Assembly (NCBI GenBank): GCA_950295325.1
Contig: OX485804.1
Coordinates: forward strand, 7,318,001 to 7,382,000
Direction of reading: 5' to 3'
Length of the DNA stretch: 64,000 nucleotides
DNA from: Polytrichum commune
Taxonomy: Eukaryota; Streptophyta; Polytrichopsida; Polytrichales; Polytrichaceae
Shown: piece by piece, positions 1 through 64,000 of the stretch
Position numbering within the stretch: position 1 is the stretch's first letter
How the letters are laid out: each line of letters opens with the position of its first letter
Translations under genes and position numbers: made by a program
The notes under the pieces: model-generated
What the model was told of the DNA's origin: nothing
Database searches by the model: none
What the model saw: only the letters and a program-made list of their open reading frames with translations

Positions 1-1320
1 CTTCCAATAACCATAACCAAATCAGTGGAGGTCCAATTTTCAGTCCAGTTTTTGCATATGTTTTATTATAGATTTGCTATTGTAACAAGACTTTTTTTTT
101 TGCAAATCTAATGAGTCGAAGTTGGAGGACATGAAAAATGAACCAAATAACATCCACATAACTTATGCAAGCAAAAAAAAGTACCGACTGCTAATATTGG
201 TTCAGACTTTTTGTCTCGATGTGACCTTAAAAGGCTACAAAATCCAAAATCTGAATAAGATCCACTTTCCAGCTTGAATAGTCTTCAATGGCTTCCAGCC
301 ATCAATTATCTTCAATAACATGTAAAATTTCATGCTCCGAAGTCATTCCTAGGGTTTTTCACTATTTTAGAATGCAATATCTTTTATGAAGTTTGGTGAA
401 AAAGGCTGGAGAACGACAAGTGAAGAAACAACCATTGATGTGAAAGTAACCAAGACCTTATAAGTGACAATGTTCATAACTAATGATCTCTTCTGCTTAT
501 TTGAATGATAACAAGAGCTAGAACATATCCAAGTCGTTCTAGCTCCCAGTATGTGCTCTCCCTGTCAATTCCTAACAATCACAAGCACAAGTATCCATTA
601 CCATGTGGATGTCAATGATATCTGCAGTGAGGCCTTTGCTCGTCTTGGAGCATGAGCACTGTCAATTGAGCAACCACTAAAAAACCCTTGAGAATTGTGA
701 TTCAATTTCGGATAGACTGAATTACCTGCAACAAACCCATGGAACTCATTTCAGCCCGGCTACATTGACAATAATCTACGCCTAAAACACTTTGCTTCTC
801 CTATTTCCCTAAAATCATGGCGAAGTCAAATCAACCCCAATCTTCTCAGAACATAGTTGACCTAAAGACATCCTGCGACTAATGTGAATGGAGAGCTAAC
901 ACACAATGGAATCTATTGCATGACATGCACCTGAGATATAAGTGAAAGGGAGCAACTCGCCAGTATTCCAAGTACTGTCAAATGCTTTGTACAGAAGACT
1001 GACAATCTGACATCTTTTTAAACAGTGTATGGGGGACGGATTCCACCTACAACCCATTTCTTCTTGATTTCAAATACTGTTGATGACAAACTCAGTCAAA
1101 TGCGACAATTAAGAATCCCACTAGTGGAAAGTACAGCTGGCTATGTAGGATTCAATGTGCCCTTATGTATCTGATCACAGGCTTCCACGGACAACCTTGC
1201 AAAACTCATGCATATTTGAATAGAAAGAACTCGCTAGACAAAAGGTCAATGAATATCAAATCTAACTGAATATCTTGAAGCTGGAAACAAACATGCGCCC
1301 TAAAGGTGGAGGGTACAGCA
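1..1320. other. Non-coding flank downstream of NDUFB7
   Basis: I see no convincing protein-coding frame here. Positions 1-180 resemble 34850-35165 and 49720-50040, so the left edge is a dispersed repeat. On the minus strand a good acceptor (TTTGTTGCAG) lies near 735. It could close an intron in the 3' UTR of NDUFB7, whose stop codon is followed by a donor-like GGGTAACT near 2480. This is only a possibility; transcript reads would settle it. Confidence 0.4.
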
Positions 1321-1379
1321 AACTAGTTTCAAACGATTATAATGCATTGCTGACTGGAGCATGCATATGTAGGGTATTC

Positions 1380-2465
1380 AGACGTAGTTGTTCGGAAATA
1401 GGGAATTGAGTGATGAAAATGGTGCTGAAATGAAATAACAAGAATGCAAACCCGTGGAAACCCTAATCGGCAAGGGAGCATGCATAGACCAAAACAATGA
1501 TCGGCCATTCCTAGAGCTCTCAAAGGCCCCTAGCAAAAAGGCAATTCACCACCACAATGGCAGCTGGAAAAAAATTAGGAAAAACATGGATTGACAGAAA
1601 ATTGGACAGGACTGTTGCTGCAATGACATAGCAAGAATGGTGCCATGACATATTCGTGCATTCTACCCTATCGGACTCACCCCTGGAAACCTTAATCAGG
1701 GAGCTATCATACACAGATCACTCTCGATGATCGGCTGTTTCTGGAGCTGTCCAAGTCCCCTGACAAAAGCGCAATTCACCACCATACTGGCAGTTGAAAG
1801 AAATTTTAATAAACAGGAATTAAAAGAACTAGGGAATTGAAAGAGAATGATGCTGAAATGAAATAGCAAGACTAGTGCCGTGACGTATTAATGCATCTCC
1901 CCAAATCAGAAACCCTAAACAGTGAGCAAGCATGCATAGAGCACTGCCGTGATCGGCCATTCCTGGAGCTATCCAAGTCCCCAAACAGATAAAAAGGCAA
2001 TTCACCACCACATTGGCAGCTGGAGAAATATCAAATAACAGGGATTGACAGAAATAGGGAATTGAGCAAGACAGGTGCGGAAATGAAATATCAACAATGG
2101 TGCCATGAAGAATTCATGCATTCTCCCCTCATCACATTCACCCCTGGAAACCCTAATCATCAAGCGAGCATGCATAAACCATAGCCACGATCGCTCATTC
2201 CTGCATCTCTCAATGGCAATTCACCACCACATTGGCAGCTGAGAAGACATCAAAGGACAGGAATTGAGCGAGACTGGTACTGAAATGAAACATCAAACAT
2301 GGTGTCAGGAAATATTCATGCATTCTTCCCTACTCTAACTCACCCCTGGAAACCCTAATCAGCCAACCAGCAAACGAGCATACATAGACCATAGCCAGGA
2401 TCGGCCATTCCTAGAGCTCTCAATGGCAATTCACCACCACATTGGCAGCTGAAAAGAAATCAAGT
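1380..2465. repeat. Five diverged tandem units of ~210-240 bp
   Basis: The same string of landmarks recurs in order five times, with unit starts near 1380, 1571, 1810, 2035 and 2256. The landmarks are GGAATTGA, GCTGAAATGAAAT, CATGCATTCT, CCCTGGAAACCCTAATC, GAGCATGCATAGACC, GATCGGCCATTCCT and GGCAATTCACCACCAC. Units differ by substitutions and small indels. The array ends about 45 bases before the NDUFB7 stop codon, so on the minus strand it would be transcribed if the NDUFB7 transcript runs on. No frame is conserved across units, so it does not look coding. Confidence 0.85.
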
Positions 2466-2508
2466 TCGGCGGAAGAGACAAGTTACCCTGCCAGAGCTGC
2501 TGCTACTA

Positions 2509-2844
2509 CTACTGCGTAGCAAGCTGGGGCTGGGGCTGGGGCTGCTGCTGCTGCTGTGACTGGCGGGCCTCCTGCATCTTGCGCATGCGTTGCAGGAAGA
2601 TCTCGTACTCGCACTTTTCGTATCCGTGCCTCTCGTCCTCGCACTTCCATGGCAAGTAGAAGGAGTCGACGCGGCACTTGTTCAACGGGATGAGCAGCTT
2701 GGAGCAGGCGTCCCGGGCGCCCAGCGGCAAGCGAGCCTCCACCATGGCCTCGTGCGTGGCCATGTTCTTGCCGCCGCTGCCGAAGTTGCCGCGGGACTCC
2801 AACATCTCCTCCCGCGTGGGCACGAACTCGCCATCGCCCCCCAT
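2509..2844 (-). CDS. NDUFB7: NADH dehydrogenase 1 beta subcomplex subunit 7 (complex I B18)
   Basis: This is an accessory subunit of mitochondrial complex I, on the intermembrane-space side of the membrane arm. The 111-residue product carries the family's twin CX9C pairs: CSKLLIPLNKC, then CEDERHGYEKC, separated by the conserved stretch RVDSFYLPWK. These cysteines normally form two disulfides through the MIA40 import pathway. I chose the ATG at 2844 (MGGDGEF) because the 13 residues from the next upstream ATG at 2883 are translated from a GA-rich simple repeat. Plant family members are about 100 aa, so the length fits. The C-terminus is a Q/QP low-complexity tail (Q-run then QPQPQPQ) encoded by CTG/GGG repeats, unlike most relatives. 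A single coding exon is enough. A donor-like site just after the TAG suggests a 3' UTR intron. Confidence 0.95.
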   Translation of the reverse strand: MGGDGEFVPTREEMLESRGNFGSGGKNMATHEAMVEARLPLGARDACSKLLIPLNKCRVDSFYLPWKCEDERHGYEKCEYEIFLQRMRKMQEARQSQQQQQPQPQPQLATQ

Positions 2845-2847
2845 CGC

Positions 2848-2965
2848 CTCCCCTCTCTCGCTCTCGCTCTCGCACTCTCTCACGCCCTCTCCTCTCGCTC
2901 GCTCTCACTCTTCCTCTTTCTTCTTCGTCTTCGTCGTCGTCGTCTTCTTCGTCTTGGTGCCTTCC
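2848..2965 (-). promoter_or_regulatory. GA/CT-rich 5' leader of NDUFB7
   Basis: The strand shown is CT-rich with many TCTC and CGTCGT runs. Read in the direction of NDUFB7 it is a GA-rich leader directly upstream of the start codon. Such purine-rich microsatellite leaders are common at plant promoters and 5' UTRs. No TATA box was picked out with confidence. Confidence 0.5.
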
Positions 2966-3002
2966 GTGGATTTGTCTTCCGTCCATCCGGCCTCCGGATG
3001 AA

Positions 3003-3440
3003 TAGTGTGGATGATTATCGTTTAAACCCCAATTAACCATCCTTCCTTCCATATTTCTCTTGTTTTTTTAATGATCATAACAAACACAAGATGTGGTGGT
3101 CGTGGTAGTGGTCATCGTCATGGTTGTTCCCTATTGCTATGATACCCAAGCCACATCGGGGTCCAGCCAATGCCTGATCAATGTAGGCCCCCCCCCCCTC
3201 TCCTCTAGATGGGGCCGCACCATCCAGGGCAGATGGGACAACATCTCAAAGAGTCCCAATTGGCTAGCTACAAGGATGTCCCATGTGTCTTGGATGGGCA
3301 GCCCCAACTTCAAAGGGGGGAGGGGGGGGATGCACCCACCGAGTTGGTTGGGCATTAGATGGATTCCCAGTGTGGCCATGCTATGAAAAGATGTGGGAGT
3401 CACACTAAAGTGATGCATCATATGGGTGTAATGTTGGGAC
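3003..3440. other. Upstream flank of NDUFB7, no gene seen
   Basis: This stretch probably holds the NDUFB7 promoter. It contains an 11-C tract at 3188-3198 and short G-runs. The two open frames here (one on each strand) overlap each other, are low in complexity and match nothing I know. Confidence 0.4.
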
Positions 3441-3850
3441 GGAATAGGTCTATACTACATTGAATATCGTATTTTGTGTCATGTGGTAGTTTTTGACATT
3501 GTGGTAACTTTTCTAATGACACTTCTTATGAATACATCTGCAAATACTATCATACCAAGTTCACAAGTATGACATGTTTTGCAATCCAACATTTATGTAA
3601 TAAAATCTTAACATGGATGATTGAAATTTGGATCAAAACATTAGTCAGTAAGCAACAGTAATTGCAAAATTCTAAGTCTATAATGCCCAAAACAATTTAC
3701 AAGGCATGACAAACAATGTTAGGTTCACAAGTAGTGTTGGTGACACTACATGTGCGGTTTACAAATTAGTGTGGAGCAAAAAAAAAAGAATAGAAATGGT
3801 GACACTAAATACAATATTTGGTGTAGTATTATATAATGCGCCCCAACGAA
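3440..3850. repeat. Dispersed repeat, CACTAAAT-rich family, copy 1
   Basis: This region aligns by eye with 56800-57210. Both share CATGGATGATTG.AATTTGGAT, then GTAATTGCAA, then TCTATAAT.CCCAA, then GTGTTGGTGACACTA, and both end with a GACACTAAAT...ATTTGGTGTAGTA-like motif. The terminal motifs resemble those of the CACTA-type MITEs at 52891 and 58826, so it may be a related non-autonomous element. It has no coding potential. Confidence 0.6.
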
Positions 3851-4776
3851 CACTATGGCCGTCCACTCCAAACGGTGGAGAAACAGCAACGGTGGGTGGG
3901 GTGGGATGATTGTTTGGAGAGGTTGAATGAATGGGTCATTGTTCCCAAAATTTCAAAAGGTCAACCATGGACAGTGGCATGTTGAGTGGATGGTGCAGGG
4001 GTGGGCATGGACAAGTGTATTAGCCAAGGTTAGCATGGGTGTAAACTACATCATTTTATATTATGCAATTTCAAGATTATTGGTGAGGTTGTAAACTCCC
4101 TGGGGGCGGACTCTTCATGCCACGTATGAACTAATATGAGTGCAAGAAGGGGTATTCTTTGAGGCATTAGGGCACATAGTATACATAAAGGGAAAGGTAT
4201 TATTTTTTCTAGTGTGTACGTTTTTAAAAGGTTGTTAAGTATGTTGAAGTAAAGGTGAATGTACATTACATGTAAATTACATGTAAATTACATTTCACAT
4301 TCCATCTTAGAAAGGAATTGAAACCCCAATACTTTTACACGGTTGTTTCTCCCTAAATTCTTTCATTTGACTTCATATCGGGTAATATCAAGAAATATGA
4401 TATTTAATTAATGTTATCATGAAAATGATTAATCCAAGTGAACATGTCTGGAGAATTTTAATGGCTCTAGGTTTGTAATGTTTTTGGCGAAACTTTCTTG
4501 GGGTCAAGGTAGAATGAAAATTTGAATATGAGGGAGTTTTTTCTTAATTTTCTTTATTGTGGAATGATTTCTCGTTTTTGACCTTTGATCTTCAAAACGT
4601 TGAGTAGATTGTAAATTTGTTTATATTGTGAACATGGTTTATGAAATTATGTCTTGGGTGCTTATAGACTTGTGTTGTACGTGAGGTTATGCATTTGGGG
4701 GAAAGAAATATGGCTTGGTTGTCAATGGCCATCCAAATTTCTCCCTGTGAAAAGTGTTTCATGTGACAAAGGAGAA

Positions 4777-4792
4777 GGGGGGGGGGGGGGGG
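4777..4792 (+). repeat. G16 homopolymer
   Basis: A run of 16 G lies in otherwise AT-rich sequence. It is one of about a dozen G or C tracts of 9-19 bases in this window. Confidence 0.9.
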
Positions 4793-5326
4793 AGATTCAA
4801 GACTCACATCCTTGACAACTCAAAAATAGGTAGATGATCTTTATTCCAACTCTTTAAAACCCTCAAATGAGCTTCCCAAAGGAAAAATAATCAATAGGTA
4901 ATCTTGTCCTTAGAGCGAAACTATTTCATGACTTGACTCTCCATTGTAAGGTTTGAAATGATATTAACAAACATGCATTCACATTTCATGCCATGGTACC
5001 TCATTTAGGAGGGGATAAATGTTTTGGGACCAACAAATATAGATCAACTAATGATTTGGGATGAATCTCATTAACCCCACCCTGTGAATTTTAGTATCCC
5101 AATAAGACTTCTTGATGCCTATTATGCCTACAACTTCAGGGATATGTTATAAACACTAGAGTCCACATAAATCACTAACACATTGCATGAGCAACAACTA
5201 CTTCAAAATTTGGCGTTGCATTCCTCATGTGACAAAGACTGGGTGCCATGATGAAGTTGGTCATTCAATTCCAATAAAATTGTAAAAAGCCATTTACAGA
5301 TCTTCTCATTTTACCCATAATAGAAG

Positions 5327-5736
5327 CACGGGGAGGTCACTCCATTGTCAAGTTGAACACCACGTGCGACCAAAAAACATTTTCTTTTGGTAATTTGCAC
5401 CACCAAAATGGGTCAAAATTTTATCAAAATTTTATCATGAGTAGATATACACAGTACCTATGACAAAGTTGAAAGTGGTAACTGAATTTGATGATTTGTT
5501 TTTTTCATAAAACATACCGTTTCTAACTAGAATGACACAGAATTGAACTAAAACAATTACTTAAAAAAGTAAATATGACTAAAAATTTCAAAAACATATA
5601 CAAAAGATACTATCAATGGTTATGTATATGTAGAAAAAATATCATAAATTTTAAAATTATATATGGCATGTAATATAGGGGTAGCAAACTTTGTCCGCAC
5701 GTGGTGTCAACTTGACAATGAAGTGACCTCCCCGTG
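5327..5736. mobile_element. 410-bp non-autonomous DNA transposon with 8-bp TSD
   Basis: The element has long terminal inverted repeats of about 45 bp. The left end begins CACGGGGAGGTCACT and continues CCATTGTCAAGTTG and ACACCACGTGCG. The right end is the reverse complement with few mismatches. It is flanked by a perfect 8-bp direct repeat, AATAGAAG, at 5319-5326 and 5737-5744. The interior is AT-rich without an open frame. An 8-bp duplication fits hAT-like transposition, but the termini are not a classic hAT end, so the superfamily is left open. The intact ends and perfect TSD suggest a fairly recent insertion. Confidence 0.9.
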
Positions 5737-5744
5737 AATAGAAG

Positions 5745-7438
5745 TTGATGTGTGATTGTGGCCACATTGACAATGACATTATGCCCAACCCTCTTATAAG
5801 TTACATGAGATTTGTCATGTGTAAATAGATACCAATTTGACTACGTAGGAGGCAACTATATTGGAAGATATGGATTTGTCAATTGTTTGGTTTTTAGATT
5901 ACCTTGCACTCCAACAAGGCAACCCCACTAAAGAACACCCTAAGGCTTGAGAAGGAAATGCGGTCTGTTATAGAGAAGCTTATGGGATCTACTAACATCA
6001 AATGACATTGGCTTGTTCATTCTTAATGGTGATTGTGGAGAGTGTAGATTTGATCATCCTTTGAAGATTGATCTTGGAACCCATTTTGTTGGCATGTGTA
6101 CCATATTTGGAATAAAATATTACAATTCTTAAGCCCTTCAACTCTCACATATGGTACATTTCATGTGGAATCCCTAAAATAGACCATGTCATTTGAAATT
6201 GGTACGTAGCTCATACTTGACCATTTTGTTTTTTCTTAACTTGATTATCAATTTAGACTATGCGTTGAGTACTGATATTACCATGATTAGATCTTTAAGA
6301 ACTCATTGTTCAGGGTGTGAGAAGTTCATTTGTAGGATCATGTCGCGTGGCAATATTCATCATATTATGTAGATTATCTATCCTTTGCCCATATTGTTTT
6401 TAAACATAATACCTATGCATGCATGTGTCCATGTGTGAAGTGAATCATGTCAACACTCCAAAAGTCACCAAATGGTGGGGTAGGCCTAGGACGTACTAAT
6501 GTATTCATAACTGGACCCTTTATAATCAAACAAAGCCACTTATTATGAGACAACGCTTCCATTCACTTCTCCAATTACATCAAACCAGTGGTAGATTGGA
6601 CAACTTTATTTCTTAACCCTTGAGTTCCCAAAAAGCCATATATAGTAGTTGATAGATGATTTTGAACTAGAATTTTTTCATGAGATGGAAACTTCACGTC
6701 ACTCCATTTCTCATTGGATTCACACCAAAAAAATCCTTTTGAATGGCATATGTCTCATGATCAAGTGGCCATATGCATAATTCTTAATAAACAAAGAAAG
6801 TCGTTTATGTCAATAATGTTTAGTTGTTGGAGAACTCATGGTGAGTTCACATGGGAGTCCCGATTCCCCAGTCCCAACATGGAGGTAAAGTCCCATTCAT
6901 GTCAACATTTCCCAACATGAAGATAAAAGTCACAACTTTTGAACCTCAAGAGACCATTGAGGTATGGGTTATATCCATTAATTCAAGATCTTGATTATTT
7001 TATGCACATAAATTCTCATAATATGTGTGGAGAGTTAGGTCTAGCTTTTTGCTCAACCCTCGACACAACATCCCGAGCCTCATCTCCAAAAAGTGTTGCA
7101 ATGTAGGCATCCATGTCATACTTGGGTCTTAGGACTTGGGACCCCGTATGAAGTGGTGAGCCCCAACTTCCATGCTCTCAAAGGCTTAGATTGCATGGAT
7201 TGACCTCAAGTGAATTGAAGAAATTATATCGTAGACATGCTACTAACCGTGCATATTTGGGTTTCAAATGGTTTTCCACAAGGTGGGTTAAACCTTTTTT
7301 TTTTTTTTAATTTGTAATTAGTAAATGAGATGAGAGTATTGTGGTAAAATGAAATGACAATTGTATTTGAAAAGTTGTAACCTTTCTACAATCAAGTTCA
7401 CAACTATATGCATCATATGTGTGATCAATGTGCCATTC
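5745..7438. other. No gene seen
   Basis: AT-rich sequence with only short, unconserved open frames. I could not find exon-like stretches with paired splice signals here. Confidence 0.4.
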
Positions 7439-7657
7439 CTAACCGTGCATGTTAGGTTTCACTAAAGGAGCTACAAATGTTGCCCTCTTCTTTGTAGGCA
7501 TAGGAAATTGATGAGGTTTTGATATTGTCCTTTTGACTTGTGTAGCCATTTTCTTCTCAAGTTGTTGTTGAATTTTTGCTTCTTTTTTGGCCCTGGCAAG
7601 GTCTGCTCTTTTCATCTTCATCAAATTGCTACATCTACACCTTGCTATGTGATTTGA
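7439..7657 (-). pseudogene. Possible terminal exon of an unrecognised gene
   Basis: On the minus strand a good acceptor (GTTTCCTTCAG) is followed by 72 open codons ending in TAG. The product starts SNHIARCRCSN, has a Lys/Ala/Gln-rich probable coiled coil (KRADLARAKKEAK, IQQQLEKKM), and ends KPNMHG. The Cys-x-Cys pair near the start could belong to a zinc knuckle. I do not recognise the family. I found no matching upstream exon; the orphan TNL first-exon copy lies just upstream, so this may be a leftover fragment. The reading is tentative. Confidence 0.3.
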
Positions 7658-7866
7658 CTGAAGGAAACTCCATGATGAGTGTGAGTTGACAGTGATGTTT
7701 TAGGTCATTGGCGCGGTCATGATTGAGTTTGAGAGACATCGGACGGTTGAGATTGCATGTGATATAATTTGACGGCCGAGATTAAAAGTACACGGTAAGT
7801 GGCATGGTGGAGTATCGTGACATGCACGGTAAGTGGTGTTGCACGGTCAGTAGCATGTCTACGATA

Positions 7867-9570
7867 ATGAATTTAGAAGAGGATTGGTTTGAGCATTCAT
7901 CACATATCTCTTTACTTGAAGAGAAACTTGATACGATTGGCTGGAATAACAAACACCTAGAGGTTGGTGGGGAGTTGAAGTGACAAAGTGTCTCTTGAGA
8001 TGTACGCACTTCGTGAGGCATAAAAATTAACCATGCACCCAGTTGCATGGTTAGACAATAGACAAATTCAAGAACTATGACAAGAAGGAAAATGCATTTA
8101 AAGCATTTATTTTTTAGCAAGTTTCATGGTACGTTGAAGCCACAGACAAAAATGTCCTTGTGGTCCTCTTGGGGGTTAAGTTCGGAATCGGCTAAGATTG
8201 TAATAACAGATTTTCACCGAGACAAGCTATTTCAGCTGGAAGCATGTCAACATGTGTTGAAAACCCTGAACCTATGTCCATAAAATGGTCCATTACAGAC
8301 ACGATTGCATTCAATTCTGGAAACGATATTATGCAGGGTAACAATCAAAGAATCACATATTAATGTGTGAGATAAGTCCATTTTGTGTCTAGACACACCC
8401 TCCTTGCTCGCCAACCGCCATTGTTGCTCTGTCATTGCCATCTTCCTCTACTATCAGCTCGCCAGCCGCCATAGCTGCTCGGTCATTGTCATCTTTCTCT
8501 ACTACTAGCTTGCCAACCACCATTGTTGATGCGCTGCCACACTGGAGACTCATTCAACAATTTAAGATATGTTGATGAATTGAGATGTTGATGATGCCAG
8601 ACGACAAAATTGATCAACTTCCACTCGCAAGAAACGATTGACCATTAGGACACTGCATCCACATACACTCACTTCGCTGTCATTACATGGCAAGGAGACA
8701 AACTTAATGAGGCTATGTCATGTGAAAATTATTCTGAAATAAAACCGGGGGATTGTCAATTGACCACACACCGGTTAAAACGACCACAGAGACACATACA
8801 AAAGCATTGGACAAGTTGTTTAATTCATTTACTTGGTCAAGACTCAAGTTCTGAAACAAACCTGATACGTTGCTCCTCGTCATGTGTGCGATGATCAATC
8901 ACTATGTGACCAAGTGACACGTTCTCTGTGGTCATTTTGACAAACTACATGGCCGTTTTAATGATCCCTTAGAATCTCCTACTTATGTGCGACTTAATGT
9001 GTATTGCATCTTGCTGTTCATCAGCACAACTACCACTGACTAGTCAATACTCCAGTTCCTAGCCATAAACCATGAACAGATTGAGGTTTTTTCATTTCTG
9101 CCAACGTCTAGGCCAGCTGAAACAAAGAGCAATTATAGGTATTCAGCTATGGCAAGCAGTCAAATTATTTAGTTATGTACTAAACTTGTATAAATTCACA
9201 TGAAGCGAAGATTCAGAATCCACAGCAGAAAATCGTCGTCAATGAGCAATTGATGATAAACAGGAATAGACCTCAGGACTCTCTTTTGCGTCTCAGCAGC
9301 AGCCCCTGTTATGAAGACAGCTATCTTAGAAAATTAATACAACTCCTACACCACGATCAGCGTTTCCATTCCAACTTATATCTCCCTAGCTGGCTATGAT
9401 ATCTCTCAATGGAAGACATTCGACTCTAGTACAGTGGTGGAATAAAGTGATACAAAATAGTGATACTAAAGCTCAAACCATTGTGCTTCCTGTCTAGGGT
9501 TTAGGATGTTTGTACTCCCTCCCTAAAACCAAGATCACTTCCCTCATCTGCTACCTTTAGAAATTCATAT
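7867..9570 (-). pseudogene. Orphan duplicate of TNL promoter, exon 1 and partial intron 1
   Basis: This block aligns closely in the same orientation with 15762-16993, which is the 5' part of the TNL gene. The candidate first exon is preserved at 8553-8399: ATG start, 51 open codons, and the same length (155 nt) and phase as the TNL copy. No TIR exon follows it at lower coordinates, so it is a promoter and first exon without a gene body. Its donor is GTGTGT, weaker than the GTATGT of the TNL copy. Relative to the other copy it holds 492 extra bases (8686-9177) between two ATTA motifs. Confidence 0.7.
8745..8970. mobile_element. Foldback MITE-like element inside the orphan copy
   Basis: The two ends form an imperfect inverted repeat of about 45 bp. 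The left end begins GGGGATTGTCAATTGACC and includes ACGACCACAGAG. The right end reads CTCTGTGGTCATTTTGAC and closes with AACGGCC/GGGATCA-type sequence in reverse. It lies in the 492-bp stretch absent from the TNL-flanking copy. No clear target duplication was found. Confidence 0.5.
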
Positions 9571-10760
9571 GCGTTGCCAATCTATCATTACTAGTCCGGT
9601 TAATTTAAAGAAATTAATATGGGCGGACGTTAAATACCCCCTCACAAACTGTTGGCCATCCCGCCTAATTTTAAAAAAAAACCATTGCTCTCGCATTCTT
9701 GAAGGCCGCTTGACTACAAATCCCATATTGAATGCACTTCACTTTCAAGGTCTAAAATCCAATATATATATATAGATGCACTTCCAATTAGTAAATAAGC
9801 AATTGATTGGGATTTCATTCCGGAAGTGAAACCATCAATCAAGCACTTAATTAACTTGGAGGTCAAAAACATTACAAAATCCTCATTGATATTGAGGTTA
9901 TAATTTTGTGACTTACCATTTTCCATTATCTTTGTCATTCTAATAATAGATTAGTACAAGTGTTCATAAGATGACCAAGATGAAATAACGAAGATAGAAT
10001 ATAGAACATATAACAAAAAAATATTATATATAAATCAATCTTATTTTTTAGATAATATAATATGAGGTATAAATAAATGGTATGTTATTTGGCATTAGAC
10101 TTGTGGGACAACGTTATGGATGGGGTATACTCAGAAAATCATAAGTTTCTGACTATAGCCTATCTGAACTATTGTGATATTTTATCCTCATCACATATTG
10201 TATAATCTTTAAAATCACATGATATATATTTATTAGTTTAAAATATATTTATTTTTGAATTTATTTTTGAGTTCACCAATCTACCATACGGTGATATATA
10301 TTATTTTGACATATTCCAAATGTTTGAGCAATCAAACCCGTGCAAAATAAATGAATTATGAACCAAAAAAATGTCTATGACAACACGTCATAATTATATG
10401 TTGCACACGTTGATATCTTGCGATATTTATCAAAATAATCGTGTGGAATTCAAAGCGACATCATGGCCTTGGAAACAACTCATGAGGGGTTAGAAAAAAT
10501 AAGCTTAGAGCATCCAATGCCACATCCTTGCCCCTTGCCAACTAATTCATATTTATAAAATAGCTAGTAGTTCACAATAGCTATAAATGAGAAAATAGGT
10601 CTTACATGCCAACTCGGAGGTGTTTCACTAAAGTAAGCTCCATCCGAGCTTCTTGATGGACTCATCCAATTTTTTGTTACTGGATGACTTTACTTGAGTG
10701 CCATGAATCCCCGGCCATATGTCTCATATGCATACGTGACTAGTATTTTTACGTAGGTTA
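9571..10760. other. AT-rich spacer, no gene seen
   Basis: Very AT-rich sequence containing short TA microsatellites (about 9762-9774) and no credible exon. It lies beyond the proposed 3' end of the TNL transcript. Confidence 0.4.
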
Positions 10761-10801
10761 ACAATTGGCAAGACCGTTCTCCCTAAAAACTAACCTAAAA
10801 T

Positions 10802-11284
10802 TTACTTGTGGATGTAATGGATCCCAATTTTGGTATAGTTGCATTTGCCTTGAACGAAACCTTCATCCGTTGCCAAATATTCCTTGTCCCACTTACTCAT
10901 ATTACATTTTCTACAAATATCTTTTATTTGTCTCGATTCCCCATCGGAGTCCTCTTCCCCGTTTGTGTCCACTTCCCCATCGGAGTCCTCTTCCCCGTTT
11001 GTGTCCACTTCCCCATCGGAGTCCTCTTCCCCGTTTATGTCCACTTCCCCATCGGAGTCCTCTTCCCCATTTGTGTCCACTTCTCCATCGGAGTCTTCTT
11101 CCCCATTTGAGCCCACTTCCCCATCGGAGTCCTCTTCCCCGTTTGTGTCCACTTCCCCATCGGAGTCCTCTTCTCCATCCATGTTCTCTTCTCCATCTAA
11201 GTCCTCTTCCCTGTTTGAGTCCTCTCTTGATCCATAATTCCATTCCCAAACATCCTTTTCATTGTTGAGTTTTACATCCAGACA
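10802..11284 (-). CDS. Acidic-repeat exon, probable 3' exon of the TNL
   Basis: The exon has a branch-point-like TACTAAC, a pyrimidine-rich tract and the acceptor TGTACTAG just before 11284. It is open for 160 codons. It begins CLDVKLNNEKDVWEWNYGS, runs into six to seven copies of a 12-residue acidic unit (GEEDSDGEVDTN), and ends with a Cys-containing segment (KDICRKCNMSKWDKEYLA) and GIHYIHK. Its phase (0) matches the strong GAG/GTAAGT donor of the TNL LRR exon at 11954, 669 bases upstream in the transcript. It could instead be an exon of a separate gene. A possible donor (AAGTAAAT) lies at its end. Confidence 0.5.
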   Translation of the reverse strand, partial: CLDVKLNNEKDVWEWNYGSREDSNREEDLDGEENMDGEEDSDGEVDTNGEEDSDGEVGSNGEEDSDGEVDTNGEEDSDGEVDINGEEDSDGEVDTNGEEDSDGEVDTNGEEDSDGESRQIKDICRKCNMSKWDKEYLATDEGFVQGKCNYTKIGIHYIHK

Positions 11285-14200
11285 CTAGTACATAAAAACA
11301 ATTGCACAAATGATGTTAGTATTTGCATGCAAAAAAAATGAATTTGGCACTCAATGTCATTACCAAATAGAACATAAGACGTGGACCTTGTTCCAGTTTG
11401 GGTCCTTAGGACGTGGGGAGCTACATAAGTGGTCTAGATCTCAAATAGCAACAACCAATGAGTTGAAGGGGCAATGAGAAGCACATGCACTAGGAATAAG
11501 GCTTGTGATAGGGACGTATTAGGTTATGCATGCATTCATTGGACAATCATGACCATCAATGCAAAATTGGAGGGTGTCTTGAAGTCACTATCATTGGCTG
11601 TAGTGGTATGTTTGTAGCACTAAACACCAACGCTCCTTTACCTAGGAACGTTTATGTAAGAACTACACAAGTGGACTGCTCTTGGATAGCACTCCTTCGG
11701 AGGTTGTATTTGTTTTTACACAAAACACTTCTAGATTATTTCGGTTTCTTTTGTTATCATGTGTCCATTATCTAGCCAAATGTGCAGATATTAGAATGGA
11801 GGGTGTTATGCCGTCGCCGCCAGAAACGTGATCGTGCCACCTGGCATAATGCCCTCCGTACATCTTTCGTTCTTTCTTTCGTTCTCGTTCAGGTTCTGAC
11901 CCAGCTTCCACGTGAAACGATACAAAAACTGAAGGCGCATTTGTGTTACTTACCTCGTGTGCCCCGAATGAGCAACTCTCCCCTAAAGCATGGAAAGGCT
12001 TCGGCTCAACAAACTTCTGCAAAGAATCCTCCTCCCCAACTGTGAAGTCCAAATTGTGGCAATGCGCGATACACAGCCGTCTCAGTTTCCGAAACCGACC
12101 AGGATGTGGTAACTCACGGAGCTCACAACACCCATACAACCCGAGTGACATCAACTCGGACAATTGCTCCAGCCCATGAACCTCATGGATTGTGCTGGAG
12201 CAGCTCAGGTCCAAGAACGTCAAGAATTTCAGGTTCCCCAAGTCAAGTTGAAACCCCGCCGGAATCCAGTCGTACATCTCCTTCTCATCCACGATATCCA
12301 AGATTTTGAGGTTCCCAAGCTTCATGATATCTGTCAACAACTCCCGCCGCATCTCCTCCGTGAAATTGCGAACTGTGTCGGTTTCCCAGTGGAAGGCTAA
12401 TTCCGTCAACTTATGGTTATTGCGCAGGCCTTTGAAACCCTGGAAATTGCCGCAGGGGAGCCGCAACCGCTTCAGCTTCCGGCACAAACTTAGGTCGGGG
12501 TAGCAGTCGAGATCGGGGCACTCGTAGAACCACAAAGTTTCCAACCTTCGAGAGTGCATCACAAATGAAGCCTCCTTCAGGTTCGGGAGGTATTCTAGTT
12601 GCACCACTTGAAGCTCGGACAAGCATCCCCGATTCTTTGTGTAGCAGGGCTGGTTGTCGGTGAACAAGGAGTTGCATGTGCACACAATTTTCTGGAGTTC
12701 GTTGCACTCGATAACACGCAGAACGCGAAGCGAGCGCAAACCCTGGACGTCGAGCGTGAACAAATTCTGCACAGATTCGAGGCAAAGGAGTTTCACGGAT
12801 CCCCAATCCACTATGCTGTGGAGATCCTCGTTGAACGAAACGCCGAATAAACACACTCGCACGAGTTCTGAGGAGTCCTTGTTCGGCAAGTCGTAGAAAT
12901 ACTCGACGTCGTCTACTACTTCGCTGAAGTCTTCGTGCATTTCTTCGTCCAAGTCCAGGCACAACATGCACCGCTCCTTCGTTTTCCCGGCCCGAGTGAT
13001 CACGGACATCGCAAGCTCCAATAAATCTTCGGAGACCGAAATGTCTGAGTCATTCAGGAATGAGTGTTGCAGATCGTTCACCTAGACATAAATGATCCAG
13101 AACCAAAAATGAGATCACAGTGAGCTATTTTGTCAACCAGGAATAACCTTCCGGACGTTCATAAAAATTCATTATATTCCTAGATTTTGAAATGCTTGCA
13201 ATACATCAGTGGCTCCTTAATACATCTTCCTAAAATTGATATTTTAGCAAAATTTCTAAAGTCGCTGACACGTGCAGGTGATACAGATAATTACCATCCC
13301 CAAAGTATTGAAAAGCACACGTAACAAATATTTATGTACTTTTAATACTAGAAGCCCATGGATGATATCACTGAATTGGAATATGGATGCACCCAACCTT
13401 CTTCTCCACGTCGTGAATTGGTATACCATGCAACATGGCAAGGAACTCGTTTTTGAGCAGCCTGGAGTTATTATGCTCTTCCCACTCCAGCTCGGCGTGG
13501 AAATCCATGTGTGTATAACGCATTTCTTTGGCAAAAATTGCAAGGTCCAGAAATATGAGTTTTGAGGTATCGTCAAGAGCATCATATTCCTGCCCAACGG
13601 CGTTGTCGGCATGATCAACATACTCCTTCCAGTCCAGAATGCTTCCTTTGTCCTTGAGGAAGGATGCAAACGTGGTCAACATCCTTGGAATAAAATCTAC
13701 CTCATGCTCGACACAACATCTCCGAAGGCAATCTTCCACAACTTCTAACTCCTTTAAAGTAAGATGTTTGTCCACAATGACATCTCGAGCCTCACTCACT
13801 GTCACAAGGGATTTTTTTTTCGGAGCAGCACTGGACAGAAAAAGAAGTTGAGCTTCGTTAGGATCCAAATTGGGAAAAGGCTTGCAATACATTGGATCTT
13901 CTAGCACATTCTCCAGAAGATCGCAACGCCTGGATGTGACTAACACGTAACTCCTTGTCGGAAACTCGCAACTTACATACCATTTCGCTTCGTCCTGAGT
14001 GGTAACCGAAACATTATCCACGACCAGAAACACAGATTGCTTCATGTTATTCAATTGGTTTCTTAAATACTTCTTGCCCTGCAGTGCATCCACAAAATTC
14101 AACAAGTTACCCAACAATTGAATCCCGGGTAAGGTCTTCCTGAGATTTTTAACCGGGTCGAAGTCAGACCATACTTTGTTAATTAGTGGCAACCAACAGT

Positions 14201-16462
14201 GCAAAATATAGTTAGTTCATTGCCTCTTACATGAAGCTTATAATTGGCATAAACTTGTCTTTCATTGGATCATAAACAAGTACACAAACATCTCATTTGT
14301 CTCAATAAATAAATAAAACAAGTACACAAACAAGTTAGCAAACAAATCACAAAAGGAGAACGATATAAATAACGCAAGTTTATATCCCTTATTTATTACC
14401 TCATGTTCCGTCATAATTTCTGACATGCTCTTGGGTACACCAACCAATTGCTTTATTACGGCCATAAGCCTGGCTAATCGGCGTTTGGTGGCCGCAGCTT
14501 GCCCGTCAGCAAATTTACCCTCGCCACATTTCTCACTGTCCAGCCTCACACGACAAAACCGCCCGGGATATTTCTCTTGGTAAAAATTGCACATGGCTTC
14601 ACAGCATATGAGTGTTTTCCCCACTCCCGCCCTGCCAAATAAACCCAGTTGACGTCTTTGCACAGATTTTCCCTTGCGTTCCACGTCTTTCGTTTCAAAC
14701 ATCTCGAATATGCACTGCAAGTAACCACCACCAACGGACCAAGTAAAAGGTCATGAAACAAAAGAGCTGATTTATTGCTACTGCACCCAAAATTTGTCCA
14801 ACGCAATTAATATACACCTGGTGATTTAATCTATGAGACTTGATTTAAAAAACTTACACACACCTGACACAGCCGCTCGCAACCTTGAATGCCAGAAGTA
14901 TCAATTGGTAATGCGGGAGGCACAAGCTGCAAGATTACTTTCACCACTTCGTTCCGGTACTTTGTTTCATTCTTTCCATGTATATTGTTCAGGCCATTAG
15001 TTTTTAACAGCTGACCAATGGCCTCTTCATATTTAACCTTATCAAACCTCAGCCTTTTGGCATTTTTCCCAAGCTTTTCGACCAGCTTGTTCCAAAGATT
15101 GCCCAGGTTATCCTTATTGAGGTCATCTGGACGTATTTTGTAGAACACAGGAACAATCTTCAAGTTGGGGTTGTAGTTGGGGTTGGGTTTATTTAGCAGC
15201 CTCGGTTTCATAGCGTCCACGAATGTGATGAGCTCCATCATGGGCCACTTGGATGTTAGAAACCCCTCCGACAAAATGACCACCGCGACCTCACATGTTC
15301 GAGCGGCTTCAATGATCTGTTCCGGAAATTCCTCTCCAATTGGTAGGCTTTTCCGGCGCTGGTCAAAAAAGGGGAAGAAGCGCTCCGCTTTTAAGTCTGC
15401 ATACAGCTGATGCACGAAGGGCTTGTCTTCTCCGCTGTGAGACAGAAAGATGGTGTGCTTGGGCTCAAGCTTGGGTGCAGCCAGCCTGCACATACAGAGA
15501 GATAATGATCTTGGTCAATACGATAAAAACTCCTTTTTCAAAGTTTGTGTGCTATGAATTATGTCCACTGGTGGATGTGTGCGCAAGTTAAATTGGTTTA
15601 ACCCCTGAGAGGCCTAAGAGGACATTACTGGTGAAGTGTTTTCTAAGATGTGCTGTAAAGCAACAAATATGAAGGTCTTTTGAAAACAATACTACAAAAG
15701 AGAAGTTGAGATGCACCACCAAAGGATCACACATCCATACAAATAGTTTTAGGTTTTTATGATGAATTTAGAAGAGGATTGGTTTGAGCATTCATCACAG
15801 ATCTCTTTACTTAGAAGAGAAACTTGATACGATTGGCTGGAATAACAAACACCTAGAAGTTGGTGGAGAGTTGTAAGTGACAAAGTGTCTCTTGAGATGT
15901 GCGCACTTAGTGAGGCATAAAAATTAACCATGCACCCAGTTGCATGATCAAGTGTTTGGAGGCGATAGACGAATTCAATAACTATGACTAGAGAAAAAAT
16001 GGATTTAAAGCATTCATTTTTTTTAGCAAGTTCCATGGTACGTTGAAGCCAGAGACAAAAATGCCCTAGTAGTTCTCTTGGGGGTTAAGTTCGGGATTGG
16101 CTAAGATTGTAATAACATATTTTCACCAAGACAAGCTATTTCAACTGGAAGCATGTCAACAGGTGTTGAAAACCCTGAACATGTGTCCATAAAATGGCCC
16201 ATTTCAGACATGATTGCATTCAGTCCTGGAAACGATGTTATGCAGGGTAACAATCAAAGAATCACATACTAATGTGTGAGATAAGACCATTTTGTGTCTA
16301 GACATACCCTCCTTGCTCGGACTCCCACATTGTTGCTCTGTCATTGCCATCTTCCTCTACTACCAGCTCGCCATCCGCCATAGCTGCTCGGTCAATGCCA
16401 TCATCCTCTACTACCACCTCGCCAGCCGCCATAGCTGATGCGCTGCCACACTGGAGACTCAT
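10802..16462 (-). CDS. TIR-NB-LRR immune receptor (moss-type TNL), six-exon model
   Basis: This is a predicted intracellular immune receptor. Proposed exons are 16462-16308, 15485-14864, 14714-14400, 14173-13398, 13081-11954 and 11284-10802. Exon 1 is acidic, with a 17-residue repeat (VVVEDDGIDRAAMADGE, then VVEEDGNDRATM). Exon 2 holds the TIR domain (HTIFLSHSGEDKPF, then SKWPMMEL with the Glu at the NADase catalytic place). Exon 3 has the P-loop GRAGVGKT. Exon 4 has kinase-2 VFLVVDNV, RNBS-B YVLVTSRR, LDDTSKLIFLDLAIF, and IHDV in the MHD place; the GLPL motif is replaced by FIPRMLTTFASFL. Exon 5 carries the LRRs. Exon 6 is an acidic repeat tail. Exon 1 to 2 is phase-compatible (GTATGT donor, TGCAG acceptor), but an ATG at 15493 is an alternative start. 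Exon 3 to 4 does not keep frame with canonical sites. If the exon 5 donor is not used, translation stops at 11768. Confidence 0.85.
10935..11190 (-). repeat. 36-bp tandem repeat encoding a 12-aa acidic unit
   Basis: Units of 36 bp (plus strand: CCCATCGGAGTCCTCTTCCC, then CGTTTGTGTCCACTTC) repeat about seven times with only scattered substitutions. On the minus strand all units stay in one frame and encode DGEEDSDGEVDTN-like repeats. Degenerate units extend up to about 11220. Confidence 0.95.
11370..11545. repeat. Dispersed repeat shared with 36780-37000
   Basis: The block shares CCTTGTTC.AG, then AGCAACAACCAATGA, then GAAGCAAGGAG-like and AGGGTCTTAT/ACGT-like landmarks with DRC10 intron 11. 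In this gene it lies in the proposed last intron of the TNL. It has no coding frame. Confidence 0.5.
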
Positions 16463-16993
16463 TCAACAGTTTAAGATATGTTAATGAATTGAGATGTTCA
16501 TGATGCACACGACAAAATTGATCAACTTCCAATCGCAAGAAATGATTGACCATTAGCACACTTCATCCACGTACACTCACTTTGCTGTCATTATTTAGTT
16601 ATGTACTAAACTTGTATAAATTCACATGAAGCGAAGATTCAAAATGCACAGCAGAAAGTAGTCGTCAATGAGCACTTGATGATAAACAGAAATAGACCTC
16701 AGACTCTCTTTTGCGTCTCAGCAGTAGCCCCTGTAATGAAGACAGCTATCTTAGAAAATTAATACAACTCCTACACCAGGATCAGCGTTTCCATTCTAAC
16801 TTATGTCTCGCTAGCTGGTTATGATATCTTTCAATGGAAGACACTCGACTTTAGTACAGTGGTGCAATAAAATGATACAAATAGTGATACTAAAGCTCAA
16901 ACCGTTGTGCTTCCTGTTTACCTTTGTAATGTTTGTACTCCCTCCCTAAAACCAAGATCACTTCCCTCATCCGCTACCTTTAGAAATTCATAT
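15762..16993 (-). repeat. Segmental duplication, TNL-side copy
   Basis: This is the partner of 7867-9570. It covers the region upstream of the TNL, the proposed first exon and the 5' half of intron 1. The copies agree closely along their whole length apart from small indels and one 492-bp difference. The divergence is far lower than that of the old dispersed repeats in the window, so this duplication is comparatively young. Confidence 0.9.
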
Positions 16994-17308
16994 CAATTCA
17001 CGGCGAGCTAACAAATCTCTCTGCGATAGAACAATGCTAGCCCCTCCATCCCCATTCAAGCATCAGCAGCAATCTGTAGTTTACGGAACCAGAGTTGTAT
17101 TTCGTAGTGAACAGGAAAAAGTAACCATTTAAGACCTGTCTACCTCACCTACTGCAATTCTTGCAGAGGCCATCCAATTGCTTCCCATGCACTCGCATAG
17201 CAAAACTGGAAGCCGCCCATCAAAAGACAAAAAAAATCAATTAAAACAAAAGACAGTAGAAACAACTTACAGTCTAAAAAGTTAATTCAATTGCCTAACA
17301 AAGGGTTT

Positions 17309-17920
17309 CTATGACATAACCCTTTTTCCAGCTGCAAAACCACACTTAGCCATAAGGAAGGAAGATGCCTTGCCTTTGCTTTGCTTTGCTTTGCTTTTGG
17401 CACACTGATGACAACTCGATAGTGCGAAGTACTTACAACTCTAAGGTGTAAGTAAGTGCATGAGCTTGTGCTAATGTTGTGCAGAGAGTGGTGGAGAGAG
17501 GATAGACTCGTTAGGGGTGAATGTGTGTGAGTGAGTGAGTGAGAGAGTCTTAAGTACGTTGGGAAATTGTGAGCAGCCGGGTGGGATTGTTGACGGACTC
17601 AGAGTGCGGGTTACGAATTGGCGTATTTAATTAATAAAGAATCATGGAATCACCCGGTTCAAGGGATTACCAAAATCTCATGTCCACCCACCTTGGATAC
17701 AAGCTGTCGATGATGTGATACCGTCGGTATACAGTTCGCTTCTGTAAATCAATCCTTTCTTCGCAGATATCAGGTGCCGAAAGGTATCTCCTGGTGAGGA
17801 TGCACTCCACTTGACTCCATTTGTCAACCTTATAACTTTGTTTTGGTGTACAGATTGCGTCACCTGCATCATCGCAGGTTGCAACCGATAGTTATAGAAA
17901 TATTGGTAGAGTGCCGCCAT
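17309..17920 (-). CDS. Possible small two-exon gene, hypothetical protein
   Basis: An ATG in good plant context (GCGATGGCG) opens 76 codons (17920-17692), starting MAALYQYFYNYRLQPAMM and ending SSTACIQ. It runs into a donor AAG/GTGGGT. A strong acceptor (GTGTGGTTTTGCAG) at 17332 would join a short last exon (17331-17309) in phase, giving a tail AGKRVMS and about 84 residues. Without splicing the frame stops at 17678. The product is not recognised and has no clear transmembrane segment or repeat. Between the exons lie a TTTGC microsatellite (about 17376-17397) and CT-rich sequence that could instead be a promoter of another transcript. Confidence 0.35.
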
Positions 17921-17999
17921 CGCCTAACTTAGCAGATGCACATGCACCACCACAGCCTATACTTCACTGCATGTACATTAATCAGGTCATAGAAATTTG

Positions 18000-19160
18000 G
18001 GGTCTGTACAACAAAGTCTTAAGCGATGCCGTTTCTGTCTGTACCACTCCGCAGTCAATGCGGCTACAGTCTTCCCTCTCTGATTAAGTGCTACACCGTT
18101 TGCGGTGTTAGACTTTGGGCCACTTCACACCATGCCTGACCATGGCGATGTAAGAGCTCTCATTGCTCGAAAAGGCGGAGACCGTCCTAGTTCACTTCAC
18201 ACTAGTAGGTGAAGGCCTAAAGGCCCAAAGAAAGTTCGTGGATGAAAAGTCTACATGGAATCCTACATGGCAGGTTGTGGATGAGGGTGCATGGTCTACC
18301 GGAATTTGCGTCAAGCGGCCTATTGAAAATTCCGGGAGACCATGACTTTTTAAATACTTTTTCTAGCAGGACAGATTCTAGGATAGATTCCAGGGGAGAT
18401 TATGGGACACATAAACATCGTCAAGTAATTCTCTTAAATTGGTAAAGTTTGAGGCATATTATATTAAAACAAATCCTCCCCTCTTTCTATGCCAACAAAA
18501 TATGCAATGGTCCCGCAACATGGTCCATTCTCACTTCTCACTATGCTTGAGGGCCCAAGACTACATAAAACGGCTTTCCCAACACCCATGGTACGGCCTT
18601 TGGATGAGAGTCAAAGGTCCTCACGATTACAAGGTCACGGCTATTGGCTCATGTGTGAAGTGGCCCTCAGTGTCACGTAAACCATTTGCAAATGGCCTAA
18701 ACTAGATGCCTAGAGGTCTCAAAGTGTCAGACCCACTAGTTGTCAATAGGATTCCATTCATCAACATAAGTAACTTCTTTAAGTGAAAAAAATATTTGCA
18801 GTATGACATTTAGAGTACACCATTTATGGCATTTATTGTCACATGCGTAAGAGTGTCGCTTCGGGTCAGTTTACACCATGGACTAGGAAGTCGTCCCATG
18901 GCGTTGTAAGAGGGTTGATTGACTGTTGAACTCGTCCCGAGACCACTTCGGTTTACACCAAGGAAATAATGGCAAAGTGACCATGGAGGTCAAGGTCCCC
19001 AAAAGTCATATTCTAAGGCTCAATCTATACACGGACATGGTCCACTGGGTTTTGCAGTGAGAGAGCCAAGAGAGGTGGTTTGGTAGGAAAAGGCAAGGGC
19101 CCATGGCAGAGAAATGTCGTTAAGATATATTTTTTATTGAAATTTTTTTTTGAGGGGGGT
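18000..19160. other. No gene seen; old duplicated sequence
   Basis: The stretch has locally higher GC. It repeats phrases such as CCACTTC..TTTACACCA, CCATGGCG.TGTAAGAG and GGCCTA three times between 18110 and 19100. This suggests an ancient internal duplication or a decayed element. Frames are short and interrupted. Confidence 0.35.
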
Positions 19161-19161
19161 A

Positions 19162-20089
19162 TACCGTAGGTTCATAGCTGGTTTGGCACCAAATAATTCT
19201 TAAAATAGATGCCAAAATTTTGGAATATTATTGGCATTTTTTGCCGAATATAAAATTAATTATTTTTCAAAATTGCCGAAAAATAAGAAATTTTTACTTA
19301 CAGTGAAAGCATATGTGAATTTTGAAAGAGAGAAGGTGCTCCTTTTGTAATCAAGCTCACTTACATTAGTCCACAAAGAATATGGGTTAAGAAGTAACAA
19401 GACTCTAGGTGAGGCTTTTCAAATGTGTTGTACACAAATTTTTGGAGTCCAATTGAGCATAGAAGATGAAGTTTTATAGAATTTTGTCCAACTAACAAAA
19501 GTTGAGAAATCAATCCTTCTTCCACCTCCAACAAGTTTTGTGTCAAAATAAGTCTTTATGCAAAAGATATGGACAAAACATTGCAGCCGTGTAAAGATCA
19601 AAAAATTAAAATGCGTTCATAACAGTTTTTCGGAGCTCATTTGTGCATAGAAGATCAACTTTTTTGGAATTTTGTTGGTCTAAGAAAAGTTTAGAAATCA
19701 AGTAATCTTTCACCTCCAACAAATTTTATGTCATTTGAAGACTCTATGCAAAAGTTATGCGTGTTATAAAAATGAAGTCTAACTCGGTGCTTCACCTCAA
19801 AGTTTACATATCCCATATGCATTGTTGAACACAACTCCACTCTACTTGCATAAAGCACAGAGCATTCTCAACTCTTCACTCACATCTTACTTGTCATTCA
19901 ATGCAAGAGAGATGTACAAGATATAAGCTTAAATAGAAAATAGAAAATGAATTTAACCCAAATTTTTAAAAATTAAAAGAGAAAATTGCTGAAAATATGA
20001 ACATACTATTTTTAGGTGCCGAACCTACTTTTTGAACTTTAATTAATTATTCGGCTAACATGTGTTGAACCAGCTATGAACCTACGGTA
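19162..20089. mobile_element. 928-bp terminal-inverted-repeat element
   Basis: A perfect inverted repeat bounds this block: TACCGTAGGTTCATAGCTGG at the left and its reverse complement at 20068-20089. The flanks read TA on the left and TTGG on the right, so a TA-type target site is possible but a longer TSD is not evident. The interior is AT-rich and contains two tandem units of about 170 bp (about 19439-19600 and 19625-19775) sharing GCATAGAAGAT.AA.TTTT, TTTCACCTCCAACAA and TTATGCAAAAG.TATG. No transposase frame is present, so it is non-autonomous. A degraded relative of the left end may lie at about 28082 (TAGGTTAATAGCTGG). Confidence 0.8.
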
Positions 20090-21130
20090 TTGGTTACTAA
20101 ATATAGTGTCTATGTCCTGCAAAGGGCGAAGTAGTTTTACATCTAAAGCCAATTGCCGTAAGGCATGGCCTAGGGTGTTCTACGAACGGACACTTTATTC
20201 ACTCCGGCCTCCTCCAGAGACCGGAGTTCTTCTTCTTCTTCTTGCACAAGGGTTGATCAAAGAGGCATTGTACCATGGAAAATAAATAAATAAATAAATC
20301 CGTGGACCGAGATTTCTTCTTTTGGTAAAGGGTTGTCAAATGATGTTGGCAGTATATCACCACCCTTGTTGAGTGAGTGGACAGCTGTAGAACCTATGTT
20401 GCACCAATTCCACCATTTGTGATCTATAGTGAGGGCAAACTTGTTAATTTCCACTGAGATTTTACCGCGCCACTTGTTGATTGCCATTACCTTGTGGATG
20501 ATTGTCCAGAGAAAGGCCACCTCTTTTTGTGCCTTAGCTTTGTGCCAAATGATATTCCACTTAAGGAACGTGGAGAAGGGAATTTCATTCTGCCACTTAT
20601 AAGGAATCAGCTTCTTAAGGGCTACTTGCTTAGTGATCCACTTCCTCCCTTCTTTGACCGAGTAAGCAAAAAAAAAAGGTAACCTCTAGCCACCACCATC
20701 GAGCAGGGACAAAAAAAAGTTGATCAACTTTCCCAAAGAACAAATTGAATTGAGTTTTATTGCTTCCTCTAGTAAGCCTATCCACCCTAACACGTGCCAT
20801 CCATCCATCGAAGGTTGTAGATGGTATTGCATTCTCAATGTTAGGTTTAATCTCAATAAGGGTGAAGTATTGTGGACCCACAGTAGATTTGGGGAAGGTA
20901 CTCATAATCTCAACGTTGAACTAAACATGGCCAAGGTTAAATTCCTTGAGGTAACCAATGCTACCAACCCACTCTGGAAATGCATCTTCTGTGCTCCTGT
21001 AAAGGCCAACCCATTCATGTGAAGTGAGTTGGGCATTTTGTTGGGGGACCCATGATTACAAGGAAATCAAAGAAGTAAATATAAGCCTACCTTTTTCCCT
21101 ATTTTATGTTGGAATATAGAACCCTCTATG
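20090..21130. other. No gene seen; small foldback motif
   Basis: At 20172-20225 there is GAACGGACACTTTATTCACT followed by a CCGG-rich hairpin (ACTCCGG ... CCGGAGT). The same motif in reverse orientation occurs at about 26492-26525 in DRC10 intron 3. The remaining frames are short and not recognised. Confidence 0.35.
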
Positions 21131-21835
21131 GTAGTGAAGGTTATCTCCTAAACATATGTAAGGTCTACTTTGGACGTCTCTATGCACAAGAATGTGCATA
21201 TGAGCTAGCATGTTTCATTTTGAGTTGATCGTATCAACAATGACCCTCTTTGAAGTAAACCCATTCTTCAAGTGTGTATTTCAAATCGATTGAATTATTT
21301 GATGCTCTTGAAAATTGGGGCTCAAATACACAACCTTCAATGCTCCTTGGATGGAAATGCACCCTTGTTGTTTTGACCATCAATGTCACAAAGAAGTATA
21401 GATTATTTTGCTCCTTGACATATGATAGTGTACTAAATAGAATGTGTTATAAAAAAAATACCATATTCAAATGTTTCTTGAGAATTATCACACAAGAGAA
21501 GTAGTGAGGCACCATGAAAGGATCGCATCCGTAGGGTTAGAAATAAGGAAAATCCGTTGGAGATTCTTCTTGTGAATCTAGAAATGAAAACTTTGAGATT
21601 TCATCATAATCAAAACTCTTATTAGTTTGAAGAGGAACTTGATGTGATTCGAACAAATTACAAATGTTGTACATTGGTGGGAATTTGCAAACATAGTGTG
21701 ACTTTGATCAAATTGTCAAATGGTCCTTTTTTAGCTAGAAGCACTTCATGAGGTACACAAGAAAACCATGGATGCGATTTCATTATCAAAATTTTGGAGG
21801 CGACATACAATTTCAATAGCTATGTCCAAGGTGGG
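21130..21835. repeat. Diverged dispersed repeat related to TNL intron 1 and to 31560-32020
   Basis: Positions 21170-21480 align with 31720-32000 in DRC10 intron 7 (AATGACCC..CT, CATTCTTC.AGTG, CCTTGGATG.AAAT). Positions 21500-21835 align loosely with 15690-16000 in TNL intron 1 (AAGAGGAACTTGAT, TTGGAGGCGA, TTCAATA.CTATG). One composite repeat therefore underlies these places. Confidence 0.5.
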
Positions 21836-24634
21836 TGGGTGATGTGTTGGAATAGGGCATTATAAATAAGATCCGAAAGGTGTAGAGGTTTCAACCATTA
21901 ATTGTTAAATGTGAACATGGGATAGTAGAAGCAAAGAAATAGATAAACATCTCTTATTTGTTGTTGGTTGCTTCAAGCAATGACCCATGGGGAGTAAGCG
22001 TCACTTGCATGTGAGCTTAGATTCGACATGTGCATAGTTGCATGTAGTGTTATGCACAATGGTTCTCAAAATAGGCTCATCATTGCAAACACTTGAATGC
22101 TTGAAAATTGGAAGGTGGTTCTATGCACACATATAGGAGAGCAAGCTTCTTAAAAGGGATATCTCTTTTTGTAAGTTAATATTAGAGGAGATCACAAGTT
22201 GGGAATTTAGCCATGCGGTTGGGAAATAGTTACTTTTGTCATGATATGGTACCCTTGTGTTTTAATCCTTTTGCTGAATCTTTTGGCATGGGAAAGAACA
22301 ACCAGTGGTAGTGATAAAGTTTCAATAACGGAGTTGTAGGACATATAAGACCAAAATGTGGTTTCAATTACATTTAATTTTAAGGGTTTGAGTATAGAGT
22401 ATAAATTCTTTTATTGCATTCCTTCTACCCATAACATTTATAAAAAGCATAAATCGATGTGTGCACTTCATTGTGTGGCATTAAACTAATCAAGCTTCAA
22501 GTGCTGAAATGCCCACTATTGCATTAAAGTGGAAGTTAACCCTCGTAGGACATGCATTGGAGTCTCAACATATGGTCTCATGCACAAATTATTTGGGCTT
22601 CACCAAGTTCATAATCCATGGTTTATATATGTATGTGTTTTAAATCTTATTATATACATTGTCTTATGTCAAGGAGAGGAAAAAATATACTCATACTAGA
22701 CTTTGATGATCTATATACATTGTATGCATGTGTATCCAAAGGAACCCATGTTGCATATTTGAACTTAAATCTCTGATGATAACAAAGTGTTTAAGTTGAT
22801 TAAATAATGCACTTGAAGAATAAGATAATTTTAGAGAGGGTCACTTTCGACATTATTAGCTCAAAATGAAAGCATGTAAGGTAGATGAAGCTAATGTGGA
22901 CAACTCCAACCCTATGGAATGATCTAGTTGATGGATTTGAGCATCAGAAGCTTCATCAAGTTATCAATTGCGAATCGGGACCAAATAATTTGAAATCGTT
23001 GATATTGGAGTTAAGGGTGATGTGGTCTAGGCTTTGGAATCGAATATTCTTTGCTTCCCAATTTGGTGTATTAGGGGGGGCTTCCATTGGTCAATGTTGT
23101 GTAAATGGACGACATCACTAGCATATTCTACATGGGTGAATAATAGCTAATGTAAACCAAGGTTAATGCGAATATTAATTGTGTCGTGTCTCTAAAGTGA
23201 TCATGGGGGAAATAAAATGTTGTTGAACTGGCTTTTCATTGTAGAATACCCACAATACAAGTTGGCCAGCACCTCACAACCTCATGCCGCATCCTAATTT
23301 GGCCACCTCGCCCACAAAAATCAAGTGTGTTATAGCTTAGTGGACAACATTCTTAATTATGAAGGTTGGTGGGTATAATTTGATTTTTGCAAAGGTGACT
23401 AACCCAATAATCATCAAAGTGATAGCTAAATCAACATGTATTACTCATCATTGAATCAGAGTGACTATACTTCCTATTAAGAACCAAAGACATGTGTCTT
23501 GTCAAGGAAACTAACCAAATTTGCCTCATTTATCTTAGCTCAAATACATTTTATTTTTTTTGCTTCGAGAATTTCAATATGGATCTCTTGGACGCCTAAG
23601 AGTTAAACACATAACCGACCGGTAAATAAACATGCCCAAACCAATATGCCAGCACAATGAGTTGCTGAAACATATTATTTCTTCAAAAATACATTAATCC
23701 TCCACGTATAAAACAACAATATCCAAGTTAGCATGAAAATCTAAGACATCGTTGTGTTTAATGCCAAAGAGCTTGAAGCCTTTATGAGAGCTCAAAGAAG
23801 CAAGAGCACCTCTTTTACCACTTTCTTCACATCAAAGTTTGGAATGTCGGGTTAGTGCATGCAAAAAAGTCCAATAGTCCAAAAAGTGAAAGGATACAAT
23901 TGCGTTTTCTTTGGTTTCTCAATAAAGCGCTCATACTCTTAACACTTCATTAGCATTTTTATCTTGTCATCCTCCCAACATTCATCCCTACTCCACATAA
24001 TCCCCACACATGTCATCCCCTCTTTCTCTCATTAGTAGTTTCTATTTAATTTCTATATATTCGTGGGACTCCCAAAATTATTGATCAAATATGAAACAAG
24101 ACCCGCATATATATTGCTAAGCACATGCAAAGTTGTGGTTGGATTAACCTTGAAAATCACCTTCAACCTCCATTCAATTCCGTACATAAAACTCCTTGCG
24201 TTGGTTGGAGGTGAAAAGCATGCAAAGTGGCCTTTGGTCATAACAAACTTAACTAACTTCATTCTAACTAACTTAACACACGCCCCTTGTGATTGTCCCT
24301 TCATGTCTCACTCCCTTGCTTCTACTCAACAAATAGCCAACAACACCAACACCAACACCACAACAAATAGCCATGAACCTTCCTTCTTGTGTCGTCCATT
24401 CAAACACAATTTCACGAATCATATTATCCATATATTACCTACATCATGATTCAAAGACAAAGATATCACCGGCCAGAATGAATCAGAATCACCCTGATTT
24501 TGCGCGTTGTTTGTGCTCGTATGTGAGCCTGGGACAGGTTCATTGAGCCAACCACCACCACACACACACACACACACATTCAAGGGCGTGTGTGAGTATA
24601 AGTATATCGACTCCAAGAAACATTGAGGCCAACA
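21836..24634. other. Upstream flank of DRC10, no other gene seen
   Basis: AT-rich sequence without exon-like stretches. The last 600 bases have AAC/CCA-rich runs (24335-24365) and a CA microsatellite (about 24552-24580), and probably hold the DRC10 promoter and 5' UTR. The 128-codon frame at 24063-24449 looks like chance. Confidence 0.4.
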
Positions 24635-27600
24635 ATGATAGAGGTTGAAGATATCGTGCAACCTGTGGTTGTGAGGGGCACCAAGCAACATGGATCCACT
24701 AAGGAAGTCAAATTTGTGGATGTTAATGAATATTTCACTCCTTGTGAGTATTCAACTCAAGCGGAGCGAGATTTTTCGAGCAATGTGTCACTTCATGTTG
24801 GAGAACCCCCAATCATTTCGTGCCACTTACTCCTCCACCTCATCGATGATGCGGTTGACATATTGAGGTAAGTTGTGGATATATTGGTAACATATCAAGT
24901 CGGATCAAGTTTTCCTTTAAGAGTTTGAAGCACTTTGCATAAGATCGCTTGTGCAATTTCCACATTAGTTGTAACTAGCTAATTTCCTACTTACGGAAAC
25001 TTTGGAATGGGTGCATTCTATATAAACTTGAGCTGACACACTACAAGCCCGATCGCACAAGCGAAAATTCTCTTTGTTCATGTTTGTTCCTATGGGAGTC
25101 ATCGTTTATATTTATCTTTATATATATGTCCAACTACACAAGACCTACAAGCAAATAGGTATCATAACGATACAAAGGATAAGTAGTTACGAGTTTAGTA
25201 TCTTATTATTATTACATGTGTGCATGATTCTCAAGGTATGTGAGATTACATGTTTTTAGATATATTTGGTGTTTGGTATATAATGAAGAATTGAGTCGAA
25301 TTGTTTGGCAGGTCATTGACATATATATCACAAGGGAACTTGAGCACTTTGACAATGATGAAGGACGAGCTACATCCTGCAAGTACTTATTATGCTTTGG
25401 ATAGCCTTCAATAGCCTTGGGCATCAATAATATGAACCTATAGATTGTCAACATAGAACAATCTCACCAACCGAAGGCGTGTCATTTGGGAGGCACTTCT
25501 AAACAATGGCATGCTTAAATAAAACCTTGAAGAAACATAGGACGGCCCTTCGTATCGCTTAGTTTAGTATCCTAAGCACGTGTACACAATTCGGTGTTGG
25601 AGAATTGATTGCTCATAGGAGTAATACGGTAATGTGTTAACTAATAGCATGCCCACACTTATTAATAAGGGCAACTAGCAAACGAATCCTTTTAGCAGAG
25701 TCCACTTTTAACTCCAGTTTGGCCAGTGATAGCCACTGGATGTAACTAGTGTTGGTAGGAACCGTTCATTAGTGGCCAACACCAATAAGTCTAGGTGGGC
25801 TATAAGTTAACAAAGCTTCAACTATGGGTCTCATCACTTAGCTTCCCGTGGGATGCCCTCAATCTGGGGTGTTAGTGTGCTACCTCTCTCTCTCAGAATT
25901 AAAAATAAATACAAATTGACACGTGTTGTACCTACATTGGTCAAGAACATGCACAATCCAACGTGTAAAATTGGTGTTTCATGGTGAATGAGAGATGTTT
26001 TCTCTCGTCAAAGAGTGTAGTACTATCATTAAGCACTAGTGTTTGATTTATTTTTTTGGGTTAAAAAATGCAGGACTTCTATGACATTTTACGGTGGCAT
26101 GCCGACCACCTCCATGCATGGCAAGCGGCTGATGCGGACGAATTCAAAAGATGTCGACGCGAGTTGATAAACTCCACCAAGGCTCTTTGCTTCTACTTCT
26201 TACAAGTAAACTTGACTTGCGGCCCCAAAAACTAACGACTTTGGTACTTAGAATCTCACGCGGTGGAGCTTTAGGTTATTTACTATGTTGCTTACCATAG
26301 CTCTCTAGCAGCTTGGGCAGAAAATAATGAATCTTAAAGGTGCCTAAATTTATGGGAAATTCATTTCGTTGAGTATCCAAAAAAGAAAGAAACAACATTC
26401 AAAGAGTGCCTAAAATCACAATAATGCAAGTGACATTCACCTGGTTAATCCTAGGCAGATAGATAGATAGAAACTCCAGTCCCTTTTGAGGGACTGGCGT
26501 GAATAAAGTGTCCGTTCATAATGCCAAAGACCCGATGCCCACAGGAGTTAATCCTAGGCACAATAGATAGAATTAGAAAAACCATCCATGAATTATAAAG
26601 ACGACTTGAATGAATGTCTTACTTGTTTTAGATTACTTTTTGAATATGCCCAGTTTCACGATATCATTTTATGGGCTACCTAACTTACTTGCGCGTTTCA
26701 GTTCATTATTAAGCAGAAAGGTGCCCAAGCTGCTGGAGAGCTACGGTAATTACTTGAACATGTTACTTTCCATTCTTAAAATGTTTGCAACTCCCAACAT
26801 TGCACAGAGCAAGGAGTTTGCACAAAATGAGTTGGAAGCCTTGCATTGCATATCCGAACCATCAATCGTCCTTTTGATCGAGGCGTTTCTAAAGGTAAAA
26901 CACCAACTTTCTTTTACTACTAGAGGATTTGCATCTACAAAATGCATTAATCATCAACATGGTTTATCTCAACGGTTATTGTTTTAATACATGGGACCCC
27001 GAATTAAAGTTGGGTAAATGCTGGAATCTGTAAGGGTTTTTCACTTTGAATGTGAATTTCAATTTCAATTTCAATCATTCATGACAGTGCTTGTGGACTT
27101 ATTCATAAGAAGTGTCCTTTGAAAACGTTACCACGGTGACATTAAAAAGCTCCCATATGACACTAAATACACTATTTAGTGTCGGTGATTTGTGGTTTTA
27201 CATCCTAAGACAGACCGAGCCCTTCTTACATGCCTATATGCTTATAACCATGAAATGAATTCCGGAAAGTAACAAGACTACATTATTTGTTCCAGCTTAG
27301 GAGAGTGGCTCTCAAACGGTTTTCAACCACGATAGAGGAACAAGAATTGATCGATGGGTATCACAAAGATGTCAACTTCCGGCACAAAACGGTATGCAAT
27401 TTGGGTTATTGTATGACTGACAATTGTAGATGTTGGACGAGTCTACGAGCATATGCATCCTGGACAATTGACATGTGTCACTAACTGCGTCACTAGAAAA
27501 ATTGTATATCTAACACAATGGTGGATTTGCATATTTCTTTCAATGATTCAGGTCGATTGTCCTAGGACTCGTATACGAGTGGTGGTAGTACTTAAATGAT

Positions 27601-30600
27601 TGGTGCAATATTAGTAGTATTAGCATCGACCATGTCATTGTGGAGTCGTGGTATCTTGATATACAATGAATGTTCGTGATTCTAGTGTTAACACCGCTCA
27701 ATGTTGAATGTTGATGCACATGTTGGAGATTTTGTCATTTTTTGGTAAAGGATTTATCTTTGCATTGCATCAATTTGTTTGCTAGTGTATTTGGAGATGC
27801 ATAGTGCTATGAATGTTTATTATTTTGTTGTTCTTTCATGAAAGACATTGTGTGCTTGGTTAAGAATATGTATACACAAATACAAGTATGTTTGTTGCGT
27901 TGTGCAACTAGAAAAAAAAATAAAGATCTTTTTGTTTGAGTTAGGTCTGACATAAATTGATCAAATTATCAACAATGTGGCCATACATTACATTATTTGA
28001 TGTGCTTAAATTGAATTTGGCCGAACACCAATTTATTTTGATAGTTGGGTGTTGAAAATGGCATGGAGAGCATTGATATTGTAGGTTAATAGCTGGTATG
28101 GTGTACTTGCGTCAAATGACCGATCAATGTACCAATTTTTTTATAATATGAAAAAAATATTAGTTTAAAAATATCTTGAAGTCTATCATTTCCAGCTTGT
28201 TCACCAATACCCACTGTTGGGTAATAGGTGTTCATGATGCACTATGATTCAATGGTAAGATTTAGGAGGACATCCTCCCCTTTATACAAGAACAGTGGAA
28301 GGAGTGTGGAGTAGTATCAACGATCCACGTGGGATATGTAAATTTGAGATGAAACCCATGTAGTTCTCTTGTAGGCATTATTTCATATCTTTTGGAATAC
28401 GACTTCAATTCACAAAATTATTGTCGGAGGTCGTATTTTGTTTGTTTACCTAAGTTTTCTTAGTTGAACACAACCACAAAGAAAATAAGTAAAACCTTTG
28501 CGCAATCAAGTTCCAAGAATTTGTTCTTGGCACATTATTTCTTCTTCAAACCTCCCACACCTCTTGAAAAGCTTGTTGAAATTTGTCATATTTTTTTCAT
28601 AACAAACTTCAGATCGCAAGATTCTTGTTGGAGGTGGGACGAAGTTTGATTTTCTAGGTACCCTTAGAAACCCAAAATAAGTTAATGTTCTATGCGGAAT
28701 TGATGTCCAAAAATCTGCTAAGGACCTAGATTAAGTTCTACATAAGTCTTGTAATTTCATGCTAACTCATATTCTTTGTGGGAACTCTGGATAAACTTGA
28801 GTACAATGTGAACCCCTTTTTCTAATTAACTTCCTAAAGTTAATTACCATCAAACATCCACATGATCTTGTGTTGAAAGGGGAAGGGGGGGTCTTTTCTC
28901 CATATTTTGGCAATTATGTTAAATATTTGAAAATAATCTCAACAAAATATTCTTATATTTTCATAGTGAAAATAGAAGATAATATGGCCTTTTGCACGGT
29001 CTCTTCTCCTTTATGCTATATATGGCTTTTTGAATATGACTTTGGGTTCCTCTTTGTCGTGGCTCTCAGAAATCCAACATCATAGTTTCTCAATGGCCCT
29101 TGGTCACATGTGGGAAACAAGCCTTGAATTAAATATTGTTTTGTACATGTATTCTAACCAAACTTAGCTAATGTTTATAAATTGTGGGTTTTTTAATTCC
29201 TCCTTACATGTCTTACTTCTATGCCTATCAAAGTCTAGAACATTATAAGATTTGAATCATTATCTTAGACACGTGGTTCTTGAAGATTTGTATTTATTTG
29301 TTTGTTGTTTTTATTTTTAGTCTTAAGCAACAAGTGAAGTTTTTTTTTGGGAAGCCGATCCAAAATCATGTTTTATCTTTGTTACTACAAGACAAGGGCA
29401 GTCTTAAATTACATGTGTTAAATGACAATAATCTCTTGGGATGTGCCTCCAAGACCGTCTAAGTGTCGTTTGGATCTAAACGACACAAATGGTTGTCTTA
29501 TAGGACATGCCCCAATTTACAAGTGTCGTTCGGACATTGATGTTTAGCCTCCCCCCCCCCCCCCAATCTCCATTGAGTAAAGTGTGCGGTAATTATCAAG
29601 CTCAAATGTAAACTTAGCCCACTATGATTTTGGAGACAAGGAAAAACGATGTATGTTGTTGATAGATTCATCATCAATTGCTCCTTCGAAAAATATCCCT
29701 CCTTGAAACAATTTCATTCTTTTGACGAAGATTTTCAATCGAGGAATTAAGTTGAAATTAAGGTTCAAAGACAGTTGAGTGTGTGAAGCATTCCAACTTA
29801 CCATTCTAAGTAAATCTAAAGGTTTGAGCTTATTTTTATTTTTTAACACATAATCACATTCTTTGCATCTTTCAAAATATTTTTATGTGTAAGTTACTTT
29901 TGACCATGGGACGCTATTTCATTATTTAAAACGTGCTTTTGAATCGTTTGTGAACCTTTGCAATCAAACTCTTTTACATCAACTTGTGCTATGTTGAGAT
30001 GTTAAATCATGCTTTCAATCATATGCATGCCATATGTAAGTGATTTTTGGCAACTTTTATCTAATGTAAAGAGCATGTGAGTGTTGAAAGTCTGTCAGCT
30101 TGAATTACCATAGATTTTGATAAAAAAAATACCCTCGATCATCAAGGGTTCATCTTCTAGAGTAATTTCATGAGAATCATTTAGGGTTTAACTATTAAAG
30201 TGATGGAGATGTGTAGGCCATGGAAGCAAATGCAACGGTTTCCGAAACGTTAGAGGAACAAAGGAATAAACGTATGGAAGAGATCGCTTGCTTTGAGGAA
30301 GAAGAACGCATCATTCTTCGTAAGACTTATCATTATGTCTTTAGAAGTAGCTATTTCATTTCAAGGTAGTGTGAATTTATGTCACCCCTAATTGTTGAGT
30401 TTTGGAGTGCGTAATCTTGTTTGAAGTCTAGTTTCTTGTTTTCTCATATGTTTATATCCATCTATTATGTTGTAAAGGACATACTAATCATGTAGAAAGA
30501 TCTTAATTGTTAACACCTACATTTAGTCCACACTATGGGATATTGCCTTTGTGAATTTGCAATATTCATGGTAGTCAAGACAACTTAGTCGATCCTCTCC

Positions 30601-33600
30601 TTATCTAAGGTAAGTGGACTTGATCACTCATCTTAAACATACACCTATGCTTGACTATAGTGTAGTTAGGTGTGGATTTAGTTTTAAATACAAAAAATGT
30701 TAACAAGAAATCAACCTACATTCTTAAATAAGTTGATATAGGCTCAATAATTCATTTAATTGAGGGACCTATATGATCGCTTGATGAGAAAGAGAATAGT
30801 CACACAACTTCATGGATGGCAATTTTGAAAGTGAGTTTCACATCTTCCATCTTGCAATATGAATTGAATGTTGACAATTGAGATATAAATACCTAAAAAT
30901 ACACTACATATGTTGAAGAAGGTGGTGGTATCAAGGTGACATCAACTTCCACTTCTGCTTCTCAATAGAAACGCACCATGACTGACTAGCTCACCCGAAC
31001 CCCTTGATATGAACGATTTTCAAATGACTCGTTGACTTAACGCATAGCATCATTCAATCTTCACATGGACTTTTGTCACCTAGGGAATATCTAATGAATC
31101 ATTCCCATATAATTCCTACAAGATGCTATTACACCTCAAGATTCAACAATGAGAATTGATATGCAAGGTATCTCTGGGATTTTTTTGTAAAGGAGAGAGG
31201 ACCTATAAGACTGATCAAAGGAATAGTATGTGAACCTTGCATTGTTGGCATGCTATAACACTAACCTTGTGTGGATCTTTCGCTACGGGATTTTGGTCTT
31301 GTTGATGTGAGAGTATGTGTTTTTACGAATGGTGAAGAGGTTGGTGAATCATCAAGGGATCAATCGGAACGTGAATGCAAACAACTTGAGGACGAGTTCG
31401 CCGTCCTTGAAGCTCAAGAGCTCGATACATTCAACATGGAGGTGAGTGGCCTCTCATGGTTTGTGAGGAGAACAAGAGTAATTTTTTCAAGAGACCAAGC
31501 ATATTAATCAAGGCGTGTGTTATTTGATGTTACATGAAATATACATAAGAATCTATGCATACAATACTTTTGAGTGTTTGTGGGAGGTGACCCTTCCACA
31601 TGAACAATGCCCATTCCTCACCATTCATTGTCTATACCAAAGGGTGAACTCTTTATCATCTTAACGTATGCTTGTCTAAGGGGTCTAATATGACCATATC
31701 CATGCACAAAACTTGTATACGAGTTACATATTTTCATTTTTAGTCAATCATGTCAACATTGACCCCATCTCAAATTCACTCATTCTTCTAGTGCCCTTTT
31801 CAAATAAGATGAATACCTTGATGATATTGGAGATTTCAGTTAAAACACATAGTTAGGTGTCCTTGGATGCAAATACGTACTTAGTATTTTGATCATTAGT
31901 GCCACACGTGTGATGTGAGTGGATTGCTATTTGTTTGTTAACATGAGATAATGTACAAAACAAAGCACAAAACCCAAAAGTATTGGAAATGTGATTTTTA
32001 GAGTCAATGAGAATTGTAGAAATTTTGTATTGAGTTGTATACTTAAACCCCCTTGGTTAAGGGTTAATCATGATTCATGTATGTATTATGAGTTTGTGAT
32101 TTAGCAACAATGTGATTGGGTGCAGTATTTGCCACTTGAGGAGGAAAATGAGATCCTAAGAGAAGAACTTACAAAAGAGCAAGTAAACTTTTCAACCTCT
32201 ATACATGCGTATTATACCCAAGTATTTAGTAAAATAACTACAATCCATGCAACTAAATTTTGGAGATGGTAAAATTTATTGTAGAGATTACTAGAATATT
32301 TTTTATACCTATTGAATGCTATGACTTAGAATGGGTCTACATTAGATCTCAAGCCTCCAAAATCAAGTGATCTTATCAGTCAAGAGTATTAAAATAAATG
32401 GACATTTGGAGTTTACATTAGAATCCAAGTCCCAACATATACAAATACCCAAGTGGTAATAATATGACATCATTTTCTCACCAATGGCATGATGCTCACA
32501 ACTCAACAAAAAAAGTAATACTCCCCTAGTGTGAGAATCAAAATTGGAACCAAAAGTAGGGTTTGTGAATTGACCTAGGGTGTATTCTATTGAACTTTGA
32601 TCTTTTGTACCAATTTGTGAGAATTGTTTGAGCATATTATCACAAATATTTTTTAATATCGGATATATGTATGTGAAATCAACTCTAAAGTAAAGATGTG
32701 GGTAGTTTGTTTACATTATCATTTTAGCATGTTATGAGAAGATTTATTGGTTGAATTTTTTGAAGTTTTCAAGTGTAAGCAATTAGTGAAATATTAATTG
32801 TTATTTCGTTGCATGGCAAAATGGATGAGGGACCTAGATATAGAATATTGGTGTGGAAGTGGAATACATAGACGCAAAATTTGAAGTTCGCATGCCTGTT
32901 CTAGATACAATTTACTTCTTACATTGATCTTGAATGTCATTTTTAAAGCATGTTTTTGTTTGGGGCGTTTCCTAAATTGCTAAATGTTGTTGACACTTGC
33001 AATGAACAACACCAATTGGCAACTAATCTTAATGACGTTCTTTGTCTAATAGATTACAAAACATTGTCCTCCTTCAAATCAAAACAAAAATCTTAATGGC
33101 ACTTCCACCTAGTTAGCCCTCCCAACATATAATAAGTTGCATGCGTAGTGTGTGTGTGTGTGGAGGGGGTGGGGGGAGAAGGGGGTTTGACACAATGTGG
33201 TGGGCAAGTGGCATTTGTTTCCTCCAAGAGTAAGTTTGCCAAGAGAATAATAATTTATTTGGTTTTCTGAAACATGGAGTACTTTTGGGCTCACACATCC
33301 AAAAGACACCCCTATGACATGAGGCAATATCACTTCATAAATATGTCCCATGTTTACATGAGACTAACATAGACAACACCTTCATTTAATTAACTTTCAT
33401 ATTTAGTAAACCTATATTTTGAGTGGTATGTGGTTTGGTGTGGCTCCAAGAATGGATACCAAAAAGACTTTATTCAAAAGAGATTGGATTGTATGCTCAA
33501 AAGAAATGTTAACTATTCTAAGCTCAATATTCAACATAATTGATGGGTGGGTGGGAGGACTTATGCAACCATATAATGAGCATATAAAATCAAGAAAACA

Positions 33601-36600
33601 ACATAGGTGCTTTTATTTGCACTGATGTGAATGAGATCATGTTGTACATGTTGACCATGTAGGCATATTTCCCACATTATGGAGGTGGGCTCCTTTAAAT
33701 AATAGTTTTAGGGGGGGGGGGGGGGGGGGAAGTCAGTTATGAGGTTTGGGGTGAATTAGGTGTGGGTGCTTGGTTGTTGTCGAGCTTTATTTTATCTAGG
33801 ACAAGGTATGTGAGCTATTTTATGGCTATTTGATGTATGTGTTCATGAGTTTTTGACTTCTCGAGGGGGTATTTTGAGTTCTTTTAGGGCTTCGAGTGAT
33901 AGTTTGTGTATGGGTCCTTGTACACATCTTGTGACAGTATTAAGAGGGTTAACATTCCGCTGCTATGTTGTAAGAAGATGATAGAAAATGAATATAAAAT
34001 GCTCATTGGAAATGTTCCACTCACTAGAAAATTCTCCTCCTTTTTTTCCATCTTCCTTTCATGAGCACAAGAATCTTCATAATTCATATTATTCATCTTT
34101 TGATAATGGATAATACAATTGTATGAGTTTTGCAAAATTTTGTATGAAAAAAGTAATCTCCATTTGGATTTGATGACCATCTTGTGGTACTCGTGTGTTT
34201 CATATCTTAGGAGAAGTAATATACTAAAAAAGAAAAAAAAAAGGAACCATTCAATCTCCACCCACCTTAGGTCTATGCCCAAGGGTGAAATACCATCTCC
34301 CATTAATTTTAAACCCGATTGTTGTCACATATCTCACTTTGAAATTGGACCTTAATGTAAGCCCACCCTAAACAGTACTCTAAGCCAACAAACGTACACA
34401 CTGACTCGGATCATAAGATGAGCTCATTAAAATTAGCATGACACCAACTCACATAACATTATTCAACAACAATAGAGATTTACATTATGTTTTGAGTGGG
34501 TCAATGAAGCTTGATAGTTGACTTTTGCTTAGCATTATAAGTTGAAATAATTTCAAATTGAATCTATAATATGTGATAGGCCACTCGGAAATAAGAGAGC
34601 ATAATTCTTTGTAAACTCATGGTCTCGTGGAACTATAGGACATTGTTGAATAATGTTACAAACCCACACATCCAAAACCTAGTGTAGATTTCCAAATTTT
34701 TAACGTTAGCCCATACTACATACAAAAAAATGATACGGTGGTCACTTTTCAATGTAAGTCGTATGTACGTAATCACATATGAATAAGCGTGGAGTTAAGA
34801 TATGTGGGTGTTACTTGGATACTTTTCTTAATCATACCCCTATATTTGGTTTGTTTACGGTTTGGTGAGGATGAAAAAACAAACACTGTAAAGAGAGATG
34901 TTCAAACGAGATCGGATTACGTCTTGAATTCTCGTTAACTGCTCCCCACTCAATAACGAGCACGATTGGGAAAACTTATGTACCCAATTAATAAATCAAC
35001 AAACAGTCACTCCCGATAACTGGAATCTAATAGGAAAATTTATGATTGTCAATCCAATTTTTGTTGATGCTTCATCAAAAATATGCTAATGCAACACGAG
35101 TTTCATCATGTAAATATAATCGGTAAAAGTTGGAGAACGTGAAAAACCGAATAACACCCCCACACACCTACCTTGATGCAGTTCAAGGACCGGGAGAAGG
35201 AGCTTCAACAACGTGGAAAGAACGGGCAAAGCCGAGAGGAGGTGGCCAACCTCATGTGGAGTTTTGACTACGATGCAAACGAGAAAACCGATGAACTCAA
35301 GGAATTGATCGTGAGTGCTTTCATATTTTGAGATTTCAAACTCCAATTTGTGTAATACAATCAAACTCCAAGTAATTCACGTGAGCCTAGAATGGACACC
35401 TCTTGTAATCGTGGGCAAAGTCTTCTACAATATAGTACATCTATTCATTTCAAATTGTAAGTCTAGGATAGTCGTACATCAATCGTTTTTACAAAGACTT
35501 ATATCCATTTTTAATCTTGTATACCTTACTTAGTAGGTACCCAACTTTCTCAAAATGCATATTTGATCTTTCATAATGAATTCTACAATACATGTGGACG
35601 ATAATCGTGGGTGGTTTTGGGTGTTACGGATCGGAGAATTTCATTGTGACATGACAACGTTAACTTAACATGTTATTCTTAGCATGTAACATCGTTTAGG
35701 GAATAATCCTCGTATTGCAAGTTTTCATGATACTTCTTGAAGTATAGCACTCGCGTAGAGAATTGTCCGGGGTTTAAAAGAAGATCCAACAATAAACATT
35801 GGTTAAACACCACAACATTATAATGTTTGAAGAGGTTGTATTGAGATAATAGTAGTAGAAAACTATGTCAAAAAGAATCGCAGCCAAAATCGGTATATTA
35901 CACCGTTACACGCCCCCAAATCTCTAAAATTTCAGTCGCTAAACCAAAAAAAACAAATATATGATTATTTAGCAAGTGCATATTAGACTCGTAAGAAGAA
36001 CTGCAACTGATTTCGGCTGCGATTTTTTGGGACGTAGTTTTCTACTAGTGTTAAAAATGGGAATGAATAGTGGGTTCTTAAGAGTGTCGCAATGTGAATT
36101 TGGATTGATCAACAAATGGTTGGGTGCGTGTATTGGTTGTTGCAGAAGCAAAATGCTGAAGTGGATGGATACTTGAAAAAGATGGAATTTCATTTCAAAG
36201 AAAAAGCACGATTGGTAAGCATACTACGAGGCCCAAAATGTCTTCGTTCTCTATGGTATTGGCTCATGTTACTAAATGCAAGCCTCTCAATGTGTGAGGT
36301 TTTTGAGTTTTTTGAGTTTGTGTTTAACTAATAGTGCGACACGTGCTCTTTTGTAGGCGGCGATTGTCGAAGAAGCAGAAAGGATCCGTGTTGAAAAAAT
36401 TTGTGTATGGACCTTGCCTTTGATAAAAGTTGGAATTACAAGCAAAATTGTTGTCTTAACCTATTTCACTAGAAACCTATCTCTACTTACTTCTACCATT
36501 ACTTCCTCAACATGAAAGACGCTCAATAAACCTATGCTTCAATTGTGGACCCTTTTTTTAAAACATCCCAAAAATATCAAGGGCTGCAAATTTTTGTAGA

Positions 36601-37704
36601 GATGCCACGTCATTGCATAACATTATTAAGCAACTACATGATGGTCTCTTTTCAAAGAAAGAGATTGCAATTAAAAGAACTATGATCATTTACAAGTGCT
36701 TGTTGAAAATGTCACAATACACAATACGAGTGCTCCTCGTTAATGAGGAATCTTGGAATTAAAGAGGAACTATGTTCGTGTGATATTTGGTCCCACATAA
36801 CGCAACCAATGAGCCTAGTGTTTCTAGTCTCCAGAACAAACCAATGCACGGGCCTTGTTCTAGTCGGGATCATTAATATGAGGAGTCCTATATGTATTTG
36901 GAAATTAGAAGCAACAACCAATGAAAGCAAGGAGCACTAAGTATATAGAATCTAGGGAAAGATTAGGAGAATTGGAATAGGGTCTTATTTGGTTACGTGT
37001 ACGTTCTTTGAAGAACCGTGACCACCGGAACTAAATTGCCATCTTCCAATGTAAGATATTATGTCAAAGTATGGCATGGACATGTACCTCATAGGAATGT
37101 TCTCTTATGTTATGGCTATCATACGTGTTTGTAGGCCAAGAAGAGGGCGAGATGGTTACCACATTATGCAGCATGTCGTATTCAACGATATTGGAGGCGA
37201 TTTAAGAAGAATAAAAATGGTGGGGCTGATGTAAGCAATTCTTCCTCATATGCCCAATTTCCAAAAGAGACCACCTCCGACACGAGGCAATAGCACTTGT
37301 CCCATAGCCTTGCTATGTAAACATGCTTTGGGTTTGAATAGCGTCCTATCTCTCTCTTCTTTCTCATATATCGGCTTTATGATACATTACCAGTTCATGA
37401 AGCCCTTCATCTCATTTTATGTTACTTGAAGTGTTCATTTTATTTTATATTTTTCAAGACACCCTTGAAGCACAAGGATTGTATTTTTTGTTTTAATTAT
37501 GAAATACTTTGTTGTGAAGCGTTTTTTGTGTTCCTCTAAGAAATCATCAACCACCCATAAATTTTTTGTAAGCAAGAACAATCCCATAGCTAACATAGTG
37601 GCGTCAAATAATACACATTGGTTGGTGTTGTGGTGGTGGAAATGCAGGAGAAAGGTAAGGGCAAGAAAGGAGGGAACAAAGGCAAGAAAGGTGGGAAGAA
37701 ATAA
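24635..37704 (+). CDS. DRC10: Dynein regulatory complex subunit 10 (IQCD), 13 exons
   Basis: This is a predicted subunit of the nexin-dynein regulatory complex of motile axonemes. Exons: 24635-24867, 25312-25378, 26074-26205, 26721-26894, 27296-27391, 30217-30319, 31338-31441, 32126-32182, 35182-35310, 36146-36214, 36357-36404, 37135-37230, 37648-37704. They join in frame to about 453 aa, close to human IQCD. Recognisable parts are an N-terminal helix (LLLHLIDDAVDILR), helical segments (LLESYGNYLNMLLSILKMF), acidic coiled coils (ETLEEQRNKRMEEI, LPLEEENEILREELTKEQ), the IQ motif AACRIQRYWRRFKKNK, and a Lys/Gly tail (EKGKGKKGGNKGKKGGKK) just like animal IQCD. Intron 2 needs a GC donor (CCT/GCAAGT). 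Exon 4 needs an AAG acceptor. The start of exon 7 is uncertain. The paralogue DRC9/IQCG is the main alternative; the N-terminal half favours DRC10. Confidence 0.8.
27159..27183. repeat. Perfect palindrome GACACTAAATA-cac-TATTTAGTGTC
   Basis: A 25-bp inverted repeat with 11-bp perfect arms lies in DRC10 intron 4. The arm matches the subterminal motif of the CACTA-type MITEs elsewhere in the window. It may be a solo footprint or a tiny residual element. Confidence 0.7.
29551..29564 (+). repeat. C14 homopolymer in DRC10 intron 5
   Basis: A run of 14 C lies between exons 5 and 6 of DRC10. Confidence 0.9.
31560..32020. repeat. Dispersed repeat in DRC10 intron 7
   Basis: This block aligns loosely with 21170-21480 over several hundred bases and has no open frame of its own. 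It lies between exons 7 and 8. Confidence 0.45.
33409..34290 (+). repeat. Dispersed ~330-bp repeat (family A), interrupted copy in DRC10 intron 8
   Basis: The first half (33409-33600) shows the family landmarks GAGTGGTATGTGGTT, GGCTCCAAGAATGGATACCA, GAGATTGGAT and CAACATAATTG. The second half resumes near 34056 (GAGCACAAGAATCTTC) and ends with TTTGGATTTGATGACCATCT, GTGTGTTTCATATC and CCATTCAA. About 450 bases between them, including the G19 run at 33711-33729, are not part of other copies. Confidence 0.6.
33711..33729 (+). repeat. G19 homopolymer
   Basis: This is the longest homopolymer in the window, in DRC10 intron 8. Length is likely to vary between individuals and sequencing reads. Confidence 0.9.
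34850..35165. repeat. Dispersed repeat (family B) abutting DRC10 exon 9
   Basis: This shares AATAACGAGCACGATTGGG, TACCCAATTAATAAATCA, ACTTCC.AT.AC-type and GAACGTGAAAAACC.AATAAC landmarks with 49720-50040 and, in its right half, with 1-180. It ends about 15 bases before exon 9, so it supplies most of the sequence upstream of that acceptor. Its left part also resembles the left part of family A. Confidence 0.6.
36780..37060. repeat. Dispersed repeat shared with 11370-11545
   Basis: The copy in DRC10 intron 11 shares GGCCTTGTTCTAGT, AGCAACAACCAATGA and AGGGTCTTAT-like landmarks with the copy in the proposed last intron of the TNL. Confidence 0.5.
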
Positions 37705-39056
37705 GGAAAGAAAAAGTAGATTGATTGTTGTGTTGAGTTTGTGAAGAGCATGCCCTTCAAGAGGAAGGAACTAACCCTACCCTGAAGCTTGGTACATCAT
37801 GACCAAGGCTAGAGTGAGCATACTCCCATTCACATCCGTGTACAAAAACACAATTTATTTATTTAATTTATTAGTGTTGAGGTTGTATCGTATCAAGTGC
37901 TACATTAATTATGTTAATACATGGGCCACTTTTTCTTACACGTTCGCTAACCAATTCTTGGAAGACACACAAATGTGCACTTGCCATTCCAGTCACTACA
38001 TCTAATTGCGACCCTTACCAAAAGTGATATGTATAAATTTTTTGGCTTTCATATACACGGTTTGAATAGGAGTGGTAGGATGGATTTTGGACACATTGAA
38101 CACTTTAGAACCTCGATAGTTTATTAATGCGGTGTTCATAAATTGCACCCTATTTTTCTTTGAAATTAAATTTCAAACATCAACAAGATAGAATAAAAAA
38201 GATGTATAGAAAAGTGGTATGTATAGGAAGATCGTCATGATCATATGGTTGTTTGGAAATTTATTATGTGTAGTTATTGTGGTACTATACAATAATATTA
38301 AAAAAGACATTAGCTATACATCAAAACTTACTTTACAAAATATTGATTGTGTCTTTCAATATTAAATCTAAAGTAGGTGTCCCTATGGTAGATGATGGAG
38401 TTTTAGTCATGAATAAGTATGGGTTTCTATGAGAGTCGCTTCCAGGCCAAGCCTTTCAAGATGAGGCCTTCTATTACATAATCGATGGACAAGGAATAGT
38501 TTTGGCTAAGAATGCAAGGACAAACATGTGTTGTCATACTCTATAGATGCTTCAAAGGTTGTTGTTGTTGTTGTTGATGATATATATATATATATGGGTC
38601 TCATATTCCATGTTGTCATATCTTAAATGTTTCAAAACCCAATTAATAGTAGTTTTGTTTGTTTCAAGTGTAGCTTTTGAAAGGGGAGTGTTATCATGTG
38701 AGTGGTGAGCGGAAAGCAATAAGGACGAGCATAAATATTTGGATATAGACCCACTAGTATCTTATAACCATGGTATTTTGGCATAAATAACACCATCTTC
38801 ACATATAATAATATGAGTGGAGAGTTCACATGAAGTGCAATCAACCTAATGAATGCCTTACTTTACTTTTAAATTTAACAACTACAATCTTAGCATTTGA
38901 GGGTTTGAAAATGATTTTTAACATTATTGTTAGATTCAATATTCATTCCTTAAACAAAAAAAGCAAGAACATTCTAAGTATTAAGCATGCTCTAGACTCT
39001 ATTTCTACAATTCATGTAGGTTTGAGAAATGAATTGATGAAGGCATTGTGGAAATT
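37705..39056. other. 3' flank of DRC10, no gene seen
   Basis: After the DRC10 stop codon come AT-rich sequence, a GTT microsatellite and a TA microsatellite (about 38560-38594). No exon-like stretch was found. Confidence 0.4.
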
Positions 39057-39233
39057 TTAGAATTGATGTTTTGGAGATAGATGAAAGTATAGCGTGAAAT
39101 TGCTCACACATATCAATGTAGAACCATGCATAGAAGCTCCATAACTACTCCTGTTGACCTCCATTCCATCCTTGTCCTCTTTGTCACCAACCTGTTCAAT
39201 ACACTCCCCCGCCTCGACATCTACGAATGGCAT
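39057..39233 (-). pseudogene. Short unrecognised open frame, exon-like composition
   Basis: On the minus strand 58 codons are open from an ATG (MPFVDVEAGECIEQVGDKED...) to TAA. The first half has a charged, coding-like composition and higher GC than its surroundings. The second half is hydrophobic and AT-rich, and may be intron read-through. I do not recognise it, and no partner exon was identified. Confidence 0.2.
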
Positions 39234-40270
39234 GATATGACAATCTTAACTTAATGAATTACGGCGATGTGATGGAGTTGAGGTTGAAACCACAACATTT
39301 GTGATTGCCTTTGCATGTAATGGGAGAATTATTCAATTAGGAGGGAACACCACCTTTTTCATTTTCATAAAAAGAAAAACTCAAAACAAATATGTTCCTC
39401 ATCATCTTCAAGGGAGATCATCTTTGTCATTGAGCCACCACCATGAGGTGAGGGTGTAATATGGTTTGTTGGTGTCAAGATGACATCGAATATGACAAAG
39501 TCTCTCATGAATGTGATGAAGTAGTGCTACCACACCAACAAGCATGAAAAAAGCCAATGCAAGCCACATGGACATAAAGATTATATTTAATGTTTGAAAT
39601 TTATAATTACATAAAAAATTTCACATTTTTATGCATAAGCATCAATAACTGATGCCACTTTAGTCAACACCTATATTAAAAATTGCAAAGAATTTGAATT
39701 TTTTTATTGCCCACCTCTCCATGAAACATGTTTTTCAAGTTCATCGGTGCTCAATATTGAGGTTACTTTTTTAGATTATTTATTTTATTTATTTTGAATT
39801 TAACAAAGTTGTGAGCAATGACTTTAAATTGACATCTATAGTTGGAATTCAATGTATGATTTTCCATAAATATGTGAAGTACTATAGTTGGTTGTATGTA
39901 TCACTTCAAATTTTGTCATTGCAAGATCCATAGGAAATTCAAATTTGAATGTTTATTCACAAGAAAATTTGGAGTTGTTTATTTGGATTTTGAAGTCATC
40001 CATGTGAAAAGATGTAAGTCATTCATTAAGATGGCTATAGTTTGTGACTCATGGAAGCATGAGTGTTGTTTACAATAACCACCAATTTAATAAGTGCACC
40101 TTATTTTAGATATTAAAGTCTTTCAATCCAAACAATGAAAAGTTTTGAAATCTCTCATGTAAGTACATTATCTTATACACTTCAAGGTATTGTGAATAGG
40201 ATTGACCTTGCCATCTTTAATTTGTTATTAAACATTTATGTGTTAGATGAGCAAAATGCAGTAAAAAAAA
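39234..40270. other. AT-rich spacer, no gene seen
   Basis: Only short frames without paired splice signals. Confidence 0.4.
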
Positions 40271-40381
40271 ATGGCCTCTAAGACCCTTGGGAAGTTAAGG
40301 GTTAATTTGACTGATTTTCGTTATGAGGGTGCATCCTTCTTGGGGCAAGATGATTATGAACTAAGAAAACAAAAATGTTTG
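40271..40381 (+). pseudogene. Possible orphan exon
   Basis: An ATG opens 37 codons (MASKTLGKLRVNLTDFRYEG, then ASFLGQDDYELRKQKCL) ending at a fair donor, TTG/GTAAGG. Composition is coding-like, but no downstream exon was found and the family is unknown. It could be a fragment carried by a repeat. Confidence 0.2.
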
Positions 40382-40594
40382 GTAAGGGGATGACCCAACA
40401 TTGCTCAACATGAGGGTGTTCCACCTTTAGTGCTAGAAATCTTGAGGGGTATCATGCCCCAATTATGTTGGGGCACTCTTGCAAAATGAACAATCATTCA
40501 GTTCAAACAAATTTTCCATGTGCAAGAGCAAACAAACATGTGAACTTATCAAACGGGATACATCATGTTTAAGTATAGTGTAAGCTATACTTAA

Positions 40595-40960
40595 ACATGA
40601 ATATGTTATGTTATGTTATGTTATGGGGAAATCATCAATTTCCCCAATCTTGGAATGCCACCTCACGTGCCAAATGGATATGGGTTTTCAATGTAGATGC
40701 CCTAAAGGCTACAAATCCAAGACCTAATAGACTCTCCTAGCACAATAGCAAACATTCAATGAGCTCCCCTTCCCGCCTCATCCACTATCTGATTAAAAAG
40801 AAATGGGTTATCTCATCAAAACCAAACAAATTGATTACATGAACTTTGCCAATTTAGACAAGCCATATCATCCCATTCTCTCTTCTTCAAATAATGTTAT
40901 GAACAAGCTGTCCTTTCCCCCAATCCTAGAGGTTATGATTGGGGGAAAGGACGGCTTCTT
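40595..40960. repeat. Decayed copies of the HOP2 upstream region
   Basis: Positions 40615-40790 align with 41770-41965 directly upstream of HOP2 (shared: TTATGTTATGG, CCACCTCACGTGCCAAATGG, GATGCCCTAA, CCCCTTCCCGCCTC). A third partial copy at 40890-40930 (AATGTTATGAACAAGCTGTC) runs into the hairpin at 40909-40953. The proximal copy is likely the working promoter and the distal copies are diverged. Confidence 0.7.
40906..40957. repeat. Long hairpin, GTCCTTTCCCCCAATC arms
   Basis: GTCCTTTCCCCCAATC and its perfect reverse complement GATTGGGGGAAAGGAC are separated by 11 bases. The stem extends outward to about 21 bp with one mismatch (AAGCT/GGCTT). The left arm belongs to the repeated HOP2-upstream sequence. 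The right arm is an inverted copy of it. Confidence 0.9.
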
Positions 40961-41396
40961 CATAATGGAGGTTCAAATGGTGTCCCAAAACATGTACACA
41001 TCTTTGATTCTTATTGCCCACCAACTTATGTTACATGGGACCCTCCATGCTCAGTGTATTTGTTTAGGGTTCACTTACAAGCTCACGAATATGATAAAGT
41101 GAAACGTCCCTCATTCAAGCCAACACCAAAGGTTGGTGTTGTCGCTCTTTCTAAAGGATCCTTCTCTCAAACATGCTTAGGTGAGCCGATGGGCTCAAGA
41201 GAGAAGACCTCTCTAACACAATCACACAAAGGGTTTGTACGTGGGATGAAGCATGCGACCTTGCCTTAGAAGGTTTAAAAGACCAATGGTAGAGGGTCAT
41301 TTATGGCTCCACAAGTGGGAATGCTCTTAGGGCATCCACATTGTGAGCCCATAACCATTTGGCACACCCAAATCATAACCTCCAGTTGAACACCAT

Positions 41397-41655
41397 TTGA
41401 ACACCCAAAAAACACGTGTTTAATAGAGATTGGACTACATGCTTAAAATATGCTAATTATTCTAGCCTCAATGTCAACATGCTGGGGGGGGGGGGGGGGA
41501 CCTATATGCCCACTTGATGAGCACGAGAATCTTCACTTTGATAATGAATAAGATTATTCATATGGGCTCCCAATATTATGAGGCAAATGACTACGGGCTC
41601 GATTTGGATTTGTTGATCATCTCGAACTAATTGTGTGTTTCATATCCAACGAGAA
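41397..41655 (+). repeat. Dispersed ~330-bp repeat (family A) with G16 tract
   Basis: Landmarks are CACGTGTTTAATAGAGATTG, GACTACATGCTTAAAATATG, TCAACATGCT, then a run of 16 G (41484-41499), then ACCTATATGCCCACTTGATG, TTTGGATTTGTTGATCATCT and GTGTGTTTCATATCC. The G tract stands where other copies read ATTGGGAGGACC. It ends about 100 bases before the HOP2-proximal duplicated region. Confidence 0.8.
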
Positions 41656-41749
41656 GTGGATGTAGAGAGAAAATAATCCAAATAAAACACGTCTACCTTA
41701 ACCAAAACCTCACAAATCAATCAACCCGCTTTTGCCGAATCAAACATAA

Positions 41750-42198
41750 CATGTTGCCCCATTCTCTCTTGTTCGAATTATGTTATGGAGAAGTCATCCT
41801 TTCCTCCAATCCTGGGACGCCACCTCACGTGCCAAATGGGTATGGGTTGACGGCGTGGATGCCCTAAGGCGACACGTGGAAGATTCGAAGACGCTAATAG
41901 GCCCCTTATTAGCGCGGTTATAGACCCTCGGTAAGCTTCCCCTTCCCGCCTCTTCGTCTCTCCGAAAAATAGAGGCGCTACTCCTTAAAATTCTCACAAC
42001 TTGGCCAGTCTAGTTTGAGGCCATGGCGGGCTCACGGATTCCACCATCTATCAACTGCAATTGCCCAATTCTCTCTTCCCATTCAATCTTCCTCAGCTGC
42101 TTCTCCACGAAAGAAATTTAGTGCTTGCTTCCTTTGGGGGTAGGGAAGGGAATATACATTGCGGAGAGAAGAGTAGGTAATTTGGATTTTGGTGCGCG
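41750..42198 (+). promoter_or_regulatory. HOP2 promoter and 5' leader
   Basis: The region contains CACGTG cores (CTCACGTGCC near 41828 and GACACGTGG near 41873) and a near-perfect palindrome GCTAATAGG-ccc-CTTATTAGC at about 41892-41912. It also has an E2F-like TTCCCGCC near 41943, then a CT-rich stretch and the ATG at 42199. E2F-type control of a meiotic gene is plausible but inferred. The distal duplicate at 40615-40790 keeps the CACGTG and TTCCCGCC motifs but has lost the palindrome. Confidence 0.5.
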
Positions 42199-45100
42199 AT
42201 GGCTCCCAAGATGGACAGCGTCGAAGGTTAGTAGCTCGGTGCTCTCTTGATGTGTGGGTTTTTTAAGATAATTTTTTCTCTGCACTGTATGCTTGGTATT
42301 ATAATGCAGATTAGCCTTTCTTGAGTTTGTTTGTGTTTCGGGTAAGAGCGATCACGAACTCAGAAATTCAGGTGCTTGAGATTTTTTGGGTGTGCTTTCC
42401 GGATTCTGAATTCAAAATTTTGTGAACAAGAATGGGATTGACTTGACACGAGGTTGGAGTTCATCAGTGATGACCCGCATATTTGGATGGGTATCTTGAT
42501 GAGCGCGCCTCTTTGTTACTTTTACACTAATTAATGCAATCGACAGGAGTGATCCCAAAATTGACGCTATTGTTGCCGAATTCCTTAATTTATGCTCCGA
42601 GCTTTTACAGGGGAGAGAGGAGATTGATAATTTCTTATGGCATCTTGCAGGCACTATATTGAGCTATGTCACCGAGGTGGGTTTTGCTCTGCTCTGCTCT
42701 CCTCTCCTCTCCTCTTTGACCCCATGGTTTTATTCAAACTTATGTGTGGTATGAGGTTTTAGTCAGTGGGAGTGATGTATTTGTCTTTCAATCAGGAAGC
42801 ACATTAAGCTCCGTTCCAATTCTCAAGGGGGTGGTCAGACTTATGTGTGGTATGAGGTTTAATCAGTGGGATTGATGGCATGTGCCTTCCACACATGAAG
42901 CACATTAAGCTCCGTTTAATTCTTATGGGGATAGTGACACTTATGTGTGGCATGAGGATTTAGTCAGTGGGAGTGATGGCATGTGTCCTGTACATACGAA
43001 GCACATTGACCTTTGTTTAATTCTCAGGAGGATAGTACTGAGAAGGTTTCCAGTCTGCCCTATTTGTAGACTATTATTCCAAATGGTGAAGGTTCACGTT
43101 TAGTAGTCGCATATTAAAGAGCTAGGACAAGAGTCTGAAAATAATTGGAGGTAATGCATCTTCGGTTTGAGCGTGAATATGTGCCGTAGCCTAATTTCAT
43201 GCTCACGCTGCCCAGACCGCTCATGCTAACAACGACCCATCCATTAGAGTAGTAAGCAAGTGGTCATGACACACATGGCTTCAGAGCATAGGGGGTTGCA
43301 AACTTGGAGATGACCTGACAAATAATACTATGAACCTTCTGGGTTGGGTTTGACAGCATAACAGACCCCTTAATACTCAGATATTTTCAGACTTATGTAT
43401 GATATTGGGTTTTGGTTAGTGGGAGCGATAGCATTTGTCTTCCACAGATGATGCACATTGAGCTCTGTTTTATTCTCAAGAAGATAGTGCGGAGAAGGTT
43501 TCTAGTTCGTGAAATTTTTGGAGGTGGTACATCTTCAGTTTGAGCTTGAAATTGTGCCATAAAACAATTTCATGATGACCCTGCCAGGCTGTGTACCCCA
43601 ATGACCCATACATCAGAGTGCTTAGCAAGTGGTCATTGGCATACCTGGGCTTGCAAATTGGAGATTCCTATCTCAGTAAACTAGTACCTGAAAAATAACT
43701 CACTAAACCTTGGGGGTTGGGTTTGACAGCAAAACAGACCCATCAATACTCAGATGGTGGCTGATGCATTACAAAAGCATGGCATCAAGAAGACATCGGT
43801 GCAGAAGGTCATGGACTCACTTGCAGCAGATGGAAAAATCTCATTTAAAGATTACGGGAAACAACGAGTGTATGTGGCCAACCAGGCCCAGTTTGACATC
43901 CCGGACATCGATGAACTTGATGCCATGAAGAAACAAAATCAGCAGCTGCAAGCTGACGTTACAGATGTTCGTGTTCAAGTATCTGCGCTTGAAGCAGGTT
44001 CATAGCTTCCCAATCAAATGGCTCCCCCTCTTAATCTCCATCCGCTTACAACACACAGGCCCCTTAAGCAAATCATTGTTGGTTGAGGGGACTAATGCCT
44101 TTTGAGGTCTTCATTCACACCTGTATTTTTCCTGTTAACGCCTTTTGTGGTGTTTTTGATCTTGGTCTTGGTAAGGCATGATATTGATTGCACTAATTTA
44201 TGAACAGAGTCCATTTGTATAGCTGTACAGATGAATTTTCAAATTATGCTTTGATGCCCTGTAGTGTTGGCCGTTTGTGATACACTGTGAATTTTTGGTT
44301 CCTGTCTAAGCAAATGCTGCTTGGGATGTGCAGAAGTTCGCTCCACAGAAAGCAATCTCACTCTTGATCAAATCTTGGAGAAGACCGGGGTCCTAACTGC
44401 AGAGGTAGAGTTACAATTTGAGCTTTTCAGTTTATAGTCAACTAAGGATAAAGTGACCTTGTGTCAGCAGGAACGTGATGCTTGTTGCTCCTAATACTGC
44501 CATGTTTACTTAAATTACTTGGTAGGTTACTGGTAAATAATTAGCTCATTGCATGATTGCTACACCTTCTTGTTGAACTGTAGGTCAACATTGCTGATCA
44601 AATGGGGTTTGTTCTGTACTGTGATAAGTCTTTGCTGCTCAGTGCTAGCCTTTGGTATTCAGGTAAATCATTTGAACTCGCAATGCGATTTTTCATAGAG
44701 TTTTGTGTATTTTATTTCTTATGATCATGTATTTAGCAGATCATTGTGAATGCAGATCAGTGCAATGGAAAGAAAAGTGGAAGGATTACGAGAAGGCAGT
44801 GTACTGGTGACTCCTGAGGAACGTGTGGAAGTACAGGGGGCATATGATCGGAAATTGGCGTTGTGGAGAAAGCGGAAGAAGATATACCAAGAGCTATGGG
44901 GCATGGTAACCGAGGCAATGACAGAAAATCTGAAAGATCTTAAGGTAAGTAGTGTTCCCTGTATTGCATGGAATTATTGTTGACATCTAAAGCCATCAAT
45001 TGTTTGAAAGCTCTTAGGGCTCTCCACTCTTCTTTAATCAAGAGGCTGGAGGAAGCAATCTAGTGGAGTAGCAGTAAAAGATAAATGTAGGTCATATGCA

Positions 45101-45933
45101 ATAAATCAAAGCATCAAGCAATATGTAAAAAGTGAACACCGTGTAAAAAGAAACGGACCATGATGTGCTCTTTTCAGTAAATAGTTTGCTCTGTGCCTCT
45201 GGCCTAAGTGGACCTATGAGTTGATGGATTTGGTGATTCCTATATATGTTCTTATGTTAGCGGTGTAAGTCAAGTGCATTGTAGGTGGACTACTGCAGAG
45301 CCTGATTGAAGGATTACTACTCACATAATTTGGTCTTACAGGCTGTGGTGACCTCTGCATTGTAGAGGTTTAGGTTTAGGTTCTTCATTGTGGAGGTGGA
45401 AACACAAATGTGGATGCACAATATCCAAGGTGTACAGAAGTCTTTGTTCCCCCCCCCCCCCCCCCTCTGAATCTGCATGCCCATATGTAGCAAATTTCAA
45501 ATATTTACAATTGGTTCAAGAACCACACTTTTTCATGGTACAACATGCAGCTTATTAACTTGCCTACTGAAAGACTACTGGCAACAGTGGCCATAACAAT
45601 CTACTGGTATTTGAGAGGCATTTTCACCCAATCCTTTGTCGTCCCCAGTGGCATATTTGATGGCGTATTTAAAAGGTTGATATCTGGTAGCTCTCTACTG
45701 GATGGTCCCAACTTGTTCTATAGAGCACCATGCACAAGTGGTCTTGTGAGGGAATTTATAGGATGCTATTGCTACCATCTGATTTCTTTTTAAATGAGTG
45801 ATACTTAGTATCATGGGAGATTGATCGGAATGTGGTTGTGCAGGAAGAGCTTGGCATTGAGACAGACGAGGATGTTCACTGCAACATTGCTGACTACAGC
45901 AATCTGGGAGTCAAGAAGCCCAAAAAGTTTTAG
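42199..45933 (+). CDS. HOP2: Homologous-pairing protein 2 (HOP2/TBPIP), six exons
   Basis: HOP2 works with MND1 to stimulate DMC1/RAD51 strand invasion and correct homologue pairing in meiosis. Exons 42199-42226, 42651-42676, 43730-43997, 44334-44404, 44756-44944 and 45844-45933 all join in frame through GT-AG introns to 223 aa, the usual family length. The N-terminal winged helix reads MAPKMDSVEGTILSYVTEQN and continues RPINTQMVADALQKHGIKKT, KVMDSLAADGKISFKDYGKQ and RVYVANQAQFDIP. A leucine-zipper-like coiled coil follows (LDAMKKQNQQLQADV; ISAMERKVEGLREG). The C-terminal part has WRKRKKIYQELWGMVTEAM and EELGIETDED. The alignment with Arabidopsis HOP2 is clear throughout. The Lys-rich end (KKPKKF) is shorter than in Arabidopsis. 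Exon 4 to 5 (TAE/ISAM) shortens the linker by a few residues. The second exon is only 26 nt. Confidence 0.95.
42736..43770 (+). repeat. Tandem duplications in HOP2 intron 2, including an exon 3 edge
   Basis: Units beginning ACTTATGTGTGGTATGAGG and passing through AGTCAGTGGGAGTGATG and GAAGCACATTAAGCTCCGTT recur near 42736, 42838, 42938 and 43391. The two largest units, about 373 bp apart, both end in GGGTTGGGTTTGACAG followed by an exon 3-like start. The distal one is the true exon. The proximal one is a decoy at 43357-43380 (encoding HNRPLNTQ). Confidence 0.85.
45449..45465 (+). repeat. C17 homopolymer in HOP2 intron 5
   Basis: A run of 17 C lies about 380 bases before the last exon. Confidence 0.9.
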
Positions 45934-47190
45934 ACTGCCTCACGTCGTTACTGGCTGGACTTCATGGTTCATGAGCCAAAAAGGTGCATTCAAAAGCCAG
46001 ATTTTAACCTAGCAGTCAGTATCCCATTTTTGGAACCACCACCATAATGGCCAGATTGTGTTGGGCTGGAGGGACACAAATGAACTTGTTTTCTTTGATG
46101 CCCCACTCACATCCATCCAACTTTTGTCTGTACAGTCATTCCCTTTCAGGAAAATCCTTGGCCGGTGGAAAATGTGTCTCAATATTTCCCTTAGGTTCTG
46201 CATCACCAAATCAAAGGTTTGGTGGCATTAGTAGTATTATAGGAAATAATCTGCAGGAAAATATCCTTTGCATTGCAAACAATGTAGTTTGTGTTCAAAC
46301 ATGTAACTATGAGGGTTGCACCCACTCTCTAGATGCTCAGAAAGACAGAAGACCTATGCCCGAACCGCTGTGTCTGAAGGAGCCAATATTTCATGTGACT
46401 GTCAATTGGTGTGTGGCTGATCATCACCATGATATGCAAACGCAAAAAAACACTGACATCAGATGAGTATCTGAAAATTTTGTATTTTTGGCCTTAAGCA
46501 CTTTCAAAGCTTCGAAATTGAAGTTCTGCACCCATTTAGGGGTGGGCCACACCTGGATACTGTAATTTGAGTAGATTTGCAGGTCACCTGTATTTTGAGG
46601 AGTTGGCTCATTTTTCTGCACTATGGAAAGGAGCACCACCATCACAAGGTCACATTTGTAGACTACAGCTTTGTACAAAGGATTTAACAGGAAATCAAGG
46701 GATCCAAATGTGTTCCATATGGCGTTGTTTTCTAATTGTTGATCTAGCCAGTATTATTCTTTCCCAAGGTTCCAGATGTTATCAAATAATTTGGTGCTGT
46801 CAGAGTCTCTCCGAATGTTTTCAATCTCATTCAAATGCTCATTCAATCTCTTCGTTTGCAGTGGAGCCATTCAATTGCACCCGTCAATGCTTGAAGTATA
46901 AGTATTGCAGCATATGAGATAACCCCATTTCATCAATGCCAATGGATTTTGCTGCCTTCAACCCTTGTTCCTGGTGTGGAACTTCCATGTCCTCCTTCTG
47001 TCTTGCATGTTACATTTTCTTGTGTTAGCAAGTTCTAAGAATTGGAACATGAAATTTCAACACTCAGTTGCGTGGAGTTAAATGATCACCCGCACAAGTG
47101 GGTGAGACAATCAGATTTGCATAGGTTGTCCTATCCTTTGAGGTTAGCATCAAGTAGGTAGACAAGCCTAATTGAGTTACTTATTTTAAT
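45934..47190 (+). other. HOP2 3' UTR and flank
   Basis: The sequence after the HOP2 stop has moderate GC and several short frames that match nothing known. I read it as 3' UTR followed by spacer. No other gene is supported. Confidence 0.45.
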
Positions 47191-47191
47191 C

Positions 47192-47950
47192 TGACACCTA
47201 TATTCTGGTCGTACTGTATGTAGTCTGGTGTGGCTTCAAGAATGGATACCAGAAAGACACGTTTCAATGAGATTGGACTACGTGCTCAAACATGATAACC
47301 ATTCTAGGCTATAGGTTTCAATAGTCAACATAATTGTGAGGGACCTACATGACCATTTGATTAGTATGTATGAGAAAATTCAATGTGATATTGAATAAGG
47401 ATTGGTTTAGACTATGGTGAAGAAAGTGTATTGGTCAATCAAGAATTTCAACCCAAGACAAGGTTATTTGAGGCAACGATTGGTACGATGGACAAGATGA
47501 AAAATCAATTTCAAAAAATGTCTCAAATTGGAGTTCTTTGGAGGTCAAGTTTCTTGTTTGAGAGTTTGAGGTAGCCCAAGAAACTAACTTCCGGAGAACT
47601 TCCTTAGCAAAATTTTTTTGTCATGTTGCTAGCCATGTCAATTTTCATCCATGATTGAAGTTCTCCACTAGAGAAGTCTTGGCTGTAGTGTAAACCCTAG
47701 CTAATGAAGAACCCATTTCTAGCTAATCATATTGCTCCATTCTCCTAAATCTCTTGATTGGTACACTTCTTCATCGTAGTCTAAACCAACCCTAAGATAT
47801 TCATGTGAGCTCCAAGAAGCATGAGAAAAGTGGCTATGGCCTTGATTTCAATTTACTAGCATGTTGTGCTAATTGTGTGGTTTACATGCCAAGAGAAGTG
47901 GGCTAGTTGGAAAAAAGTAACCATTTAAGACCCATCTACCTTACTTTGTT
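47192..47950 (+). repeat. Family A repeat split by a nested MITE
   Basis: The left half (47192-47399) reads GTCTGGTGTGGCTTCAAGAA, CACGTTTCAATGAGATTGGA and GGGACCTACATGACCA. The right half (47793-47950) resumes with GATATTCATGTGAGCTCCAA and ends with GTAACCATTTAAGACCCATC. The two halves are contiguous in other copies, for example 60160-60510. Confidence 0.75.
47400..47792. mobile_element. ~393-bp MITE nested in a family A repeat
   Basis: Imperfect inverted repeats of about 45 bp bound it. The left end is ATTGGTTTAGACTATGGTGA followed by AGAAAGTGTA and TCAATCAAGA. The right end, reversed, is GGTTGGTTTAGACTACGATG followed by AAGAAGTGTACCAATCAAGA. TAAG on both sides (47396-47399 region and 47793-47796) may be the target duplication. 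It interrupts the family A repeat exactly where other copies are continuous, which fixes its boundaries. Confidence 0.8.
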
Positions 47951-48040
47951 TTTCCCAACTAAAACAAGGCATGCACTTGGACTCGGATTCTACACTAAAT
48001 CATCATAGTAGTATGGACCCCCAATATAATCTTGACATTG

Positions 48041-48229
48041 TTAAGCAATTGGAAAGTTTCCAACCCGCCCCCCGAATTCAATACGCCATTCGTTCTTGGC
48101 AATCAACTTCTTAAGGTGGGCCGGGGTTATAAAGACTTGTGGTGGAGACATAGTGTAACCCTCACAAGAACTCTTCATCAACTTCACTCGAAAATCATAT
48201 GAACAATAGAATAACCTAGCATGATTCAA
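48041..48229 (-). pseudogene. Short unrecognised open frame, coding-like
   Basis: 62 codons are open, the second part reading MSPPQVFITPAHLKKLIAKN and EWRIEFGGRVGNFPIA. Composition and local GC are coding-like and unlike the surroundings. It may be a fragment of a decayed mobile-element gene. No splice partner or known domain was identified. Confidence 0.25.
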
Positions 48230-49715
48230 GGAGGATTATGGACACATAATATTAACACGTTGATTCCGGGGCATGAGAACAACCTTGGGAGGGCTTAACA
48301 ATGTTACAATTTTTTTTGGAGCTTACATTGACATATTAAACTCAAAGTTGAGATATTATGTAAATTGCGCCTACCTAGGTTGCCTTAACAAGGTTAATGT
48401 GTCCAAAATACGGAGTTTTCATTTGTTGATGGGATTCTTCTCAACACCTTCCATTGTCGATGCCACATGCACCACATGCATAGGGAGAGAGGTTGAGCTT
48501 ATACTTAATCTAGGTCAATTGAAATAGGCTCATTATAATATACAAATGATCAAGTCATCGTGGTTGTCATTGATAGGAGAATATTTCTTTATAAATGTTG
48601 GAAGAATCAAAGTAGGGTTTAAACTAGAATTGCATGCAAATCGTATCTTTATTGTTGACATCATGCATGCCTATGAGCCTTCACCAAGTGTTTGCAATCA
48701 GTTACTCTTTTTTTTAAAATAAAAAATAAAAAAGTTTTTGTGATAAGACCGTGGTCCTTGAGGCCAAGTTAGTCAAAATTGATGCTCCGCCATGAGGTGT
48801 TCTCTTCGGCTACATCGTCTATGATATGTAGTGCCACTTGCTATTTAGGGTTACAAATTCCTATAACTATTTATTGAGGATGTACTACTTTATCAAGCAA
48901 AGTCAATTATATTCTATAATGCCCAAACAACCTATACCATTGTTGCTAGTAAAATTGAATTCATGAGTTAAGAAGTTATTCCAAATGCTAAGTGACACTA
49001 AGTATCATAAAACGGTGTACTTCTCTCACCTTCAATGGAAGTTGACTCCTCCTCTAGGTAACAACTCAAATGCTTGTTTCCCAAAGGAACCGGAATGTGT
49101 CGTTGTTTCCTTTTTGCTTTTGTGATTTCATTTTATTCTCTCTAATTATGTAGTCCAATATGATCATGGTCACCAAATATAATCATCATGTATTCAAACC
49201 CTATATTATTAGAAATACCTTTTCTTTTTCTTTTTCTTTTTCTTTTCCGTACACATGTTGATATTAGATAGGCTCGATTTTGGGAATCAACACTAACTCC
49301 AACCGTACTTGTTAATACGTAACCTAAAGAATGAAATATTTACTGTTGCATACCTAGAGCATTGAGGTAAATAACCCACATTTAGAGAACAATGTAGTTT
49401 AATGTGGCATGCACTAATTCTAAACTATATATTTGTCATAAGATTGAATATCAATGTGAGTTTTGGAGAATTATTGAGACCCACTTCAATAGCACAATTT
49501 AGTGTAGCAAACGAGTCGTAGAACACACGTCATGCAAATATGGAAATGTGCAAATCTATCACAATTGTGAACTGGGCATTATGGTATTATGGCTTTAGTA
49601 TCTCTAATATCTAAAGTAGATGGGGTTTTTTTCTTATGTTTTTTCTTTTTTTGTAGACAATTGAACAAGGTAGATGGATCTTATGTGGCTTGTTTTCTCA
49701 ATTGGAACCCTATAT
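48230..49715. other. AT-rich spacer, no gene seen
   Basis: Contains a CTTTTT microsatellite (about 49217-49247) and a short piece related to the CACTAAAT-rich repeat (about 48910-49020). No exon is supported. Confidence 0.4.
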
Positions 49716-49719
49716 TTGA

Positions 49720-50040
49720 TTGATAGGTGTTCAATGAGGGTCAAGATGCGAACATCATAAAGACACGTGTTCAAAGGTCTAGATTTGACTACAATTTCAA
49801 ATATCAATAACTACTTTGCACCCAATAATGAGCACAATTGGGAGGACCAATGTATCCAATTAAGAAATCACACAAACATGCACTTCCAATATCCATGACT
49901 AAATCTTACGAGGCCAATTTTCAATCCAACTTTTGCAGATGTTTCATCATAGTTTTGTTGATGGAACATCAACTTAATTGTGTAAACCTAATCATTTAAC
50001 GTGAAAAACAAACCAAATAACACCCACATATCTTAAGGCA
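49720..50040. repeat. Dispersed repeat (family B), copy 3
   Basis: This shares AATAATGAGCACAATTGGGA, ATCCAATTAAGAAATCA and AACGTGAAAAACAAACCAAA-type landmarks with 34850-35165 and with the left edge of the window. Confidence 0.6.
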
Positions 50041-50399
50041 AAAGCACTCATTTCCATCATTGACTCTAATTTCAAACACCTAATTATATCATTGTAAGAA
50101 CTAAAAATGCAACTCAGTGGTTGAGGGCTACAAAATGTCCATGATTAACACTTGTCTGCTTTAGGAGGGCCTATGTCACTAAAGAAGACCTTAGTTAAGT
50201 ACGTATGAGAATATGCACACCCATTCACAAATCTCACTTATGGTTACATTTCCTTGGGGGAAAAAAAAACAAACAAAACACTAAAAAAAAAACAATTTTA
50301 AAAAACAATTCTTTGGACCTCTAGCAAATTTAACCTTCTTTTAATTGTACTCTTGGGTGAAAGTCTAAGGTGGACGTGTATAATTTGGGTACATTTTTG

Positions 50400-50755
50400 G
50401 TTTTTGGATGCACCCACTTCATGTGGGATTTGAGTCACCCGGTTAGTGCAAGATGAGTAGCATGTAATCCAAATTGTGCATGTAACCATTTGTCTCAAAG
50501 TTTTGGAGCTCGTATGAGTATCTTATTCATTATCAAAGCGAAGAACCTCATATCCATTAAGTTGTCATGCAGGTCCCTCTAATCATGTTGATTATTGAAC
50601 CATGGATGGTTAGCATATTTTGAGCACGTAGTTCAATCTCTTTGAAACAATATTTTGTGTGTGTGTGTGTGTGCACGTGTGCACGTGTGCACGTGTTTTC
50701 TTTGAGTCCATTTCACGATCTATACCTAACCAAAGAACACTCAAATACAATTAAG
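50400..50755 (-). repeat. Dispersed repeat (family A), reverse copy
   Basis: In reverse complement it shows GTTAGGTATAGATCGTGAAA, CACGTG, GAGATTGAACTACGTGCTCA, AAATATGCTAACCATCC, TCAACATGATTAGAGGGACC and CATATGAG-like landmarks. A GT microsatellite and a GTGCAC/ACGTG triplication (50655-50695) occupy the CACGTGTTT position, so the box is expanded here. Confidence 0.7.
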
Positions 50756-51059
50756 GTTTATGTGGTGGCAACTTGTGATTGATTACCCTCATAAGAGTTT
50801 TGAAAGTTGTCATAGCCAACTATAGCATTTAGACAAGTGGTTATTTGTAAATTGTGTTGCAACAAACTTTACCACTTTAAAATTTGTAGTAGTTTCCATA
50901 TTCATGGGAAATAAATAAAAAATGAAAATAATTGTATTCTCCTTAGAATTTGTCTCTCTTCGTCAAAAAATAAATCCTAGCTATTACTCCTCCTAAACAC
51001 ATGCAAACTCTCTTATCTTATCAATTATAGATGCCTCTACGTTAGGCCCGTCTACCTTA

Positions 51060-51860
51060 CCATTGAAGCTTTATAAAAGTTATGAGAAATATGGTGAGGG
51101 TTGTGGAGAAGGCTATATATACATATATATACATATGAGTTGTTTGGCAGTGCATACCTCAACAAGTGCCTTGAGCCCCACAAAAATTAAAGAAGAAGAA
51201 GAAGACGAGCTTGGTATTCCGAAGTTAATAATATGTGTTGATGGCAAACCCAAATGAGAATATGCAAGTTGAACTTGTCGTTTCTTAGATTAATTGTATG
51301 TTTTTGAGTGACCGAAGTGCCACCTATAGACTTCTTTGAATTCTTTCCTTCCAAATATGTACGTTTTGTAGTTAAACATGTACCTATATGCTAGAAATCA
51401 CTCAATGACTGCCCACCTCATTCAAAGAGCAATGTGAGGATCCGGGCTCGGGGAGAACCGGTGGTTAGTTGCAGATGAACCGGTTGAGTATGAGAAATAA
51501 CTGGTTGAAGTTGGAGACCTCATGAGAATTATGAAATCATTTTAGAGGAATCTATAGAATATACGCTAAGTGAATAAAGCAAAACCGGAAGATGTCAACA
51601 TGTAACCGGCTGGATTTAGAATCACTCGGATCTTGACCGACTCTATATGCCCAAAAACTTCACAGGTACTGGTGAGGATACTAAATGCCCAAACTAGGTT
51701 GTATAATTTTGTTGTTCAATGCACTTCTATGTAGTGTTCAATATTGAAGTCTTCAACACATGTCAAATGCCAGTTTGGTCGTCTTCTTCTTTTTCTACTT
51801 CACAAAAATGTGCAGTGCAAAGTTTCCACCCTTCACAGTGAAGGCTTCTCTAGAAACTGC
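51060..51860. other. No gene seen
   Basis: A cluster of AACCGG/CCGGTT motifs lies at 51463-51615, in slightly GC-richer sequence without an extended frame. A TA-rich microsatellite is at about 51112-51137. Confidence 0.35.
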
Positions 51861-51960
51861 TTGTCACAAAATTCAATGGCTGCAATTGCAAATAGAAACA
51901 TAACTGAACTCCAATCTTGACACTCTAGCAGACATTTCCAAATTCCAATAACTCCTGCAA

Positions 51961-52197
51961 TTTCGCCTCTGCAAATTCGACTCGGCAGGCACAACTATAT
52001 GTGAATGTGGATTTTCCAAACAAAATTGGGTGAAGAGCAATCGTAGAAGTCGATTGCAACTTGAAACATTGGATGCATTGATGCGAGAGTCATTGTGCGG
52101 TCTTCCGATGGAAAATATGGATTGGGCTAGAATTTTTGACACTTGGAAATCGACCAAAAACTGGAGGGCTTTGCCTTTGGAGTTCAATGATGATTGA
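51961..52197 (+). pseudogene. hAT-type transposase C-terminal relic
   Basis: One frame reads LCKFDSAGTTICECGFSKQN, then WVKSNRRSRLQLETLDALMR, ESLCGLPMENMDWARIFDTW and KSTKNWRALPLEFNDD, then TGA. The order of GFSKQN, a KSNxRSRL segment, LDALMRxSLCGLP and a trailing WARIFDTW matches the end of hAT-family transposases (dimerisation region). The ERGFS motif is changed to ECGFS. Only the last ~80 residues are intact and the upstream frame is broken. It is a dead remnant or the last exon of a degenerate element; no flanking inverted repeats were found. Confidence 0.65.
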
Positions 52198-52890
52198 GTG
52201 CACTATGTAAGGAATCTAAATAATTTTAGTACGTCATATTATTGCATGTACTTCTTCAATATAGTGAGACATCATATTACTTTCATAGTCAATACAAAAC
52301 GGCCAATATCAAAGTTAAGTTTTTTCGTGTGAATTGTGTTGCAGGAAAGTTTGAAAGTTTGAGTGAAGTGTGATTATTTTGAAGATGCACACTTCAAACG
52401 CGAACACTGCTTTCTATGCATGGCAGCTCCAATCTCAAAAACGTGTGCTCTTGAAGATGCTTTTAATATGTGTCATGTGAGTGGGTTTTTGGGAGATGTA
52501 TCATTAAAAAGGAAGCCGGGAGGGGGGACGAGGCCTCCCTTAAAAGAAAGAAGGAGAGTATGACACGTGAGCTTCTCGTAGAGAAAAACAACTTTACTCC
52601 ATGGAATTTTTATTTTTTTTCCTTACAACGTAGGCTCAAAAAGCCTCTTCCTTGGATATATCATGTAAGCCCCTCACGGGTACATAAAGGGGTACTCATG
52701 ATGTGGCAACGTTGGAGGTCCGGCTAGTACTAGCAATGAGTTGGCATTAGCAAGGGTGGGCCGTGTGTGGATAGGAGCTTCAACGGCAACTATTAGACCT
52801 ACTTGGCACTTGTAGACCGGCTTTTGGCTCTAGGCTTGGCAACAAGGTTGATGCCATCTACAACGCCGTCGCGCTTCGTCCTTCTCCATC
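52198..52890. other. No gene seen
   Basis: Sequence of mixed GC content between the hAT relic and the CACTA-type MITE. Two overlapping plus-strand frames of 66-85 codons are not recognised and lack splice support. Confidence 0.35.
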
Positions 52891-53230
52891 CACTACACTA
52901 AGAAGGATATTTGGTATTTAGTGTTCGTTACACTAAACACGAACGCATACACTAAACGTCAATAACCCTATGAAAGTAAGTAACATTAAATGTAAACTTA
53001 AACACTAAATATCAACTATGGTAATATGTGGAAGTTACATGTTTGAATTTGGTGTTAGTGAGGATATGGAGAAGAAGAAGAAAAATTAACAATGAAGGGA
53101 GGTGGCAGCATGGAAGGTAACATCACATTTATGTTTAACAATGATTGTCAAGGAATTGAAAATTAGTGTTGAGCATGGTAGGGTGGTAACAACATTATAT
53201 ATAGTTAAACACCAAATATCTTTTATAGTG
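52891..53230 (-). mobile_element. CACTA-type MITE, copy 1 (340 bp)
   Basis: The ends read CACTACACTAAGAAGGATAT and, in reverse, CACTATAAAAGATATTTGG. The interior is the reverse complement of the copy at 58826-59154, through GGTAACA..ATTATATA, CATGGTAGGGTGGTAACAAC, ACATGTAACTTCCACATATT (reverse) and TATGCGTTCGT (reverse). CACTA termini with subterminal ATATTTAGTGTTT motifs fit the CACTA (CMC) superfamily. There is no coding capacity. Confidence 0.8.
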
Positions 53231-53291
53231 TACTACTCCAAATCATCAACTTCAGTATTGAACATAACCTCACAACCACGACATAGTGTGC

Positions 53292-53293
<2 letters not shown>

Positions 53294-53334
<41 letters not shown>
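53294..53334 (+). repeat. CT microsatellite
   Basis: About 20 uninterrupted CT units. Confidence 0.95.
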
Positions 53335-53337
<3 letters not shown>

Positions 53338-53460
53338 GTGATGCTCATGGGCTATTTCTTGAGTCTTGAAGTACCTCATGTTTGAGAACCCTGACACAGT
53401 ATCAAAGAAGACATTAGAATTTTCCTCCATTTTGATACCACTGGGATTCATCATGATCTT

Positions 53461-54081
53461 CTATGGAATTACATAGGACAGGTTCGGGTAGAATTGGCAA
53501 TTCTTGCACATGTGAAATAAAATGCTAGTGAGAGTGGCACCCAAATGCTTCTTCATGCGAAAACAAGCCCATTGATGGGCTCTTTGCAAAATGTAGCTAT
53601 GCGAAAGAGTCACGCGATTATTCAAACCTATTTTCCCAAACTTCGCATACTCCAATTTCATGTCATTCATGACATCCGTGGAAATATTGTGGTGCACACA
53701 CTCAAAATGCTCCTCCCCATAATCTGTCATGCAATACCCAACCATGCCTAAGAAGGTATGCATGCCCTCATCCCTCAACCTCTTGCATGACACAACATGA
53801 CCTATGGGAGAATTCTCATCTTAACCCAAGCAAACCTTGAATTTTTTGTTCAAGATCGGGAGACTACTTAAATTGCACTAGATGAGCGTTTTAAAGTGTT
53901 TGTGTGTCAATCCACCACCGTGCTCCACGGAGCACAAACATGTCGTACAATCTTCCTCAAAGAACTTCCTCAAACTAACAAGATGTATAATGTTAAAATT
54001 AGTTCCACGTGTGGCAATTATAACGGACGCCTCATAGTACTTAAGAGAAGAATGCACGAGGGCTCTCGTTCTAGGAGCCAT
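53461..54081 (-). pseudogene. Decayed HUH endonuclease (Replitron-like Rep) gene
   Basis: One minus-strand frame runs about 200 codons from 54081 with only two internal stops (one TAG, one TAA near 53825-53880). It holds CLCSVEHGGGLTHKHFKTLI, where HKH sits at the two-histidine motif of HUH Rep proteins. It then has MHTFLGMVGYCMTDYGEEHF, with YCMT at the YxxK tyrosine motif, and ends NNRVTLSHSYILQRAHQWAC and YPNLSYVIP. I recall this organisation from multi-copy HUH-type proteins in green-lineage genomes assigned to Replitron transposons; that assignment is from memory. The Lys of YxxK is replaced by Thr and the frame is broken, so it is inactive. Confidence 0.55.
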
Positions 54082-54322
54082 GACATAAGCTCACCAAACG
54101 TGATAGAAACACAACACAATTGACCACAAATGGACGAGTAAAGAATACCAAAACTAACTACCAGAGATGCAGAGGTTGAAAATGTTGATGGCGAAGCCAT
54201 TGACCTACATGGCTCCCCACAACCACCGCCAGTTTGCTGCCACTTCCAACTCTAGTTGCCGCAAGGCTACCATAGGTAATTGTGCCACCTAGCACACGCG
54301 TCACCCAGTCTTGGCATACAAT

Positions 54323-54336
54323 CCCCCCCCCCCCCC
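54323..54336 (+). repeat. C14 homopolymer
   Basis: A run of 14 C followed by CCA repeats. Confidence 0.9.
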
Positions 54337-54879
54337 ACCACCACCATCTCCATGGCGTTAGAAAAAGTTGGAAACTGCAAGCCCCACCCCGTGAGCCAAT
54401 CACATGTTAGCCCTCGAAGTTTATTCCGACCTGGCCCCCGCCCAATGCGTCAAAATGTGGATTATGTGAGATGAACTTATAAGTCTTCAAAGCCAAGGTG
54501 ACTATCTTTTGAATTGTTGAAGTGTTGCTCACATTTAATTTTTAAATGAATTTCCTAGGGGAGTTCATTGACAATTTACATTGATTTACTCTTTTATCCA
54601 AGGATAAATGAGAGGTTAATCAACATTTTGGTAGAGCTAGTTGTGGGAAGCAATTAGGTGAATCTTATACATGGTATACCACTCCTCGTGAAATAAATAT
54701 ATAGAATTTATGATATTTATTTTGTGAAGTTGTGAATGTAGGTACCAAATCATGAAATTGTTCACAACATGCACCGAAATTGGTTGAAAGTTGAAAGTTA
54801 AACTAGTTATCTATATAATGAGCTTGGCTCATGGTTCCAATGAAATTGATGAGATTGAGTTTGCACTTTTGTGGATTGA

Positions 54880-55308
54880 ATTCATCTTACCAACGGAGTG
54901 TGACATAGAGAACTCACTCACAAGCATGTTGAGGACACATTGAGGGAGTTGAAGGCTACTCTCCCAAAACCCCGCATGCCTTCATTGCAATTTGCTTCTC
55001 AATGAACGTTGGAAAGGTGGGTTCATGATATCCCGACTTTACTTCAAGTACAACATTGAAGTACTTTGCATGTATATTCGCCTCGTACTTGCACACACTT
55101 CAAGTTGCTTCAAAAGAACTCCTCGAAAAGGTTGAGACTTGAGATGCACGTTCACATCCGTTTCCAAACATCGAAGTTGGATCACCAAGTTCCGTTGAGA
55201 AGTGACACATTCACTCGGTTGCTTCACTTCATTGAATTGTTGTGAGCCATGGTTGATAAGAATAAGGTAGACGTGCCTTTCCCAAACACTACTCTTAAGT
55301 AGTTTCAA
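54880..55308 (-). pseudogene. Decayed coding relic of unknown family
   Basis: A minus-strand frame from 55308 reads 89 codons, including KQPSECVTSQRNLVIQLRCL, ETDVNVHLKSQPFRGVLLKQ and LEVCASTRRIYMQS. After a TAA it continues in the same frame with coding-like text (DIMNPPFQRSLRSKLQ, stop, RHAGFWESSLQLPQCVLNML). Such stop-punctuated continuity suggests an old gene or element. I cannot name the family. Confidence 0.35.
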
Positions 55309-56780
55309 AGGTGTGCGTACACATTCGAGTGTGAAAAGTGCATATTACAAAGGAATCCATTCAAGACTTAGAGGACGTGGGGGCTCAATGTACAACATAT
55401 CTACAAGCTTCACCCAAAAAGTGTTGGGGGTTTGAAATTTTATTTAGTGTATTATCTTACGCTAGGGATGAAAATAAATGTGAAATTGATTATTACAATA
55501 AAAGCTATGCATATGTATTCAAGGGTACTCATGTGTTGGTTTTTGAATCTAGATTCTCAATAACATTGAGGTATTTACCCGAATTAGAGTGTGCACTTCA
55601 AAAACATTGTTTTCAATATGGTCATTTTTGACATGATTTCTTTTAAATGGGGGGGGGGTACGTAGTTCGACTATACATTTTTGTGTACAAACCAACCCTA
55701 TCTTGGGCGCTTGAGGGATCAAAGAACTATATGAGTAACATATTAAGACTTCAAATGATCTTTGTTTTGGCCTTCGTAACATGTAAGCTCAAGGCATATG
55801 TTCTAGATTTGGATTCGCTAATGTGCATGTGTGATTCGAAAGTTGTTTTCTAGGAACCTTAAATTTATATATGCCATAATGTTAGACATGCAACCATTAT
55901 AGGCTCATCCACTTTAGTGTTTTCATGTTTATTGAATTCCGCCCATACTCTAAGAACCATTGGGGAACACCCACATCACCTCCCTTATGTTTCGTATACA
56001 CGTGTGTTAATAATTGGGCATTATCATCATAGGGATTGTCATGTTGCATTCTATCTTGTAGTTCTTGAACCAAATGTACCCTTACTCATTATATATACCC
56101 TTTAATTACATATGAATCATGGGGCTCTTCTTTTTCCAACATGCTACATTAGCTATAAGTACTAGGAAAACAAGTCTCACCCCAACTTTACTATTCTACA
56201 GTTGATTAAAAAACCAAACTCCAAACCAAGACAAAGTAGTGAGCAAAGGTATTCATTCAAACCAATGAGAAAACCACCATAACAATACAAACATAGATAT
56301 GGCAATGGAACCTGTAATCCTAAAGTTTCAAGAAACACTAGCTACTATGGAATAATATGATCAAGCCAAAGCACATTCATAATGCACAATAGATTCTTAG
56401 AATCTTTACATTAAATCGATAATAACATCTATTACTCCTACTCCCAAGCTAAAAGTGATAACTTTCAAGAGCACAAATATTGATGTCCAAGTAAATAAAA
56501 TTAAACCAAAAGAGAGACTAAGTTTAAGTATTTTACAGAGCACTTTGTTAGATAAAATTATAATTCTACGATTACTTTATGCTTGACTATTACACCTTTA
56601 AGTATGATTTGTACCTCTCAAGAATAAAGTGGATCCTCAATATTAATCCATGTATTTCATAAGTACTTTGGTCTTGGAACTTAGTGTAAATCCTAACTCT
56701 TTACCCCCCCCCCCTTCTCTCTCTCTCTTTGGACATTAAAGAATATTAACATCTTTACTAGGTTAAAATTTTACTAAAAG
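55309..56780. other. AT-rich spacer, no gene seen
   Basis: Contains a G9 run near 55650 and a C11 run near 56704, with only short frames. Confidence 0.4.
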
Positions 56781-56799
56781 TAAAAGGATATAGAAATGT

Positions 56800-57210
56800 A
56801 AGTGGCACTAAATTTCATATTTAGTGTAGTATTCTACCTACAACATTCACAACTACATTAATATGTTGAGTATCATATGGTATTTAAGGGCACTTCCTAT
56901 GAATAAGTGAACAAATATTGTCATGGATGATGGATGACTTCATCCATTGGCCAATACCCTACCTTCTCTTGTCAACAACTTGTGTTGAAATATTGTCATG
57001 GATGATTGGAATTTGGATGACAAATCACTTGGTAAGTGATAGTAATTGCAACACTGTAAATCTATAATTCCCAAGGAATGACGAATAATGTTGGGTTAAT
57101 GTTTAGTGTTGGTGACACTATATTGTGGTTTGCAATTTTTTATTGAGCAAGACAATTATAATTGGTGACACTAAATGTCATATTTAGAGTAGAAATCTTG
57201 ATCTTTGAAC
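56800..57210. repeat. Dispersed repeat, CACTAAAT-rich family, copy 2
   Basis: This is the partner of 3440-3850. It begins AGTGGCACTAAATTTCATAT and ends GTGACACTAAATGTCATATT, so the termini here form a direct rather than inverted repeat. No frame is conserved. Confidence 0.6.
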
Positions 57211-58825
57211 CACCCACCCCCCTCCCTTGTTACACTAAGGGAAAGACATCATCAACTATATAATTATGAGAAGTTATATATTTATTGAATTTGATTGTAG
57301 AATCAACATTAAAGAACCTAAAATAATCTTTTGAAACTTTTTAGTGAGGTTGAAATCAACCACAAACCTATGGGGGGGGGGTCTTTACTAGACCTTGTTT
57401 GCCTTGGTAAGATTGGTTGAGGGCACACCTCAAAGAGCATGACATCTAGCCCTATCCCTTATCATGAGCCAAGGGAATTGACACAGTCTTACACAACCTA
57501 CAACTAGCTATAACAAATCCTACAACTAGCTATGACATCCTTGTACCTTACCCCTATACCCATGGGCTCAATAGATAGAACCTTGCCCTATCCACCAAAA
57601 CGGGTGGACCTCTGATGCTCTTGTAACCTGATCATGGCATAAGTTGTGGATAAGTTGCCCGCAATATCATTCACCGTGTTCTTCTCTCATATACTACACC
57701 GTTTATGGAATTACGCAGTGCAACAACTTCTTAATGAGAAGTTCAATTTTATGGGGAAAAAATTGAACATGTTGTTCAAACATTATAGGACATGAATGGA
57801 TTTCTTGATAAAATATTACATTCCCAATAAATAGATATAACATTGCGTAACTCCAAATAATAAGTGACACTTAATTCTATAAACAATGTACTAGAGATAG
57901 CTATGACTTATGTTTTGAGTGCCTTCTACTCCACCCCTATTCTAGACATGACTATAGGTTATGACCTTGATGCAAGCAACAATTTTATTTTTGCCACCCA
58001 AGTCGTTGCCTTCTCTAAGGGGTTGCCATTTCTCCCCTTGTTCAATTCAACCCTCTTTCCGGTGTTGAGACCCGTGCACGTTTGTGAAGGAAGGACAACC
58101 CTCAACTTAAAATGAAGATTGCCTTAATATTCTCTCCGATCTTTACCATGGATAGCCCAAAATGATACTATTCATAACATACATGGTCATTTACTTTACA
58201 TCAACTTATCAATCGATCGCCACTCATATTTTAGTTTTTTATTTGGTTGGTTTGACTTATATACCCTTGTTACATAACAACAGGTAGCACATATCTTCAA
58301 CTGGGTGGGCTATAGAGTCCTAGGAGCATAATCACAACATCTTGTAGATTTTTACACTTTATTATAGTGTCATCCTGATGATGTAGGAAGATCCTTACGC
58401 TACTGAATATGTTATGTAGAACATGTGAATCGAATAGACATATTTAATGAAAGAATCTTCAAGGAGAGCCAGTGTGCACATCCAATGACCAATAATAACG
58501 CATACTCCAAGATTTCTAACGGTCACCCACTCTTGGAGAATGGGTCGGGTTGAGGATTTAAAGGGAGGGGGGGGGGGGACGCTAAGCCTTACATCTAGAT
58601 TCCACATGGTGAAGCCTACACGGTATCTTTGTTAACTTATGTGCTATTGTGTAGCACCTCCCTAAACCCTTTGGTACATACACACATTGGGGGCAAACGA
58701 GCTTTGGCCGCTTTTGCTTACAAATGACACATAGGTGCCTACTACGTGCTTCCTCCAATGAGTGAATTGAATCGAGGTTGGGGCAATGCATCAAACTCCT
58801 ATTTTCATCTCATGGTTTTACTATA
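57211..58825. other. No gene seen; short G tracts and a 23-bp tandem
   Basis: Contains a G-run near 57373, a G13 run near 58567 and two copies of CCTACAACTAGCTAT near 57500-57540. The open frames are not recognised. Confidence 0.35.
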
Positions 58826-59154
58826 CACTACACAAAATACGATATTTAGTGTTTGATTGTATATAATGTTGTTACCACCCTACCATGCTCAACACTAATT
58901 TTCAATTCTTTGACAATTAGTGTTAGACATGAATGTGCCGCTACCTTTCCTGCTGCCACCTCCCTTATTATATATATTTTTATCATATATTTACTAACAC
59001 TAAATTCAAACATGTAACTTCCACATATTATCATAGTTGATATTTAGTGTTGGAGTTTACATTTCATGTTACTTATTTTCATAGGGTTATTGATATTTAG
59101 TGTATGCGTTCGTATTTAATGTATCAAACACTAAATATCATATTTTGTGTAGTG
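58826..59154 (+). mobile_element. CACTA-type MITE, copy 2 (329 bp)
   Basis: Terminal inverted repeats are CACTACACAAAATACGATAT plus TTAGTGTTTGAT at the left and its reverse complement at the right, with one mismatch in about 32 bp. Subterminal ATATTTAGTGT boxes recur internally. It is in opposite orientation to the copy at 52891-53230. The better-matched ends suggest this copy is the younger. Flanking triplets (ATA and TAA) are not a clean duplication. Confidence 0.9.
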
Positions 59155-59670
59155 TAAACGTGCGGATAACAATCAAAACCAACGATACCAAATAGTCCTA
59201 TAAGTGTGAGTGAAAAACCATCATAGAAATAATTAGCACAGGCCACACTAAAGGTCCCTCCCCACTCGACCCTAGCTAAAACATGTCATCTTTGTAGAAA
59301 ACATTGAACCGTTTATTCACAGCGTGTGTTTGCACAATGGGTTGGAACACTTGTTCCCAAGCCTCAAAAGTTTTAAGGATTTTAATGGCTCTTCCCACAT
59401 GTTGGGGGTTTATCACAGGTAGATCACTTAGTGCATTTTAAAAACGACGTGCGGCATAATATAGAGAGGATTAAAATCATTTGAAATAAAAATTATAAAG
59501 GAATTCCAAATAATGAAGGGGCCATTAAATGTAGACAATCCCATTATAAGTAAGTTAGATGGACATAAAACGTGGGCCATTATTTTTTGTAAAATTAATA
59601 TAGGGGCTGAAGATAAGGATCCCAAGAGGTATGTTTAGTATGATAATGACCGCTATGGTATTTGTGTTGG

Positions 59671-59775
59671 CATCTCCTATGCGTTTTCATCATAACAGTG
59701 TTTGCAATGGTATTACTTTGCTATGGTCTCCTATGTGTTTTCTTCATAACTTTGTTTGCAATGGTATTACTGTTT
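59671..59775 (+). repeat. Tandem duplication, ~51-bp unit
   Basis: Two units share TCTCCTATG.GTTTTC, TCATAAC and TGTTTGCAATGGTATTACT. They lie within a short open frame but the product is not recognised. Confidence 0.85.
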
Positions 59776-60159
59776 GCACCCTTCTTTGTTTCCATGCTTT
59801 CCCTCAACACTCGTCTATTGCGTTAGGAAGTAGAGTAGTTTTTATTACTTAAAAGGAATATAGAGTACAAAAAATTGCAGTGACTTGGACAATATAAGTA
59901 ATGGAAGGGTGCAAACAAATGGGCCATTTTTGAAATCTAAGTAATTACAAGGAGGCTTTAATTCAGCCCTTGAAGGTAAATAGCCCCAAAACAAAAAACC
60001 CCCAGCCGCACGTGGTGCACAAAAATGCCTTAGAGTGATCTACCCGTGGGTTTTATCCAAAGAAGTTGCCACATCATCAAAGCTTGAGTGCTTTTCCGCA
60101 CACATTCTCACCTAAAATTCCATCCACTAAGATACGCATGCCTAATTTGTTTACTTATC

Positions 60160-60510
60160 TTGATTGGACACCATTATTTGAGTGGTATGTAGTTAGGTGT
60201 GAATCCAAGAACGGACACCAAGAAAACATGTGCCCGAGTATATTGGACTAAATGCTCAAAATATGATAACCATTCTAGGTTCAATATTTATGATAATTGG
60301 GTGGACATGTATGACTATTACATGACTACGAGTATATTCACTTTCATAATGAGCAAGGTATTCATATGAGCTATCAAAATTAAGAGGAAAGTGGTTGTGG
60401 TCCCAATTTGGTTTTGGTAACCATCTCATATTGATCATTTGTTTCATATCCTACAAGAAGTGGGTTATCATAACAAGTGACTAGTCAACACCCATCTACC
60501 TTCATTGTAC
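60160..60510 (+). repeat. Dispersed repeat (family A), full-length copy
   Basis: A good reference copy. It runs from GAGTGGTATGTAGTTAGGTG through CCAAGAACGGACACCAAGAA, GATAACCATTCTAGGTTCAA, GATAATTGGGTGGACATG, TCATATGAGCTATCAAAATT and TTTGTTTCATATCCTACAAG to CAACACCCATCTACCTT. The G-box here is only GGGTGG. No inverted ends or open frame are seen. Confidence 0.8.
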
Positions 60511-60589
60511 CTTACATAACCTTGCCTAGGAATTGTAGCCATTGAATTAACCACTATGTGTTCGATTCCAACATTAAAGAAAACATCTT

Positions 60590-60835
60590 GATACCTATAT
60601 TTGAGTGGTGGGTGGTTAAGTGTGGATCTAAAAATGGACAACAAGAAGACATGTGTTTAAAAGAGATCGTTCATGTTGACCCCCCCCCCCAATCGTGTGT
60701 AAACTGAGCCTAGAATGGTTATGGAACTTTGAACGTGTAGTCCAATATCTTCTAAACACATGACTTTTTTTAATGTCCAATTTCAGATCCACACCTAATC
60801 ACACACCACTCAATTATAGGTTGTTGAATATGATC
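60590..60835. mobile_element. Head-to-head family A half-copies forming a foldback
   Basis: Left arm: GAGTGGTGGGTGGTTAAGTG, GGATCTAAAAATGGACA, AGACATGTGTTTAAAAGAGA. Right arm in reverse: GAGTGGTGTGTGATTAGGTG, GGATCTGAAATTGGACATTA, TCATGTGTTTAGAAGATATT. Between them is a C10 tract (60679-60688), the G-box of the right-hand copy seen in reverse. The structure would fold into a long imperfect hairpin. Confidence 0.8.
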
Positions 60836-62520
60836 ATGGACCAAATAAAGCCCGTTTGCTTCCCATTGTTGTTAGCAAACAACACAACGAGGTGACTTTA
60901 TACGAAACTTTAAGTATCTTGGTGTCGACCGATGGGTGTCAAGGGTAGTGGCTAAGCTACTACATTGATTATTGCAATTACTACAACGGTAGGTGGCCAT
61001 TTTCCCCTCATTTTGGGCATGCAATAGTGCATCAAGTTCTAGTATTAAATAGTTGAAAGGTTGTGGGCCACTAGAGACTCAATCCCTTTTGTTTCACACC
61101 TATTGAAGGCTCTTGAAGCGCATTTGTTGGGCCTCGTCTCCTCGTCCACTATTTGCTTACTCGAGAACGGCATTTTGCAGGTGCTCAATTTTTGATTGGA
61201 AAGTCTCTAGTTTGTGGCCAAAAGGCTATTGACACGGGGAAGTAGGAACGATTGCTATTTATTGGGCACTACAACTTATGACGCCAATAATCCAAGAGGC
61301 ATTCATGGTAAAGTGCTCATATGGGAGACATAACCTTTTTGGTCACGGGAATTTGTCATGATAGTGGCAAGCTCGGGGCCAATGTGCCTATCTCTTTCCC
61401 AACCCATTGTGGCTAACTTAGTCTCTTAACCCCTCAAAGTTCAAAGCCCTTTAGAAGTTCAATATGAACTTTTATGTACCAACAAAGAGGTTTGCTTTTG
61501 CACTTCCAAAGCACAAAGCAAACCCAAAAAGCAAATTTGCCAACGTGGTTGCCATTTGCATCAACTCCCAAGTGAGTTCCCTTGTTTTATAATCAATATT
61601 ATTTATTTATTTATTTTTCCATGTGCGTGGGAAGGACCTTGGCATTGTTATAAAACAATTGTAGTGGATGTGGCCAATCTTGACACTAGAACCTCTATAT
61701 AGAATGGAAGACACAGTAGTGGTGAGGTTGTCGCCATACCATTACCCCACCGTTCTTGCCCTAACAATTTAGATCTTCAAAAAATGTGCCACATGTCAAA
61801 GATTCTTCTAAACACAAATATGTAATCATTGATAGATTGATAGATTGATAGATAGAAGAAGAAGAAGAAGAAGAAGAAGTGTTGGGGAATTACAAGAAGA
61901 AAGGTGAGTATGGTGAGGATACCCATGGAGGTGGTGGGCATGGAGCCAAGGTGGCAGCCCATGACACATGCAAGGAGGGATGCACATTTTTTATAATAAA
62001 AGTTAATCATCTCAGTTCATGTCGTGGTGGTTCACTTTCCTAGTTTAACTCTAGTTGTTGTTGTTGTTGTTGTTGTTGTTTGTTTTTTATGAAAAATAAT
62101 AATGTGATTGCAATCTCCTTAGGTACTTTGTACAAAGACTTCATAAATAAGGTGAAGTTTAATTCTAGGGCAAGATCCATATTCATGATTGTAGGGTTAT
62201 AGTTCAATTCAATTGCATTGTAATTTTCTCTAGGTGCACTCTCAGTCATGCATGTGGGAATGAATGTCGGTTGTTATACCTTATGTTGTATTTTCAACCT
62301 CCTTTCAACTTCTAGAAGTGTCTTGGATTACATTTTGAGTTCAACGGACTTAGGCAGGCTTAACTTCAGAGTCCCCATGGGATTCAAGTCTAAGGCCTTG
62401 GGCTTAAGCCAACCTTTTAATCTCTTAACCTTATTATAGGCACTTATTCTATTGTTCCACCACTTACTTCACATATTTTATGTTAAAGTAGAGAAGTCAT
62501 ATTCAAAAAGATTAGTTTGA
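60836..62520. other. No gene seen; microsatellites
   Basis: Contains a GAA microsatellite (about 61855-61880), a GTT microsatellite (about 62054-62081) and GATA-like TAGATTGA repeats. The slightly GC-richer 61130-61420 has no extended frame. Confidence 0.4.
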
Positions 62521-62524
62521 ATCT

Positions 62525-62875
62525 TAATTGGACACCTATATGTATCGAGTGGTATGTGGTGAGGTGTGACTCCAAGAACAAATACCAAAAAGACACGTGT
62601 TTTTAAGAAAGTCGCACTGTTTGTTCATGATATACATACTAGGCTTAATATAGTCAACATGATTGGGAGACACATATGACAACCCAATGAACACTGAGAT
62701 CTTCTAGTTGGATAATACACAAGATGTTCATATGAGCTCGAAAATCACAAGGAAAGTAACTACACCCCCAATTTGGACTTGCTAACCATCTCGTACTAAT
62801 CGTGTGTTACATGTCCTAAGCGAGGGGGTTAGTAAAAGAAGACAACGTAACCATTCAAGACCTCACCTACCTTAT
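62525..62875 (+). repeat. Dispersed repeat (family A), full-length copy
   Basis: Runs from GAGTGGTATGTGGTGAGGTG through AAGACACGTGTTTTTAAGAA, AGTCAACATGATTGGGAGAC, TTCATATGAGCTCGAAAATC and TTGCTAACCATCTCGTACTA to GTAACCATTCAAGACCTCAC. The G-box is the short form, ATTGGGAGAC. Confidence 0.8.
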
Positions 62876-63594
62876 TGAAGGCTCAATCGTTGAAGTGGGT
62901 TTGGGTCTCACCAACCCTCATAAGAGACAACGGTGGGTAGTTGGGAAGGCAATTAATCTCCTCCTAACTTACGTTCCCTATTCACGCTTGATTTGGTCAA
63001 TGTAATCCTCATCCTTGGGATCCTCCATTCAAAGAAAACTTGCAAATATCGCACCCGCGTCGCGTGCATTAGCATCATAGTAGCCACACGTCTTATAAGG
63101 GAGTCAGCTTTTCCCTCTTTGGAGCCTCAAGTGCCCATCTCTTTATTGGTACAAAGGAATTGTACCCCCCTCCCCTTTCCTTTCCTTTCCTTTCCATTCC
63201 CTTCCCAACCCCACCAAACCAAATAATATCCAACTAGGTATCTAGATACTTAGCAACCATGGCTCCTTGAGAACCATCAAAAGTTGGGTTCGGGTCATCA
63301 CACCAACACATTCAATCTTTCGTACGCCCAAGTCCGCACGGCACAAAGTGGTTCCAAAAGATCGCCTTAAAGGCTTTTTTGTGCCACACGAGGTGGGTTG
63401 CATGTAACGTGGACTAGATTTGTGGAGTTTCCAATTAACCTAGTTTTTTTTCTCTCTCTAGGATCCTAAACACGCATTCGTACGAGACGATGGGTAGTTC
63501 CAAATCAAGGCCGTAGTCGTTTTCCTCATGGTTTTCGGAGGTTACATGAATATTTTGTTTGTTATCAAAGCAAAGCTATAACAATGATCACGTT

Positions 63595-63935
63595 GGTGTC
63601 CCCCCCCCCCCCCCCTCCTCTTTCCTCCACACACACATAAAGTTGAAGTCTAAACTTGGAATGGTTAAATGGATTTTGAGCATCTAGTCCAATCTACTTT
63701 TAACATATGTTTCAGACACATAGTGTTGAAGTTTGAACTTGGAATGGTTAAATGGATTTTGAGCATCTAGTGCGATCTACTTTCACACACATGTTTTAGA
63801 CACATGGTGTTGAAGTTTGAACTTGGAATGGTTAAATGGATTTTGAGCATCTTGTCCAATCTACTTTTAACACATGTTTCTTTGGTGTTTGTTCTCAGAT
63901 GCATATTGATCACATATCACTCAAATATCGGTGTA
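63595..63935 (-). repeat. Family A reverse copy with C16 tract and an 83-bp triplication
   Basis: A run of 16 C (about 63600-63616) is followed by three tandem ~83-bp units starting near 63641, 63724 and 63807. Each reads GTTGAAGT.T.AACTTGGA, ATGGTTAAATGGATTTTGAG and CATCT.GTCCAATCTAC. In reverse the unit is the family A core (GATTGGACTAGATGCTCAAA). The copy ends near 63935 with CACATATCACTCAAATA, the reverse of the GAGTGGTATGTGG end. Confidence 0.85.
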
Positions 63936-64000
63936 GAATATTTTTAATTTTATGTCCACTTGCTTTACCCAGTCGAGTAAAATTTGTTCTAATTTATGCA

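Follow-up and report, generated by a model that had tools for sequence, protein, structure and literature searches.

A probable DRC10 (IQCD) gene and two diverged paralogs in a moss-like land plant

In Tetrahymena, DRC9 is joined to its partner DRC10 as a coiled coil that sits on DRC1/2, reaches the distal lobe and contacts DRC3 and DRC7. Calmodulins are predicted on both proteins, and the pair has been proposed as a hub to dyneins e and g (accessible part of PMC10504270). Moss sperm swim, and the 9+2 axoneme was first observed in moss sperm flagella (accessible part of PMC5424408). The accessible part of PMC8128824 names no DRC gene. Our literature search found nothing on DRC10 in bryophytes or on the nexin-dynein regulatory complex in Marchantia; most subscription papers lay outside it, so a bryophyte DRC10 may already be described.

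We analyzed a 64,000-nucleotide stretch of DNA (hereafter the window) and found a gene that we identify with high confidence as DRC10 (animal name IQCD), a coiled-coil subunit of the nexin-dynein regulatory complex (N-DRC), which sets the timing of flagellar beating; it would act in the sperm flagella of a moss-like land plant. The best comparison is the DRC10 chain 8glv_Ey of the 8glv axoneme, which we take to be that of Chlamydomonas. This chain and the window protein have an N-terminal helix, a central charged stretch and a Lys-rich tail in the same order, and both carry a C-terminal AA..IQ.YWR.FKK site. They differ in length (356 residues in 8glv_Ey, 425 in the window protein), the window protein having a tail rich in Gly and 57 more residues ahead of the region that matched. 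The animal DRC10/IQCD chain 8j07_10 (449 residues, presumably the human protein) is similar in length to the window protein but only weakly alike in sequence. It was absent from the matches of the window protein up to E 10, and a profile of the window gene and its two paralogs matched it at E 0.97 (profile positions 178-427).

The gene comprises 13 exons between positions 24635 and 37704 of the window; paralogs and 8glv DRC10 are cited where they bear on an exon.

Exon 1, 24635..24867, + strand: start codon and N-terminal region (residues 1-78); open frame, GT donor; ends in phase 2 as paralog exon 1 does
Exon 2, 25312..25378, + strand: GC donor; aligns without gaps to 'LISYVTQDVL' of 8glv DRC10
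Exon 3, 26074..26205, + strand: phases equal to those of paralog exon 3
Exon 4, 26808..26894, + strand: 87 bases and equal phase in all three genes
Exon 5, 27296..27391, + strand: 'RRVALKRFSTTIEEQ' aligns to 'RQFAQKRLTTTVEED' of 8glv DRC10; 96 bases in all three genes
Exon 6, 30217..30319, + strand: acidic stretch; 103 bases in all three genes
Exon 7, 31338..31441, + strand: acidic stretch; acceptor matches the paralogs; 104 bases and phase 1 in all three genes
Exon 8, 32126..32182, + strand: acidic stretch; 57 bases in all three genes
Exon 9, 35182..35310, + strand: well conserved (identity with the paralogs at 23/43 and 25/43 residues); 129 bases in all three genes
Exon 10, 36146..36214, + strand: 69 bases in all three genes
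Exon 11, 36357..36404, + strand: 48 bases in all three genes
Exon 12, 37135..37230, + strand: IQ-like site AACRIQRYWRRF
Exon 13, 37648..37704, + strand: Lys/Gly tail and stop; a 21-base repeat, two copies, at 37660-37701

Joined, the exons give a single open frame of 1278 bases including the stop codon, with no internal stops. AG closes all 12 introns and GT opens 11; intron 2 has a GC donor in the context T/GCAAGT. For junction 12, which is not matched in the paralogs, the evidence comes solely from the splice signals and the uninterrupted frame. A 14-exon draft had contained a 44-base exon (26702-26745), with the acceptor of the following exon displaced. The 44-base exon was dropped as false because the paralogs begin the next exon in phase 0, which is incompatible with it. 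Once it was removed, the match to 8glv DRC10 formed a single stretch and its score increased from 29.3 to 41.4 bits.

The preliminary description had proposed 13 small exons over this interval, none longer than 80 codons, encoding an N-terminal region, an acidic coiled coil, an IQ motif and a Lys/Gly tail. All of this was recovered in that order: the longest exon has 233 bases, the IQ-like site is encoded at 37168, and the acidic stretch (residues 181-376) contains 52 D/E, 30 K/R and a single Pro, the coiled coil being judged from composition and homology. The protein of 453 residues that it had expected is replaced by one of 425. The locus is a real and ordinary gene, a predicted 13-exon plant gene.

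Several other features were observed in the window. A frame on the - strand at 2512-2904 encodes the NDUFB7 subunit of mitochondrial complex I (Pfam NDUF_B7, 3.8e-27). An apparent TIR-type resistance gene occupies 11771-15514 on the - strand, with a Pfam TIR domain in the frame at 14834-15514 and weak LRR matches in that at 11771-13081; the frame between them (13371-14216) had no Pfam match. At 10937-11222 lies a tandem repeat with a 36-base unit (7.9 copies, 88% matches) whose frames are open on both strands, one reading being an acidic Asp/Gly/Glu repeat. A - strand fragment at 53464-53820 matches the Replitron HUH endonuclease (Pfam PF21859, 2.6e-08) and may be a decayed rolling-circle transposon. 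It is adjoined by a TC repeat, and by eye the upstream piece at 53881-54090 might belong with it. Rfam at gathering cut-offs had no match anywhere in the window.

A protein search of the plant's own genome (407.8 million bases in 64 contigs) with the 14-exon draft returned 15 matches, of which 11 fall within the window gene and four on contig C4. The C4 region, 45,000 bases long, holds two tandem DRC10-type genes.

Paralog A, C4:26583397-26597207: 12 exons found
Paralog B, C4:26602405-26616045: 12 exons found

Their proteins are 38% (A) and 42% (B) identical to the window protein. Intron phases are common to the three genes at all 11 comparable junctions, and exons 4-11 are equal in length in all eight cases. 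The exon borders of A and B were placed by hand from weak tblastn matches and further searches, with the window phases known beforehand. A DNA comparison of A with B, which is independent of the window, gave 17 blocks; 11 of these account for 11 of the 12 exons of the paralogs and six lie elsewhere, and the twelfth exon is visible at the protein level in tblastx. The agreement in phases and exon lengths is more than chance. Exon 2 of A and B keeps the window phases but is 54 bases (18 residues) longer and has a GT donor. A search for Lys/Gly-rich frames in A and B found no counterpart of exon 13.

We compared the rates of substitution among the three genes. Against A and B, respectively, the window gene has pN of 0.42 and 0.38, dN of 0.62 and 0.53, and pS of 0.90 and 0.86, values of pS at which dS is not computable. 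A against B gave dN 0.21 and dS 0.88 (ratio 0.24). In all three genes the pattern is consistent with selection on the protein sequence; in the case of the window gene we infer this, because synonymous change is saturated.

To place the protein, phmmer was run against a library of solved structures comprising 177,635 distinct sequences. The window protein matched 8glv DRC10 at E 9.8e-10 (41.4 bits) in one colinear stretch of about 340 residues (66-412 on 9-346), and the only other match up to E 10 was an unrelated chain at E 1.6. Searching with the three-gene profile brought no improvement over the window protein by itself (7.5e-06 vs 9.8e-10). In the order expected of DRC10, the N-terminal helix, long coiled coil and C-terminal IQ-like site span the whole length. 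The IQ-like site scores 12.6 bits in the window protein, 16.9 in paralog A and 15.3 in 8glv DRC10, against a Pfam cut-off of 20.3, a cut-off that does not define the DRC10 family because 8glv DRC10 also falls below it. By sequence, the window gene is homologous to DRC10 rather than DRC9.

That the gene might instead be DRC9 (IQCG), the sister subunit, deserves weighing, as the two subunits are distantly related and similar in layout: 8glv DRC10 as a query finds 8glv DRC9 at E 0.0056. The library includes at least two DRC9 chains (8glv_En and 8j07_9), yet none matched the window protein up to E 10, and its best match is to DRC10. Local alignments were also scored against 500 block shuffles (block length ten), which preserve local composition. 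The window protein reached z 12.9 with 8glv DRC10 (residues 9-346 of 356; no shuffle attained the score) and z 2.8 with 8glv DRC9, somewhat above its shuffles (8 of 500 reached it), the DRC9 sequence being incomplete here (pieces 34-80 and 115-386 of 406, joined). Paralogs A and B gave z 8.6 and 8.4 with DRC10 and 0.9 and 1.8 with DRC9. Every DRC-named match was DRC10, whether the query was the three-gene profile (3 of 6 matches), the window protein (1 of 2), B (2 of 2) or A (1 of 14). We therefore give the DRC9 reading very little credence.

Composition alone can make long charged helices match, and the protein could in principle be an unrelated coiled coil with an IQ-like end. Paralog A illustrates the concern: 13 of its 14 matches in the structure library are to an unrelated transporter (best E 0.092), and 8glv DRC10 appears at E 1.0 (11.5 bits). 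For none of the three proteins, however, did a shuffle attain the score obtained with DRC10 (0/500 each), and the colinear match of the window protein takes in the N-terminal helix and tail, which makes a resemblance by composition exceedingly improbable. Somewhat less remote, though still quite unlikely, is that the window gene is a diverged paralog whose role has changed, the usual DRC10 function being carried out by a copy on C4. In its favour, the genome contains three DRC10-type genes, the sole mildly unusual point of this locus. Against it, of the three copies the window gene resembles 8glv DRC10 most closely, both in bits (41.4, compared with 12.4 for B and 11.5 for A) and in z. Paralog B alone matched 9fqr DRC10 at E 0.019 and 8glv DRC10 at E 0.57, and the 18-residue addition in exon 2 of A and B is missing from both the window protein and 8glv DRC10. 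We retain DRC10 as the identity of the window gene, which adds a further member to a known family.

We next profiled the genome for genes of a motile axoneme and found them. DHC_N1 (dynein heavy chain) matched at two loci, and Radial_spoke matched four exons on C1 and also gave a weak match on C5. GAS matched three exons on C5 above its cut-off; below the cut-off it also matches in 4 of 14 control genomes. SAM_LFY had four matches. One of these loci supplied a 72-residue LEAFY stretch that was most similar to 4bhk (3.1e-31), which we take to be LEAFY of the moss Physcomitrella, followed by 9fwy and 9g19 (both 1.8e-28), 2vy1 (1.7e-23; presumably Arabidopsis LEAFY) and 8s8q (6.7e-07). Because of the DHC_N1, Radial_spoke and GAS matches and a LEAFY closest to 4bhk, the best reading is a moss-like plant with probably motile sperm. 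The preliminary description had likewise supposed an organism with swimming sperm, which these matches support as an axoneme-bearing plant, and had named the gene DRC10, with DRC9 as the comparison to make; the E values and z scores above bear this out. It did not foresee the two diverged paralogs on C4.

Other subunits were sought in the genome. NYD-SP28 and NYD-SP28_assoc, presumably DRC1/DRC2, had no match at E 0.001. At E up to 10, NYD-SP28 gave nine weak matches, none over the cut-off, and no control genome matched either. Two of these sub-threshold matches (E 0.06 and 0.9) lie 3 kb apart on one strand at C4:27683265-27686275, a possible DRC1 or DRC2 gene. A genome search with residues 115-386 of 8glv DRC9 returned nothing up to E 10, an uninformative result because the control query, 8glv DRC10, found none of the three such genes known there. 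The DNA pattern for IQxWWRG occurs at four sites in three places, compared with one in the reversed control, and yielded no DRC9 candidate. Two of the sites fall in one multi-IQ frame (C1:62789024-62789124) that by appearance we take to encode an abnormal-spindle (ASPM) type protein; on visual inspection, the frames around the other two (57 and 100 residues) do not resemble DRC9.

By homology, and from the literature on other organisms, the window protein is predicted to form a long coiled coil with DRC9 in the N-DRC linker and to bind calmodulin through its IQ-like end. The pair would then relay regulatory signals to the inner-arm dyneins of sperm flagella. Expression of the gene in antheridia is a fair guess. 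A bolder proposal is that DRC10 multiplied in this lineage and that one diverged copy replaces DRC9, in which case the sperm linker would consist of two DRC10-type chains; we consider this highly unlikely.

The accessible part of PMC2239267 describes the surveyed flowering plants (Arabidopsis, Populus and rice) as lacking dynein motors, and DRC10-type genes therefore mark lineages that still swim. Many small exons and large introns make such a gene easily overlooked. As a DRC10, the locus provides a gene model of an axonemal subunit that evolves fast, from a plant outside the seed plants, and the set of three genes opens to test whether plant sperm employ more than one DRC10.
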